From Cephaloticoccus capnophilus (GTDB lineage Bacteria > Verrucomicrobiota > Verrucomicrobiia > Opitutales > Opitutaceae), in contig NZ_LSZP01000062.1 of the NCBI RefSeq assembly GCF_001580045.1, positions 1 to 64,000 on the forward strand: a stretch of DNA of 64,000 nt. Direction: 5' to 3'. Positions 1-64,000 of the stretch are shown here, in pieces. Both the position numbers and the translations under genes were made by a program. Within the stretch, counting starts at the first letter, position 1; each line of letters opens with the position of its first letter. The notes beneath the pieces are model-generated. The model did not search any database. It was not told where the DNA came from and was given only the letters and a program-made list of their open reading frames with translations.

Positions 1-1
1 T

Positions 2-784
2 CGCTACTTACTGAGTCTCGGGGACATTAGCCACGACACAATCCGCATGCTCGTTCTACAAAATGACGGAGTGCTTTTTGACGAAGACGGTAACCCTTCC
101 TTTGCCAATGAGCAAAACGCCCGTACTCTTGCGACGCTCACTACATGGATTACCGGACCAAAACGCGTAACAACCCATGTCGACTTTGATACTTCTACTG
201 GACACAAACAACGGCTCGATGGATTCGTCGTAGGTACAATAATCACCAACTGGCAGCTTGCCGTTTGGAAAAGGGAAAATCCCCAGATCGGAGGGAAAAT
301 AAAATTTATCCCTATCCCTGCGTTTGAGCCCGGAGGCCGCCGCACCACTACAATCGGCAGTACGATGATCTCTATCAACAAGCGTAGTGCACATATCGAA
401 ACTGCATGGGAAATGGCTAAAAACCTCTACACCTCCATAGAGGTCGCCGAATACCTTTACCGCGTGGCCGGTATGATTACCCCTTTGAAAGGAAACTGGG
501 ACGCGCCCTTTTATCACGAACCCGATCCGTTTTGCGGAGGGCAACAGACAGGCACGCTTTTCATTGAGCAGATCCCCCATATGCCTCAGTCGCCGGCTTC
601 TCCCTATCAAAACTTGGCTTATGCGGAACTGGTTAGCGCAATGATCGCTCTGCGCGCCCACGCCGAACAATACAGTATTTATGAAGTCGAACCTCTCGCT
701 GTTGAGGCCCTACGAGTCCTCAAAAAGTCCCAGAACGCACTCCAGAAACTCGTAGATAGAAATGTATTTATAGGTGAGAGCTAG
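2..784 (+). CDS. Extracellular solute-binding protein, C-terminal part (5' end outside window)
   Basis: The frame is open from the first bases of the window, so this is the last 260 codons of a longer gene. The sequence resembles family 1 (sugar-type) ABC substrate-binding proteins: a segment with an invariant-looking Trp-Gln-Leu-Ala, a 'GG(R)' plus serine-rich stretch around TTTIGSTMISI, a following alpha-helical segment, and a C-terminal helix with many Ala/Leu residues. Such proteins capture a sugar or oligosaccharide outside the cytoplasmic membrane and deliver it to a permease; the substrate cannot be read here. Base composition is visibly less GC-rich than the genes after 1.1 kb, which may point to a different origin. 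The assignment rests on general family resemblance, so only moderate confidence is given. Confidence 0.6.
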   Translation, partial: RYLLSLGDISHDTIRMLVLQNDGVLFDEDGNPSFANEQNARTLATLTTWITGPKRVTTHVDFDTSTGHKQRLDGFVVGTIITNWQLAVWKRENPQIGGKIKFIPIPAFEPGGRRTTTIGSTMISINKRSAHIETAWEMAKNLYTSIEVAEYLYRVAGMITPLKGNWDAPFYHEPDPFCGGQQTGTLFIEQIPHMPQSPASPYQNLAYAELVSAMIALRAHAEQYSIYEVEPLAVEALRVLKKSQNALQKLVDRNVFIGES

Positions 785-1146
785 ATCCAAGCCACGCCTA
801 TTAATCGAGCCTATAAATAAGTTAACTCCATGGGATTTATGCGGTGATGTCAGTTATGCCGCATGAATCTATTTGCGGGCCGGATCAATACGCCAAACGA
901 GTTCTGAGAAAGTACAATAGCATTGCATTCATAAAACAGCCTTCCCGCTGTTTCTCAAAGACTGTGAATGCAGGTTTAACTATGGAACACCAAAGCAACA
1001 ACTCAGAATCCTGCGTGATTGCTGCCAAATATAAACCCTGATTTACTAAACAGCCCGATCATTAATTTCCTGCTCTAGCAGGGTGACCGTGTTGCGGGGC
1101 GCCTAGTGTCGCGAGAGCGTCAATCGGAGCGATGACTCACGGCCCC
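785..1146. other. Intergenic stretch with no convincing gene
   Basis: This stretch follows the solute-binding protein gene and precedes the end of exbD. A 65-codon open frame at 844-1041 has no recognisable domain, no clear ribosome binding site and unusual composition, so it is not called. The GC content is lower than in the rest of the window. No tRNA, no strong terminator and no repeat was seen. Confidence 0.5.
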
Positions 1147-1578
1147 TCACTGCCCGCCCACTTGGGTATCGAAGCTGATTTTGCTGAGTTTGTGCTTCAT
1201 GATTTCGTCCATGAGCGTGACGACGCGTTGGTATTGGAGCTGCGAGGCGGCGCGGATCCGGATGGCGGCGGGCTCGGGTTGGCGCGCCTCGTTTTCGAGG
1301 AGTCGCGAAAGCTCGTTCATGCTCACCGCTTGTGCACCCCAGAAGTAGTGTCCACTCGCGTCAATGGAGATGGTTTGAAACCGCTGTTCGGGTGGCGGGC
1401 TTTGCTGCGGTCGCTCCGACTCGCTGGGCAGATTTACCGGAATAGTCTGCTCCTGCTGGATGAGCGGCGAGGCGATCATAAAGATGATCAACAACACGAA
1501 AGCCACGTCCATCAGGTTAGTGATGTTGAGTTCAGCAATGGGTTGCTGGTTTTGGCGGCGGCGAAAGGTTCGGGCCAT
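1147..1578 (-). CDS. exbD: ExbD/TolR-type biopolymer transport protein
   Basis: The 143-residue product has the ExbD/TolR plan: a short basic cytoplasmic N-terminus (residues 1-15), one membrane segment at about 22-43 beginning LMDVAFVLL, and a periplasmic domain. Asp24 at the start of the membrane helix matches the essential membrane aspartate of ExbD. With ExbB it uses the proton gradient to energise TonB, which drives outer-membrane TonB-dependent receptors, three of which are in this window. It lies downstream of exbB on the minus strand with about 100 bp between them. No TonB follows directly; a TonB-like gene is at 16257-17423. It could equally be a TolR of a Tol-Pal system, but no tolA, tolB or pal is adjacent. 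Confidence 0.9.
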   Translation of the reverse strand: MARTFRRRQNQQPIAELNITNLMDVAFVLLIIFMIASPLIQQEQTIPVNLPSESERPQQSPPPEQRFQTISIDASGHYFWGAQAVSMNELSRLLENEARQPEPAAIRIRAASQLQYQRVVTLMDEIMKHKLSKISFDTQVGGQ

Positions 1579-1679
1579 GAGTCGCGGGTTCTTTTTATTG
1601 GCGCAGCGCGCGCGCAGACCGATTTTCTGCCGCCGCGGCGTAAGGTTCGTTTTGGGGTTAGGCGACGGTTTCTTTCGGC

Positions 1680-2441
1680 TTACTTACTCTCTAGCTCGAT
1701 CCGGTCGGCGAGCGAGCTGGCAAAGTTTTCGAGTTCGGTGATGAGTTTCTTGGTGTGCGCGAGGATGTAGTTGTAGCCAAAGAGCGAAGGGATGGCGACA
1801 AGCAGCCCCGCAACGGTCGTCATCAGCGCGGAGGAAATACCGGGCGCGAGGGCTTGGATCGAGGCAGTTTGCTGCGTCGAAACCGAGCTAAACGACTCCA
1901 TCACGCCCCACACGGTGCCGAGCAGTCCGAGAAACGGGGCACCCGTCACAATCGATGCCAGGAAAATCATGCTCGACTCGTAGCGGAGCGTCTGCCGCGA
2001 AAGCGCACGTTGAAGCGCGTTTTCGGCGTGTTCGATTCGGGCGCGCGGATCGGGATCGCCGCGCTCCCGCGAGATCGCATCTGCTCGCCAATAGCTCTCG
2101 ACCGCATCAGCAAAAAGGTCGCCGTAAGGGATGACGCGCCGTTGGCGAAACGACTCCGGCAGGTCGAGCAGTGAGCGCTCGTCGCGCAAGCGCGCCTCGA
2201 AGGCCGCGTTAAGCTCGCCCATCCGCTTCATTTCGCTGCGTTTCCCAAACATCACCGTCCAAGTCACGAGGCTCGAAATACAGAGGCATACCGTGATGAC
2301 CTGCCCGACGATGTCGCTCTGCAAAAAGACCTGGACAATGTTAATGGCGGCGAGCGGGACGGGCGCCGCCCAGTGCGCAAGTGCGAACTCCGGCATTGGC
2401 GCGAACAAAAGAGGCGACACTTGAGACAGGGCGACGAGCAT
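1680..2441 (-). CDS. exbB: ExbB/TolQ/MotA-type proton channel protein
   Basis: The 253-residue product carries the MotA/TolQ/ExbB domain: a first membrane helix at about 30-62, a long cytoplasmic loop of charged residues, and two further helices with the conserved FLGLLGTVWGVM segment near 165-185 and a TTVAGLLVAIPS helix near 205-225. It forms the multimeric stator with ExbD, converting proton flow into work on TonB. It is the first gene of an exbB-exbD pair on the minus strand and is divergent from the PfkB-type kinase gene. The first in-frame Met is used as start; Met16 is an alternative. Confidence 0.9.
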   Translation of the reverse strand: MLVALSQVSPLLFAPMPEFALAHWAAPVPLAAINIVQVFLQSDIVGQVITVCLCISSLVTWTVMFGKRSEMKRMGELNAAFEARLRDERSLLDLPESFRQRRVIPYGDLFADAVESYWRADAISRERGDPDPRARIEHAENALQRALSRQTLRYESSMIFLASIVTGAPFLGLLGTVWGVMESFSSVSTQQTASIQALAPGISSALMTTVAGLLVAIPSLFGYNYILAHTKKLITELENFASSLADRIELESK

Positions 2442-2611
2442 GCCTGCGAGCGTTGCGCGGTTTGAGGGAAGCGTTCAAGGATGCTCTGAATAATTTGAAA
2501 TCTGTTTGCCGCGCTGCGCAGCCCCTCGTTTCGCTAGGCACAGTTTCGATTCTCTCGTCTAATCACCACTATTAGCTGACACGCTGCACACGAACCGCCG
2601 ACCGCGCTTTT

Positions 2612-3757
2612 ATGGATTTCAAGACCCGCACTCTCGCCGAACTCCGCACCGCCTCCGCCGCCCAAGCCCTCGCCACCAAGCACGTCCTCGTAGGCTTTGA
2701 CGGCTTCGTAGACACCATCGTGGCGCCCGTCTCACGGCGCGCCGGTCAGGGCGACAACTTTACGCCCTTTCGCACGATTGAGGAGTTTGGCCAGCGGATC
2801 CTCGGCGCGAGTGGCAAGAGCACCAATATCGAGTTTTTCCCCACTATGGAAAAGCTCGGCGGTAACGGCCCCATCATGGCCAATGCGCTCCTGGCTCACG
2901 AACTCGCGCTAACCTACATCGGCGCACTCGGTGCGCCCAACACCCACCCCGTGTTTTCGAGCATTACCGAGCGCGCCAAGGAAGTCTTTAGCCTTTGCCA
3001 AGCCGGCTCCACGACTGCCGTTGAGTTTACCGATGGGAAACTGCTCCTCGGACAAATGCGCAGCCTGGATGAGGTCACCCCTGCACGTATCCGCGCGGTG
3101 ATCGGCGAGGAACGCTACCTCGCCACCCTCGAGGCCTCCGACCTCATCGCCGTCCTCAACTGGGTCATGATTCCCAACCTCACCGAGGTCTTCGTCGACC
3201 TCGTGGACAACGTGCTCCCCAAAATCCCGCGCAAACGCCGCCACGCAGACGGCACTGAGACCGAGCGGATCTACTTCTTCGACCTGTGCGACCCCGAGAA
3301 ACGCTCGCCCAGCGACCTCTCCTACGCGCTCGACACCATCGGCCGTTTTTCAGAATTCGGCTCCGTCACCCTCGGGCTAAACCTTAAGGAAGCCCAACAG
3401 GTCTATGCCGTGCTCGGCTTTGGCGTGGAAACCGAAAGCGAAAGCGGCTTGCGCAACATGGCCGCGCGCATCCGCGAAAGACTCGGCCTGTCCACCGTCG
3501 TCGTCCACCCCAAGGAATCTGCCGCTAGCGCGACCCGCGACGGCACGCACTGGGTGCCCGGCCCCTTCGTCGCCGAGCCCTTTATCTCGACCGGCGCAGG
3601 CGACCACTTCAACGCAGGCTTCGCCACCGGCCAACTCCTCGGCCTCTCCCCCGAAGCCTGCCTGGCCGTCGGCGTGTGCACCAGCGGCCACTACGTGCGC
3701 ACCGCGAAAAGCCCCACGATCGCCGACATCGAAGCGCTACTCACGAGCTGGCGTTGA
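2612..3757 (+). CDS. PfkB/ribokinase-family carbohydrate kinase
   Basis: This 381-residue protein shows the ribokinase-fold signatures: LVGFDGFVDTIV near the N-terminus, a GGNGPIMANAL segment resembling the PfkB substrate-site glycine motif, and TGAGDHFNAGF at about 326-336. The Asp of GAGD is the catalytic base of the family. The usual DTGAGD is STGAGD here, and the residue after D is His rather than Ala. It should phosphorylate a sugar or nucleoside-like substrate with ATP in the cytoplasm; the substrate cannot be deduced. It is divergent from exbB and about 230 bp upstream of tmk. Confidence 0.8.
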   Translation: MDFKTRTLAELRTASAAQALATKHVLVGFDGFVDTIVAPVSRRAGQGDNFTPFRTIEEFGQRILGASGKSTNIEFFPTMEKLGGNGPIMANALLAHELALTYIGALGAPNTHPVFSSITERAKEVFSLCQAGSTTAVEFTDGKLLLGQMRSLDEVTPARIRAVIGEERYLATLEASDLIAVLNWVMIPNLTEVFVDLVDNVLPKIPRKRRHADGTETERIYFFDLCDPEKRSPSDLSYALDTIGRFSEFGSVTLGLNLKEAQQVYAVLGFGVETESESGLRNMAARIRERLGLSTVVVHPKESAASATRDGTHWVPGPFVAEPFISTGAGDHFNAGFATGQLLGLSPEACLAVGVCTSGHYVRTAKSPTIADIEALLTSWR

Positions 3758-3773
3758 AGTGCCCCCAATTGCG

Positions 3774-3805
3774 CAAAATCTGCGTCGTCCCTTCGGGCTG
3801 CGCCC
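3774..3805 (+). repeat. Short dispersed repeat, copy A
   Basis: A 32-bp intergenic segment starting CAAAATCTG and containing CGTCCCTTCGGGCTG. Nearly the same sequence recurs at 32374-32403, also just after a plus-strand gene. The core can form a small CCC-TT-GGG hairpin. Its role is unknown. Confidence 0.45.
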
Positions 3806-3984
3806 AAAATCTCGCCATACGGCGTTGCAGCCTTTACCAAGGCTGTACACATTGGCGGCCTGCTGCGCCTGGTCTGGCAAAATTTTGAGTAGCAGCGCGA
3901 CTCGCCGCTTGAAACGGGAACAGGCCCTAGCACTCCACCCACACAAAACACCAACCCGAGCATTTGAACTGAACCCTCCTAGCC

Positions 3985-4635
3985 ATGCCATTGGAAACCC
4001 AACCCACCGGTCGCTTAATCTCCTTTGAAGGCCCCGAGGGCAGCGGCAAATCGACGCAAACCTCGCTGCTCGCCGCCCACCTCCAAAAACTCGGCAAGGA
4101 AGTGCTCACCACGCGCGAACCCGGTGGCACCGAAATCGGCGAGCAAATCCGCAACATCATCGTCCACAACTCGCGCGGCGACGAGATGTGCCCCGAGACC
4201 GAGCTGCTGCTCTTCACCGCCGCCCGCGCCCAGCTCGTCCGCGAAGTCATCGCCCCCGCGCTCTGCGCCGGCAAACACGTCCTCAGCGACCGCTTCCTCG
4301 ACTCCTCGACCGTCTACCAAGGCATCGCCCGCAACCTCGCCTCTGGCCCCGTCGCGCAAATCAACCACTTCGCCATAGGCAACGTGATGCCCGACATCAC
4401 CGTAATCATCGACGTGCCGCCCGAGGTCAGCCTCTCGCGCCTCGCCCAACGCGTCACCGATGTCCCCGACCGCATGGAGCGCGAGAATATCGACTTCTAC
4501 CGCAAAGTCCGCGAAGGCTACCTGCTCCTCGCTAAAAACATGCCCGATCGCGTCGTCCTCGTAGACGGCACCCGCACCACCGCCCAAGTCGCCCAAGCCA
4601 TCTGGGAACATGTGCAAGTCCGCCTCAGCCTGTAG
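3985..4635 (+). CDS. tmk: Thymidylate kinase
   Basis: The 216-residue product begins with ISFEGPEGSGKST, the P-loop of dTMP kinase (about residues 12-22), followed by the TREPGGTEIGEQIR segment that binds dTMP and by SDRFLDSSTVYQG with the DR pair. It converts dTMP to dTDP with ATP, in dTTP supply. Length is typical for bacterial Tmk. It lies just ahead of holB with 26 bp between them, the common tmk-holB pairing. Confidence 0.97.
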   Translation: MPLETQPTGRLISFEGPEGSGKSTQTSLLAAHLQKLGKEVLTTREPGGTEIGEQIRNIIVHNSRGDEMCPETELLLFTAARAQLVREVIAPALCAGKHVLSDRFLDSSTVYQGIARNLASGPVAQINHFAIGNVMPDITVIIDVPPEVSLSRLAQRVTDVPDRMERENIDFYRKVREGYLLLAKNMPDRVVLVDGTRTTAQVAQAIWEHVQVRLSL

Positions 4636-4661
4636 CAAGTCGTAAGTCCATAATCACTACA

Positions 4662-6107
4662 ATGGAAGACGACCTATTCGGCGGGCTGCTCTTTGCAGAA
4701 GAGCCGGCCCCCTCCCCCGCGCCCAAAGCAGCCAAGAAATCAGCGAAAGCAAAACTCGGGAAAACTGCGGAGCCCGTAGAGTCCACGGCGCCAAACGCCC
4801 AACCGGAAATACCACCCGAATCGACTATCCCCGCAGCACTCCATAACGACGCGCCAGCGAACGCGTCGCAAAATGAAAAGGTCGGCGACCCCGCGTTGGC
4901 GAGTGAGCAAAAATCACGGGGAGAGACGGGCGAAAGTCCTACCCCGCTAACTAAGCAGCCAACGGCAAGCGACAGCGCGCGAGTTGACGCCGACGCGGCG
5001 GCGACGAGTGCGTTAGCCTCGGCGGCGACAAGTGAGCCAGCCTTGTCGGCGGCGAGTGCGGGCCTGCGCACGCCGTCAGGCACGGTGCAAAATAAAACCG
5101 CTCGAACGACGGCCACGCATGTCCCGCTCGCGTGGCCCGAAGCCCTACAAGGCACGCCCAGCATTGCGGTTTTGGAAAATGCGATTGCGAAAAACCGACT
5201 CGCCCACGGCCTGCTCCTCCACGGCGACGATTTTACGCTCTTAACCCAAGTCGCCCTCGCCCTTGCCGACCGGCTCCTCAACACGCCCGAAGCGAGTGCT
5301 TACTTCCCGGTCGCGCAGCACCCCGATTGCTTCGCGCTGCGGCCCAGCGGTGCGTCTCGCCAAGTTTCGGCAGACGACACCCGTGAACTCATTGGCAAAA
5401 CCCAAGTCTCCGGCAGCGTCTCCCCGCGCAAAGTTGCCATCCTCTACGAGTGCGACCGGATGAACCTCGCCGCGGCCAACATCTTTCTAAAAACCCTCGA
5501 AGAGCCACCCGCCAATACGACGCTGCTCCTCCTCACGACGCAGCCCTACGCGCTCCTGCCCACCGTCCGCAGCCGCGTCCTGCACTTCCGCTTTCCCGTC
5601 GGCAGCGACTCACTCGCCCAAGCCGCCGGACTCCCCGCTTGGCTCAGCGATTATCAAGCGTGGCTCGGCCAACTCTGCGAAGGCGTGACCGGCAAACGCG
5701 AAATCGCCGACTCGATTTTTACGCTCTACGGCCTCGTCGCCCGCTTCGACGCAATCCTCACCACTGCGACCGCCGAAGCTTGGGAAAGCGAAAAAAATGC
5801 GCTTTCCGAAGAGCTCGACAAAGAAGAGCAAAAGGCCGTCGAGAAGCGGCTCGCCAACGGCATCCGCCAACGAATTTTTGCCGAGATCGAACAAGCCACC
5901 CGCGCCTTTGCGCTGCCGCGATTGACACGAGCGGACAGTCGCGAGGGCGAAAATGCAGCCGAAACCACCGCACGCATCCGCCGCGCCCACACCGCGGCAA
6001 TCAGCGAACTCGAACACAGCGTGGGCCTCCTGCGGCTAAACCTAAACCACGCCGCCGCCCTAGAGAACTTCCTCCTGCACTCCATGCGCTTGTGGGCAAG
6101 GCGCTAG
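4662..6107 (+). CDS. holB: DNA polymerase III delta-prime-like subunit with long N-terminal extension
   Basis: From about residue 165 on the protein matches clamp-loader delta-prime: a segment starting LENAIAKNRLAHGLLLHG, then KVAILYECDRMNLAAANIF, FLKTLEEPPANT and the SRC-like box in LLPTVRSRVLHF. The subunit helps load the beta sliding clamp at replication forks. The expected P-loop is replaced by HGDDF, as in many non-ATP-binding delta-prime subunits. The first 160 or so residues are low-complexity Ala/Ser/Thr/Pro/Lys-rich and have no counterpart in ordinary HolB, giving 481 residues against the usual 300-350. It is the second gene of a tmk-holB pair. Confidence 0.85.
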   Translation: MEDDLFGGLLFAEEPAPSPAPKAAKKSAKAKLGKTAEPVESTAPNAQPEIPPESTIPAALHNDAPANASQNEKVGDPALASEQKSRGETGESPTPLTKQPTASDSARVDADAAATSALASAATSEPALSAASAGLRTPSGTVQNKTARTTATHVPLAWPEALQGTPSIAVLENAIAKNRLAHGLLLHGDDFTLLTQVALALADRLLNTPEASAYFPVAQHPDCFALRPSGASRQVSADDTRELIGKTQVSGSVSPRKVAILYECDRMNLAAANIFLKTLEEPPANTTLLLLTTQPYALLPTVRSRVLHFRFPVGSDSLAQAAGLPAWLSDYQAWLGQLCEGVTGKREIADSIFTLYGLVARFDAILTTATAEAWESEKNALSEELDKEEQKAVEKRLANGIRQRIFAEIEQATRAFALPRLTRADSREGENAAETTARIRRAHTAAISELEHSVGLLRLNLNHAAALENFLLHSMRLWARR

Positions 6108-6136
6108 GGGCTGTTCCCGTTTCAAGTCACTGACCG

Positions 6137-10675
<4,539 letters not shown>

Positions 10676-10845
10676 ACGTCCCTCCCCTAAACGCAGTGCC
10701 TCACCCCCTCGCAACGCCGATTACTCCGCCTTTGTGCGCTGCGCCTCACAGCTGCAAGCCCACGCTCACACGCAAATGAAGAAGACTACGGCGGGCTCAA
10801 AGCTTGCGCGCGGGTTGTCCTTTATTGGAGCGTCGCCGGCTACCC

Positions 10846-13518
10846 ATGAGTGATTCAAAGCCCGCCGCCAAACTTACCCCGATGATGGAGCAATACTTCG
10901 AGGTGAAGCGCGGCCTCCCCGATGGCACCCTCCTGCTCTTCCGCCTTGGCGACTTTTTCGAGCTATTCTACGAAGACGCGGTCATCGCCTCACGCCTGCT
11001 CGGCCTCACGCTGACCAAGCGTCAAGACTACCCGATGGCCGGCCTCCCCTACCACGCCGCCGACAGCTACATCACCAAGCTGCTTGCCGCCGGTCGCAAG
11101 GTCGCCCTCTGCGATCAGTCCGGCCCCGTACAACCCGGCAAACTCGTCAAACGCGCGCTCACCCGAATCCTCACCCCCGGCACCACCCTCGCGGCCTCGC
11201 AACTCGACGCCAACCGCAACCACTACCTCTGCGCGCTCTCTCACGATAAACGCGGGCTGCACGCCGCTTGGCTCGACCTCTCAACCGGCGAGTTTCGTAT
11301 CGCGAGCGACACGCAAATCGAATCTCTCCTGCCCGTCCTCACCGCACTCTCACCGGCCGAGCTTGTCCTCGCCGAAGGCATTTTTAGCAAATGGGAGGCC
11401 GAGTCGCAGGCCCACCACGACGCGGGACACGCCGACCTACGCAGCCTCTACCACTTCTGCGCCGACCACACTCGCAGCGAAATCCCGAACTACCACTTCG
11501 AGCCCCGCGCCGGAGCCAAGACTGTCATGGACACGCTCGGCGTGCTCAATCTCGAAGGCTTCGGTATTTCGCCCGAACACTCCGCTCTCGGCCCTGCGGG
11601 TGCGCTCCTTTACTACGCGACCGAGACGCTCCGCGCCCGCCCCGAAAATCTCCGCACGCTCAAAGAATACCGTAGCAGCGGCACACTCCTCCTCGACCCC
11701 GCCACGCTGCGAAACCTCGAGATTTTCTCCTCCTCACGAGGCACGCGCGAAGGCTCGCTGCTCGACGCCATCAACCGGACCCGCAGTGCGACCGGCGCAC
11801 GCCTCCTCGAACGTTGGCTCAGTGCGCCCACACTCGAACTCCACGAGATCCACCGTCGCCAAGTGCTAGTCGGCGAGTTTGCCGCGCAGCCCAGTCGGCT
11901 CTCTGCGCTCCAAGACTCGCTCGTCCAGGTCCGCGACATCCCTCGCATCCTCGGTCGCCTCCAAAACCGACTGCGCAACCCGCGTGAACTCGCAGGCATT
12001 CGCGATACGCTCGCGCAATTTCCCAAAATTCGCGCCGTGCTCGCGGACTGGAATTCACCAAGCGCTAACAGCAGCAGCCCCGAGCCCAAGCGCCTCGCCG
12101 CAGAATACGCCGACCGGATCGCCGCGCTGCCCGATCTCCTCGCGCTGCTCTCCCGCGCGCTCGCCGACGAGCTTCCGGGCGACGTCGCCGACGGCGGTAT
12201 GATTCGCCCCGGACACGATGCCGAGCTCGACCGCCTGCGCTCACTCACCACCAACAACAAAACCTGGCTCTCCGCACTCGAAACCACCGAACAGCAGCGC
12301 ACCGGCATCAAGAGCCTCAAGGTCAAATTCTCTAACAATTTCGGCTACTTCATCGAAGTCACCAAGGCCAACCTGCACCTAGTCCCGACCGACTACATTC
12401 GCCGCCAAACCACCGTCGGCGGCGAACGCTACGTGACCGAAAAACTCCGCGAAAAGGAGAAGGAAATCTTCACTGCCGAGGAACGCGCCCTCGCCCGCGA
12501 ACAAGACCTCTTTCACGCACTCGTTTCCTCCGTGCTCGCCGAGGCCGACGCACTCAGCCGCACCGCCGATGCGCTCGCCGAGCTCGATGTCCTCGCCGGC
12601 TGGGCCGCGCTCGCCCGCGAATGGGATTACACGCGCCCCACCGTGGACGACAGCGACCAACTCCTCATTGAGGAAGGCCGCCACCCCGTCGTTGAACAAA
12701 TGCTCAAATCGCCCCAAGCCGCTGCGAGCGCCAGCGCAAGCAGCTCCGCCGCCTTCGTCCCCAACGACACCGAGCTGTGCGCGAGCGGCGCGCAGCTCGC
12801 CCTCATCACCGGCCCCAACATGGCCGGTAAGTCCACCTACATCCGCCAAGTCGCACTCATCGCGCTGCTCGGCCACATCGGCTGCTGGGTGCCCGCCAAA
12901 TCCTGCCGCATCGGACTCATCGACCGGATCTTTTCGCGCGTCGGCGCGAGCGACGACCTGGCACGCGGCAACTCCACCTTCATGGTCGAGATGAACGAGA
13001 CCGCCAACATCCTCAACAACGCCACGCGACGCTCACTCATCATCCTCGACGAAATCGGCCGCGGCACCTCGACCTACGACGGGCTCTCCATCGCTTGGGC
13101 CGTCGTCGAGCACCTACACTCCGACCCGCAAGCGGGCCCGCGCACGCTCTTCGCCACACATTACCAAGAGCTCACCCAGCTCGAAAAACACCTCCCGCGC
13201 CTCCGCAACCTCTCGGTCACAGTCAAAGAGTGGAACGACGAAATCGTCTTTGTCCGCCGCGTGCAGCCCGGAGCCGCGGACCGCAGCTACGGCATCCAGG
13301 TCGCCCGCCTTGCCGGCCTCCCCCTAAGCGTAATCGACCGCGCAAAGGAAATCCTCTCTCGACTCGAGAGCGATGAGGCCGTCGTCGCACTGCCCGCAAC
13401 GACGAGCGCAGCAGCACCCCACCCTGCCCCGTCATCTCCAGAACCGAAGCTCCCCCCGAAGCCCAAAAAGAAACTCACCGTCGAACCTATCGACGACCCA
13501 CAACTTAGCCTCTTTTAG
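10846..13518 (+). CDS. mutS: DNA mismatch repair protein MutS
   Basis: The 890-residue product has the full MutS layout: N-terminal mismatch-binding domain with GDFFELFYEDA, in which the Phe and Glu of the F-x-E mismatch reader are present; connector, core and clamp; then the ATPase with TGPNMAGKSTYIRQ at about 656, MVEMNETANIL, and LDEIGRGTSTYDG near 735. The C-terminal tail is Pro/Lys-rich and ends DPQLSLF, a usual MutS terminus. It recognises mismatched bases and recruits MutL. The start at 10846 is taken from homology; an upstream in-frame Met at 10804 would add 14 residues. Its stop is two bases from repeat copy 2. Confidence 0.97.
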   Translation: MSDSKPAAKLTPMMEQYFEVKRGLPDGTLLLFRLGDFFELFYEDAVIASRLLGLTLTKRQDYPMAGLPYHAADSYITKLLAAGRKVALCDQSGPVQPGKLVKRALTRILTPGTTLAASQLDANRNHYLCALSHDKRGLHAAWLDLSTGEFRIASDTQIESLLPVLTALSPAELVLAEGIFSKWEAESQAHHDAGHADLRSLYHFCADHTRSEIPNYHFEPRAGAKTVMDTLGVLNLEGFGISPEHSALGPAGALLYYATETLRARPENLRTLKEYRSSGTLLLDPATLRNLEIFSSSRGTREGSLLDAINRTRSATGARLLERWLSAPTLELHEIHRRQVLVGEFAAQPSRLSALQDSLVQVRDIPRILGRLQNRLRNPRELAGIRDTLAQFPKIRAVLADWNSPSANSSSPEPKRLAAEYADRIAALPDLLALLSRALADELPGDVADGGMIRPGHDAELDRLRSLTTNNKTWLSALETTEQQRTGIKSLKVKFSNNFGYFIEVTKANLHLVPTDYIRRQTTVGGERYVTEKLREKEKEIFTAEERALAREQDLFHALVSSVLAEADALSRTADALAELDVLAGWAALAREWDYTRPTVDDSDQLLIEEGRHPVVEQMLKSPQAAASASASSSAAFVPNDTELCASGAQLALITGPNMAGKSTYIRQVALIALLGHIGCWVPAKSCRIGLIDRIFSRVGASDDLARGNSTFMVEMNETANILNNATRRSLIILDEIGRGTSTYDGLSIAWAVVEHLHSDPQAGPRTLFATHYQELTQLEKHLPRLRNLSVTVKEWNDEIVFVRRVQPGAADRSYGIQVARLAGLPLSVIDRAKEILSRLESDEAVVALPATTSAAAPHPAPSSPEPKLPPKPKKKLTVEPIDDPQLSLF

Positions 13519-13520
13519 AA

Positions 13521-13825
13521 CCACTACGCGTGGAGCGGCAGCGTGTCGCTGCACCCATTTACAGAGCCGCTTGGTTGCCGTGCATTCGCACAGCAGCCAA
13601 GCGGCTCTGTGAAAAGGAACCCAAACTTGGAGGCGGGTGTTTACTGGTGATTTTCCCCACCTCGCCCAAACGGGTTATCACTCTACTTTCTCTTTTACTC
13701 CTCGCCCTGTCGCAACGCGACAGGGCGAGTGCTTTCAAATTTGGGATTTCGTGATCGCGCAACGCGTGAGCCGAAATCCCAAATTAAACGGGTGCAGGCA
13801 CAGCCTGCCGCACCACGCGTAGTGG
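13521..13825 (+). repeat. Composite palindromic repeat, copy 2 (most complete)
   Basis: Fills the gap between the convergent ends of mutS and the DAHP synthase gene. The ends are inverted copies of each other over 36 bp (13521-13556 and 13790-13825), with outermost CCACTACGCGTGG and CCACGCGTAGTGG. Inside: palindrome A 13561-13610, stem ACAGAGCCGCTTGG; palindrome B 13701-13729, arms CTCGCCCTGTCGC and GCGACAGGGCGAG around AAC; palindrome C 13738-13785, arms TTTGGGATTTCG and CGAAATCCCAAA. No open frame of any length with protein-like character is present. No target-site duplication is obvious. Confidence 0.9.
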
Positions 13826-13851
13826 AAAAGAGGATTAAAAGACGCCGCGCG

Positions 13852-14907
13852 CTAAGCGGCTTTTGCCTTCGGCGCGTCGTGCATCGAGTCCCAGAGTCCG
13901 CGTGCGCGAACGATTAGCGCGCGCAGCTCCTCGGGCGTCACCGACTGCTTCGGATCGTCGCCAATCCCCTTTTGCGGTTCCACGTGGCTCTCGATGCACA
14001 GCCCATCCGCACCGTAAGCGACTGCAGCCAGCGACGCGCTCGGCACGTAGACAGCTTTCCCCACCGAGTGAGACGGATCGACTACGACCGCAGCCCAAGT
14101 CTTTTCCTTCAACAGCGGTGTCACGCTCTCATCGGGATGATTGCGGTAGCCGTCGAGCGTGGGCGTGGTCCCGCGCGGGCACAGCATGATGTTCGGATTA
14201 CCAAAGGCGGCGATGTACTCGGCAGCCGAGATAAACTCGTTTATCGGCCCCATGTGTAGGCTGCGTTTGAGCAGCACGGAGACCTCTGGCTTGTCCGCAA
14301 TGGCCTGCCCAATCGCACGCAGAAGCGAGTAGTTGAGCGCGTTGCGCGCGCCCACTTGCAAGATCGTAACCCCTGCATCGAGCGCGAGCGCGAGCTGCGC
14401 CTCATCCATCACCTCCGTATCGACCGGAAGGCCAGTACGCCGTGCACCCTCCATCAAAATGTCGAGCGAGCGGTTGCTGCCTTGGAAGCTATACGGATTA
14501 GTGCGCGGCTTCCAGACCCCGCCGCGAATCGCCTGTGCACCGGCTTCCTTCACTGCGGCGGCAGTCTCGTAAAAGTAGTTCGGATTATTCGGATCAATCG
14601 TGCAGGGCCCTGCGATCACGAGCAATTCCTCGCCGAGCATCACTTGGCCGATTTTTAGGCGGCCACGCGAGAGATCGCAGCGACGATCCATGAGCTTGAA
14701 GGGCGACTGAATCCGGTCGATCCGGTCGATATAGTTTAGTCCTTCGATTCGGTTCATCATCAATTCGTGGCGCTCATCTCCCACGATCGCGTAGATCGTG
14801 CGGAGGGCTCCCGCGATTGGCTGTATCTGGCAGTCAAACTCGCTGACGATTCGGGTCACTTCGTCGAGCTGCGTGGGAGTCAAACAACTGGCTTTAGGTA
14901 GGATCAT
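13852..14907 (-). CDS. aroF: 3-deoxy-7-phosphoheptulonate (DAHP) synthase, AroF/AroG type with N-terminal regulatory domain
   Basis: The 351-residue protein joins an N-terminal ferredoxin-like domain of about 70 residues to a TIM-barrel DAHP synthase core. Core motifs include LVIAGPCTID, AIRGGVWKPRTNPYSFQG, the VGARN segment, LLKRSLHM and VVVDPSHSVGK. It condenses phosphoenolpyruvate and erythrose 4-phosphate, the first step of the shikimate pathway; aroQ and aroE lie further along in this window. The N-terminal domain is the type that carries feedback control in the Thermotoga-like enzymes. A strong terminator hairpin lies 59 bp upstream of the start. Confidence 0.95.
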   Translation of the reverse strand: MILPKASCLTPTQLDEVTRIVSEFDCQIQPIAGALRTIYAIVGDERHELMMNRIEGLNYIDRIDRIQSPFKLMDRRCDLSRGRLKIGQVMLGEELLVIAGPCTIDPNNPNYFYETAAAVKEAGAQAIRGGVWKPRTNPYSFQGSNRSLDILMEGARRTGLPVDTEVMDEAQLALALDAGVTILQVGARNALNYSLLRAIGQAIADKPEVSVLLKRSLHMGPINEFISAAEYIAAFGNPNIMLCPRGTTPTLDGYRNHPDESVTPLLKEKTWAAVVVDPSHSVGKAVYVPSASLAAVAYGADGLCIESHVEPQKGIGDDPKQSVTPEELRALIVRARGLWDSMHDAPKAKAA

Positions 14908-15357
14908 ATGCGTGCGCTGTGTGTATTATGTGCTGTTTAGTGGTTGGCGGAGCACTTAGGTGCCAAAAAAAGCCGCCCTTTTTGGGGCGGCTTTTTCGTA
15001 GTGTAAGTGAAACTACAAATTGCGTCTCAACTTAAGTGAGCAAGCCTGCCCAGCGCGGTGCTTCCGGTGCTAAAAAAGTACCAGCTGCTAAAGCGAAACG
15101 CATAACGGACTTGTGCAGGGTGGCTCATCTCAGTGAGGGCGGATAAAAAAATTAGGCGGGGCGGCGAAAGGGATTTTGAGGTTTTAGGAAAACTTCGGGC
15201 TCGGGTGTGCGCCATGCGCAAGCAACTGTCAACGCTGCACCCTGCGCCACGCGGAAAACCCTAACTCGGCCTCTGTCGCGACCACGTTTGAGGCGGGATC
15301 AGACCCTAGTAACCGACTAGGCGAAGCTGCCGAAAAATCTGCCCGGCACACACTGCC
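14908..15357. other. Intergenic region with one terminator
   Basis: This 450-bp stretch between the DAHP synthase start and the end of the pseudouridine synthase gene holds the strong hairpin at 14966-14996. On the minus strand a CATAAT-like element lies between that hairpin and the DAHP synthase start. A 64-codon minus-strand frame at 15027-15221 shows no recognisable domain and is not called. No other structure was seen. Confidence 0.5.
14966..14996. terminator. Rho-independent terminator, bidirectional
   Basis: A GC-rich stem GCCGCCC/GGGCGGC flanked on the two sides by A and T runs, so it can act on either strand. On the minus strand it would stop transcripts from the pseudouridine synthase gene before the DAHP synthase gene, or act as an attenuator if the promoter of that gene lies upstream of it. 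Confidence 0.85.
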
Positions 15358-16197
15358 CTACTGAGCACCCACTAGGCGCGCGAACTCCTCGGGCAGCGGG
15401 GCGCGAGCCGCAAAGCGCACTGTTCGCCCGCGCCACTCGTAGTCGAAACGCGTTTCCAGCGAGTGCAGGAAGAGTCGCCCGCGCGTGCCAGTGTGCGCCT
15501 TGCTAAAAAGGCGATTCGCGGCGAAATCGCCATAGGTCGCATCGCCCACAATCGGCAGTCCGCGCCGCGCACATTGCACGCGCAACTGGTGACTGCGGCC
15601 CGTCAGCGGCTCGAGCTGGAGCAGCGAAACCCCTTGCCCGACGCGCAGCACTTTTACACGCGTTTCCGCACTGACGCCTGCACTGCCTCGCGCACTCGCC
15701 TTTGTCCGAATCTGCCCACCGCGTTTTTCAATGCTCAAGCGGTCTCGCCAAACTACAGGCTGTGCGCCCCCTCGCAGCGATTGTCCTAGCTTTCCGAATA
15801 CGAGTGCCGCGTAAACCTTGTGCACGGCGCGTTCGCGAAAGCGTTGGCGGATTTTTAGCGCGAGCTCCCTGTTTGCGCACACGAGGAGGAGCCCCGAGGT
15901 CGCCGAATCGAGCCGATTCAGGAGCCAAAGGTTCTCTTTTCTGGCGGGCCGTTCGTCGGCATCCCGTCGCTTGTCCGTCACAGCCAGTGAGCCCAGCTCA
16001 TAGCACTCTTCCTTAAAATCATACGTCGCACGAAGCAATGCACGGGCCTCGTCACCCGCCGCGTTGGGATGCGAGAGCAGCCCCGTCGGTTTATAGAGTG
16101 CGGCGACGCCATTGGCATCGTGCGCGATCAGCTCGACGCCGCGCCCGAGCGGGAGCCGCCTCCACCAGGTCGCGTCGATATTAGGCGGCGGCTCCAT
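15358..16197 (-). CDS. RluA-family pseudouridine synthase
   Basis: The 279-residue product has the RluA catalytic block LLNRLDSATSGLLLVC, where the Asp is the nucleophile, preceded by the ALYKPTGLLSHP segment and followed by KVYAALVFG and TGRSHQLRVQCARRGLPIVGD. It converts a uridine in rRNA or tRNA to pseudouridine. No N-terminal S4 domain is present, which fits the shorter RluA-like members. A longer frame to 16326 overlaps the TonB-like gene; the start at 16197 leaves a 59-bp gap and precedes the conserved part. It appears to be last in the run tolC-maf-tonB-rluA on the minus strand. Confidence 0.88.
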   Translation of the reverse strand: MEPPPNIDATWWRRLPLGRGVELIAHDANGVAALYKPTGLLSHPNAAGDEARALLRATYDFKEECYELGSLAVTDKRRDADERPARKENLWLLNRLDSATSGLLLVCANRELALKIRQRFRERAVHKVYAALVFGKLGQSLRGGAQPVVWRDRLSIEKRGGQIRTKASARGSAGVSAETRVKVLRVGQGVSLLQLEPLTGRSHQLRVQCARRGLPIVGDATYGDFAANRLFSKAHTGTRGRLFLHSLETRFDYEWRGRTVRFAARAPLPEEFARLVGAQ

Positions 16198-16256
16198 CGT
16201 GCTTGGCCGATCAACGTCGTTTGCGCCGCGCTCGGGCGGCCCTGCCCTTCCCGCAC

Positions 16257-17423
16257 TCACTGGTAGTAAAAGGTAAAGGTCATTTCCTGCTCGGCCCCGA
16301 GCACACGCTTCATGTCGTCGCTCCACTCACCGTAGGGTGCGCGAGCGGTGATCGCGCTCACGCACGACTGCTTGCCGATTTCGCCCGAGGAACCCTCGAC
16401 GCTGACGATCCGCGCCACCTCGCCTCGCTCGTTGAGCACGAACTTCACGCTCACATTCGTGCCCGAGCCCGGGTAAATCCGGCTTTGGATCAAAATCCGG
16501 TCCCACTGGATTTGCACCGTCTCGATGAGTTGCTGGAGGTATTGGCCGTAGTCGCTCCAACGCGCGTCAATCGCTGTCGGCCCGATGTTTGCCGTGCCTG
16601 CGAGGTTTTCCGTAAAAATAGCAGGTCGCGCGCGGAGTTGCTGTGGCTCCAATCGCGGACGCGGCAGCGGGCGATTCGGGTCGATGCGCAGCCGCCCCGG
16701 CGGCCCGAGTGTCGAGGCGGCGTCCTTCACGCCTTCCACATACTCCTCAAACTCCGCCGAGCCATCGGGCAACTCCGCGAGGTTTGCGCCGTAGCCGTCA
16801 CTGTCTTCACCCGTGATTTTTTCAAAACCGCTAAGCGGGATTTCCTCTTTGCGCGCAGCCTCACGCTGCTCCTCGTCAGTCGCCTCCTCTTGTGCTTCGG
16901 GCGGCGGCGGGGCGCTGAGTTCGGGTGGCAGCAGCGGCTGCTCGGTCAGTTCGCCGGAGACGATTTGGTTGGTCTGAATCTCTGTCTGGCCTTCGAGAAA
17001 AGGCCGGTCGCCGCTTGTATCTTCCGACTCTTCGAGCTGGGCGGTCTGCTGATTTTGCGCACCGAAGTTTACGACCGAGTCCGGTTCGTTTTCGGGCGCT
17101 TCAGGATTCACCTCCACGAAGTTAAACGGCTCGGGCGGCTCCTCAGCTTGGGCGAGTTGTTCAGCAAGCTCGTCTTCGAGCTCGATATTAAACTCCTGCA
17201 TCGCCTCGCGCTCGGCTCGGGTGCCGAGGCTTCCATCGTGCTCGAAGCGGAGCAGGTGCGGCGCGACGAGGATGAAGAGCAGGTGTATGAGAATCGTCCC
17301 TACGATACCGATTTGCACGGAGCGGTCGCGCCCGCCGCGCACAAAGTCGGGCATCAGCCCGCGCTCACCGTCGCGGTCATTGCCTTTGCGCACTTTGCTC
17401 GGCGTAGGGTCGAGAAGATTCAT
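16257..17423 (-). CDS. TonB/TolA-like periplasm-spanning energy transducer
   Basis: The 388-residue protein has the TonB plan: cytoplasmic basic N-terminus, one membrane helix at about 37-56 (IGIVGTILIHLLFILVA), a long Glu/Pro-rich linker, and a C-terminal domain of about 100 residues with NVSVKFVLNERGEVARIVSVEGSSG that resembles TonB C-terminal folds. It would link ExbB-ExbD to outer-membrane receptors. The linker is acidic rather than the Pro-Lys repeats of enteric TonB. It abuts maf upstream, with one base between the coding regions, and is followed by the pseudouridine synthase gene. The exbB-exbD pair lies 14 kb away in the window. Confidence 0.75.
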   Translation of the reverse strand: MNLLDPTPSKVRKGNDRDGERGLMPDFVRGGRDRSVQIGIVGTILIHLLFILVAPHLLRFEHDGSLGTRAEREAMQEFNIELEDELAEQLAQAEEPPEPFNFVEVNPEAPENEPDSVVNFGAQNQQTAQLEESEDTSGDRPFLEGQTEIQTNQIVSGELTEQPLLPPELSAPPPPEAQEEATDEEQREAARKEEIPLSGFEKITGEDSDGYGANLAELPDGSAEFEEYVEGVKDAASTLGPPGRLRIDPNRPLPRPRLEPQQLRARPAIFTENLAGTANIGPTAIDARWSDYGQYLQQLIETVQIQWDRILIQSRIYPGSGTNVSVKFVLNERGEVARIVSVEGSSGEIGKQSCVSAITARAPYGEWSDDMKRVLGAEQEMTFTFYYQ

Positions 17424-18020
17424 TTAGTTAGAGCCCGAAACGCAGGGGAGACCTGCGCTCTCCAGCAATTGTTTCGTCTCATCGAGCGGCAAGCCGATGA
17501 TGTTGGAAAGCGAGCCGCGACGCGCGGCGACAATCATCTCGCCATGCTCCTGGATCGAATAGCCACCGGCTTTGTCGAGCGTGTGCACTTTCGCGAGGTA
17601 GGCCTCGATGAGTGCCTCACTTAGCGGCTTAAAAGTCACTTCGCTCGTCACGTAGTCGCTCAAGGTCAGCCCACTGGCCGCGCACGTTAACACCAAGCCT
17701 GTAAACACGGTGTGCGTGCGCCCGCTAAGCTCGCGCAGCATCGCGCGCGCCTCGGCGGCGTTGGCCGGTTTGTTGAGCACACGGTTGCCAATAAACACAG
17801 TCGTATCGGCCCCGAGCACAAACGCATCGGGCTGCCGCTCGGCGACCCACGCCGCCTTTATCGCTGCATTGTGCGCGACCATCACGCGCGGGGCAGTCGT
17901 CGGATCTTCCTGCTCCTCGACCTCCGCAGGCATGACCTCGAAGACGGGATAAATCTGCGCTAAAAGCTCGTGCCGGCGCGGCGAGGCCGACGCCAAAATT
18001 AGTCGAGCCCCATCATTCAT
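17424..18020 (-). CDS. maf: Maf-family nucleotide pyrophosphatase
   Basis: The 198-residue product has the Maf signatures LILASASPRRHELL at the N-terminus, GADTTVFIGNRVLNKP, GRTHTVFTGL and DKAGGYSIQEHG. The family hydrolyses dTTP, UTP and modified nucleotides to the monophosphate and limits their use in nucleic acids. The start ATG overlaps the stop of the upstream TolC-like gene (ATGA), suggesting translational coupling. The TonB-like gene follows directly. Confidence 0.95.
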   Translation of the reverse strand: MNDGARLILASASPRRHELLAQIYPVFEVMPAEVEEQEDPTTAPRVMVAHNAAIKAAWVAERQPDAFVLGADTTVFIGNRVLNKPANAAEARAMLRELSGRTHTVFTGLVLTCAASGLTLSDYVTSEVTFKPLSEALIEAYLAKVHTLDKAGGYSIQEHGEMIVAARRGSLSNIIGLPLDETKQLLESAGLPCVSGSN

Positions 18021-19465
18021 AGGTCGTTTCCTCCCGAGAGAATTTCTAACACTTCGCCCTGTGCGCGGGCCAGCTCCACACGGCTCACGTTATAGAGAAA
18101 AATCGCCTCCACCAAGTTGTCCTCCGCTGTGGCGAGTCGGCCCTGCGCCTCAATGATTTCTCGGTTATCGGCCACCCCCTGCTCGAAACGTTTCTCCGCC
18201 AAATCGAGCTCCTCGCGCGCAAGTGCGAGCTGCGTTTCGGCGACGCCGATTTGCGCGAGCCGCGAGGCGGCGTCTTGCATAGCCAGTTGGTGCTCCGCAG
18301 AGACTTGATTCTCGAGAGAGCGCACGCGCAGGGTCTGGGCGCGGTGACGAGAGCGCGCTTGGCGCGTCATCGCGCGAGTTTGCGCGCCGTCAAAAATCGG
18401 CACGCTGACTGCCGCACTCGTCGTCCACGCCTTGCGCTCGTCACCGTTAAACGCCACCGCACTCGCATAGCCGTAGTTGCCCACCAGAGCGAGTGAGGGC
18501 AGTCGGTTGGATCGGGCGGCCCGGATTTCGATAAGATTTTGCTCCAGTAGTGCCCGCGCGGCACGCAGCTCCGCGCGGTGCGCAAACACCTCTCCCTCAT
18601 CGCGCCGCCGACTCGGCAAGGCACGCGGCAGCTCGAAGGGCGCGAGCGCTAGCGGCGCGTGCATGTTGTCAAAGGCGAGCAGTCGCTTCAGCGCGAGCTC
18701 GCTGCTGTGAACGACGGTGCCCTGCTGGATCAGAGCCTGCTCGGCGACTACGACCAGTGCCTCCGCGCGAGTCACGTCGATCTGCGTGGCGACACCCGCG
18801 TTGAGCTGGTGGGTTGCCAGTTCGAGCAGCCGCTGCGCCCGCGCAATATTGTCCTCCAAGACGCGCGTCCGCTCCAGATTGCGCAAGTGGGCAAAGTAAG
18901 TCTCGGCAACTGCGGCGAGGATCGCTTGCCGCGTGCCCGCCTCGCCCAACTGGGCAACCGTCACCGCGGCCCGCGCCGCCGAATAACGGGCGAGGTTCAC
19001 CGGGTTTACCAGATCGAGCCGCGCATTGAGCGCCCCATCGAAACGGTTGCTCGGGCTCGGCTGCGGCGCGCCCCCGAGTGTCGCGACTTGGCTCCGGCGC
19101 TGCGCGGCATCAAGCGTCACTCTAGGCAAAAGCCCACTGCGCGTCTGCCTCTGGGCCTCGATCGCCTGCGTCACCGCCTCGCGGCTGATGAGCACCTCAA
19201 GGCTCGACTGCGACACTACACCAAGTGCCTCGCCGAGGGTAAACTCACGCGCCACGAGCAACTCGTGCAGCCCAGCGCTCCCCGGCGCCTCAGCGTGAAC
19301 GCCGACAAACGTGTCCGCCTCATGGGTAAAAAGTGCGTCCACCTCAGCCGCAGCGAGGATGCGAACCTCGGCAGCGCGGACGAAGCCGAGGCCAGGCATC
19401 GCCACGAGCGAGAAACTGAACGCAGCAAAGAACGGGAAACGGGTGCGAAAAATCCGGGGCAGCAT
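18017..19465 (-). CDS. TolC-family outer-membrane efflux protein
   Basis: The 482-residue product starts with a signal peptide ([17 protein letters not shown], then a hydrophobic stretch to about residue 30) and contains the two outer-membrane efflux protein repeats, with long coiled-coil heptads such as [20 protein letters not shown] and [18 protein letters not shown], and the conserved GVAT-x-IDVTRAEA element. It would form the outer-membrane channel of a tripartite exporter or RND pump; no periplasmic adaptor or pump gene is adjacent. Upstream in-frame Mets exist to 19603, but 19465 places the signal peptide at the N-terminus. Overlaps maf by four bases. Confidence 0.88.
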
Positions 19466-19732
19466 GGGTGTGTGAAAAACGAAGGGCGGCGCATCAAAAG
19501 AGAGCAAGCCTCGCGCACTCATCGACGCGCGAAACTGTGGTGGGCCGAGCTCGGCCTTCACGGCAAAGACCGACTTGCTCAAAACCCGAGCGCACGCACT
19601 CATCGAGGCGGCGTAGACTCAAGCGCCTCTGCGCGCCTCTCAACGGAGTCGCACGAGCGCGAACGGCCGCGGCCACTGAACGCGCACGTTAGGATTGTCC
19701 ACAGTCTCGGTCTGCACTCCTCTGCTCAACTC

Positions 19733-20611
19733 ATGCACAGCGGCTCCTCTAAAATCATCACCACCGTCGGCCCACTCGCCCGGAATCCCGCTTCCGCCCA
19801 AACTGGGCCTTGGCCACTCGCCGAGCTTTACGCGGCTCTGGTCAGCGGCATTCGCGATTACGCCCAGCAAAACGGGTTTAAGCGCATCCTCGTCGCGCTC
19901 TCGGGCGGCATCGACTCGGCCCTCGTCGCCGCACTCGCCGTCGAAGCCCTCGGCGCGGAAAACGTGATGACCGTCTCGCTCCCCTCCCGTCACTCCTCGC
20001 AACACTCGCGCGACGATGCACGCGATCTAGCGGCAAACCTTGGTGTCCGTTTCGAGACGATTGAAATCGCCGCCCCCGTCGCCGCCGTCGAGTCCGCGCT
20101 TGCACCGCTCTTCGTTGGCCTCGCGCCCGACCTCACCGAGGAAAACATCCAAGCGCGGATGCGCGGACTACTCATGATGGCGCTCTCCAACAAATTCGGC
20201 TCACTGCTCCTCTCCACCGGCAACAAGAGCGAAGCCCTCGTCGGCTACTGCACACTCTACGGCGATATGTGCGGCGGGCTCGCCCCAATCGTCGCCCTTT
20301 ACAAAACGGAAGTCTACGCGCTCAGCCGCTGGATAAACCGTGAGCGCGAAATCATCCCACAAAGCACGCTCGACAAGCCGCCCAGCGCGGAGCTGCGGCC
20401 CGACCAAAAGGACCAAGACAGCCTGCCGCCCTACGACACTCTCGACGAAATCCTCCGGCAGCTCTTCGACGCGGGACTCTCGCCTGACAAAGTGGTGAGC
20501 GAAAGTTTCGACAAAAAAACCGTCGAAGACGTCGCCCAAAAACTCGCCCGCTCGGCCTTTAAACGCGCCCAGGCCGCCCCCGCCCTCAACCTCCACTTCT
20601 CCGCCGCTTAA
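19733..20611 (+). CDS. nadE: NAD+ synthetase, synthetase domain only
   Basis: The 292-residue protein matches the C-terminal synthetase domain of glutamine-dependent NAD+ synthetase: [20 protein letters not shown] with the P-loop at about 56, MPSR-like [30 protein letters not shown], and [20 protein letters not shown]. It adenylates nicotinate adenine dinucleotide and amidates it to NAD+. The N-terminal nitrilase-type glutaminase domain of that enzyme is missing; upstream sequence in frame is only the antisense of the tolC gene. The enzyme may use free ammonia or a separate glutaminase. The 5-bp gap to hemL suggests co-transcription. Confidence 0.92.
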
Positions 20612-20616
20612 TCGTC

Positions 20617-21930
20617 ATGAAAGATAACGAACGGTTTTCACCGAACCCAATTGAAGCGCAGCCGACTTCGCTCTTTGCCCGCGCGGAAAAACGCATCCCC
20701 GGCGGCGTCAACTCGCCCGTCCGCGCCTTCCGCTCGGTTGGCGGCACGCCCTTTTTTGTGCGCTCCGCTCAAGGCGCGACCCTCACCACGGAAGACGGGC
20801 GCGAACTCATCGATTTTGTCTGCACTTGGGGCCCCGCAATCCACGGCCACAACCACCCGCGCATCCGCGCCGCAATCGCCGACGCACTCACACGCGGCAC
20901 CTCCTTTGGCGCCCCCCATGCCGGCGAAGTCGAGCTGGCCGAACTGATAACCAAGTTTTTCCCCTCCATCCAAAAAGTCCGGCTGTGCAGCAGCGGCACC
21001 GAGGCGACTATGTCGGCGATCCGACTCGCCCGCGGCTTCACAGGCCGCGACCGGATCATTAAATTCTCCGGCTGCTACCACGGCCACAGCGACTCGCTCC
21101 TCATCAAGGCAGGCTCCGGCGCGCTCACTCACGGGCACCCCGATAGCGCGGGCATCCCCGCCGCCTTTGCCCGAGAAACACTCGTCCTGCCTTACAACGA
21201 CTGCAGCGCGCTCGATGCCGTTTTTACTGCCGAGCCCGACACAATCGCCGCCGTCATCATCGAGCCCTATTGCGGCAACGTCGGCTTCATCATACCCGAC
21301 CCGGGCTACCTCGCCCACCTGCGCAAACTCACCGCCAAGCACGGCACCCTCCTCATCTTTGACGAGGTAATGACCGGCTTCCGGCTCGCCCCCGGCGGCG
21401 TCCAAGAGCTCGAAGCCATCACGCCCGACCTCAGCTGCCTCGGTAAAATCATCGGCGGCGGGCTCCCCGTCGGAGCCTTTGGTGGCCGCAGCGACATCAT
21501 GGACGCCCTCGCGCCCAGCGGCCCCGTTTACCAAGCAGGCACTTTGAGCGGAAACCCGCTCGCGGTCGCCGCCGGTATCGCCGCGCTGCTCCTGCTCGAA
21601 GAGCTCAACCCCTACGCTCAACTCGACACACTCGGGCGCCAACTCCGCGACGCTGCGCTCGCCGCCGCACGCGCCAAGGGCATCCCGCTCCAAGTCCCTC
21701 AATGCGGCTCGATGTTTAGCCTCTTCTTCAACGCCGAGCCGGTGCGCGACTACGCGAATGCGCTCAAAAGCGATGCCGCACTCTACGCCCGCCTCTTCCA
21801 CGCCGCCCTCGCGCGCGGCGTCTACCTCGCGCCCAGTGCTTACGAAGCGGGCTTCATCAGCACCGCCCACGCGGGAGAAGCAATCGATCGCGCGTGCGAG
21901 CAAATCTCCGCAGCAATACACGAATTGTAA
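20617..21930 (+). CDS. hemL: Glutamate-1-semialdehyde 2,1-aminomutase
   Basis: The 437-residue protein has the GSA aminomutase signatures: [51 protein letters not shown], and the PLP-binding lysine at about 277 in [17 protein letters not shown]. It converts glutamate-1-semialdehyde to 5-aminolevulinate in the C5 route to tetrapyrroles, in the cytoplasm. Follows nadE by 5 bp. Confidence 0.97.
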
Positions 21931-22028
21931 CGCCGCTCAGTGCAGCCATCCTGCGCCGCCAGCTCGCCCTCTCCTCAAGAGCAGTCGTCCCAAGCAGAAC
22001 CATTTTAGACACGCCAGCTCATAGCGTT

Positions 22029-23900
22029 ATGCGTCTTTTCTCCCTCCTTCTACTCCTCGGCTTGCAGTGTTTAATGCCGCTACAGGCGCGACAGCAGCCG
22101 CAGTCGCCCGAGTTTATCGGGCTCGACGAATTGCGCCCGGGGATGCGCGGCGAGGTGTGGACGGTTTTCCGTGGCACCGAGCCCGAGCCCTTTGAGGTCG
22201 AGTTTACCGGCGTCATCCACAACGGGCTCGGGCCCGGGAAATCGCTCATCCTGTGTGAACTCACCGACAAGCGCGTGCAAAAGATGGGGGCAGTCGCGGG
22301 CATGAGTGGCAGCCCGCTCTACATCGACGGCAAGCTCGCGGGCGCACTCTCCTACCAAGTACAAAAATTCGAGACCGTCCGCTATGCCGGTTTCACTCCA
22401 GTCGCCGACCTCATCGAGGTCGGAGAAAAGTCGCAGAAATCATTGGGACGGCTTTCGGCCAGCCACTCGCCCTCACTCAAAGAAAGCCGCCAAACCGGAG
22501 ATTCGGGACTCAAGCCCTTAACCCCTGTTTTCATGCTAAGTGGCGTTTCGCCGCGCGTAGTCGATTGGCTACGGCCTCACTTTGCGCAACTCGGGCTGCA
22601 AGTGGGCGCACTTGGGGGAACGGCAACGAGTGTAAACGATAGGGCCAACGACGGGCGGCCAACGAACGGCAGTGCGCCTCGCACCCACCCGCAAAATAAA
22701 AAGGGACTTAGCCCCCTAAACGCGGGAGACGCCGTCGCTGTCGCGCTGACCACGGGCGACATCACGCTCGCGGCCACCGGCACCGTTTCCTACGTCGCGG
22801 GCGACCGGCTCATCGCCTTCGGCCATCCCATGATGAGCCTTGGCGAAGTCGCCCTCCCGATGGCACGCGCCGAGATCGTCACCATCCTCCCTTCCAGCGA
22901 AAACTCGGTAAAAATCGCCAACACCGGCGAGCTCATCGGCACCATCAACCAAGACCGGCTCTCCGCAATCGCCGGGGCTTTTGGCGACGCACCGCCCATG
23001 CTTCCGATCGAGATTACGATTGAGGAAATGAAGTCGGAAAACTCGGCCCCAGAAACCAATGATGACACGCTCGCTCAACCTGTGCCTCCACTTGGGCGAA
23101 GCCTAAAGTTCCACGCCGTCCAACACCCGCAATTGACCCCACTCGCCATCGGCATCGGCGCCGCCCAAGCCGCGATCGGCTCGAACGACGCGGGCCTCAG
23201 CCAAGGCGCACGGCTCGTCGCCGAGTTTCATTTCGCAGGCGAGGCTCCGCTCCGCTTCGAAACTCTCCTCCCTGGCTCGCAAGGCAGCATGCAAGGCATC
23301 GGCGAGCTCGTTCGCGGGATAAACGCACTGATGCAAAACCCCTATGAACCGGTTTTCCCGACTGAGGTAAAACTGCGGCTCACTCCGCTCGCTGAAAACC
23401 CGATTACCACCATCGAGACCGCCCAACTCTCACGCAGCGAAATCGCCCCAGGCGAAGTGCTCACGCTCACCCTTCAATGGCGCAATTTTCAGGGCGAAGT
23501 CGGGCGCGAACTCGTCCGCATCCCTGTCTCGCCCGAGTGGCTTGGGCGCTCACTCGAAATCATCATCGCGCGCGGCGAGCTGCTCGACCAAGTCACCGAG
23601 CGCCAATTCATCCAGACCAGCACGCAGCTTCGCAGCTTCTCCGCCTTCCTCGACTTCGTCCGCGAAGGTCGAAACAGCGAAGGCCTGCACATCGCCGTCG
23701 TCGAAAACTCACGGCTCTTCCTCGACCAAGCGACCCCCACACGCGAACTCCCAGGCTCGCTCGCCCGAATCGCCACGCGGGCAGACTCGGCCCGCTACCA
23801 AAACCGCCAGGCAAGTGCCGTCCTCTGGGAAACCCGAATCCTCCCCGATCGGCTCATCCCCAGCGCCCACCGCCTCAGTTTTAAAGTCGTCGAGCGCTGA
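22029..23900 (+). CDS. Secreted SpoIVB-like peptidase, S55 family
   Basis: The 623-residue product has an N-terminal signal peptide (MRLFSLLLLLGLQ) and an S55 serine peptidase domain. GAVAGMSGSPLY carries the expected nucleophile Ser at about 95, and LIAFGHPMMSLG near 260-270 carries the expected His. The C-terminal half resembles secreted chaperone-like or beta domains and has no clear family. S55 was first described for the sporulation protease SpoIVB, but this organism type does not sporulate, so a cell-envelope role is more likely. The substrate is not known. A longer in-frame start at 21894 would overlap hemL, so 22029 is preferred. Confidence 0.8.
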   Translation: MRLFSLLLLLGLQCLMPLQARQQPQSPEFIGLDELRPGMRGEVWTVFRGTEPEPFEVEFTGVIHNGLGPGKSLILCELTDKRVQKMGAVAGMSGSPLYIDGKLAGALSYQVQKFETVRYAGFTPVADLIEVGEKSQKSLGRLSASHSPSLKESRQTGDSGLKPLTPVFMLSGVSPRVVDWLRPHFAQLGLQVGALGGTATSVNDRANDGRPTNGSAPRTHPQNKKGLSPLNAGDAVAVALTTGDITLAATGTVSYVAGDRLIAFGHPMMSLGEVALPMARAEIVTILPSSENSVKIANTGELIGTINQDRLSAIAGAFGDAPPMLPIEITIEEMKSENSAPETNDDTLAQPVPPLGRSLKFHAVQHPQLTPLAIGIGAAQAAIGSNDAGLSQGARLVAEFHFAGEAPLRFETLLPGSQGSMQGIGELVRGINALMQNPYEPVFPTEVKLRLTPLAENPITTIETAQLSRSEIAPGEVLTLTLQWRNFQGEVGRELVRIPVSPEWLGRSLEIIIARGELLDQVTERQFIQTSTQLRSFSAFLDFVREGRNSEGLHIAVVENSRLFLDQATPTRELPGSLARIATRADSARYQNRQASAVLWETRILPDRLIPSAHRLSFKVVER

Positions 23901-23968
23901 GCTGCCGTGCTGTAGCCGCGACACGCCCCTTGATTAAGGGCACGACTGCGCTCCTACTCGGACTCTTC

Positions 23969-26422
23969 ATGACACGCTCTTGCCGCTCTCCCGTTGCCGC
24001 TCTGACTCGCGCATTCCTGCTCCTCTCGCTTCTCACGATCGGCCCCGTCGCCTCGCTCAACGCGCAAACGCTCTCGACCTCGCGCGAAGTCAATTTTTAC
24101 CGCGACATCCCCAGCCGCAGCCTCAAGGGCCTCGCCGCCCGCTCCGACGGCGTCCTCCTCAACGGCCCGCATATTCGCCCGCTTGATCTCGTGCTCTCGG
24201 AGCAAGGCGCCGACTTGCTTTGGAGTGCAGTCAGCATTGGCCAGACCGTTTACCTCGGCACCGGCCCCGAAGGCCTCATTCTCTCGCTCGAGGTTTCGGA
24301 CGACGGCGTGACGCTCAAGCCAAGCGAAACCATTTCGCTCCCGCACGACTCGCACTTGCTCGCGCTCGCCGCACTCCCCGACGGCGAGCTCCTCGTCGGC
24401 TCCTCGCCCGAGGGCGCACTTAGCCTCATTAAAGGGGGTGAGGTAATCGCCCGCACCGCGCTCCCCGTCAGCTCCATTTTGGCAATCGACGTAAACGCCA
24501 CGTATGAGGGAAACGAATACGCCCTTGTGGCGACGGGATCGCCTGCGCGGGTTTACCGCGTCGACCTCGCTCACTTTCGTAAAAGCGGCAGGCGAATTGA
24601 GAAGCTCGACGACGATGCAGACGCATTGGCCGAATGCGGTATCGAGCTTTGGGGCGCTGTGCGCGACGAGGCGATTCGCTCACTGCTTCGGCTGCCCGAT
24701 GGACGCGTGATCGCCGGCTCCGCCCCCAAGGGAAACCTCTACGAGTTTAAGGAAAGCGGCGGTGAGCCGCGCGTTTTAAGCGAAAATACCAATACGGAAG
24801 TCACCTCGCTGCTCGCGTGGGAAGGCGGCTTCTTCGCCGCGCTAACCACCGGCGACACTGGCCGCCGCACGGCACAACTGGCGCGCAACTCTGCCAATAA
24901 TGTCCGACCCACGCCCACCAGAGATTCTGCAAACAACTCCGGCGGCGGTGAAGGTGCTGGCAACGACTCGGGCGACGGCGAGCCCAGTAACGAGGGCGAA
25001 CAAGGCGCGCCCCGCAGCCCGCAACGCCCCGCCCTGCGCACAGCGCCCACGCCCAAGTTTAGCGGCTCCTCGCGACTCCTCTGGTTCCCCGATGGCGGCT
25101 ATCCCGAAGTCGCAGGCGCACGCCAAGGCGTGGGATTTTACCAAATCGCGCGGCACGGCGACCTCGTCCTCATCACCGCGGGAGACGAAGGCGAACTCCT
25201 CGGCTACGACCCAAAAAACCGACTCGGGATGGTCTTCGCTGGAGCCACCGCCGCCCAAGTCAACGGCATCCTCCCGCTGCCTCCCACCCAAGTGAGCAGC
25301 GCAACTGCGGGCGTCAGGAGCACGCCAAACAAAACACTCCCAGAGCGATTCCTCTTGATTGGAAACAACCCCGCCTCGCTCGAACTCATGGACTTCTCCG
25401 CCGCCGCCGAGCGCAGTGCCACGACCCGCCGGATCGACCTCGGCAGTCCCGCCGAAATCGGCGCACTGCGCTTTCCCGAACTTTCGGACGCCTCATCGGC
25501 GAGTCTCCAAGTCGGGCTGCGCACCAGCGAAAGCAGCGACCCGCTCGAGGGCTGGGGCCACTGGGAACCCACCGCTGAGTCGCCCTTCGACATGGGCGGC
25601 TACCGCGCTGAGCACGGCCCTCTGCGCGGACGCTACGTGCAGTTTCGCTTCACCGCAGCCGGCCCCGATGCGCCGCTATTCGAGGCCGAGTCCCCACGGC
25701 TCTATCTACTCCCGCAAAACCAACGCCCGCAGCTCACAAAGTTCGCCGTTCTCCCGCTTAGCAACGCGCGCAACGGCACCGACACTTTACGCAAACTCGC
25801 TGAAAGTACGCCCAGTATCGGCTACCGCGAAGACCTCGCCGCCGCCAGCAGCACCCCACTCCACCGCAGGACCCGCGTCATCGTCTGGGACTTGAGCGAC
25901 CCAAACGACGATGCGCTCCTTAGCACGCTCTCGATACGCGGCCCGAGCGACACCGATTGGCAACCCGTCCTCGTGGACTCCACCCAGCGCTACGCCGTCT
26001 TCAACACCGATGGGATGAAAGAAGGTCGCTACCGCACCAAGCTCGAAGTCCGCGAAACCGCCCCACGCCCAGTCGAGCAGCGACTCAGCGTGAGCTTTGA
26101 AGGCGAGTCCTTCGTCATCGACCACAGCCCGCCCGAAATTCTCACTAGGGAAATCCTGCGCACCGCAGACGGCGGGCTCAGCATCAGCCTCGTCGCGCAA
26201 GACCTCGACTCGCTGCTCCTCGGCGCAGAAATCCGGCTCAATAACGGCAACCGCTACGAATTCACCCAAACACTCGACGGTATCCTCGACGGCAAACGCG
26301 AAACCTTCGTCATCGAGCTCAACACCGAAGAAGTCGGCTCTAGCTCCTTCCTCGAAGCGACCGTAATTGATACCCACTACAACGCCACAACCCAGCGCCT
26401 CCCCATCCCGATAAAAGAATAA
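23969..26422 (+). CDS. Large secreted protein with repeat-rich, propeller-like N-terminal half; function unknown
   Basis: The 817-residue product begins with a basic and hydrophobic signal sequence (RAFLLLSLLTIGPVASLNAQ). The N-terminal half has recurring blocks of the type 'L(V/I)GSSPEG', 'IAGSAPKGNLYEF' and 'LITAGDEGELLGYDP', as in beta-propeller blades. A Ser/Gly/Asn-rich linker lies near residues 305-335, and the C-terminal half has immunoglobulin-like or discoidin-like segments. No catalytic motif is recognised. It follows the S55 peptidase gene by about 70 bp, so both may be expressed together. A TTG start at 23930 is an alternative. Repeat copy 3 begins 23 bp after the stop. Confidence 0.7.
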   Translation: MTRSCRSPVAALTRAFLLLSLLTIGPVASLNAQTLSTSREVNFYRDIPSRSLKGLAARSDGVLLNGPHIRPLDLVLSEQGADLLWSAVSIGQTVYLGTGPEGLILSLEVSDDGVTLKPSETISLPHDSHLLALAALPDGELLVGSSPEGALSLIKGGEVIARTALPVSSILAIDVNATYEGNEYALVATGSPARVYRVDLAHFRKSGRRIEKLDDDADALAECGIELWGAVRDEAIRSLLRLPDGRVIAGSAPKGNLYEFKESGGEPRVLSENTNTEVTSLLAWEGGFFAALTTGDTGRRTAQLARNSANNVRPTPTRDSANNSGGGEGAGNDSGDGEPSNEGEQGAPRSPQRPALRTAPTPKFSGSSRLLWFPDGGYPEVAGARQGVGFYQIARHGDLVLITAGDEGELLGYDPKNRLGMVFAGATAAQVNGILPLPPTQVSSATAGVRSTPNKTLPERFLLIGNNPASLELMDFSAAAERSATTRRIDLGSPAEIGALRFPELSDASSASLQVGLRTSESSDPLEGWGHWEPTAESPFDMGGYRAEHGPLRGRYVQFRFTAAGPDAPLFEAESPRLYLLPQNQRPQLTKFAVLPLSNARNGTDTLRKLAESTPSIGYREDLAAASSTPLHRRTRVIVWDLSDPNDDALLSTLSIRGPSDTDWQPVLVDSTQRYAVFNTDGMKEGRYRTKLEVRETAPRPVEQRLSVSFEGESFVIDHSPPEILTREILRTADGGLSISLVAQDLDSLLLGAEIRLNNGNRYEFTQTLDGILDGKRETFVIELNTEEVGSSSFLEATVIDTHYNATTQRLPIPIKE

Positions 26423-26445
26423 CGACAGGATGACGACAGGATGTA

Positions 26446-26736
26446 CCACTACGCGTGGTGCGCAGCCGCAGGCTGTTTTATTTGGCGGCGGGCTCGTTGG
26501 CCCGCCGTCCATCGCTGCACCCATTTACAAAGCCGCTTGGAGGCGGGAGTTTATTAGTGATTTTTCCCACCTCGCCCAAACGGGTTATCACTCTACTTTC
26601 CCTTTTACTACTCTCCCTGTCGCAACGCGACAGGGGGAAGCCTTTCAAATTTGGGATTTCGCTTTCGCGCGATAGCGCGATGAGAAATCCCAAATTGAAC
26701 GGGTGCAGCGACACGCTGCCGCCCCACGCGTAGTGG
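26446..26736 (+). repeat. Composite palindromic repeat, copy 3 (palindrome A collapsed)
   Basis: Lies between the large secreted protein gene and rpmB. The outer ends CCACTACGCGTGG and CCACGCGTAGTGG are perfect inverted repeats. The left part has an extra module with GGCGGGCTCGTTGGCCCGCC, shared with copy 4. Palindrome A has lost its right arm: the sequence passes from CCGCTTGG straight into AGGCGGG, as after deletion between two CTTGG copies. Palindrome B has the core arms CCCTGTCGC and GCGACAGGG; palindrome C has GGGATTTC and GAAATCCC. Confidence 0.88.
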
Positions 26737-26779
26737 CACTCAGTGAGTATGGGAAGCAGTGACTCACTATGAATGTCCT

Positions 26780-26807
26780 TGCTTCGGCGTTTCTGAGCCC
26801 TCTAATC
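26780..26807 (+). promoter_or_regulatory. Possible promoter of rpmB
   Basis: TTGCTT and TCTAAT separated by 16 bases, about 47 bp upstream of the rpmB start. This is only a consensus match by eye; the remaining sequence from the repeat end to the gene (26737-26854) shows two small hairpins with CACTCAGTGAG and CAGTGACTCACT. Confidence 0.3.
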
Positions 26808-26854
26808 GGCCCCTTTTTCACCAGACTCACCACCGCTTAACACTACACCGAGAC

Positions 26855-27085
26855 ATGGCCAAAATCTGTGCAATCACTGGCAAACGCCCGACCAAGGGTC
26901 GCATCATTCACCGCAAAGGCATTGCGAAAAAGAGCGGCGGCATCGGCACGCATATCACGGCCATCACGCCCCGGACCTTCCGGCCAAATCTCCAGCGCAT
27001 CCGCGTAAAACTGCCCAACGGGGGCACCAAGCGGATGCTCGTCTCGGTAAAGGCGCTCAAGGCGGGTCTCGTCCAAAAAGCGTAA
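26855..27085 (+). CDS. rpmB: Large-subunit ribosomal protein bL28
   Basis: The 76-residue basic protein starts MAKICAITGKRPTKG and contains RTFRPNLQRIRVKLPNGGTKR, typical of bL28. It is a structural part of the 50S ribosome. An in-frame upstream start at 26759 would add 32 residues without similarity to the family, so the internal Met is used. A strong terminator follows. Confidence 0.95.
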   Translation: MAKICAITGKRPTKGRIIHRKGIAKKSGGIGTHITAITPRTFRPNLQRIRVKLPNGGTKRMLVSVKALKAGLVQKA

Positions 27086-27148
27086 AGCCCCAAAAGCCGA
27101 CGCAGCGCGGCCGCACCCTGCAGCGAGCGCGCAGTCACTCGTTTCTCC

Positions 27149-27187
27149 AAACCGCAGACGGTCTTTTTCGGACGCTGCGGTTTTTTT
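27149..27187. terminator. Rho-independent terminator after rpmB
   Basis: Inverted arms AAACCGCAG and CTGCGGTTT with a loop of about 22 bases and a run of seven T. It lies 63 bp after rpmB and 79 bp before the end of the minus-strand deaminase gene. The T run favours the plus-strand direction. Confidence 0.75.
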
Positions 27188-27266
27188 GTGTCAAAACGGG
27201 GGCATCCTCGGCAAGGATTAGCTAAGTGGCCCGACAGACAAGGGGCCGTGCGCAACTGCCCGCCAC

Positions 27267-27788
27267 TTAGCTTGCCGCCTCGCCTAGCTGCACGATTTCG
27301 ATACCGGCCTCCGCGAGCATCGGTTTCACCAGCGGGTCATTATGGTAGTCGAGCCGGTAGCAAATTTTCGCAATGCCCGCCGAGGCGAGGATCTTGGCGC
27401 AGTTGATACACGGGTAATGCGTCACGTAGGCGGTGCAGCCTTCGACAGACGAGCCGCGCCGCGCCGCATCCGAAATCGCGTTTTGCTCGGCATGCACGGT
27501 CGCTTGCTCGTGACCGTCTCGCATCCGCGAGGTATGCGGAGAGCCGGGCAAGTGCCCATTGTAGCCCGCGGCGACGATTCGGTTTTTGTGCGACTCTCCC
27601 GCCGTAACGATTACGCAGCCCACGTTGAGCCGCTCGCAAGACGAGCGCGTCGAAATCAACACCGCGGTCGCCATGAAGTATTCATCCCAAGTGGGACGGC
27701 GTCCGAACTTTCCCGCCGCCTCCGCGATTAGCTCGACTGGCGAATTGCGGGAAGGGAGAGACTCAGATGACGCGTTGGCTTCACTCAT
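27267..27788 (-). CDS. Deoxycytidylate (dCMP) deaminase-like protein
   Basis: The 173-residue protein has a zinc-dependent deaminase core: TVHAEQNAISDAAR with the His and catalytic Glu, and THYPCINCAKIL with the two Cys ligands. The extra insertions, with GYNGHLPGSPH, match ComEB-type dCMP deaminases, which make dUMP for dTMP synthesis. A longer minus-strand frame reaching 28337 is antisense to the next gene; the start at 27788 precedes the homology by about 30 residues. It is divergent from the NIF3-family gene. Confidence 0.9.
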   Translation of the reverse strand: MSEANASSESLPSRNSPVELIAEAAGKFGRRPTWDEYFMATAVLISTRSSCERLNVGCVIVTAGESHKNRIVAAGYNGHLPGSPHTSRMRDGHEQATVHAEQNAISDAARRGSSVEGCTAYVTHYPCINCAKILASAGIAKICYRLDYHNDPLVKPMLAEAGIEIVQLGEAAS

Positions 27789-27866
27789 GGGCGCAAAGCG
27801 GTAGGCCGCTGTTTTAGGAAAATCCACCTCGAAACTTTTGTGCGCCGCTCCAGTCTGTCTGAGACC

Positions 27867-28631
27867 ATGCCAACGACTGCCGAACTCGTCGCCTATTGTG
27901 ACCAACGCACCCGCCGCACTGCCTTCGTCGATGCGCCCGCCGCGCACAACGGACTGCAAATGGACAACTCGGGCAAGGTCACACGCATCGGGGCCGCTGT
28001 CGATGCAGGCCTCATCCCGTTCCAAAAAGCGGCCGCCGCAGGCATTGATTTCCTCATCGTGCATCACGGCATGTATTGGGATATGCCCCGCCCGATCGTC
28101 GGCCCCGTCTACGAACGCGTAGCGACGCTCTTGCGCGCCGACTGTGCGCTCTACTCCAGCCATCTGCCCCTCGATGCCCATCCAGAAATCGGCAACAACG
28201 CACTCATCGCTCGCCAACTCGGGCTCGGCCCCGAGCGCGGCTTCGCGCCTAACCCGGGGGGCGACATTGGGCTCATTTGCCGAAACACGCTGACGCGCGA
28301 CGCGCTCGAAGCCCGGTTGCGCGAACACTACCGCCAAGTCACGGCGATTTGCTACGGGGCCGAGGCACCGCGCGAAGTCGCTCTATGCAGCGGCAGCGGC
28401 AACAGCGCATTGCGCGAACTCGTCGGCCACGACGGGAGGGCAATCGTCGATACACTCATCACTGGCGAGCTGCGCGAGGAGCACTTTAACCTCGCCCAAG
28501 AAGCTCGGCTCAACCTCTACCTCTGCGGCCACTATGCTACGGAAGTCCACGGCGTGCGCGCACTCGCCGCCGAACTCGCCAACCGCTTCGAGTTGCCTTG
28601 GGAATTTATTGAGACGGAGAACCCACTTTAG
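27867..28631 (+). CDS. NIF3-family protein (dinuclear metal centre)
   Basis: The 254-residue product contains HHGMYWDMPRP, SSHLPLDAHPEIGNNA, an internal block with YGAEAPREVALCSGSGNS and the C-terminal LYLCGHYATEVHGVRALA. The histidines and acidic residues of these blocks are the dinuclear metal ligands of the NIF3/YbgI family. Members are often labelled GTP cyclohydrolase 1 type 2, but function is not settled. Start at 27867 was chosen over 27840 because the family begins at this point. aroQ starts 46 bp downstream. Confidence 0.88.
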   Translation: MPTTAELVAYCDQRTRRTAFVDAPAAHNGLQMDNSGKVTRIGAAVDAGLIPFQKAAAAGIDFLIVHHGMYWDMPRPIVGPVYERVATLLRADCALYSSHLPLDAHPEIGNNALIARQLGLGPERGFAPNPGGDIGLICRNTLTRDALEARLREHYRQVTAICYGAEAPREVALCSGSGNSALRELVGHDGRAIVDTLITGELREEHFNLAQEARLNLYLCGHYATEVHGVRALAAELANRFELPWEFIETENPL

Positions 28632-28677
28632 AAAAACGCCCGCCACCGCCGCCCGCTTGGGCGCGACGCCACGCACT

Positions 28678-29112
28678 ATGAAAACCATCGCCATCCTCCA
28701 CGGCCCCAACCTCGACCGCCTCGGCAAACGCGAGCCGCAAGTTTACGGACACGCCACACTCGCCGACTTAGAGGCCTTTATCCGCACAGAGGCAGAGCAG
28801 CGCGGCTTCGCGACGCGCTTTTTCCAGTCGGCCAGCGAAGGCGCACTCGTCGATAAAATCCACTCACTGACGGATTCCGGCGTGGCGGGCTTCATCGTTA
28901 ACTTCGGTGCCTACTCACACACCAGTATCGCGCTGCGCGACGCGCTCTCGGCCTCCGCCCTGCCCGCCGTCGAGGTGCATATCTCGGACATCAAAGCGCG
29001 GGAAGAATTTCGCCACCACTCGATGACCGCCGGCGCCTGCCGCGTCATGATCAGTGGCAAAGGGTTTAACGGCTACGCCGAAGCCCTCGACCAAATCGCG
29101 CAATGGCTTTGA
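28678..29112 (+). CDS. aroQ: Type II 3-dehydroquinate dehydratase
   Basis: The 144-residue product has the type II dehydroquinase motifs: HGPNLDRLGKREPQVYG with the catalytic Tyr, NFGAYSHTSIALRDAL, and VEVHISDIKAREEFRHHS. It dehydrates 3-dehydroquinate in the shikimate pathway. Length is standard. Its last ten bases overlap the next gene, a NusG-like protein. Confidence 0.95.
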   Translation: MKTIAILHGPNLDRLGKREPQVYGHATLADLEAFIRTEAEQRGFATRFFQSASEGALVDKIHSLTDSGVAGFIVNFGAYSHTSIALRDALSASALPAVEVHISDIKAREEFRHHSMTAGACRVMISGKGFNGYAEALDQIAQWL

Positions 29113-29726
29113 AGGGAAACAGCGAAGGACCAGCGGCCCCGGCCTGTAACGGCGAGCCCCCCGTTCAAGAACGCGGAGGCGAGGACAACGCGCCCGATAA
29201 AAACAGCCTGCCGCTGTGGTGGGTGTGTCATTGCAAACCGAGGTGCGAAAAAAAGGTTGCCGCGCTGATGCAGGCGCACGGCTTCGAGCACTACCTGCCA
29301 CTCGTGAGGAGCGAGCGCCGCTACGGCGCGCGTATCAAAGTTTTTACCAAACCGCTCTTCCCCGGCTACGTTTTTGCTAAAATTCCGCCCGAGAAAAAGC
29401 CGCTCATTTATCAGCAAGACCTGCTCGCGCGCGCCTTCGAAGTGGAGGACGTCCCTCGCCTCCTCGCGCAGCTCGACGATATCCGCGCACTCCTCGCCTC
29501 CGGACTCGATTTCACGCTCAAACCGCTCCTCACCAAAGGCCGCCGCGTGCGCATCATCAGCGGCCCGCTCAAAGGCGTTGAGGGCTTTGTCGAAGCCCCC
29601 GAATCGAGCGGCAAACACCACGGCAGTGGCGGCGGAAACACCAGCGGCGTGCTTCTCTCAATCGACGTCCTTCAACAAGGGCTCCTCGTGCCCGTCCCTG
29701 CCGCAGATCTAAAAGTGCTGCCCTAA
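29103..29726 (+). CDS. NusG-like transcription antitermination protein (UpxY/RfaH type)
   Basis: The 207-residue protein has the NusG N-terminal domain starting at about residue 36 (PLWWVCHCKPRCEKKVAALM), with PLFPGYVFAKI, and a C-terminal KOW segment KGRRVRIISGPLKGVEGFV at about 145-163. Paralogues of NusG of this kind bind RNA polymerase and let it read through terminators in selected operons. The N-terminal 35 residues are low-complexity, and the KOW domain contains a Gly/His/Ser insert. It overlaps aroQ by 10 bp. Its target operon is not shown by the neighbourhood. Confidence 0.82.
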   Translation: MALKGNSEGPAAPACNGEPPVQERGGEDNAPDKNSLPLWWVCHCKPRCEKKVAALMQAHGFEHYLPLVRSERRYGARIKVFTKPLFPGYVFAKIPPEKKPLIYQQDLLARAFEVEDVPRLLAQLDDIRALLASGLDFTLKPLLTKGRRVRIISGPLKGVEGFVEAPESSGKHHGSGGGNTSGVLLSIDVLQQGLLVPVPAADLKVLP

Positions 29727-30027
29727 AACCGTACGGCACGCCGGCGGCGCATGGCTGACTGTGAAGAACTCCGCCCCTGCGGTCGGAGCTTCTCCTCACA
29801 AGCCAGGGGAGCCTTCGGCTCCATAAAAAGACTGCCTCGCTTGACCTCGTCGTGAACGGCGAGGCTTGCGCTTGGGTTCGTTAGTCGACCGTCACGGCAC
29901 TTCGGAAATATTACGCAGATGCGCAGGTTTGCGTTGCGCAAAAATCGTAGTTCTGGGTTCGGTTCGACTCGGCGTTGCCGCTTAGCGGCGGTCGCGCTCT
30001 ACCCCTAAACCCCAATACCCCTACCCC
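29727..30027 (+). other. Leader region with several hairpins before the TonB-dependent receptor
   Basis: A 301-bp gene-free stretch. It holds the hairpin GGAGCCTTCGGCTCC at 29808-29822, followed by ATAAAAAG, which may be the terminator of the NusG-like gene; the paired arms GCCTCGC/GCGAGGC at 29834-29865; and GCCGCTTAGCGGC at 29977-29989, 38 bp before the receptor start. No known riboswitch was recognised. Confidence 0.45.
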
Positions 30028-32325
30028 ATGAAAAGAAACACGCCGCTGCGCGTCGCCTGCGCAGCATTCCTTCTTTGCACTGCCCCAATTGGCTTTGCCC
30101 AACGCAGCTCCGGCGAATCACCCGCCAGTGCCCGCGCCGCTGAATCCGAAGAGACCGTCATCCTATCGCCCTTTGAGGTCTCCTCCTACCAACCCGCACG
30201 CTACCAGGCCGACGAAGCGGCCTCCGGCGGGCGCATCGTCACGAACGTCCTCAACACGCCTTCGACCGTCACCGTACTCACTAGCGACTTCGTGGCCGAC
30301 ATCGGCGGCAATCGGATCTTCGACTCCGCCAAATACGTCGCGGGCATTAACGATGCGACCATCCCCAACGCCCAAGACCGCGCCAACATCCGCGGCTTCG
30401 CCATGGGCTCGCGACTCGTCGATGGCTTCTCGACGCCCTCGCAGTCCAACTACGATCACGCCGCCATCGACCGCATGGAAATCAGCAAAGGACCTGACTC
30501 GGTGCTCCAACCCGCAGGTGTCCCGGGCGGATCGATCAACCTCGTAACCAAGAAACCGCAGTGGGCCTTTGGCGGCTCGCTCAAGGCGCAACTCGGCGAG
30601 TACGAAACGAACCGCGTCGAGGCCGACGTCACCGGCCCCATCAACGACCGCTTCGCCTACCGTCTCATCGCCGCCGCCCAAGACAACAAAAGCTGGGTGC
30701 AGGGTACTTTCCGCGAGTCGCTGCTTGTCACCCCCTCGCTGACTTGGCGCATCGCCCCCGCGACCAACCTAACGCTGCGCTACGAATACTACGACGCGCG
30801 CACCTCCAACCTCGAAGGCATCCCGATGGATCCGATGGTCGGCCCCGACGATGCTTTCCGCACCATGCCCGGCGTACCGCTCGATTTCAGCGCCGCCCCG
30901 GGCGAGGAATACTCCTACCGGATGAGCCGCTCAAACACCGTCACGATGTTACTCACCTCGGTGATCACCGATCGCCTCTCCGTGCGGCTCGCCGGTCGCC
31001 TCGCTCAATCCACGCACCCCAATGGCGATTTCCGCTGGGGCCTCGACACCCCCGGAGGCAGCATCAACCCCTTTACTGGAAAATGGGAAGGCGGCGTCCG
31101 CTGGCAAAACACCTCGGCCGATCCAGCTAACCCAAACTGGGTTTCCGGCCCAGCTCCGCAGCCGAGCAACGTCTTCCAGCACGTCGGCACCTACGAAGCT
31201 GTCGAAGGACGCTATCGCGACCTGCAAAACGATTGGTCGTACATCGTCGATAACGACCTTGTAAAATCCTCCACCCTCGTCGGCTTCGCCTACTCCTACT
31301 CCCACCACAACATCCAATCCCGCCGCCAAGAACTCCCCGACTTCACGGTCGATAACGTACCTCACGAGCCAGTCACGACCTACCCAAACAACACCGATCG
31401 CCGGGGCATCACCACGAGTTACCAAAGCTACCTTACGCAAAGTCTAGAGTTCCTCGATAGCCGACTCGTCCTCTCTGGCGGGGTCTCTCACTCCAGCTAC
31501 AACGGCGTCTTCGGCAACAAACTCTCCGCCGCCACCGCGACCGCGCCCGCCGGCATGATGTACCCCGGCTCCGGCTCGAAGGCGACCTACAACTACGGCA
31601 TCATCCTCAAACCCCTCGCAAATGTATCCGTTTACTACGGACACAGCGAAAACGCCGTCCCTGCCAATAACTTCCAGCAGACCTACGAAGGCCGCGATCC
31701 CTTCTCCGAAGGCACGCAAGACGAGGTCGGCCTAAAGCTCCGACTCTTCGAGGGACGCATCCTTGCCAGCCTCGCCTACTACGAAATCGAGCAAACCGGC
31801 TACACAGTCTTCAACCCGCTCAACGTCGTCGTACCCCCGCCGCCGGTGCTCCTGCCCGATCTCGTGCTCTCGCGCAAAGCCAGCGGCTACGAGTTGCAAA
31901 TCATGGGCTCCATCACCCCGCAGCTTTCGATTATCGCCAGTGCCTCCGACACCAAAAACCGTGACCCCAACGGCGTCATGCTGCGCGGCTCTGCCGAGAA
32001 CATGGCCTCCGGCTTCGTCCGCTACGAATTCACTACGGGGCGCTTCGCCGGCCTCTCCGCCGGACTCGGTGCCAACTGGAGCAGCAAACGCTCCGTGGAA
32101 AACGTCTCAGGCCTCACCCCGATGGGCGTCCCCATCCAGCCACGCGGCTACCTGCCCGCGCGCACACTCGTCGATGCGTACATCGGCTACGAACGCGGCC
32201 CGTGGAGCTATCGAGTCGATGTCACCAACCTCACCGACAAGCTCTACTACTCCGCGCTCTCGTGGAATATCATCCAAGTCGCCAACCCGCGCGCCTTCGC
32301 GGGCTCTGTAACCTATAAGTTCTAA
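30028..32325 (+). CDS. TonB-dependent outer-membrane receptor (siderophore type)
   Basis: The 765-residue protein has a signal peptide (about 1-24), then TVILSPFEVSS, the segment typical of TonB-dependent receptors of Opitutae and probably serving as a TonB box. A plug domain follows with ANIRGFAMGSRLVDGF and ISKGPDSVLQPAGVPGGSINLVTK, then a 22-strand-type barrel with alternating aromatic residues and a final aromatic residue (SVTYKF). It should import a siderophore or other large substrate with energy from ExbB-ExbD-TonB. The substrate is unknown. A hairpin-rich leader lies upstream. Confidence 0.9.
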   Translation: MKRNTPLRVACAAFLLCTAPIGFAQRSSGESPASARAAESEETVILSPFEVSSYQPARYQADEAASGGRIVTNVLNTPSTVTVLTSDFVADIGGNRIFDSAKYVAGINDATIPNAQDRANIRGFAMGSRLVDGFSTPSQSNYDHAAIDRMEISKGPDSVLQPAGVPGGSINLVTKKPQWAFGGSLKAQLGEYETNRVEADVTGPINDRFAYRLIAAAQDNKSWVQGTFRESLLVTPSLTWRIAPATNLTLRYEYYDARTSNLEGIPMDPMVGPDDAFRTMPGVPLDFSAAPGEEYSYRMSRSNTVTMLLTSVITDRLSVRLAGRLAQSTHPNGDFRWGLDTPGGSINPFTGKWEGGVRWQNTSADPANPNWVSGPAPQPSNVFQHVGTYEAVEGRYRDLQNDWSYIVDNDLVKSSTLVGFAYSYSHHNIQSRRQELPDFTVDNVPHEPVTTYPNNTDRRGITTSYQSYLTQSLEFLDSRLVLSGGVSHSSYNGVFGNKLSAATATAPAGMMYPGSGSKATYNYGIILKPLANVSVYYGHSENAVPANNFQQTYEGRDPFSEGTQDEVGLKLRLFEGRILASLAYYEIEQTGYTVFNPLNVVVPPPPVLLPDLVLSRKASGYELQIMGSITPQLSIIASASDTKNRDPNGVMLRGSAENMASGFVRYEFTTGRFAGLSAGLGANWSSKRSVENVSGLTPMGVPIQPRGYLPARTLVDAYIGYERGPWSYRVDVTNLTDKLYYSALSWNIIQVANPRAFAGSVTYKF

Positions 32326-32349
32326 CGCTCGCAGGCCGTTTGTATTGGG

Positions 32350-32371
32350 CGCAGCACGCGCGCGTGCTGCG
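32350..32371. terminator. Possible terminator hairpin after the TonB-dependent receptor gene
   Basis: A 22-bp perfect palindrome with half CGCAGCACGCG, 24 bp after the receptor stop codon. No T run follows, so factor-independent termination is uncertain. Confidence 0.45.
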
Positions 32372-32373
32372 TC

Positions 32374-32403
32374 CAAAATCTGTCCGTCCCTTCGGGCTGA
32401 GCC
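32374..32403 (+). repeat. Short dispersed repeat, copy B
   Basis: Starts CAAAATCTG and contains CGTCCCTTCGGGCTG, as in the segment at 3774-3805. Both copies lie shortly after plus-strand genes. Confidence 0.45.
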
Positions 32404-32471
32404 GTCGCCAATCCGAAAAATGTAAGTCTTGCGGATTGTTGAATGCGGAAAGGGACGCGTAGCATCGCCGG

Positions 32472-33470
32472 ATGAGTCACGGGATTACTGATACGCAGCG
32501 GGTGCTCACGCTCGCAGATTTAGAGCAGGGCGATCTGTCGTTTGCGCAGACCTCGCTCGCTGTGCTCGGGCATCCGATTGCGCATTCGCTCTCGCCCCAA
32601 ATGCACAACGGCGCACTCGCCGCGCTTGCTAAGGAGGCACCGCAGCTAGCCGATTGGCGTTACTACGCCATTGATGTGCCGCCCGCAGACTTGCCGCGTG
32701 CCTTGCGGCTCCTTCGCAAACGCGGGTTTCTTGGGCTCAACCTCACCATCCCTCACAAGGTGCTCGCCCTCGCGCATGTCGCCGAAATCGATCCCGCAGC
32801 CCGCGTAATTGGTGCCGTCAACACCCTGCGGCGACTCGGTGGCGCAAATGACGATCAACCCGCACACGCGGGCGGCGACCAGTGCGACAGTCTTGGCGAC
32901 GGCTGGCAGGGTTTTAATACCGATGGTTATGGGCTCGCCGCTGCCGTGCGCGAAACGCTCGGGCTCGATCTAAGTGGGCAGCCCGTCATTCTTCTCGGTG
33001 CTGGTGGCGCAGCACGTGGCGCAGCCGTCGAGTGCCTCGCCCAAGGTTGCCCCTCGCTCTGGATCGCCAACCGCACCGCCGCCAACTTGGAAACCCTGTT
33101 GAGTGAGCTTGCACCGCTGGCCGACAAAAGTCGCCGCGGCGAAAAAAACCGTCTTCACGGATTTTCGCCCGCGCGGGTTCCCGACGACCTACCCGCACAC
33201 GCACTCGTCATCAATGCCACCTCGGCAGGGCTACGTGAAAGCGACCCGATGCCGATCGACCTCCCTGCACTGCCACGCCCCGCAGGCGTCTACGACATGA
33301 TTTACAATCCGCCGGAAACGCCCCTGCTCCACCGCGCACGCAAACTCGGCCTCCCCCGCGCCAACGGACTTTCGATGCTCGTCCATCAAGGCGCAAAAGC
33401 CCTCGAAATCTGGAGCGGGATCGCCGCCTCACGTATCGCCCCGTTAATGCAAAAATCGCTGACGCCCTAA
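32472..33470 (+). CDS. aroE: Shikimate dehydrogenase
   Basis: The 332-residue product has the AroE motifs: VLGHPIAHSLSPQMHN, GLNLTIPHK with the catalytic Lys, GFNTDGYGLA, the NADP-binding GAGGAARGA, INATSAGL and NGLSMLVHQGAKA. It reduces 3-dehydroshikimate to shikimate. It is about 50 residues longer than the usual enzyme, with an extra N-terminal stretch of about 25 residues and an Asp/Gly-rich insert near 125-140. It shares the shikimate pathway with aroQ and the DAHP synthase in this window. Confidence 0.95.
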   Translation: MSHGITDTQRVLTLADLEQGDLSFAQTSLAVLGHPIAHSLSPQMHNGALAALAKEAPQLADWRYYAIDVPPADLPRALRLLRKRGFLGLNLTIPHKVLALAHVAEIDPAARVIGAVNTLRRLGGANDDQPAHAGGDQCDSLGDGWQGFNTDGYGLAAAVRETLGLDLSGQPVILLGAGGAARGAAVECLAQGCPSLWIANRTAANLETLLSELAPLADKSRRGEKNRLHGFSPARVPDDLPAHALVINATSAGLRESDPMPIDLPALPRPAGVYDMIYNPPETPLLHRARKLGLPRANGLSMLVHQGAKALEIWSGIAASRIAPLMQKSLTP

Positions 33471-33577
33471 GCCAGCGCTAGCGAAGTGGAAGGAGCCGTT
33501 GGGAGTAGACTTGTTGGGTGGCGAAAACGGAGGCGCAGCACGGATCGCATGGCCTTGAGCCAATCCGCGCCCAGTCG

Positions 33578-34936
33578 CTACACGGCATGCGCTTCGACGA
33601 AATCGGTAATCGCTTTCACGCTCGCGGGGAGCCGGTGTTTCACGATGGGGAGCTTGCCTAAAACCTCTAGGCGCGGGTGCTTGGGCTCTGCGCCAATCGC
33701 CTCACCAATCGTTTCGGGAAACTTCGTCGGGCTGGCCGTCGCGAGGACAACGCTGACTTTTTCGGGCGAGAGTTCCTTAAACGCACAGGCCGTATGCGGG
33801 TCTACGAGGTAGCCATAGCGACGGCGCACGCGGGCGATGATCTCGGGAATCTCCGCATCTGTGCAGCGGCTCGCGCTAAAGGCGCTGCGGTCAAAGTCCT
33901 CAAAGCGATACACGCCGTCCTTTGCGCAGGCGGCCATCACCTCGCGCACTTTTGCCGCGTCGCTCCCTAACTGATAATAAAGGAAGCGCTCGAAGTTCGA
34001 GGCGACTTGGATGTCCATCGAGGGCGCGAGGCTAGGCTGCACCTCGGCGACGCGATACTCGCCCGTCGTGAAGAGCCGGTAGAGGATGTCGTTTTGGTTG
34101 GTCGCAACTTTAAAACCGGGGATGGGAACGCCCATTCGCCGAAGGAGCCAGCCCGCGAGGACGTTTCCAAAATTCCCAGTGGGAACGACGAACTCCGCCC
34201 GCTCCCGCGCCTCGCTCGGCAGCTGGAGCCACGCGTAAAGGTAGTAAACGCACTGAGCGAGCACGCGAGCGAGGTTGATCGAGTTGACCGCCGAGAGCCG
34301 GTTTTTGAGCCGAAATGCAGTATCGCCAAAGATGGTTTTGAGTGCGGCCTGCGCATCGTCAAAAGAGCCATCAATCGCCAGCGCAAAGACGTTGTCCGCA
34401 CCCGTGCAGGTCATTTGCCGCTCTTGGAGCGGCGATACGCGGCCGTCTGGATAGAGGATAAAAATCGCAGTGCCCGGTTTGCCGAGGAGCGCATGAATCG
34501 CCGCCGCGCCAGTGTCGCCGGAGGTCGCGCCGAGGACATTGATCGACTCGCCGCGCTGCGCGCACTGGTGCTCGTAGAGGTTCCCGAGCAGCTGCATCGC
34601 GAAGTCTTTAAAGGCGAGCGTCGGCCCGTGAAAAAGCTCCAGCACGTAGGTGCTGCTATCGAGCGCGACGAGCGGTGCAGTCTGCGCATGGTCGAAATGC
34701 TGATACGACTTGCGGACAATTTCGCGCAGCGTGTCCGGGGAGATGTCCGTCGCGAAAAGCTTTATAAATTCGTAGCACAGCTCCGCGTAGCCGAGCCCCG
34801 CCCACTGCGCCCACTGCGCCGAGAGGTCGGGCAAGGTCTCGGGCAAAAAGAGCCCGCCATCCGGTGCGAGCCCGGTGGCGACTGCGTCAGAAAACCCTAG
34901 CGGCTCAGCGAGCCCGCGTGTCGAGATGAAGCGCAT
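33578..34936 (-). CDS. thrC: Threonine synthase
   Basis: The 452-residue protein has the threonine synthase N-terminus with STRG and APDGGLFLPE, the PLP lysine in PTLAFKDFAMQLLG, and the phosphate-binding GATSGDTGAAAIHA. It converts O-phosphohomoserine to threonine. It is last in the minus-strand order serA-plsY-hom-lysC-thrC; only 40 bp separate it from lysC. Confidence 0.97.
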   Translation of the reverse strand: MRFISTRGLAEPLGFSDAVATGLAPDGGLFLPETLPDLSAQWAQWAGLGYAELCYEFIKLFATDISPDTLREIVRKSYQHFDHAQTAPLVALDSSTYVLELFHGPTLAFKDFAMQLLGNLYEHQCAQRGESINVLGATSGDTGAAAIHALLGKPGTAIFILYPDGRVSPLQERQMTCTGADNVFALAIDGSFDDAQAALKTIFGDTAFRLKNRLSAVNSINLARVLAQCVYYLYAWLQLPSEARERAEFVVPTGNFGNVLAGWLLRRMGVPIPGFKVATNQNDILYRLFTTGEYRVAEVQPSLAPSMDIQVASNFERFLYYQLGSDAAKVREVMAACAKDGVYRFEDFDRSAFSASRCTDAEIPEIIARVRRRYGYLVDPHTACAFKELSPEKVSVVLATASPTKFPETIGEAIGAEPKHPRLEVLGKLPIVKHRLPASVKAITDFVEAHAV

Positions 34937-34976
34937 AGCGGCGAAGGAAGGAGGAAACGAGTGCGCTGGAGGACGG

Positions 34977-36200
34977 CTAGACTGCGGCGTCCAAGTGAAA
35001 CGCCGCGTGCGCGAGCCGCGCCGCGTCGTCCGCGCGCAATTGGTCGAGCACGATCGAGATTTTTATCTCCGAAGTGCTGATCATCTCGATGTTGATGCCC
35101 GCCGCGGCGAGCGTCTGGAAAAGTGTCGCGGCCACGCCGGAGTGCGAGCGCATGCCGACACCGACGACGGAAAGTTTGGCGATGTGGTCTTGGATTGAGA
35201 CCTCGCCGCCGCCGAGTTCGGCCAAAACGGGCTGCAGCGTCTCGACGGCTCTGTGCGAGTCGCCTTGGGGCACAGTAAAGGTGAGGTTGGCGACGCCGCC
35301 GCGGCCGACGTTTTGCACGATCATGTCGACGTTCACGTTGGCATCGGCCAGCGCACGGAAGACGCTCGCCGCCGTGCCGGGCTTGTCGGGAATGTTGCTC
35401 ACGATGACCTTGGCTTGGTCTTTATCGACGGCGACGCCGCGCACGACGACCTTCTCCATGTAGGCGACTTCTTCTTTCACGATGGTTCCCGGGTTGTAGT
35501 TAAAGGAGGAGCGGACTTCAAAAATGACGTTGTATTTTTTGGCGAGCTCGACGGAGCGCGACATCATGACTTTCGAGCCCGAAGAGGCGAGTTCGAGCAT
35601 CTCGTCGTAGGCGATTTCGTCGAGCTTGCGTGCATCGGGCACGACGCGCGGGTCTGCGGTGTAGACGCCATCGACATCGGTGTAGATTTCGCACTTGTCG
35701 GCTTTCAGCGCGGCTGCGAGCGCGATCGCGCTCAGGTCGGAAGCTCCGCGGCCAAAGGTGGTCGTGTGCCCGTGGTCGTTGATGCCTTGGAACCCGGCGA
35801 CGATGACCACGCGGCCGGCGGCGAGGTCGCGCTCAATGGCCGCCGGGTCGATCATCCTAATCTTCGCCCTCGTGTGCACGTTATCCGTGCGGATACCGGC
35901 CTGCGCACCGGTATAGCTGACCGCCTCAAGCCCGAGCCCGTGCAGGGCCATGGCCATGAGGGCGCAAGTCTCTTGCTCGCCGACGGCGAGGAGCTGGTCG
36001 AGCTCGCGCTCACGCGGCGGCTGCTCACTCACTGAGCGGGCACGGGCGAGCAGCTCGTTGGTCACGCCCGCTCGGGCAGATACCACGGCGACGACCGAGC
36101 CGCTGCGCTCGCGTGTGGCCTTGATCCGCTCGGCGACTTTTTTGATGCGTTCGACGTCACCGACCGAGGTGCCGCCGTATTTTTGAACGATGCGTGGCAT
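34977..36200 (-). CDS. lysC: Aspartate kinase
   Basis: The 407-residue product starts with IVQKYGGTSVGDVERI and contains GRGASDLSAIALAAAL and KCEIYTDVDGVYTADPR, the ATP and aspartate site. Two ACT domains fill the part from about residue 265 to the end (one with TFTVPQGDSHRAVETL), as in enzymes under feedback control by lysine or threonine. It phosphorylates aspartate, the entry step to lysine, methionine and threonine. Between hom and thrC on the minus strand. Confidence 0.97.
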   Translation of the reverse strand: MPRIVQKYGGTSVGDVERIKKVAERIKATRERSGSVVAVVSARAGVTNELLARARSVSEQPPRERELDQLLAVGEQETCALMAMALHGLGLEAVSYTGAQAGIRTDNVHTRAKIRMIDPAAIERDLAAGRVVIVAGFQGINDHGHTTTFGRGASDLSAIALAAALKADKCEIYTDVDGVYTADPRVVPDARKLDEIAYDEMLELASSGSKVMMSRSVELAKKYNVIFEVRSSFNYNPGTIVKEEVAYMEKVVVRGVAVDKDQAKVIVSNIPDKPGTAASVFRALADANVNVDMIVQNVGRGGVANLTFTVPQGDSHRAVETLQPVLAELGGGEVSIQDHIAKLSVVGVGMRSHSGVAATLFQTLAAAGINIEMISTSEIKISIVLDQLRADDAARLAHAAFHLDAAV

Positions 36201-36282
36201 GTGGGTTGTTTTTTGAAAAAACGTAAAAGGGTTTGGAGAAAAGTAGGGCTACACGGATACGGCGATTTGGCGCGAGCTTTGC

Positions 36283-37650
36283 TTACGTATTAAACTCGCA
36301 AATACGCAGGAGCAGCGGCGCACCGTTGACGACTTTTAGGCGCGAGAGCTCGTGCAGCGTGTCGCGCATCGCGCGTTCGTTGGCGTCGTGCGTGGTGAGA
36401 ACGAGTGAGGCCATTTCGGGATCTTCCGAAGGCGTCTGCAACACGCTGGCAATGCTCACCGCGTGCTGCGCCATGATCGAGGCGATATGTGCGAGGACGC
36501 CCGGCTCGTCGCGCACCGTGAGTCGCAAGTAATAGCGACCGTGGATGCGCTCCAGAGGGGCGAGCGTCACGGCCGAAGCGGCGACACTCCCTTCGCCGCT
36601 CTTCCCCGCACTCGCTTGCTCGGCGGGCAGCGGCGCAACTTCGGAATTGAGGTGCACGCATTTGCCGCTGCGCAGGAGCGCGACGGCATCGGCGATATCG
36701 CTAATCACTGCGCTGGCGGTCGCATCTTGTCCGGCCCCTTTGCCAATATAGAGCGTCGTGCCGACGACGTCACCCGTGACGGAAATCGCGTTGTAGACGC
36801 CGTTGACGCTCGCAATCACGTCGTGGTCGGGGAGCAGCGCGGGATGCACTTTGACCGAGACTTCGTTGCTGGCGAAGTCTCGCGTGATGATGGCTAGGAG
36901 CTTGATGCTGTAGCCGAGCGTGGCGGCGTTTTTAAAGTCGGCGGGCGTCACGCGCTCAATGCCTTCGACAATCATCCGCGAGGGCGGAACCCACAGCCCG
37001 TGTGCCAACCAAGCGAGGACGGCCGCCTTGTGCGCGGCGTCCCAACCGCCGACATCGAGCGACTCGTCGGCCTCGGCATAGCCCATCGCCTTGGCCTCGC
37101 TGAGGATTTCGGCGTAGGGCGCGTCGCGCTCCTCCATCTGCGTAAGGATGTAGTTACACGTGCCGTTGAGGATGCCGTAAATTTGCGGAAAGCGATTGGC
37201 GACTAATCCCTCGCGCAGGGCCTTGATGATAGGGATGCCGCCCGCGACGCTGGCCTCGAAAAAGAAGTGCCCACCGTGTTTGCGCGCGGTCGCGAAGATT
37301 TCCGCGCCGTGCTCGCAAATGAGTGCTTTGTTCGCTGAGACGACGATTTTCCCAGCGCGCAATGCGGCGAGCGTCACGCGGTGCGCAAGGTCCGTGCCGC
37401 CCATGAGTTCGCACACGATTGGGATGTCGGGTGCAGTGGCGATTTCGAGCGGGTCCTCGCGCAAGAGTTTGGGCGGAAGCTTGACCGCGCGTTTGCGCTG
37501 GGGGTCGCGCACCGCGATCGCGGCGATGCGTAGCGGTGCACCGAGACGAGCGGCGAGCTCGGCGCGGTTTTGCTCAAGGTGCTTCCAAACGCCCTGCCCC
37601 ACAGTGCCGAAGCCACAAAGGCCGATGTTAATGCTAGTGTCCTTACTCAT
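36283..37650 (-). CDS. hom: Homoserine dehydrogenase
   Basis: The 455-residue protein has the NAD(P)-binding start NIGLCGFGTVGQGVWK, the homoserine dehydrogenase core with GILNGTCNYILTQM and AMGYAEADESLDVGGWDAAHK, and a C-terminal ACT domain starting at about 365 (YYLRLTVRDEPGVLAHIASI). It reduces aspartate semialdehyde to homoserine. It lies between plsY (27 bp upstream) and lysC. Confidence 0.97.
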   Translation of the reverse strand: MSKDTSINIGLCGFGTVGQGVWKHLEQNRAELAARLGAPLRIAAIAVRDPQRKRAVKLPPKLLREDPLEIATAPDIPIVCELMGGTDLAHRVTLAALRAGKIVVSANKALICEHGAEIFATARKHGGHFFFEASVAGGIPIIKALREGLVANRFPQIYGILNGTCNYILTQMEERDAPYAEILSEAKAMGYAEADESLDVGGWDAAHKAAVLAWLAHGLWVPPSRMIVEGIERVTPADFKNAATLGYSIKLLAIITRDFASNEVSVKVHPALLPDHDVIASVNGVYNAISVTGDVVGTTLYIGKGAGQDATASAVISDIADAVALLRSGKCVHLNSEVAPLPAEQASAGKSGEGSVAASAVTLAPLERIHGRYYLRLTVRDEPGVLAHIASIMAQHAVSIASVLQTPSEDPEMASLVLTTHDANERAMRDTLHELSRLKVVNGAPLLLRICEFNT

Positions 37651-37677
37651 GCGGGGTGTCGTTTGGTTGTGGGTCGG

Positions 37678-38373
37678 TCATGCGCCGGCAACGGGCGGCG
37701 CGGGTGTTGAAGGGCGCTGTTTTTTCGCAAAACGGTTTTCAGTGCCTGCAAGCAGGCGGCGGCAATTCTCGCGGTGGCGGTAAATGACGAAGAGCGCGAT
37801 GAGGGTCGTCACGCCAACGAGCCAGCCAGGTCGCCCGAGTGCCCAAGTGGAGAGCGGCAGCGAGAGCGCGGCGAGCATCGAGGCGAGCGACACGTAGCGC
37901 GTCGCGTAAAACGTCGCCCCCCAGAGCAGCGCGCCGATGCCTCCCGCGATCGGCACGAGCACAAGCACGCCGCCCGCGCCAGTGGCCACACCTTTGCCGC
38001 CGCGAAACTTCGTAAAACACGAGAAGCTGTGCCCGAGTAATGCGCCGACGAGTCCGGCAGCCCCGAGTGGATACCAACTCGTGCCCGCAATATCGACCGA
38101 GCCGAGCGCAGGCAGGCCGAGGGCCGCCGCGTTGAGCGTTACGCTGCTGTGCGCGTGTAAGGCCCAGCACGCGGCGAGTGCGCCTTTTAGCACATCGAGC
38201 GCAAAAACGAGGTTGCCCGCTGCGGGGCCGAGCGTGCGGCGCACATTGGTCGCCCCCGGGCTTTTGCTGCCGACCTCAAAGATGTTTACGCCCTTCGCCC
38301 GCGCGACGAGGTAGCCAAAGGGAATTGCCCCTAAGAGATACCCGAGAACGGCAGCAGCAAAAAGGAGGCTCAT
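37678..38373 (-). CDS. plsY: Glycerol-3-phosphate acyltransferase PlsY
   Basis: The 231-residue membrane protein has the PlsY signatures: LLGAIPFGYLVARAKG near the N-terminus, the GSKSPGATNVRRTLG loop, and GHSFSCFTKFRGGKGVATGAG. It acylates glycerol 3-phosphate from acyl-phosphate in phospholipid synthesis. Several hydrophobic helices are apparent. It precedes hom by 27 bp, an unusual partner, and is probably co-transcribed. Confidence 0.94.
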   Translation of the reverse strand: MSLLFAAAVLGYLLGAIPFGYLVARAKGVNIFEVGSKSPGATNVRRTLGPAAGNLVFALDVLKGALAACWALHAHSSVTLNAAALGLPALGSVDIAGTSWYPLGAAGLVGALLGHSFSCFTKFRGGKGVATGAGGVLVLVPIAGGIGALLWGATFYATRYVSLASMLAALSLPLSTWALGRPGWLVGVTTLIALFVIYRHRENCRRLLAGTENRFAKKQRPSTPAPPVAGA

Positions 38374-38565
38374 GAGGAATGCGACAAGTGCGCGGCACAG
38401 GCGAAGTGTGCTGCGCTAGCATGGGCTACGAAAAGTGCGCAAGCGTGGCCGGCGGTTGGCGCGCAAGTCTTGGTGGCGACTGGTGCGCAAGCGCAGGCGG
38501 CGGCAAGTGTGTTTGCCGTGCCGACGAGCGATGAGGAACTGCGGGCAGCGCGTCTCACGTTAGCG

Positions 38566-40155
38566 TTAGATCTGCACAAATTTGGCCATCTTGATCGCGG
38601 GGTTCGCCTTAAGCTCGGCACGAGTCTCCGCGCTAGGCTCGCTGTCGAGATTGATGACGATGAGCGCCGTCTCCCCTGGGCCCGTGCGGGAGAGCGACAT
38701 GTTGGCAATGTTCACGCGGTCGCGCCCGAGCAGGTTACCCACATAGCCAATCATCCCAGGCTGGTCTTGGTTTTCGATAATGAGGAGCTTGCCCACCGCC
38801 TCGACCTCGACCTCGCGGTTGTTGATCTCGACCACGCGCGCCTTGCCGGTCTTGCCAACGAGCGTGCCTTTCGCCGCCGCGACGGTGCCGTCCGGCGCGA
38901 CCGCTTCGACCGAGATAAGCTCAGTGTAGTCCACTTCGTCCGTGGATTTGAGCACCTTCGATTGCACGCCGAGACGCTTGAGGGCGACCGGCGCGTTGAC
39001 GTAGTTAATCGCCTCGCCGCTGATCCGGCGCAGGAAGCCGCGCTGGATAGCGCGGGTGATCGCGTTGGCATCGAGGTCGATCACGCGGCCCCAGTAAGTG
39101 ATGTTGAGCGAGTCGATTTGCTTCGGGCCGAGTTGCTGAACGAGTGCACCGAGGCTTTGGCCAAGCTCCATGTAGGGGCCCAGCGTCTTGAGCGCGGCGG
39201 CGTCGAGCGAGGGCATGTTAACCGCATTGCGAATGACACCGCCCTGGAGCACATCGGCGACTTGCTCGGCCACTTCGATGCCCACGCTCTCTTGCGCCTC
39301 CGCCGTCGAAGCCCCGAGGTGCGGCGTAAGCGTGAGCCCGGGGAGCGAGCGCAGGGGGCTATCGGCAGCGAGTGGCTCGTCCTCATACACGTCGAGCCCG
39401 GCGGCGGCGACTTGGCCGGATTGGAGCGCGGCGATGAGCGCGGTCTCCTTGATGATGCCGCCGCGCGCGCAGTTGAAAAGCCGGACGCCGTGTTTGCATT
39501 TCGCGAGCGCCGCCTCGTCGATCATGTGGTGCGTCGCCTCAGTTAGCGGCATGTGCACGGTGATGTAGTCACTCTGCACGAGAAGCGTGTCGAGCGAGAC
39601 GCCCTCCACCTGCATCGCCTTCGCGCGGCTGGGTGCGAGATACGGGTCGTAGGCGATTACACGCATGCCGAAGGCTTGAGCGCGCTTGGCCACCTCGCCG
39701 CCGATACGGCCTAGGCCGACGACACCGAGCGTTTTTCTAAACAGCTCGCCGCCCGAGAAGTTTTTGCGATCCCAACGGCCCTCGCGCATCGACGCTGCGG
39801 CCTGCGGCACAGGCCGCGCCCCACAAAGGATGTGCGTAAAGGTGAGCTCCGCAGTCGCTATCGTGTTCCCCGAAGGCGTGTTCATGACGATGACGCCGCG
39901 ATCAGTCGCCGCCTCGACATCGACATTATCCACGCCCACACCCGCGCGGCCCACGACTTTGAGCAACGGGGCCGCAGCGATCACCTCGGCGGTGATCTTC
40001 GTCTCGCTGCGAACGATGATGGCGTGCACATCGCCCACGAGGCCAAGGACTTGCTCAGGCGTGGAGCCATAGGCCTCGACGACACTCAAACCCGGCTGCT
40101 GGCGCAGGTATTCCACTCCCTTAGGCGAGACTTTATCGGCAACGAGGATTTTCAT
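38566..40155 (-). CDS. serA: D-3-phosphoglycerate dehydrogenase
   Basis: The 529-residue product has the D-2-hydroxyacid dehydrogenase core, with GRAGVGVDNVDVEAATDRGVIV, GVVGLGRIGGEVAKRAQAFG for NAD binding, and the active-site His in LTPHLGASTAEAQE, followed by the intervening domain and a C-terminal ACT domain (GMIGYVGNLLGRDRVNIANM). It starts the phosphorylated serine route. The start at 40155 (MKILVADKVSPKG) is preferred to an upstream Met at 40215, which lacks homology. About 190 bp ahead of plsY. Confidence 0.97.
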   Translation of the reverse strand: MKILVADKVSPKGVEYLRQQPGLSVVEAYGSTPEQVLGLVGDVHAIIVRSETKITAEVIAAAPLLKVVGRAGVGVDNVDVEAATDRGVIVMNTPSGNTIATAELTFTHILCGARPVPQAAASMREGRWDRKNFSGGELFRKTLGVVGLGRIGGEVAKRAQAFGMRVIAYDPYLAPSRAKAMQVEGVSLDTLLVQSDYITVHMPLTEATHHMIDEAALAKCKHGVRLFNCARGGIIKETALIAALQSGQVAAAGLDVYEDEPLAADSPLRSLPGLTLTPHLGASTAEAQESVGIEVAEQVADVLQGGVIRNAVNMPSLDAAALKTLGPYMELGQSLGALVQQLGPKQIDSLNITYWGRVIDLDANAITRAIQRGFLRRISGEAINYVNAPVALKRLGVQSKVLKSTDEVDYTELISVEAVAPDGTVAAAKGTLVGKTGKARVVEINNREVEVEAVGKLLIIENQDQPGMIGYVGNLLGRDRVNIANMSLSRTGPGETALIVINLDSEPSAETRAELKANPAIKMAKFVQI

Positions 40156-40236
40156 CAGTGAGAAGCTTTCTTGAAAAAAGGCGGCGAGTGAAAGTCTCCG
40201 CTTGGGCCAAAGCAATGAAAACCTCTGTCAACGCCC

Positions 40237-40277
40237 GCGCCAAACCTACCCCCTCTAGGTGGGGGGAGGTTTGGCGC
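40237..40277. promoter_or_regulatory. Long GC-rich inverted repeat in the divergent serA/HD-gene region
   Basis: Arms starting GCGCCAAACCT and ending AGGTTTGGCGC form a 17-bp stem with one mismatch around a short loop. It lies between the starts of serA (minus) and the HD phosphohydrolase gene (plus), so it is not a simple 3' terminator. It could be an operator or a 5' leader hairpin. Confidence 0.5.
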
Positions 40278-40397
40278 CTCTGCCATTGACGCTCACGCGA
40301 CAAAATGAAACACGCAGGGTAATTTCTCCCCCGATTTTGTCGGGGACCACCCTTCGCACACGCGACACGCGCGAACGCCAAAGCCACCCTGTCCAGC

Positions 40398-41021
40398 ATG
40401 ACACGCCTAGAGCAACAGATACGGTTCATCATCGAGGCCGATAAGTTGAAGGAAATCACGCGGCAAACGCTCACCAGCCAGAGCCGCCGCGCCGAAAACA
40501 CTGCCGAGCACTCGTGGCACTTCGCCCTGATGGTCATGACACTCGCCGAGCATGCCATAGGCGAACTGGGCCAGCCACTCGATGTGCTGCGCGTCCTCAA
40601 AATGGCCCTGATTCACGACCTCGTGGAAATCGATGCAGGCGACACCTTCGCCTACGACGAGGTGAACAGGACCGACCAACACGCTCGCGAGGCCCGCGCC
40701 GCAGATCGGATCTTCGGGCTACTGCCCGAAGACCAAGCGCGAGAGTATCGCGCACTCTGGGACGAGTTTGAGGCGCAGGAGACGCCCGAAGCGCGCTTCG
40801 CCACAGCCTGCGACCGGCTAAACCCTATCCTCCTCAACACCTTGACCGGCGGCGCAGCGTGGCAAAAACACGGCATCACCCAAGACCGCGTCCTTGAGCG
40901 AAACGCGCACATCGCTGCGGGCTCCCCGGCGCTCTGGGACTACGCAAAATCCATTATCAAAGAAACCTTTAGCGCCAGTGCGCCCTGTGGCACTGACAGT
41001 CACGCTCGCACGACAGGATAA
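40398..41021 (+). CDS. HD-domain phosphohydrolase (YfbR-like 5'-nucleotidase type)
   Basis: The 207-residue protein has an HD domain: [15 protein letters not shown] with two His, [17 protein letters not shown] with the HD pair, and a later D in [11 protein letters not shown]. The set fits the YfbR/HDDC2 family, which dephosphorylates deoxynucleoside monophosphates. The C-terminal 20 residues are not conserved. The substrate is inferred from family only. Confidence 0.85.
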
Positions 41022-41199
41022 GGCACGCCGCACGTGCTTCCCGACTGACGCAGGGGCGCTTCTCTTTACCTCAACCCAATCTGCCTTCTGGCTTATGAGT
41101 GCCCCGACTCGCCAGCCCCCACTCTCTTCCCCTCCCCCGACACCGCCGCAGGCGCTCAGCGGGCGTCGTCAAAATGGCCGAGGCCGCAGGCCGCCTCAT

Positions 41200-42228
41200 A
41201 TGCGCGCCATTGCCAAAACCACGCCCGGCCCCGGGCTCGCGCTGATCGATGCGCCGATTCCCGAGCCTGGCATCAACGATGTGCTCATCAAAATTAAGCA
41301 GACCTCCATCTGCGGCACCGACCTACACATTTACAACTGGGACCACTGGGCCGAGCAGACCATCCGCCCGCCGATGATTATCGGGCACGAATTCGTCGGC
41401 ACGATTGATCGAGTCGGGGCCAATGTAAAAGGCTTCGCGCCGGGCGACCTAGTCGATGGCGAGGGCCACATCGTCTGCGGCATGTGTCGCAACTGCCTCG
41501 CCGGTCGCCGCCACCTCTGCCGCGATACACAAGGCGTGGGCGTCAACCGCGACGGCGCCTTCGCGCAATACCTCTGCATCCCTGCCGCCAACGCGGTGCA
41601 CGTAGACCCCGCCATCCCGCTCGACGTGCTGAGCTGCTTCGACCCGCTGGGAAACGCCACGCATACCGCGCTCCAGTTCGACCTCGTGGGCGAAGACGTA
41701 TTGATAACCGGTGCGGGGCCCATCGGTTGCATGGCTGCCGCGATCGCCCGCCATGTCGGCGCACGCCGAGTCGTCGTTAGCGACGTCAACCCCGACCGGC
41801 TCGCGCTGGCTTCGCGGATGGGGGCGACGCACACGGTGGATGCCTCCCGCGAAAAGCTCCAAGACGTGCAGCGCGAACTCGGCATGCACGAAGGCTTCGA
41901 CGTCGGACTCGAAATGTCGGGTAACCCGCGCGCACTCGACGCGATGATTGATAACATGACACACGGCGGGCGCATCGCGCTACTCGGCATCATGCCTGAT
42001 GCCGCCCCCGTAGACTGGAACAAGGTCGTCTTTAACATGCTCACCATCAAAGGCGTCTACGGACGCGAGATGTATGAGACTTGGTATAAGATGACCGCCA
42101 TGATTCAGAGCGGGCTCGATATATCGCCCGTCATCACGCACCGCTTTCACTACCGCGACTTCGAGCACGCCTTCGCCCTCATGCGCTCCGGCAAGAGCGG
42201 AAAAATCATCCTCACTTGGGACGATTAA
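41200..42228 (+). CDS. tdh: L-threonine 3-dehydrogenase
   Basis: The 342-residue zinc-dependent dehydrogenase has the catalytic zinc site in [13 protein letters not shown] and [14 protein letters not shown], a structural zinc region with [15 protein letters not shown], the NAD-binding [18 protein letters not shown], and length equal to E. coli Tdh. It oxidises threonine to 2-amino-3-ketobutyrate. A longer frame starting at 40894 overlaps the HD gene; the start used aligns with the family. It forms a threonine-breakdown pair with kbl 119 bp downstream. Confidence 0.97.
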
Positions 42229-42347
42229 AACGCTGCCCTAACCCAACTCCCCCAAAAAAACGCGGAAAACCGCCCATTAAGTTTCCCCAACCCCTCCGGC
42301 GGGGCGCCCACACTGCGCCTCGCCCATAAAAAGAGTCAGCGCCCCCC

Positions 42348-43595
42348 ATGCTCAGCCCCGAATTCAAAACCCAAGTCAGCGCCACACTCGCCGAAATCGA
42401 CACCGCTGGCACGACCAAGCGCGAACGGCTCATCACCACGCCGCAAGCCGCACAAGTGCAGGTTGCGCCGCCCTATGGCACGATGCTCGGCGCGACCAAG
42501 AGTAGTGCCTCCTCCGATACGCCACACGCACTCCTTAATCTCTGCGCCAACAACTACCTCGGCCTCGCCAACCACCCCGAACTCGTCGCCGCGGCACATG
42601 CCGCGCTCGACCGCTGGGGCTACGGGCTCGCCTCCGTGCGCTTCATCTGCGGCACACAGACGCTCCACCGCGACCTCGAAGCTGCGCTCAGCCACTACCT
42701 CGGCATGGAGGACACGATCCTCTATGCCTCCTGTTTCGACGCCAACGGCGGCCTCTTTGAAACGCTCCTCGGCCCCGAAGACGCCATCCTTTCTGACGCG
42801 CTCAACCACGCCTCCATAATCGATGGCGTCCGGCTCTGCCGCGCGCGCCGCTACCGTTACCAAAACAACGACCTCGCCGACCTCGAAGCCAAACTGCGCG
42901 AAGCCGATGCCAACGGCGCACGCCACAAACTCATCGCCACCGACGGCGTTTTCTCGATGGACGGCACGATTGCCGACCTGCGCGGCATCTGCGACCTCGC
43001 AGAACGCTACGGCGCACTCGTGATGGTCGACGACAGCCACGCAGTCGGCGTCATCGGTGCAAATGGACGCGGCACTCCCGAGCACTGCGGCGTCGAAGGC
43101 CGCGTAGACATCCTAACCGGCACGCTCGGCAAAGCACTTGGCGGCGCGAGCGGCGGCTACACCAGTGCGCGTCGCGAAATCGTAGAACTGCTCCGCCAAC
43201 GCTCCCGCCCCTACCTCTTCTCCAACACGCTCCCGCCCGTGGTCGCTGCGGCCTCGCTAAAGGCCTTGGAGCTGCTCACCCGTTCGGGCGAGTTGCGCGC
43301 GCGACTGGCCGAAAACACCCGCTTCTTTCGCGAGCAGCTCAGCGCAGCGGGATTTACGCTTCTGCCCGGCACACACCCCATCACTCCCGTAATGCTTGGC
43401 GACGCCGCACTCGCCCAACGCTTTGCCGATCGGCTTTTGGGAAAAGGCATCTACGTCGTCGGCTTTTCGTATCCCGTCGTGCCGCTCGGCAAAGCGCGGA
43501 TCCGCGTGCAAGTCTCCGCCGTGCACAGCCGCGACGAACTCGCCCACGCCGTCCAAAAATTCACCGAAACCAAAGCCGAGCTCGGCGCTCACTGA
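42348..43595 (+). CDS. kbl: Glycine C-acetyltransferase (2-amino-3-ketobutyrate CoA ligase)
   Basis: The 415-residue PLP enzyme has [56 protein letters not shown] and the PLP lysine in [15 protein letters not shown]. It cleaves 2-amino-3-ketobutyrate with CoA to glycine and acetyl-CoA, completing the Tdh route. About 15 residues longer at the N-terminus than the E. coli enzyme. Confidence 0.97.
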
Positions 43596-43670
43596 TCACG
43601 CGGCTCAAGGAGCGGTGACCCTGCACCCTACGCGAGAGAGTGAGCGGAAACGCTCACTGAGCACGCGGCT
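43586..43670 (+). repeat. Pair of 20-bp direct repeats at two convergent gene ends
   Basis: CGCTCACTGATCACGCGGCT (43586-43605) and CGCTCACTGAGCACGCGGCT (43651-43670) differ by one base. The first includes the stop codon of kbl; the second overlaps the stop codon of the minus-strand endonuclease gene and the hairpin at 43639-43658. Confidence 0.6.
43639..43658. terminator. Hairpin between convergent genes
   Basis: Arms AGTGAGCG and CGCTCACT around a GAAA tetraloop make a perfect 8-bp stem. It lies between the ends of kbl and the endonuclease gene. No T run is present. Confidence 0.5.
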
Positions 43671-44685
43671 ACCATACGCGCGAGGCCTTGGTGGACTCGA
43701 GGGCGTGCTGGGTGGCAGCAGGCAGTGCACCAAAGAAATCTAGCCCCGTCCTGGCCTCAATCTCGTCAATCGTCGTCAAGTAGTCGGCTAGATCATCCGA
43801 GAGCGGTTGCTGCGGAAAGATGAAAGCCAGCGTCCGCAGCCGCCCCGCATTTTCATCGACGAGTATCATGTAACAGGCTTCGGGCACTTCGACATCCTCC
43901 CGAAGCCGCTGCGGGTTCCTCCCAAAAATCGGTCCCGCTAAGACCCACACTTCGCCGAAACGGGCGGGATAGTTGCGCGCGATTCGCTGCTCCAACTTTT
44001 TCCAAAGCCCTGCGTTTAGCCCGTGCCGCTGCGGAATGATGTTGGACATTAAAAACGTCTCCTCTTGAGCACGCGCCCCGTGGTGGAGCGCGATCGCGTA
44101 GTTGGGCGCGAGGTGCCCACGATCGTAACCGCTGCCTGTATACGCCGCCGACGTCACGCGCGCCACCGTGCGCCTATCGACAACAAACTTCTCGGGGCGC
44201 GGCGGCACCTCCGTAACAGGCCGGTCGCTCACCCCATACGCCGCCCAGAGTGGATTCCCCCGCGCATCACTGTAGCCCACGGCATAGCCCGTATTCTTCA
44301 GAATGCGCAGCGCGCCACTGGCCGACGTTGGTGCACCACCATAAAAATAATTCAGATCGCTCGATGTGGTCGCAGTTTTGCGCGCGGCACGCTCAGCCAC
44401 ATCGACCTCGACGTAGTCCTTTCCGTAATACAGTTGCCACAAATCCCACGCGACTTCGAAAGCGGTCACATCCTTCTTGCCCTGCACGGCATTGACCACG
44501 AGTCGCTTCACTTCCTGCTGCCGCTCGACAGGCTGCAGGAGAAACCAGCCGCCTATCGCCGCCCATAAGGCCAGGTTCGCCCATAAAAAGACCTTCGCCC
44601 GCCGCCAACGGCGCGGCGCACGAGAACGTAACCGTTGCGACGAAGAAGAACGGGAGGAGCGACTGCGTTTGGGTTTTCGCGACAT
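43669..44685 (-). CDS. DNA/RNA non-specific endonuclease (NucA/EndoG family), membrane-anchored
   Basis: The 338-residue protein has a very basic N-terminus (residues 1-32), a hydrophobic segment at about 33-52 (VFLWANLALWAAIGGWFLL) that is either an anchor or a signal, and a beta-beta-alpha-metal nuclease domain with YDRGHLAPNYAI, where the DRGH His is the general base, and NIIPQRHGLNAGLW with the metal-binding Asn. Such enzymes cut single- and double-stranded nucleic acid with magnesium. The export signal suggests a periplasmic or surface location. It converges on kbl. Confidence 0.87.
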   Translation of the reverse strand: MSRKPKRSRSSRSSSSQRLRSRAPRRWRRAKVFLWANLALWAAIGGWFLLQPVERQQEVKRLVVNAVQGKKDVTAFEVAWDLWQLYYGKDYVEVDVAERAARKTATTSSDLNYFYGGAPTSASGALRILKNTGYAVGYSDARGNPLWAAYGVSDRPVTEVPPRPEKFVVDRRTVARVTSAAYTGSGYDRGHLAPNYAIALHHGARAQEETFLMSNIIPQRHGLNAGLWKKLEQRIARNYPARFGEVWVLAGPIFGRNPQRLREDVEVPEACYMILVDENAGRLRTLAFIFPQQPLSDDLADYLTTIDEIEARTGLDFFGALPAATQHALESTKASRVW

Positions 44686-44750
44686 AACAAGGAATAACTC
44701 AAACTGCCAAACCGCAGCACTTTACCAAATCACGCAACAGGCTATTTTCC

Positions 44751-45128
44751 CCACTGCGCGTGGAGCGCAGCCGCAGGCTGTTTTATTTGGCGGCGGGCCT
44801 GACGGCGTGCACAGGACGACCTTAGTCGCCGAGCCGTCGTCAAATATTGGCCCACCGTCCATCGCTGCACCCGTTTACAGAGCCGCTTGGTTGCCGTGCA
44901 TTCGCACAGCAACCAAGCGGCTCTGTGAAAAGGAACCCAAACTTGGAGGCGGGAGTTTACTCGTGATTTCCCCCACCTCGCCCAAACGGGTTATCACTCT
45001 ACTCCCCCTGTCGCAACGCGACAGGGAGGAATGCTTTCAAATTTGGGAATTGGTTTCGTCGCGAAGCGACGGGGCCAATTCCCAAATTGAACGGGTGCAG
45101 GCACAGCCTGCCGCCCCACGCGCAGTGG
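44751..45128 (+). repeat. Composite palindromic repeat, copy 4 (longest)
   Basis: Lies between the start of the endonuclease gene and the end of the copper receptor gene, both on the minus strand, so the element is antisense to both. The ends CCACTGCGCGTGG and CCACGCGCAGTGG are perfect inverted repeats and differ from copies 2 and 3 by a paired change. The left module is like that of copy 3 but carries extra sequence. Palindrome A 44877-44926; palindrome B 45006-45026, CCCTGTCGC/GCGACAGGG around AAC; palindrome C 45040-45088 with GGGAATTGG and CCAATTCCC, as in copy 1. A nearby GCGGCCACTGACCGC follows at 45142-45156. Confidence 0.88.
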
Positions 45129-45167
45129 AAGCTCAGAGAGAGCGGCCACTGACCGCTGCGCTACGGC

Positions 45168-47189
45168 TCAAAAAGAAACCCTGAGTGTCGTCCACAAGGT
45201 GCGGCCTGGTTCGTTAATCCGCGCGGTCGTCGGGTAGCCATTTACTGCTGCGCCCGCGCGGCTCAGATGCTCGGCGTAAGTTTTATCGAATACGTTATCG
45301 ACTCCCGCCGTCAGCGTCGCGCGCTCGGTCACACGCCAACCCGCGTTGAGCGAGAGCACCCCAAACCCCGGCGTACGTCCGAGGTCTTGTCCAGCGATTG
45401 TCCCCTGCCCGACTGCGACGCGGTTTTGCGCGGCGACCGCACGGGCCAAGGCCCCGACCGACCAGCGCGGCGCAGCGTAACTCACGCTTAGTCGGCCCTC
45501 CAGCGGTGGCTGTTGTGCAAGCGCAGCGGCATCGCTGCGGTTACGCCCACGCACATAGGCGAGACTCGTGTCTACGTGCCACTGCTCGGCCAAAGTGTAG
45601 CCCAAGCCCGCTTCGCCGCCCCAAGACTCGGCATCGACATTGCGCACGGCGGTCACGGTGCGCATCCCTTTCACAACGCCGTTTTGCAGCAAAATGAAAT
45701 CGTCCACGCGATTGGCAAAGGCGGCGACGAAAGCGGTAAACGGCCCGCGCGCGTAATTGAGCCCGATGTCGAGTTGAGCGGTTTTTTCGGGCCGAGTGCC
45801 AAAGGCACTGCGTGTCCCGAGGCTCTCATGCCGCACGAGCTCCCAGTAGTCCGGCGCACGCTCCGTGTAGCCGAGTCCCGCATAGCTGGTAAGCCCCTCC
45901 TGCTCCTGTGATCCATGCTCATAGCGCACGAAGCCCGCAGCGAGTGTCGTGCGGCGCTTCGCATTCGCAGTCGGGTTGGGCACGCTGCCTCCCATCCCCA
46001 TCATCCCGCTCGCGAGGCTTTGCCTAAAGTCCTGCGCCTCCCAGCGGTCAAGACGTGCACCGGCAAGCACACGGCCCCGATCGCCCAAGCCCATCTCGGC
46101 TTCGGCAAAAACGCCGGTGCTCCCGATCTTCGCATCGGCGACCCAAGCCCCCGAGTCTTTTGAGCGGTGCCGACCCTCGCGAAAATCGCCGCCGAGCCGC
46201 AGCTCCAACGCCTCACTCGCCGCGAACTCGCCCAGCACTCGCCCACTCCACACGCGGTGATCGGGACGCGACTCGCCCATCGGCATCATCCCCGGCACAC
46301 GCAGCCGAAAGTCGTCCATGATGTGGTCGGCATGATTGTAGGCGAGCTGCGCCTCCACTCGCGCAACTTTAGACGAAAGCTCCGTGCGCTCGACGCGCAG
46401 CGCGAGGCTCTCGCGATCGAGCTGCGTCGCATCCATCATGCTATGGCCGTAGGCGGCCTCGCCCTCGCTCCAAGTGCCCGAAAGCTCGACGAGCGTTTGC
46501 GCATCGGGCGTCCAGCCTAGGGCCGCATTTACGCTCGTGCGTTCATACTGCGAATGCACACGCGCGCCGTCACCATCCTCATAATCGGCCGCGCGAGTGT
46601 GATTAAGCGAAACCTCGCCGTAACCCAGGGCGCTCCCCGCCCGGGCCGAGGCCCAAGCGTCGCGACGGCCGAAGCTGCCGAGAGTCGCTGAAGCATCCGC
46701 CTGAGCTGTGCGCTGCACATACCGTCGCAGCTCGCGTTCGAAAAGCACGACGCCCGCCGAATTTCCCGGCCCATAAAGGACAGTCTGCGGCCCCTTGAGC
46801 ACGCGCACGCGGTCGAAGGACGCAGGGAAAATATACGCCGTGGGCGGGTCCATCCGATTCGGACAGCCGCCGAGGACGCTCTGCCCGTCGAGGAGCAAGT
46901 CGAGCCGCGAACCCGCTTGCCCGCGAAGCGTGACCTCGCCCCCGGTCCCGCCTTTGCGCCCGACGGAAAACCCCGGAATCGCCTTTAAGGTATCGGCCCC
47001 GTCTTGAGCCGGAATCGGCTGCACGGGCGTTTGGGTAGAGGAAATGACAGTGAGCGGCTTCGACTGCGCACGGACACTCGTGACAACGAGAGGACTGAGC
47101 ACGGAGACAGCGTCGCTCGCGCTAAGCGATTCCGCTTGGGCAAACGCCGTCAGAGCCGTTGCTAAAAAAACAAAAGAAAAAGACTTCAT
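45168..47189 (-). CDS. TonB-dependent copper receptor (OprC/NosA-like)
   Basis: The 673-residue protein has a signal peptide (about 1-19), a plug domain with LRGQAGSRLDLLLDGQSVLGG and the copper-receptor signature GGCPNRMDPPTAY at about 107-119, then VLKGPQTVLYGPGNSAGVV and a barrel ending in aromatic Phe. Loops are Met-rich (GMMPMGES, GMMGMGG, SMMDA), which fits copper binding as in OprC/NosA. It should bring copper into the periplasm with TonB energy. Earlier in-frame Mets reach 47315, but 47189 gives a proper signal peptide. It is the last gene before repeat copy 4 in a minus-strand group with a CxxC protein, a DUF4198 protein and another receptor. Confidence 0.88.
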   Translation of the reverse strand: MKSFSFVFLATALTAFAQAESLSASDAVSVLSPLVVTSVRAQSKPLTVISSTQTPVQPIPAQDGADTLKAIPGFSVGRKGGTGGEVTLRGQAGSRLDLLLDGQSVLGGCPNRMDPPTAYIFPASFDRVRVLKGPQTVLYGPGNSAGVVLFERELRRYVQRTAQADASATLGSFGRRDAWASARAGSALGYGEVSLNHTRAADYEDGDGARVHSQYERTSVNAALGWTPDAQTLVELSGTWSEGEAAYGHSMMDATQLDRESLALRVERTELSSKVARVEAQLAYNHADHIMDDFRLRVPGMMPMGESRPDHRVWSGRVLGEFAASEALELRLGGDFREGRHRSKDSGAWVADAKIGSTGVFAEAEMGLGDRGRVLAGARLDRWEAQDFRQSLASGMMGMGGSVPNPTANAKRRTTLAAGFVRYEHGSQEQEGLTSYAGLGYTERAPDYWELVRHESLGTRSAFGTRPEKTAQLDIGLNYARGPFTAFVAAFANRVDDFILLQNGVVKGMRTVTAVRNVDAESWGGEAGLGYTLAEQWHVDTSLAYVRGRNRSDAAALAQQPPLEGRLSVSYAAPRWSVGALARAVAAQNRVAVGQGTIAGQDLGRTPGFGVLSLNAGWRVTERATLTAGVDNVFDKTYAEHLSRAGAAVNGYPTTARINEPGRTLWTTLRVSF

Positions 47190-47376
47190 GAAATTTGAGT
47201 AAAAAAAGGGTGAATTGAGAGGTGTATCGCCGCGCAAAGCGCTGCTCGCCCGGGCGCAGCGGAAACGAGGATTAACGCCCAAGCGAAAAAATCCGCTCGG
47301 GCTCATGCGGGCCAATAAACGACAGGCGCCGCGCGATCATGGATCGCCGAGCCGTCCTCACTGTCGCTTAGCCAAG

Positions 47377-47913
47377 CTAAACCAGCCCTTGGCTTTTCGG
47401 CGGCGGGGCAGGCGGTGCCCCACGCTCAATCGAGCGTCCCACTTGGTCGCTAAGCGACCACCGGCCCGCCACATCAACGGCGGACACTTCGGAAAAGATT
47501 AACTCATCGGCAGCGGGATACACTGCGAGAAGCAGCTTTCCCCCCTTGGGCGTAGTCGCAGCACCCGCCGGCGAGTGCTGCGCCTGCCGCGCCTCATCGA
47601 CCGCTTCACAAATCTCACACAGCTCGCCCGAAAACGTGTCCGCCAGTGCAGCCTCCCAAGCAGTCCCCGCGTTTAGCGATTGCACCGTCATTCGCGCCCA
47701 AGCCAGCACCTGCACGGCATCCCACTGCGCACCGGTCGTCAAAAGTCCGGCAAGGAGAAACGCGATAAGCTGAAGTCTCCGCGCGGTCAGTGACCGCAGC
47801 CAAAATAAAAACCGCCTGCCGCTGCGCTGCCGCGACACGAGAACGCCCAGCGCCCCCTTCCCCGCTGCTAACGCGGTGGGCGACATAGAGGAGTCTCTTT
47901 TACGTAACGGCAT
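47377..47913 (-). CDS. Hypothetical membrane-anchored protein with CxxC motif
   Basis: About 178 residues, not recognised with certainty. There is a hydrophobic segment with LQLIAFLLAGLLTTGAQW, then a periplasmic part with DTFSGELCEICEAVDEARQ, and a C-terminal tail rich in Pro/Gly. The CxxC next to acidic residues looks like a metal- or redox-active pair, and small proteins of this layout often accompany copper receptors, which would fit its place between the copper receptor and DUF4198 genes. The function is inference only. Possible starts are at 47964, 47913 and 47886; none has a convincing ribosome binding site. Confidence 0.5.
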   Translation of the reverse strand: MPLRKRDSSMSPTALAAGKGALGVLVSRQRSGRRFLFWLRSLTARRLQLIAFLLAGLLTTGAQWDAVQVLAWARMTVQSLNAGTAWEAALADTFSGELCEICEAVDEARQAQHSPAGAATTPKGGKLLLAVYPAADELIFSEVSAVDVAGRWSLSDQVGRSIERGAPPAPPPKSQGLV

Positions 47914-48077
47914 TGGCTGTGCCGTCCTAGATGAGGCACACCGCCAGTAGCGCAAGAACTGCACAGTGCCACAGGCCCTTATTAGCCGCCCTCAACTCCG
48001 CCAGTAGCACCGCTTTCGGCGCGCTACGACAGCGACTCCCACTATGCCAAAGCGCTGCCTCCAATCGGGACAGCCTT

Positions 48078-48980
48078 TTATCGAGATGGGGAGGCAGCCG
48101 GCACTTCAAAGGTGAAGCTGGCCGAGTAGCGCAGGTCACCGACCTTGTCCGCAAGCTCGGGTGCTGGGGCCGCGCGATGCGAGACTTGCAGCTCCCAAAT
48201 CCCGGCGCGCGGCGCGGGAAGCGTGCCCTGCCCCGCTTCGTCGAGCTCGAGCGTCCAGGTCGCGCCGACTTCGCTTTTCGGCAACCCGAGGTGCCGCGCC
48301 TGCACGTAAGCCTCGGCCAAGGGCTGGCCGTTGAAGCGCACGGCAAAGTCGAGCCCGCCGCCTCCGAGAGAGCGCTCCTGCCCTGCTTTACTTTTCGCCT
48401 CGCCCAGTTCGCGCGGATTACTCAGCAGCACGATTTCCAGCGGATGGCCTACAGGCCGAGCGAGGAGCGCTGCGTCGGCGGGACTGGAGGCACGCTCTCG
48501 CGGCCCGACTTGGAAGAGTGCCTTCGCATAATTGTGATACAGGAAACTGCGGATAACGGGCAGGCCCTCCATCACCTCGTCACGCGGGACAAAAACATAA
48601 TGGTGCTGGGCTTCGTCGCCCACGCGGGCGACAAAACGCGGCTGCAGGCTCGCGGCGACGAGGTGTGCGCCCTCGCTAAAAACCGCCAACTCCGAGGCGA
48701 GAAAAGGGCCGCTGCCGAGCCGAATGGGCTGCTGGTCGCCGTTGGCCGAGTAGCGCGTGAGCGAGGCGACCTGCGCCGGCTCCAAAAGGTCGTGCAGCGG
48801 GTAGTAATCGCCATAGCCGAAGAGAATAACCGAGTCGGGCTTCCACTGTCCCCACTGCCGCGCGGTCGCGAGGCGCGGCGCATCATAGCGGCTCGCATAA
48901 AGCCAAAGATGATGCGCCGAGGCGGGCAGTGCAGAGGCGAGTGCGACGACGAGGAAGAAACACGTTTTTAAGCGAGGCAT
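48078..48980 (-). CDS. DUF4198-type secreted protein
   Basis: The 300-residue product starts with a signal peptide MPRLKTCFFLVVALASALPASA, directly followed by HHLWLYASR, the double His typical of mature DUF4198 proteins, which are often next to metal transport genes. The middle contains GYGDYYPLHDLL and the C-terminus has a repeated beta-sandwich-like segment with GIWELQVSHRA. It probably sits in the periplasm. It lies 13 bp after the haemoglobin-type receptor gene. The start at 48980 was chosen for the signal peptide; a longer frame reaches 49064 and would overlap the receptor gene. Confidence 0.75.
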   Translation of the reverse strand: MPRLKTCFFLVVALASALPASAHHLWLYASRYDAPRLATARQWGQWKPDSVILFGYGDYYPLHDLLEPAQVASLTRYSANGDQQPIRLGSGPFLASELAVFSEGAHLVAASLQPRFVARVGDEAQHHYVFVPRDEVMEGLPVIRSFLYHNYAKALFQVGPRERASSPADAALLARPVGHPLEIVLLSNPRELGEAKSKAGQERSLGGGGLDFAVRFNGQPLAEAYVQARHLGLPKSEVGATWTLELDEAGQGTLPAPRAGIWELQVSHRAAPAPELADKVGDLRYSASFTFEVPAASPSR

Positions 48981-48993
48981 CGGAATACGGATT

Positions 48994-51135
48994 TCAGAAT
49001 TTAACGGTAAGCGTGGCTTGGACAGAACGGCCCGTGGCGAAGCGCCCGACATCGTCGCGCGCATAGGCCTTATCGAAGAGATTACTCGCTGTGAGGTTTA
49101 GGGTAGTATCGGGATAGGCAATTGAAGGCTGCCAGGCGGCAGAGAGTCCGAAATCCGCGTAGCCGTGCGTCTGATACTGCGGCTCCTCAACCTTCGAGCG
49201 GCGGTTGCCGACGAAGAGCGCGCTGCCGCCCAGCGTGAGCCGCGCATCTGCAAAGCGCCGCCCACCGCTAAGCGAAAGCTTGTCCGCCGGAGTCGTGCTG
49301 AGCTTCAGGCCCGTGCCATCCACTTTCGAGCGAAGCGTGGAGGCCCCTCCATTCACAAACCAAGTCTCTGTCGTATAACCAAACTCTAGCTCCGCGCCCC
49401 GAAACGCGGCCCCTTCTAGATTCGCCGCGCGCGATTGCTCATATTGGGTGATGCCAATCGCCGCCAACTCGGCCGGCACTGGCAAAATGACCACCTCACG
49501 CGAAATCGTATCTCGCGAGTCTTGGTGAAAAAGTGAGAGCTTCGTCTGGAGCCGCGCGCCACTCGCCAGTTTTCGCTCAAAGCCAAGGCCGCCCTCATAG
49601 TTTCGCGCGCTTTCAGGTTTTAGGCCGAGGCTCGGCACGAAATCCTGCTGGCGTGCCCCGATGCGAAAGTGTCGCCCCGAGCGAAAAATCTGCGCGACGT
49701 CCGGCGTAAGAAAGCCCTCCGAGTAGAGCCCGAAAACGAAAAACTCGGGCAGTGGCCGCCACACTGCGCCCAGCTTTAGGGAAACGTCGTCGTCGCTCGA
49801 AGCGAAGTTTTCGCCGATAGCCTTCGACTTAAACCGATCGTAGCGCAGCCCCGGGATGAGGGTCACGCCGCCCGGCAGTCCAATCTCGTCTTGGAGGAAG
49901 ACCGCCGCGTAATCCACGTCGCCCTCGGGCGAGGTCTGAATGGGTAGGCCCGCGCCCGTATCAAATCGGCGGGCCACGTTTTCATCGCCGAAAAAATCGA
50001 CACCATAAGCCAGCCGGTGCGTCCCGAGCCAAGCGGCCTCAAAACGGCTGCGGTTGATGAGGTTGAAGCCCGTGGTGCGCACCGAGCGGCGCTCGTCGCG
50101 GTCGAGCAGGCCGGCGGACACACCGAGGTCGCGGTTTCCCGTGGTGACGCGATAGGCGACCGCTTCGAGATCGACCCAGTCGCTCTGCGCGGGGTGAAGC
50201 ACATAACGCGCTCGGCTGCCCTCGACCTTGGTCTTGCGGTTTACGATGCTGCTCAGGATGTTGCCCTGCGGGTTGGTCGGCTGGATGTTTTCCTCGCGCG
50301 CCGTGTCGTGGACGAGTGAGAGCGATTGGCCGGGGGCGATGTGCCAAGTGGCCTTGAACATCGCCGCACGCAGCTCGCTACCGCTGAACTCCAGCTTCTC
50401 GCCTGTGCCGAGCCGGATGTCGCCGCCCTCTCTATGCGTGACCGAGGCGAGCAAGTCCACCGTGCCCGTGCTCCCGTAGGCCGCCGCGCCAAAGAAACGC
50501 TCGTCATTGGCTGACACGTAACCGGTTTTCAGCCGACTGCCATAACGCTGACCGGGAAGCAGCAGGTCGGAGGCAGTCTTCGTTTCCATTGAGAGAATGC
50601 CGCCCTGGGCGCCGCTGCCATAGAGCGCGGAGTTGGGCCCACGGACGATTTCCACGCTTTTGAGTAGGTCGGGCTCGATGAAGTAGCGGCCACGGTGGGC
50701 GCCGCTGTAGTTTTGGCGCATCCCGTCGATGAGGATGAGGATGTTCTCCGAGTTGCGCCCACGGATACGGGGCACCTCGGCGGTGCGGCGGGGCCCGCCA
50801 AACAGTTCGACGTTTGGCAGGCTGCGCAGAATCTCGTCCATGCTCTGGGGTTGGAGCAGGTCGAGTGCGCGCGAATCGACCACCGAAGTCATCCCCGGCA
50901 CGTCAAAGGCCCGCCATGCCGTGCGCGTCGAGGAGACGGTAATCGCATCGAGGTTAATCAGCGTGTCGTCTGCAGCGTCGCGCGAGCCGATGCCTGTCTG
51001 GCTCACGCCACGAGTGAGCGGTGCCACAAATGCGGCGACGGCCACCGCGAGCAGCGAAGCCGCGAGTGCGAAGCCGTGGATTGAGCTGCGGCAGCGCATT
51101 GGGGTGGAGGGATTGGGATGGTTTGTGGTGTTCAT
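48994..51135 (-). CDS. TonB-dependent receptor, haemoglobin/transferrin/lactoferrin family
   Basis: The 713-residue protein has a hydrophobic export segment at about 18-40, an N-terminal INLDAITVSSTRT that resembles a TonB-box region, a plug with RIRGRNSENILILIDGMRQNY and VEIVRGPNSALYGSGAQGG, and a 22-strand-type barrel ending SVQATLTVKF. The subfamily match is to haem/haemoglobin-type receptors, but haem as substrate is inference. The gene heads the minus-strand group that ends with the copper receptor, and an AT-rich palindrome at 51186-51205 lies just upstream. Confidence 0.87.
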   Translation of the reverse strand: MNTTNHPNPSTPMRCRSSIHGFALAASLLAVAVAAFVAPLTRGVSQTGIGSRDAADDTLINLDAITVSSTRTAWRAFDVPGMTSVVDSRALDLLQPQSMDEILRSLPNVELFGGPRRTAEVPRIRGRNSENILILIDGMRQNYSGAHRGRYFIEPDLLKSVEIVRGPNSALYGSGAQGGILSMETKTASDLLLPGQRYGSRLKTGYVSANDERFFGAAAYGSTGTVDLLASVTHREGGDIRLGTGEKLEFSGSELRAAMFKATWHIAPGQSLSLVHDTAREENIQPTNPQGNILSSIVNRKTKVEGSRARYVLHPAQSDWVDLEAVAYRVTTGNRDLGVSAGLLDRDERRSVRTTGFNLINRSRFEAAWLGTHRLAYGVDFFGDENVARRFDTGAGLPIQTSPEGDVDYAAVFLQDEIGLPGGVTLIPGLRYDRFKSKAIGENFASSDDDVSLKLGAVWRPLPEFFVFGLYSEGFLTPDVAQIFRSGRHFRIGARQQDFVPSLGLKPESARNYEGGLGFERKLASGARLQTKLSLFHQDSRDTISREVVILPVPAELAAIGITQYEQSRAANLEGAAFRGAELEFGYTTETWFVNGGASTLRSKVDGTGLKLSTTPADKLSLSGGRRFADARLTLGGSALFVGNRRSKVEEPQYQTHGYADFGLSAAWQPSIAYPDTTLNLTASNLFDKAYARDDVGRFATGRSVQATLTVKF

Positions 51136-51471
51136 AAAAAGCAGCGCAAAAATGGGGCTCGGGTTCAGTCGCGCGTTTTTTGGTATTACAAGTTAAAACT
51201 TGTAACCAATGATACATATCAAAGCCGAAACCCGCAACGTCAGCGCCGCCTTAAAAAAGCCCAAACCGCCAAGCTCCAAACAGCGCAACTAACCGCCCAA
51301 TAAAAAGCGCCCCCTCCCCCTACCCCGCCGCGCACGACGTTAGCCAGCCCAGATAAGGAGCAGGCACGCTCTGCCATCGCCAGCCTGTTAGCGGTGCTTG
51401 CTCATGAATAGCGATGGCAAAAAACTTCTGGTTGTACTGAGCGGCCCGGCACGCACATAGGACAGGAAACA
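51136..51471. other. Divergent region between the native receptor gene and the hsd operon; probable left island boundary
   Basis: This 336-bp stretch contains the 20-bp palindrome listed below, an A/T-rich block, and the junction between Opitutae-like sequence and the type I restriction block. The ribosome binding site of hsdM, AGGACAGGAAACA, is at its right end. No gene is seen. Confidence 0.5.
51186..51205. promoter_or_regulatory. Perfect AT-rich palindrome upstream of the haemoglobin-type receptor gene
   Basis: TTACAAGTTAAAACTTGTAA is a 20-bp inverted repeat of TTACAAGTT with a two-base spacer, 50 bp upstream of the receptor gene. On the minus strand it overlaps a possible promoter with TTGGTT and TAATAC. 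It looks like an operator for a dimeric regulator; the regulator is unknown. Confidence 0.55.
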
Positions 51472-53029
<1,558 letters not shown>

Positions 53030-53040
<11 letters not shown>

Positions 53041-54277
53041 GTGGCCAATCGTCCGCATTGAGGACATTGCAGAAAAGATTGCGTTGGGGCCATTCGGCTC
53101 GAACATCAAAGCTGAAACGTTCGTCGAAAGCGGTGTTCCCGTCATCAGTGGTGCCCACCTTCACGGCATTCGTGTGGAGGATGGCGTTTTCAACTTCGTT
53201 ACCGAAGAACACGCGGAACGGATGAAGAACTCGAATGTCTTTCGGGGCGATGTCATCTTCACGCGCGCTGGAAACATCGGTCAAGTCGCCTACATTCCGC
53301 ACAATTCACAATACGAACGATATGTCATTTCGCCACTCCGGTTCTATTTACGCTGCGATTTGAGCAAGGCTGATCCAGTCTTTATTTCCTACTTTTTTCA
53401 TAGCAGTGAAGGGCAGCACAAACTGCTCGCCAACGCGTCACAGACTGGTGTTCCATCAATTGCGCGGCCATCTTCATATTTGAAGACGATTGAATTATCA
53501 CTCCCGCCACTCAAAGAACAACGCGCCATCTCCCATATCCTCGGCACACTCGACGACCGCATCGCCAACCTGCGCCAGACCAATGCCACGCTGGAAGCGA
53601 TTGCGCAGGCGTTGTTCAAATCGTGGTTTGTGGATTTTGACGGCGTGCCGCCAGAAGATATGCAGGAATCGGAACTTGGCTTGATTCCCAAGGAGTGGCG
53701 TGTTGGGACGTTTGGCGATGTGGCGGAACATCCGCGCCGCGGTGTACAACCGGAAGAAATCGAATCTTCTACACCGTACATCGCCTTGGAACACATGCCG
53801 AGGCGCTGCATCGCACTTAGCGATTGGGGTATGGCAGTTGGCTTGGAGAGCAACAAACACGAGTTCAAGCGCGGAGAAATCCTGTTTGGAAAACTGCGCC
53901 CATACTTTCACAAGGTCGGCGTCGCGCCAATTGATGGCGTTTGCTCAACCGATATCGTAGTCATTACACCTAAGTCGCCTGCGTGGTTCGGCTTCGTGCT
54001 TGCTCATGCATCAAGTGATCCGTTCGTCGAGTACACCAATGCCGGTTCGACTGGGACAAAAATGCCGCGTACAAGTTGGCGCGAAATGTCGCGCTACGCT
54101 GTCGTGCTGCCACCGGAGTCAATCGCCACAGCGTTCAATGAACAAGTACAACAGATGGTCGAAAAAATCATATCGAACATCCATGAGGTCCGTACGCTCG
54201 CGGCGTTGCGCGACACACTGCTCCCCAAACTGATTTCCGGCAAGCTGCGCTTCCACGGACGTATTCATGAAAGTTGA
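53030..54277 (+). CDS. hsdS: Type I restriction-modification system specificity subunit
   Basis: The 415-residue product has two target recognition domains separated by a conserved helical spacer with [20 protein letters not shown] and a segment rich in Leu/Ala, and a second copy ending near [22 protein letters not shown]. It sets the recognition sequence. The N-terminal domain begins [17 protein letters not shown] and has [10 protein letters not shown]. It overlaps hsdM and is followed by the palindromic array. The target sequence cannot be read from the protein by eye. Confidence 0.95.
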
Positions 54278-54300
54278 ATCCTTCAAATCCGGGCGCTGGC

Positions 54301-54366
54301 TTACCTTAATCTTTTTTAAGGTAAAGAAAATCGATTTTCTTTACCTTAGTGATCGCTCAAGGTAAA
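54301..54366. promoter_or_regulatory. Array of alternating half-sites with a 32-bp perfect palindrome between hsdS and hsdR
   Basis: Four alternating elements: TTACCTTAA (54301-54309), TTAAGGTAAAG (54316-54326), CTTTACCTTA (54339-54348) and AAGGTAAA (54359-54366). The second and third are arms of a perfect 32-bp palindrome at 54317-54348 centred on ATCGAT. The first can also pair with the second, and the third with the fourth, so at least three mutually exclusive hairpins are possible. It may be an operator or an RNA switch controlling hsdR. Confidence 0.6.
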
Positions 54367-54410
54367 CTTGGCGACTCGTTGGGGACACGATCCGCGCGAG
54401 ACCACCCTGC

Positions 54411-57682
<3,272 letters not shown>

Positions 57683-57692
<10 letters not shown>

Positions 57693-57880
57693 AGGTCCGC
57701 GTAGCCGATGTCGCCGTTGGGCTGGATGTCAAAGTAGTCGGTAAAGATCTCACCGCCATCGAGGTGCGCGTAGGCCGGTTGCGTGACCGACACCCAGTCC
57801 GGGTTGATCCGGTATTCGAGTTTGGCGTCGATCATATTGGAGGGATAAGGCAATGGCGGGATCGCGCTGTGCTGTGTCAC
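57683..57880 (-). pseudogene. Fragment of a TonB-dependent receptor barrel
   Basis: On the minus strand, directly after the ABC exporter gene, a frame starting with GTG at 57880 (overlapping the exporter's restored stop, GTGA) reads AKLEYRINPDWVSVTQ and [20 protein letters not shown] followed by REELR. These resemble barrel strands of siderophore receptors of the FyuA type, which often sit beside YbtP/YbtQ-like exporters. The plug and most of the barrel are absent, and the frame runs into antisense RhuM sequence. The identification is by eye. Confidence 0.45.
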
Positions 57881-59645
57881 TGCGCCTTACCCTGCACCAG
57901 CCGCCAGTCCTGGGCCTGCTGCTGCGTGTTCCACAGCCGCGCATAAAGCTCCCGCGGGCGAGCAGCGCGTCATGTTGGCCCTGCTCGACGAGGCGCCCCT
58001 GGTCGAGCACCAGGATGCGGTTGGCGTGGCGCACGTTCTTGAGCCGGTGGGCGATGACCACCACGGTGCGTCCGTGCGCAAGTTCCGCCATGGCGCGCTG
58101 GATCTCGGCTTCTGCTGAAGGGTCGACGCTGGCCGTGGCTTCGTCGAGTAGCAGGATCGGCGCGTCCTTGAGCAGCGCGCGGGCGATCGAAATGCGCTGG
58201 CGCTCTCCGCCCGACAATGACGCGCCGCCTTCGTCCAGCACGGTGTCGTAGCCCTGCGGCAAGGCTTCGATGAAATCGTGTGCTTGCGCTCGCCTGGCCG
58301 CGCTAATGGCCTGTTCGCGAGTGGCGTCAGGGCGGCCGATGCGCAGATTGTCCAGCACGGTGCCGGAAAATAGCAGCACGTCCTGAAACACCATGGCGAC
58401 GTGCCGCTGCAGTGCGTGGGTGCCGATCTCGCGCAGGTCCACGCCCCCCAGGCGGATGGTGCCGCCGCTGACGTCCCACAGCCGCGCGATCAGGTGCACC
58501 AGCGTGCTCTTGCCCGCGCCGCTGGGGCCGACCACGGCGGTCAGGCCCTGGGCCGGAATGGTGCAGCTCACGCCATCGAGCGCGGGTGGTGCGTCTTTCT
58601 CGTTCGTGCCTTCATAGGTGAAACGCACATCCTCGAACGCGATCTCATGGCCTTGTGGCGACTTGGGCTGCGTGGGCTCAGTCAACGCAGGCTCGGCCAG
58701 CAGCGCCTCGATACGCCCCAGTGCCCGCTTCGCGAAGCGCAGCAGCATCGTGGATACGCCCACGTCGAACAGTTGCCGGTACACCGGCAGCGCCAGCACC
58801 AGGAACAGCACCAGCACTTCGGGGGCGAGTGTGCTGTTGCCCAGCCACCAGGCACCGGCCACGACCAGACTGGCGTAACCGGCTTCCAGCAGGAAGCCGT
58901 AGGCCGCCAGCCAGGGTGCCGGTTTGGATTCCACCGCCAGCATGGCCGCATGCTGCTCGCCAAGCACGGCTTCGAGGCGCTGCCAGGCCTGGCCGAAGCG
59001 GCCAAAGCCGCGGATCACCGCGATGCCCTGTACGTATTCGAGCAGGGCCGCGTGCGCGCGGGCATTGGCGGTGATCACGCGCGCGCCAGGTCGCGCCAGC
59101 ACCTGCTGGGTCCAGACCAGCGCGCCGAAGGCCAAGGGCAGCCCCACCACCATCACCAGTGCCAGCCGTAGATCGACCCAGAACAGGAACAGCGCCAAGA
59201 ATAGCGGCATCGCGATGCCCGACACGAACACGCCGAGGAAATGCGACCACAGGTTCTCGACCAGTTCCAGGTCGGAGGTCAGGCGCGCGCCCAGGTCGCC
59301 GCCGCGCTGGCGGCCAAACCAGCCCATTGGCAGGCGGCGCAGATGGTCGGCCACGCGCAGCCGGGCCTCGCCCATCATCGCGTAGGCACCGTTGAACACC
59401 AGCGGCATGGCGATGCAGCCAGCCGCGATGCGCAGCGCCACGCAGGCGGCCATCGCCAGACCGATGAACAGCGCACCCTGTGCCGTTGCGCTGCCAGCGA
59501 ACACGTCGCGCAGCAGCAGGTACAGCAGCGGGTACGGCGCGGCGGCGAACAGGCCTTCGAGGACTGAGCACGCTAGGCCGCGCAGCAAGCGCGGATCGCG
59601 TGTGCCGGAGAGGCGAAAACCGGACTGCACCAGCTCGCGGATCAT
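57877..59645 (-). CDS. ABC exporter, YbtP-like, with C-terminal frameshift
   Basis: A half-size exporter of about 589 residues when repaired: six-helix membrane domain (about 1-310), then the ATPase with VVGPSGAGKSTLVHL (Walker A), the LSGGERQRISIARALL signature and ILLLDEATASVD. It resembles YbtP-like partners that handle siderophores. Near 57950-57956 a run of G on the minus strand is one base short: after LLARG the uncorrected frame reads SFMRGCGTRS, while the shifted frame reads ELYARLWNTQQQAQDWRLVQ to a stop at 57877. The ATPase core is complete, so function may persist. Overlaps its partner by four bases. Confidence 0.87.
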
Positions 59646-61438
59646 GGCTGTACCTCCTGCGGGGCGCTAAGCGACCAGTGCCGCGCTTGTTCGTGGTCGC
59701 GCCACAGTCGCTGGTAGACGGCGCAGTCCCTCAGCAATTCGTCGTGCCTGCCCTGGGCGGCGACACGGCCGCCGTCCAGCACGACGATGTGGTCGGCGTG
59801 CATGACGGTACGCAGCCGGTGGCCAATCATCAGCACCGTGCGGCCCTGGCGCAGTTCGTCCAGCGCCTGCTGGATCAGCGCCTCGTTCTCGGCATCGACG
59901 CTGGCGGTGGCCTCGTCCAGCAGCAAAATGGGGGCGTCCTTGAGCAGCGCACGGGCGATCGACAGGCGCTGGCGTTCGCCGCCGGACAGCCGCGCGCCGC
60001 GCTCGCCCAGCGGGGTGTCGTAGCCCTGGGGCAGCGCCAGAATGAAATCGTGCGCCCGCGCTGCGCGGGCAGCGGCCTCGACCGCTGCGTCGCTAGCATT
60101 GGACCGGGCCATCCGCAGGTTGTCGCGCACCGTGCCGTCGAACAGCACCACCTCCTGGAACACGATGCCGAGCCGGCCCAGCAGCGCATCCAGCGGCCAT
60201 GCGCGCACGTCCACGCCGCCCACGCGCAGGGTACCGGCCTCGAACTCGTACAGGCGCGCGACCAGCCGCGCCAGTGTGCTCTTGCCCGAGCCGCTGGGGC
60301 CGACCAAGGCGGTCACTTGACCGGCCCGGGCCGTGAAGCTCACGCCGTCGAGCGCCAGCCGATTGCCGTAGCGGTGGCGCAGGTCGGCGAACTCGATGTC
60401 CAGGGTTCCGTCAGGAACTTGCGCCACGGCGCTGTCGGCCAGTGTCGGCGCGGCCAGCACCTCGTTGATGCGGCCCAGCGATTCACCGCGATGCATCTGT
60501 TCGCCCAGCGCAAAGGTCAGCCGCAGCAGCGGCATCAGCACCGCAGGGGCCACCAGCAGGAAAAGCACATAGGTCGGCAGATCCAAACTTGCCTGGGCGT
60601 GCAGCCAAGCGCCCAGCGGCGCGACCACCACCAGGTTGGCCGTCAGAAGCCCAACGAACAGCACCCAGCCGCTGGCACTTTCCAACGCGTAACCGCTTAC
60701 CCAATCCACCGCACCGCGCACGGCAGCGGCCAGTTCACCGAAGTTACGGGCATCCAGCCCGAAGCTCTTGACGACATGCACGCCACGCACGAACTCGCCG
60801 ACTTGGTCGGCGATGCGCTTTTGCAGCGCGCTCCACGCGCGCATCTTCTGGGCACCACGGCGCATAAACCACCACTGCGCCAGCAGCGCCAGCGGCAGCG
60901 GCACCAGCGCGGCCAAGGCCAGCCGCCAATCGGTCGCGAACAGCAGAGCCAGGGCCGCCAAGGGCACCGTGGCCGCGGCCACCGCATCGGGCAGCATGTG
61001 GGCATAGAAGCCTTCGAGGCTGTTCACGTCGTCGTTGAGCGTACGTCGCAGGCTGCCCGAACCACGCCCGGCGAAGAACGACAGCGGCACCTCGCCCAGC
61101 CGACGCGCCATCGCCAGCCGCAGCCGGTGCTGGATGGCGAAGGCACCGGTGTGGGCCAGCACGTGGCTCGCCGCCATCAAGGCCCAGCGCAGCGCCAACA
61201 GGCCCAGCATCCACCCCAGCAGCGGCCAGAGCGCCGCCATGTTGAACGGCCCGCCCGAGAGCAGTTCCAGCGTGATCCGGTAGATGAACCAGAACGGCGC
61301 GATGCTCAGCGCCGCCGAGGCAACGGCCGTGACGAGCGCGCCGCTCAGAGGCCACGGCGCGATGCGCAGCAAGCTTCCGAAGCTCAGGGGCCGATCGCCG
61401 CGGATGGGAAGCGACTCGTCGTGACGTGAAGACTGCAT
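59642..61438 (-). CDS. ABC exporter, YbtQ-like
   Basis: The 598-residue product has a six-helix membrane domain (LSFGSLLRIAPWPLSGAL at the start) and an ATPase with LVGPSGSGKSTLARLVARL, LSGGERQRLSIARALL and ILLLDEATASVD. With the next gene, whose ATG overlaps its stop, it should form a heterodimer of the YbtP/YbtQ type, linked to siderophore handling. A GGAGA ribosome binding site lies just upstream of the start at 61438; longer frames run to 61666 but overlap other sequence. The membrane part is rich in Ala and Arg as in proteobacterial homologues. Confidence 0.9.
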   Translation of the reverse strand: MQSSRHDESLPIRGDRPLSFGSLLRIAPWPLSGALVTAVASAALSIAPFWFIYRITLELLSGGPFNMAALWPLLGWMLGLLALRWALMAASHVLAHTGAFAIQHRLRLAMARRLGEVPLSFFAGRGSGSLRRTLNDDVNSLEGFYAHMLPDAVAAATVPLAALALLFATDWRLALAALVPLPLALLAQWWFMRRGAQKMRAWSALQKRIADQVGEFVRGVHVVKSFGLDARNFGELAAAVRGAVDWVSGYALESASGWVLFVGLLTANLVVVAPLGAWLHAQASLDLPTYVLFLLVAPAVLMPLLRLTFALGEQMHRGESLGRINEVLAAPTLADSAVAQVPDGTLDIEFADLRHRYGNRLALDGVSFTARAGQVTALVGPSGSGKSTLARLVARLYEFEAGTLRVGGVDVRAWPLDALLGRLGIVFQEVVLFDGTVRDNLRMARSNASDAAVEAAARAARAHDFILALPQGYDTPLGERGARLSGGERQRLSIARALLKDAPILLLDEATASVDAENEALIQQALDELRQGRTVLMIGHRLRTVMHADHIVVLDGGRVAAQGRHDELLRDCAVYQRLWRDHEQARHWSLSAPQEVQP

Positions 61439-61460
61439 GGTTCTCCATGGCCCGAAGGCT

Positions 61461-61569
61461 TTAGCTCGCGCCCACCAGTTGCAGCGCACAGGATCGGGCT
61501 TGCTCGGCAGAGCAGGCCACGCGCACGGGCACGCGGTGGCCGGGCGCAGGGACGAAAGGTGCGGCGGCG
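61461..61569 (-). pseudogene. C-terminal remnant of an unidentified gene at the right island edge
   Basis: The minus-strand frame reads APFVPAPGHRVPVRVAC and SAEQARSCALQLVGAS before a TAA at 61461, 22 bp ahead of the exporter start. It has coding character and typical spacing to the exporter gene, but its 5' part is replaced by the end of the DUF3526 gene, whose stop is at 61570. The family is not recognised. Confidence 0.4.
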
Positions 61570-63021
61570 TTAGGCACCCCCGTTTACGCCATTGGGCGAA
61601 TAGCGGCCCAGGCCGGGGAGACTCGCGGCGAGCAGCAATGCTGCGCCGAGCGCGAGGACCAGCCACTGGGCGGTCGCGTTTGCGGACGTCGCTGCGGCTT
61701 CCTCAAACGCGAAGCGGGGCACTTGGTCGAACTCCGTAAACGCCTCGCCTGCGATAATCTTGGGTTGGAAGAAATCGCGGAGTGCGTCGTGGAAGTCGCC
61801 CGCTTGGCGTTGAAACTCACGGTGCCGCTCCATCCCCGTGCCGCTTAGATCGTTGAAGGCGGCTTGCGCGAGCAGCGCGGGCGAGAGGTATTTAAGCGCA
61901 TCGACAAGGCCCTGTTGGCGTTCGAGCTGCTCGGTATAGCGCGCACGAACCGGCGCAAGGAGCCGCTCCTGCTCCTGATAGCCGAGGTGGGCGATAAGCC
62001 GAGGATTCGCCTGCGTGCCTGCGGCCACGGCAGCTTGCGCCTCAGCGGAGGCCAATTCGGGGTGATCCTCGAAGTACTCGGCCAAGAGCTGGCTTTGGCG
62101 GTTGCGCGCCTCTTCGGTCACGACGCGCTGCGCGTCGATGTACGCCATGCGCGAAGGCACCGGGTAAATCGCTTTTGCCGCGACGCTCACCGTAGACGGC
62201 ACGATGATTGTGAAGACCAACCAAGCTCCAGCGAGGACAACGGCATTCGTCGCCGAAGCGCCTCCACGACTTGAGACGAAGACGGCCAAGCCGACCCAAA
62301 ACAGTCCGTAAAAGAAGGCCACGGCGAGCCAGCCAAAGAGTGCCCCGCCGCTTACCTGCCCGAGCAGGCCCGTAACGCTCAAGCCACCGAGCAAAATCGC
62401 CACAAGTGCGAGCAGCACGCACACTCCGAGAAAGAGGCTGCGCCCCAAAGCAAGCCGTTTAACGGAGCCTTGCTGTAGGAGAATGAGCGGCAAGGTGCCG
62501 CGTTCGCGCTCCGCCGAAACGAGGTTGTAAGTCAGCCCAAGGAGTAGCAGCGGCACGATGTAGATGACCACAAAGGCGACATCGAAACTGCCGATAAGGA
62601 GCCGCTGCGGGTTTTCGTACTCGGCAGCCGTTAATGCGCTGTCCCGCGAGTTGAGCGCGAGTTTATGCACACTGGGGTATAGGTCGCTTTGGCCCACGGA
62701 AAGCGCAGCGAGGGCACGACTCGGCTTCACCGCATTGGCAACCATATGGCGAAGCGCGAAACCGGAAGGCGTGCGTGGATCAGAAAAGCTCGGCGTCGTC
62801 GCCTCACCGCTATCGAGCTTGCGCGCGAGTTCGGCCGTTGCCGCTGCGCTAGTCTCCACTGCGGAAAGCGCGGCGGCTTGCTTCGCTTGCTGGTCGCGCA
62901 GCCGCGAGCTGCCGTTGGAAATCGCCAGCCCCGAGAGCACGAGCAGCAGCAAGAGTACCACCGCAAAGGTCGGCTCGGAGCGCAGGTGCCGCAGTTCCCA
63001 AAAGAAAAATCGGAAATTCAT
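61570..63021 (-). CDS. ABC-2 type permease with DUF3526 domain
   Basis: The 483-residue membrane protein starts MNFRFFFWELRHLRSEP, with helices at about 18-36, 150-175, 200-225 and 245-290, a large extracytoplasmic loop, and a last helix near the C-terminus. SFDVAFVVIYIVPLLLLGL and YNLVSAERERGTL are typical of DUF3526 ABC-2 permeases. Such permeases often lie beside TonB-dependent receptors in an uptake or export cluster. The partner gene follows upstream with 21 bp between. The reading end is apparently intact. Confidence 0.85.
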   Translation of the reverse strand: MNFRFFFWELRHLRSEPTFAVVLLLLLVLSGLAISNGSSRLRDQQAKQAAALSAVETSAAATAELARKLDSGEATTPSFSDPRTPSGFALRHMVANAVKPSRALAALSVGQSDLYPSVHKLALNSRDSALTAAEYENPQRLLIGSFDVAFVVIYIVPLLLLGLTYNLVSAERERGTLPLILLQQGSVKRLALGRSLFLGVCVLLALVAILLGGLSVTGLLGQVSGGALFGWLAVAFFYGLFWVGLAVFVSSRGGASATNAVVLAGAWLVFTIIVPSTVSVAAKAIYPVPSRMAYIDAQRVVTEEARNRQSQLLAEYFEDHPELASAEAQAAVAAGTQANPRLIAHLGYQEQERLLAPVRARYTEQLERQQGLVDALKYLSPALLAQAAFNDLSGTGMERHREFQRQAGDFHDALRDFFQPKIIAGEAFTEFDQVPRFAFEEAAATSANATAQWLVLALGAALLLAASLPGLGRYSPNGVNGGA

Positions 63022-63042
63022 GGGTGTCGTTTTTTTGTAAAA

Positions 63043-64000
63043 TTACAGAGCGTTAAGCCGACGGGCGGCAGTGGTGAAAAAGGCGAGTGTCGCCGCAAAC
63101 CACGCCGCGAGCGCGATCAGCGGGACGGCTTGACCGCGCAAGGCATCGCCAAGCGAAGGCGCGCTAATGACGAGCGGCGGCACCTTGGCCCAGAGCTCGG
63201 CACCGGCGAGGTAAGCCCCGCTGCCCTGCTTCCCGTCATTGATAAGAATGTCTTCGTTGAGCGTATCTTGGACCAGGCGGCGGTACGCCTCGGCACTCTC
63301 AATGAAGTGGCGGTGATGGGCGAAGTCCGTCCCAGCCAGCGCGCGCGAAAGCGGTTGCAGCGCAGCGAGCGGAGCAATCCACGAGCGGGCGCGCTGGTAG
63401 GCGTTTTGCGCCTCAATCACGTCGTGGAGCTCTCCATACACTTCGTCGAAAACGAGGTAGCCCGCCGACTCGCCGCGCAGGAGGCTCAGCCCGCGCGAGG
63501 AAAGGCCGTTTAGTTCCTCCACGCCAGAGAGGCCGTACCGCTCGATGACACGCGGCTCCCAAATCGCGCGGGCACGCACAGCGTACTCGGGGTTTTGTTG
63601 CCGACGCTGAATCTCGTTTTTCACCGTGGCGACCGAGGGGATCGCGTAACGGCCCGCTGCGATCTCTGAGAGCATGCGCGGGACGAGTAAGCCGTTAAGC
63701 ATCCAAACACCGAGCAAGATGATGAGCGAGGCCCGCGAACTGCGCACAGTGGCCGACACGCCGAGTGTGAGAAACAGGAAGACGCCCAAATAAACGAGAT
63801 AGAGCAGGGCCATCAGCCCGAAGCGGCTCCAGGCGTTTTCGGTAGCCGCATCTTGGAGTCCCGCGAGGACGAGCCCGCTAAGCAGCAGCGCAGGCACAGC
63901 GAGGAGCGCGAAGGCCGCGGCAAGCCCCGCTGCCTTTCCGAAAAGCCAGCGCGTGGGCGAAAGCCCGAGCGCAGAGATTTGGCGGAGCGTGCCGCGCTCG
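63043..64000 (-). CDS. ABC-2 type permease, partial (5' end beyond window)
   Basis: The frame stays open to the end of the window; a GTG at 63897 is internal. Upstream residues read ERGTLRQISALGLSPTRW, typical of ABC-2/DUF3526 permeases, then hydrophobic helices (FALLAVPALLLSGLVLAG and others), a long extracytoplasmic loop with AIWEPRVIERYG and HHRHFIESAEAYR, and a last helix at the C-terminus. It is the partner of the permease that follows. An ATPase gene is expected beyond the window. Confidence 0.85.
   Translation of the reverse strand, partial: ERGTLRQISALGLSPTRWLFGKAAGLAAAFALLAVPALLLSGLVLAGLQDAATENAWSRFGLMALLYLVYLGVFLFLTLGVSATVRSSRASLIILLGVWMLNGLLVPRMLSEIAAGRYAIPSVATVKNEIQRRQQNPEYAVRARAIWEPRVIERYGLSGVEELNGLSSRGLSLLRGESAGYLVFDEVYGELHDVIEAQNAYQRARSWIAPLAALQPLSRALAGTDFAHHRHFIESAEAYRRLVQDTLNEDILINDGKQGSGAYLAGAELWAKVPPLVISAPSLGDALRGQAVPLIALAAWFAATLAFFTTAARRLNAL

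Follow-up and report, generated by a model that had tools for sequence, protein, structure and literature searches.

Modular hairpin elements interspersed in two Cephaloticoccus genomes: a candidate family of non-autonomous mobile DNA

What are the long, composite palindromic sequences that recur between genes in the genome of Cephaloticoccus capnophilus, and do they move? The question arises from a window (the whole 64,000-nucleotide stretch analysed, positions 1-64000 of contig C62 in an assembly of 66 contigs and 2.09 Mb) in which a sequence-only reading had recognized four similar elements and proposed either an undescribed non-autonomous mobile element or a structured RNA. Here, we examined the elements in this genome and in a second carrier, Cephaloticoccus primus CAG34, of the same genus. 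They are best read as an orphan family of hairpin elements, new as a family, with a mobilizer that may have been lost or may be of an unrecognized kind.

Copies in the window and their modular layout

A nucleotide profile built from 32 copies placed exactly four family copies in the window (228.8 bits at 6137, 322.2 at 13521, 203.4 at 26446 together with an end fragment, and 275.6 at 44751; Table 1), all at the positions first reported for them, and these align with many other copies in the genome. The layout ascribed to them needs correction in that the 6137 copy has no right tip and that the 26446 copy is missing most of palindrome A and has a left hairpin that is longer and different. The family of four proved to be the window's share of about 150 copies in this genome, including two more on the same contig (C62:75119 and 96878), and the common orientation of the four is accidental (larger samples gave 18/11 and 46/42 in the two genomes). 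Their intergenic siting was borne out more widely, as none of 79 classified copies interrupts a predicted gene. The most typical window copy starts 3 bp beyond the stop codon of a gene whose end is at 13518; its other end lies 27 bp ahead of a convergent gene at 13852.

From left to right, an element comprises a tip hairpin (CCAC, a five-base loop and GTGG), an E hairpin, palindrome A, a core, palindromes B and C, a second E hairpin and a second tip. The elements are about 300 bp long (280-380 bp), with up to seven hairpins and no gene inside. The family is modular: 34 combinations of module types occurred among 52 copies, the core, palindrome A or palindrome B is absent from some copies, and the smallest forms consist of tip, hairpin and tip only (37-49 bp). 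Modules are thus mixed among copies. A longer E hairpin (type d) occurs at either end of an element (loci L022, L004, L014 and L194, and the window copies at 26446-26736 and 44751-45128), and its apex holds an extra palindrome in the 44751 window copy and in L194, as though palindromes insert at hairpin tips.

Table 1 Coordinates of the typical element, its modules, the other window copies and the single Y1 transposase locus
Feature	Position	Strand	Observation
Left tip, CCACTACGCGTGG	13521..13533	+	Local hairpin, 4-bp stem, 5-base loop
Left E hairpin, type a, GCAGCGTGTCGCTGC	13538..13552	+	Helix 2: 98.9% paired, double changes at 4/6 pairs
Palindrome A	13561..13610	+	Helix 3: double changes at 13/21 pairs
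Core, non-palindromic, with AAACGGGTTATCAC	13611..13704	+	Missing from some copies
Palindrome B, CCCTGTCGCAACGCGACAGGG	13705..13725	+	Nearly invariant across both species
Palindrome C	13738..13785	+	Two types in the window's genome
Right E hairpin, type b, GCAGGCACAGCCTGC	13794..13808	+	Helix 6: 100% paired, double changes at 4/6 pairs
Right tip, CCACGCGTAGTGG	13813..13825	+	Helix 7: 100% paired
Most typical window copy	13521..13825	+	305 bp
Copy 2	6137..6423	+	Convergent gap; right tip lost
Copy 3	26446..26736	+	Palindrome A mostly deleted; left hairpin longer (type d)
Copy 4	44751..45128	+	Type d left hairpin with extra palindrome in apex
IS605-type pair, tnpA and RNA-guided tnpB	L195 1798-3609 (G000:C59)		Sole Y1 transposase found in the window's genome

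Abundance, host range and insertion differences

Counted per strand, exact copies of the 13-bp end motif, CCACTNCGCGTGGNG, number 157 and 158 in the window's genome (reversed-pattern control, 0 and 0) and 110 and 98 in C. primus (control, 0 and 1). A covariance model built on the element's right half matched at least 150 sites in the window's genome. The left and right tips, equal in number, point towards each other, mostly about 200-390 bp apart and in preferred length classes. These two genomes were the only carriers among 150 Opitutaceae genomes searched with the right-half model, the other 148 giving no match, and were again the only two among 38 relatives searched by blastn. Rfam gave no match at gathering score in the window (six loci gave sub-gathering matches only), searches of phages and plasmids gave no match to the element, and IMG/VR gave none to palindrome B; no described family having matched in these collections, the elements still stand as undescribed. 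A Verrucomicrobia metagenome-assembled genome, Oscillochloris, Megasphaera and Massilia (L082, L067, L088 and L097) each matched the core of palindrome B exactly at one site, which was taken as chance.

Copies are enriched in convergent gaps and frequently lie just past stop codons: the 79 classified copies occupied 31 convergent, 37 tandem and 11 divergent gaps, against a background of 39, 172 and 34 neighbouring gene pairs, respectively, in large loci (gene calls from a home-made codon-usage finder). Orientation within tandem gaps was random (19 with the gene, 18 against). Among orthologous adjacent gaps, counted in unselected stretches (C. primus loci chosen by palindrome B were left out as biased), 66 held no copy in either species, 3 and 9 held one in a single species and 3 in both, so that 12 of the 15 occupied gaps were filled in one species only. 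Filled gaps measured about 412 bp and empty ones about 130 bp; for example, a gap of 44 bp in C. primus corresponds to 605 bp in the other carrier, and genes overlapping by 4 bp correspond to a 368-bp filled gap. Where both species are filled, the copies mostly lie in opposite orientation, which fits independent insertion or inversion better than old fixed sites.

These one-species-only gaps and the random orientation support a family that is mobile on an evolutionary scale. The earlier suggestion of a non-autonomous mobile element is likewise upheld by a copy number of about 150, orthologous gaps that differ in occupancy, the random orientation of copies, exclusively intergenic siting and the lack of an internal gene. 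In the window's genome, one near-identical pair (L003 and L005) has unrelated flanks and differs by two substitutions and one indel; no two copies in C. primus are more than 88% alike, indicating that movement there was not recent. The 52 full copies showed no target duplication (0-2 bp), and the outward flanks are purine-rich in the window's genome (44 of 91 ends carry AAAA or GAAA). With only two carriers, at a median protein identity of 82.5%, empty-site junctions are not alignable to the base. Recurring, partly palindromic modules also lie outside the tips (flanks of L003, L005, L012, L013, L017 and L018, and window positions 6090-6136; for example, AAAAAAGCGTATCAGCGCGG...TTTGAAACGGGAACAGNCCCTAGG and AAGCTCAGAGAGAGCGGTCACTGACC), and are probably other interspersed families adjoining the elements.

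Folding and the structure of the ends

The elements fold far beyond chance (z = −14.8 and −16.1 for RNA of the two strands, and −13.4 for DNA). Over 31 copies drawn from the two species, pairing holds in 97.8% of cells and 31 of 60 pairs have changed on both sides, with a covariation score of 0.316 (0.089 after shuffling and no more than 0.045 after sliding) and few intermediates among the double changes. Template switching at imperfect palindromes can also produce double changes without selection; the covariation therefore indicates that the palindromes are maintained but does not by itself indicate function.

Inverted ends extended to about 36 bp had been described for the intact copies; they are a by-product and not the conserved feature, and pairing across the ends fails in many copies. 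What is conserved instead is local: the left tip pairs with itself in 119 of 119 cells (30 copies), and local pairing in the end hairpins is 98.6-100%. The contrast is clear in C. primus, where the two tips pair locally in 48/48 and 48/48 cells and the two E hairpins in 71/72 and 72/72, whereas pairing across the ends reaches only 78/96 for the tips and 55/144 for the E hairpins, ruling out a long terminal inverted repeat as the conserved feature. Moreover, the two E hairpins of an element tend to differ, being identical in 1 of 44 copies in the window's genome against 7.6 expected (permutation, P = 0.00025); C. primus had 0 identical pairs against 1.7 expected, which is not significant alone. 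The tip loop base varies freely, with no clear agreement between the two tips of a copy. With local pairing kept, cross-end pairing lost and E types differing, each end acts as its own two-hairpin unit (tip and E), and a single long stem is avoided. This difference rule may stem from the moving form of the element, or from the loss of long perfect palindromes.

Mobilizer search, known systems and competing explanations

We searched both genomes for enzymes that could move the family. In the window's genome, PF01797 (Y1_Tnp) matched once, to an IS200-type gene beside tnpB that scored 133 bits against NF033573 but 23.7 bits against NF047646, the REP-associated tyrosine transposase (cut-off, 80). 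No protein of either genome exceeded that cut-off, which removes a REP-associated transposase as the driver, and the IS605-type pair itself was rejected because no tips lie within the surrounding 6 kb and it is absent from C. primus, where PF01797 had no match. PF00665 (rve) gave one partial and one weak match in the window's genome and none in C. primus, and PF01609 (DDE_Tnp_1) and PF02371 (Transposase_20, IS110-type) matched in neither. Tyrosine recombinases numbered two and three, respectively, and are probably XerC and XerD (identities inferred) plus one 434-aa integrase in C. primus. Large stretches were read in both genomes (454 kb, or about 22%, for the window's genome and 1.16 Mb, or about 48%, for C. 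primus), the rest being covered by family and pattern, and no transposase gene bounded by tips was found in these stretches. Tip-to-tip spans above 500 bp held ordinary-looking genes, no genes or chance tip matches rather than an autonomous copy; one such span, of 809 bp at C2:9182, contains an unrelated open reading frame between two part elements. The initial remark that no transposase lies near the elements can be extended, as the families tested yielded no mobilizing enzyme for them in either genome; C. primus has few common insertion sequences for all its wealth of palindromic repeats. Another Opitutaceae genome (G010:C1, loci L208-L212) has eight Y1_Tnp matches, its own high-copy 14-mers and intergenic palindromes, possibly REPs with their transposase.

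Among known systems, REPs and REPINs (PMC3116915, PMC3733652) resemble the family in high copy number, extragenic siting, compensatory changes and two inverted, palindromic hairpin ends with a spacer. They differ in that the GTAG tag is not conserved here (the tip base that would complete it is A, G, C or T), no REP-associated transposase was found in either carrier, and the elements are 280-380 bp long, with up to seven hairpins and a modular interior. The view that these are not simple REPs thus stands on size, with a less sharp contrast than proposed, as the 37-49-bp forms are REP-like. CGTC-tagged REPs (PMC3733652) are likewise palindromic repeats without a dedicated transposase, but the ends described here lack CGTC and the elements greatly exceed them in size and are composite. 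Bacterial MITEs (Correia/NEMIS, ERIC and YPAL; PMC2229807) share the lack of an internal gene, intergenic siting, inverted ends and filled versus empty sites, but the Cephaloticoccus elements have no target duplication and no TA ends, exceed 200 bp, and do not conserve their ends as cross-complementary arms. Mitochondrial double-hairpin and repetitive hairpin elements (PMC2800124 and references there) are also intergenic hairpin chains that encode no enzyme, and those of Allomyces share the absence of duplications; this likeness is by description, and the present family differs in residing in a bacterial chromosome with fixed tips and a fixed order of parts. Behaving like both REPINs and MITEs but lacking defining features of each, the family was filed as neither.

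We therefore weighed four other explanations. Spread by host replication and repair alone (template switching and hairpin insertion, comparable to the double-hairpin elements in the mitochondria of fungi and the hairpin elements in those of sponges) would suit the lack of Y1_Tnp, rve, DDE_Tnp_1 and Transposase_20 in C. primus, the missing target duplications, the palindromes within hairpin apices (copies 26446 and 44751) and the scarcity of intermediates. We nevertheless regard it as unlikely, since precise tips conserved at both ends of some 150 copies suggest an end-recognizing protein, and the transposase tests covered four families and the tyrosine recombinases. A related proposal, a transposase-free, host-carried element whose two end hairpins must differ for the strand to fold as a clover rather than a long stem, is similarly doubtful. 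A classical MITE whose DDE transposase has been lost would account for the 13-bp inverted ends, the preferred length classes and the equal, facing tips, but is very improbable given 52 full copies free of target duplication, ends kept as local hairpins, and a DDE_Tnp_1 record blank in both genomes, with the rve matches confined to the partial and weak ones above.

Function could also underlie the conservation. A structured RNA or 3'-UTR control element (a terminator or mRNA stabilizer) under transcript selection, the second of the original proposals, would explain strong folding, covariation and siting just past stop codons and between convergent genes. Selection on a transcript would, however, favour G-T over C-A, and the non-Watson-Crick cells comprise 20 G-T and 21 C-A (against 211 double changes), which favours a DNA structure over RNA, even if copies lying in both orientations to genes weaken this test. 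Flanks after the stem are T-rich at 1 of 91 ends and A-rich at 43, which rules out an intrinsic terminator. Together with random orientation to genes, parts missing from some copies and no Rfam match, this leaves an RNA role with little credibility. A chromosomal binding site for gyrase or a nucleoid protein, spread by mobility and kept for function as in BIMEs, could draw on high copy number, intergenic siting enriched in convergent gaps and the near invariance of palindrome B between species; this putative role is extremely unlikely, as some copies have no core or palindromes and positions mostly differ between the two species.

Instead, we favour, with a probability of roughly 0.6, a non-autonomous, non-coding mobile DNA element, a new, oversized and modular REPIN/MITE-like family found in two Cephaloticoccus genomes as far as seen. 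Ends kept as two local hairpin pairs (tip and E) would let one strand fold as a clover-like chain of hairpins, whose ends an enzyme supplied in trans might recognize in single-stranded DNA, by analogy with IS200/IS605-type enzymes, inserting the element without target duplication. This trans-acting step is putative, as no mobilizing enzyme and no gene-bearing copy were found in the families and stretches searched. Purifying selection would then leave copies between genes only, recombination among copies would shuffle the hairpin modules, and selection on the folded strand or template switching could keep the palindromes near perfect. The mobilizing enzyme may since have disappeared, which is likely in C. 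primus given the age of its copies, or may be of an unrecognized kind.

How palindromic repeats spread without a transposase is a stated open question for CGTC-tagged REPs (PMC3733652), and for REPINs a clover fold, rather than a long hairpin, has been proposed as the moving form (PMC3116915), a proposal on which the difference rule for E hairpins bears. The Cephaloticoccus family offers a large, clean case, with more than 100 copies in each of two ant-gut sister species, of which one is represented by a named cultured strain, and combines few common transposase families with insertion differences and a measurable end-hairpin rule, in a module structure that lets exchange among copies be measured.
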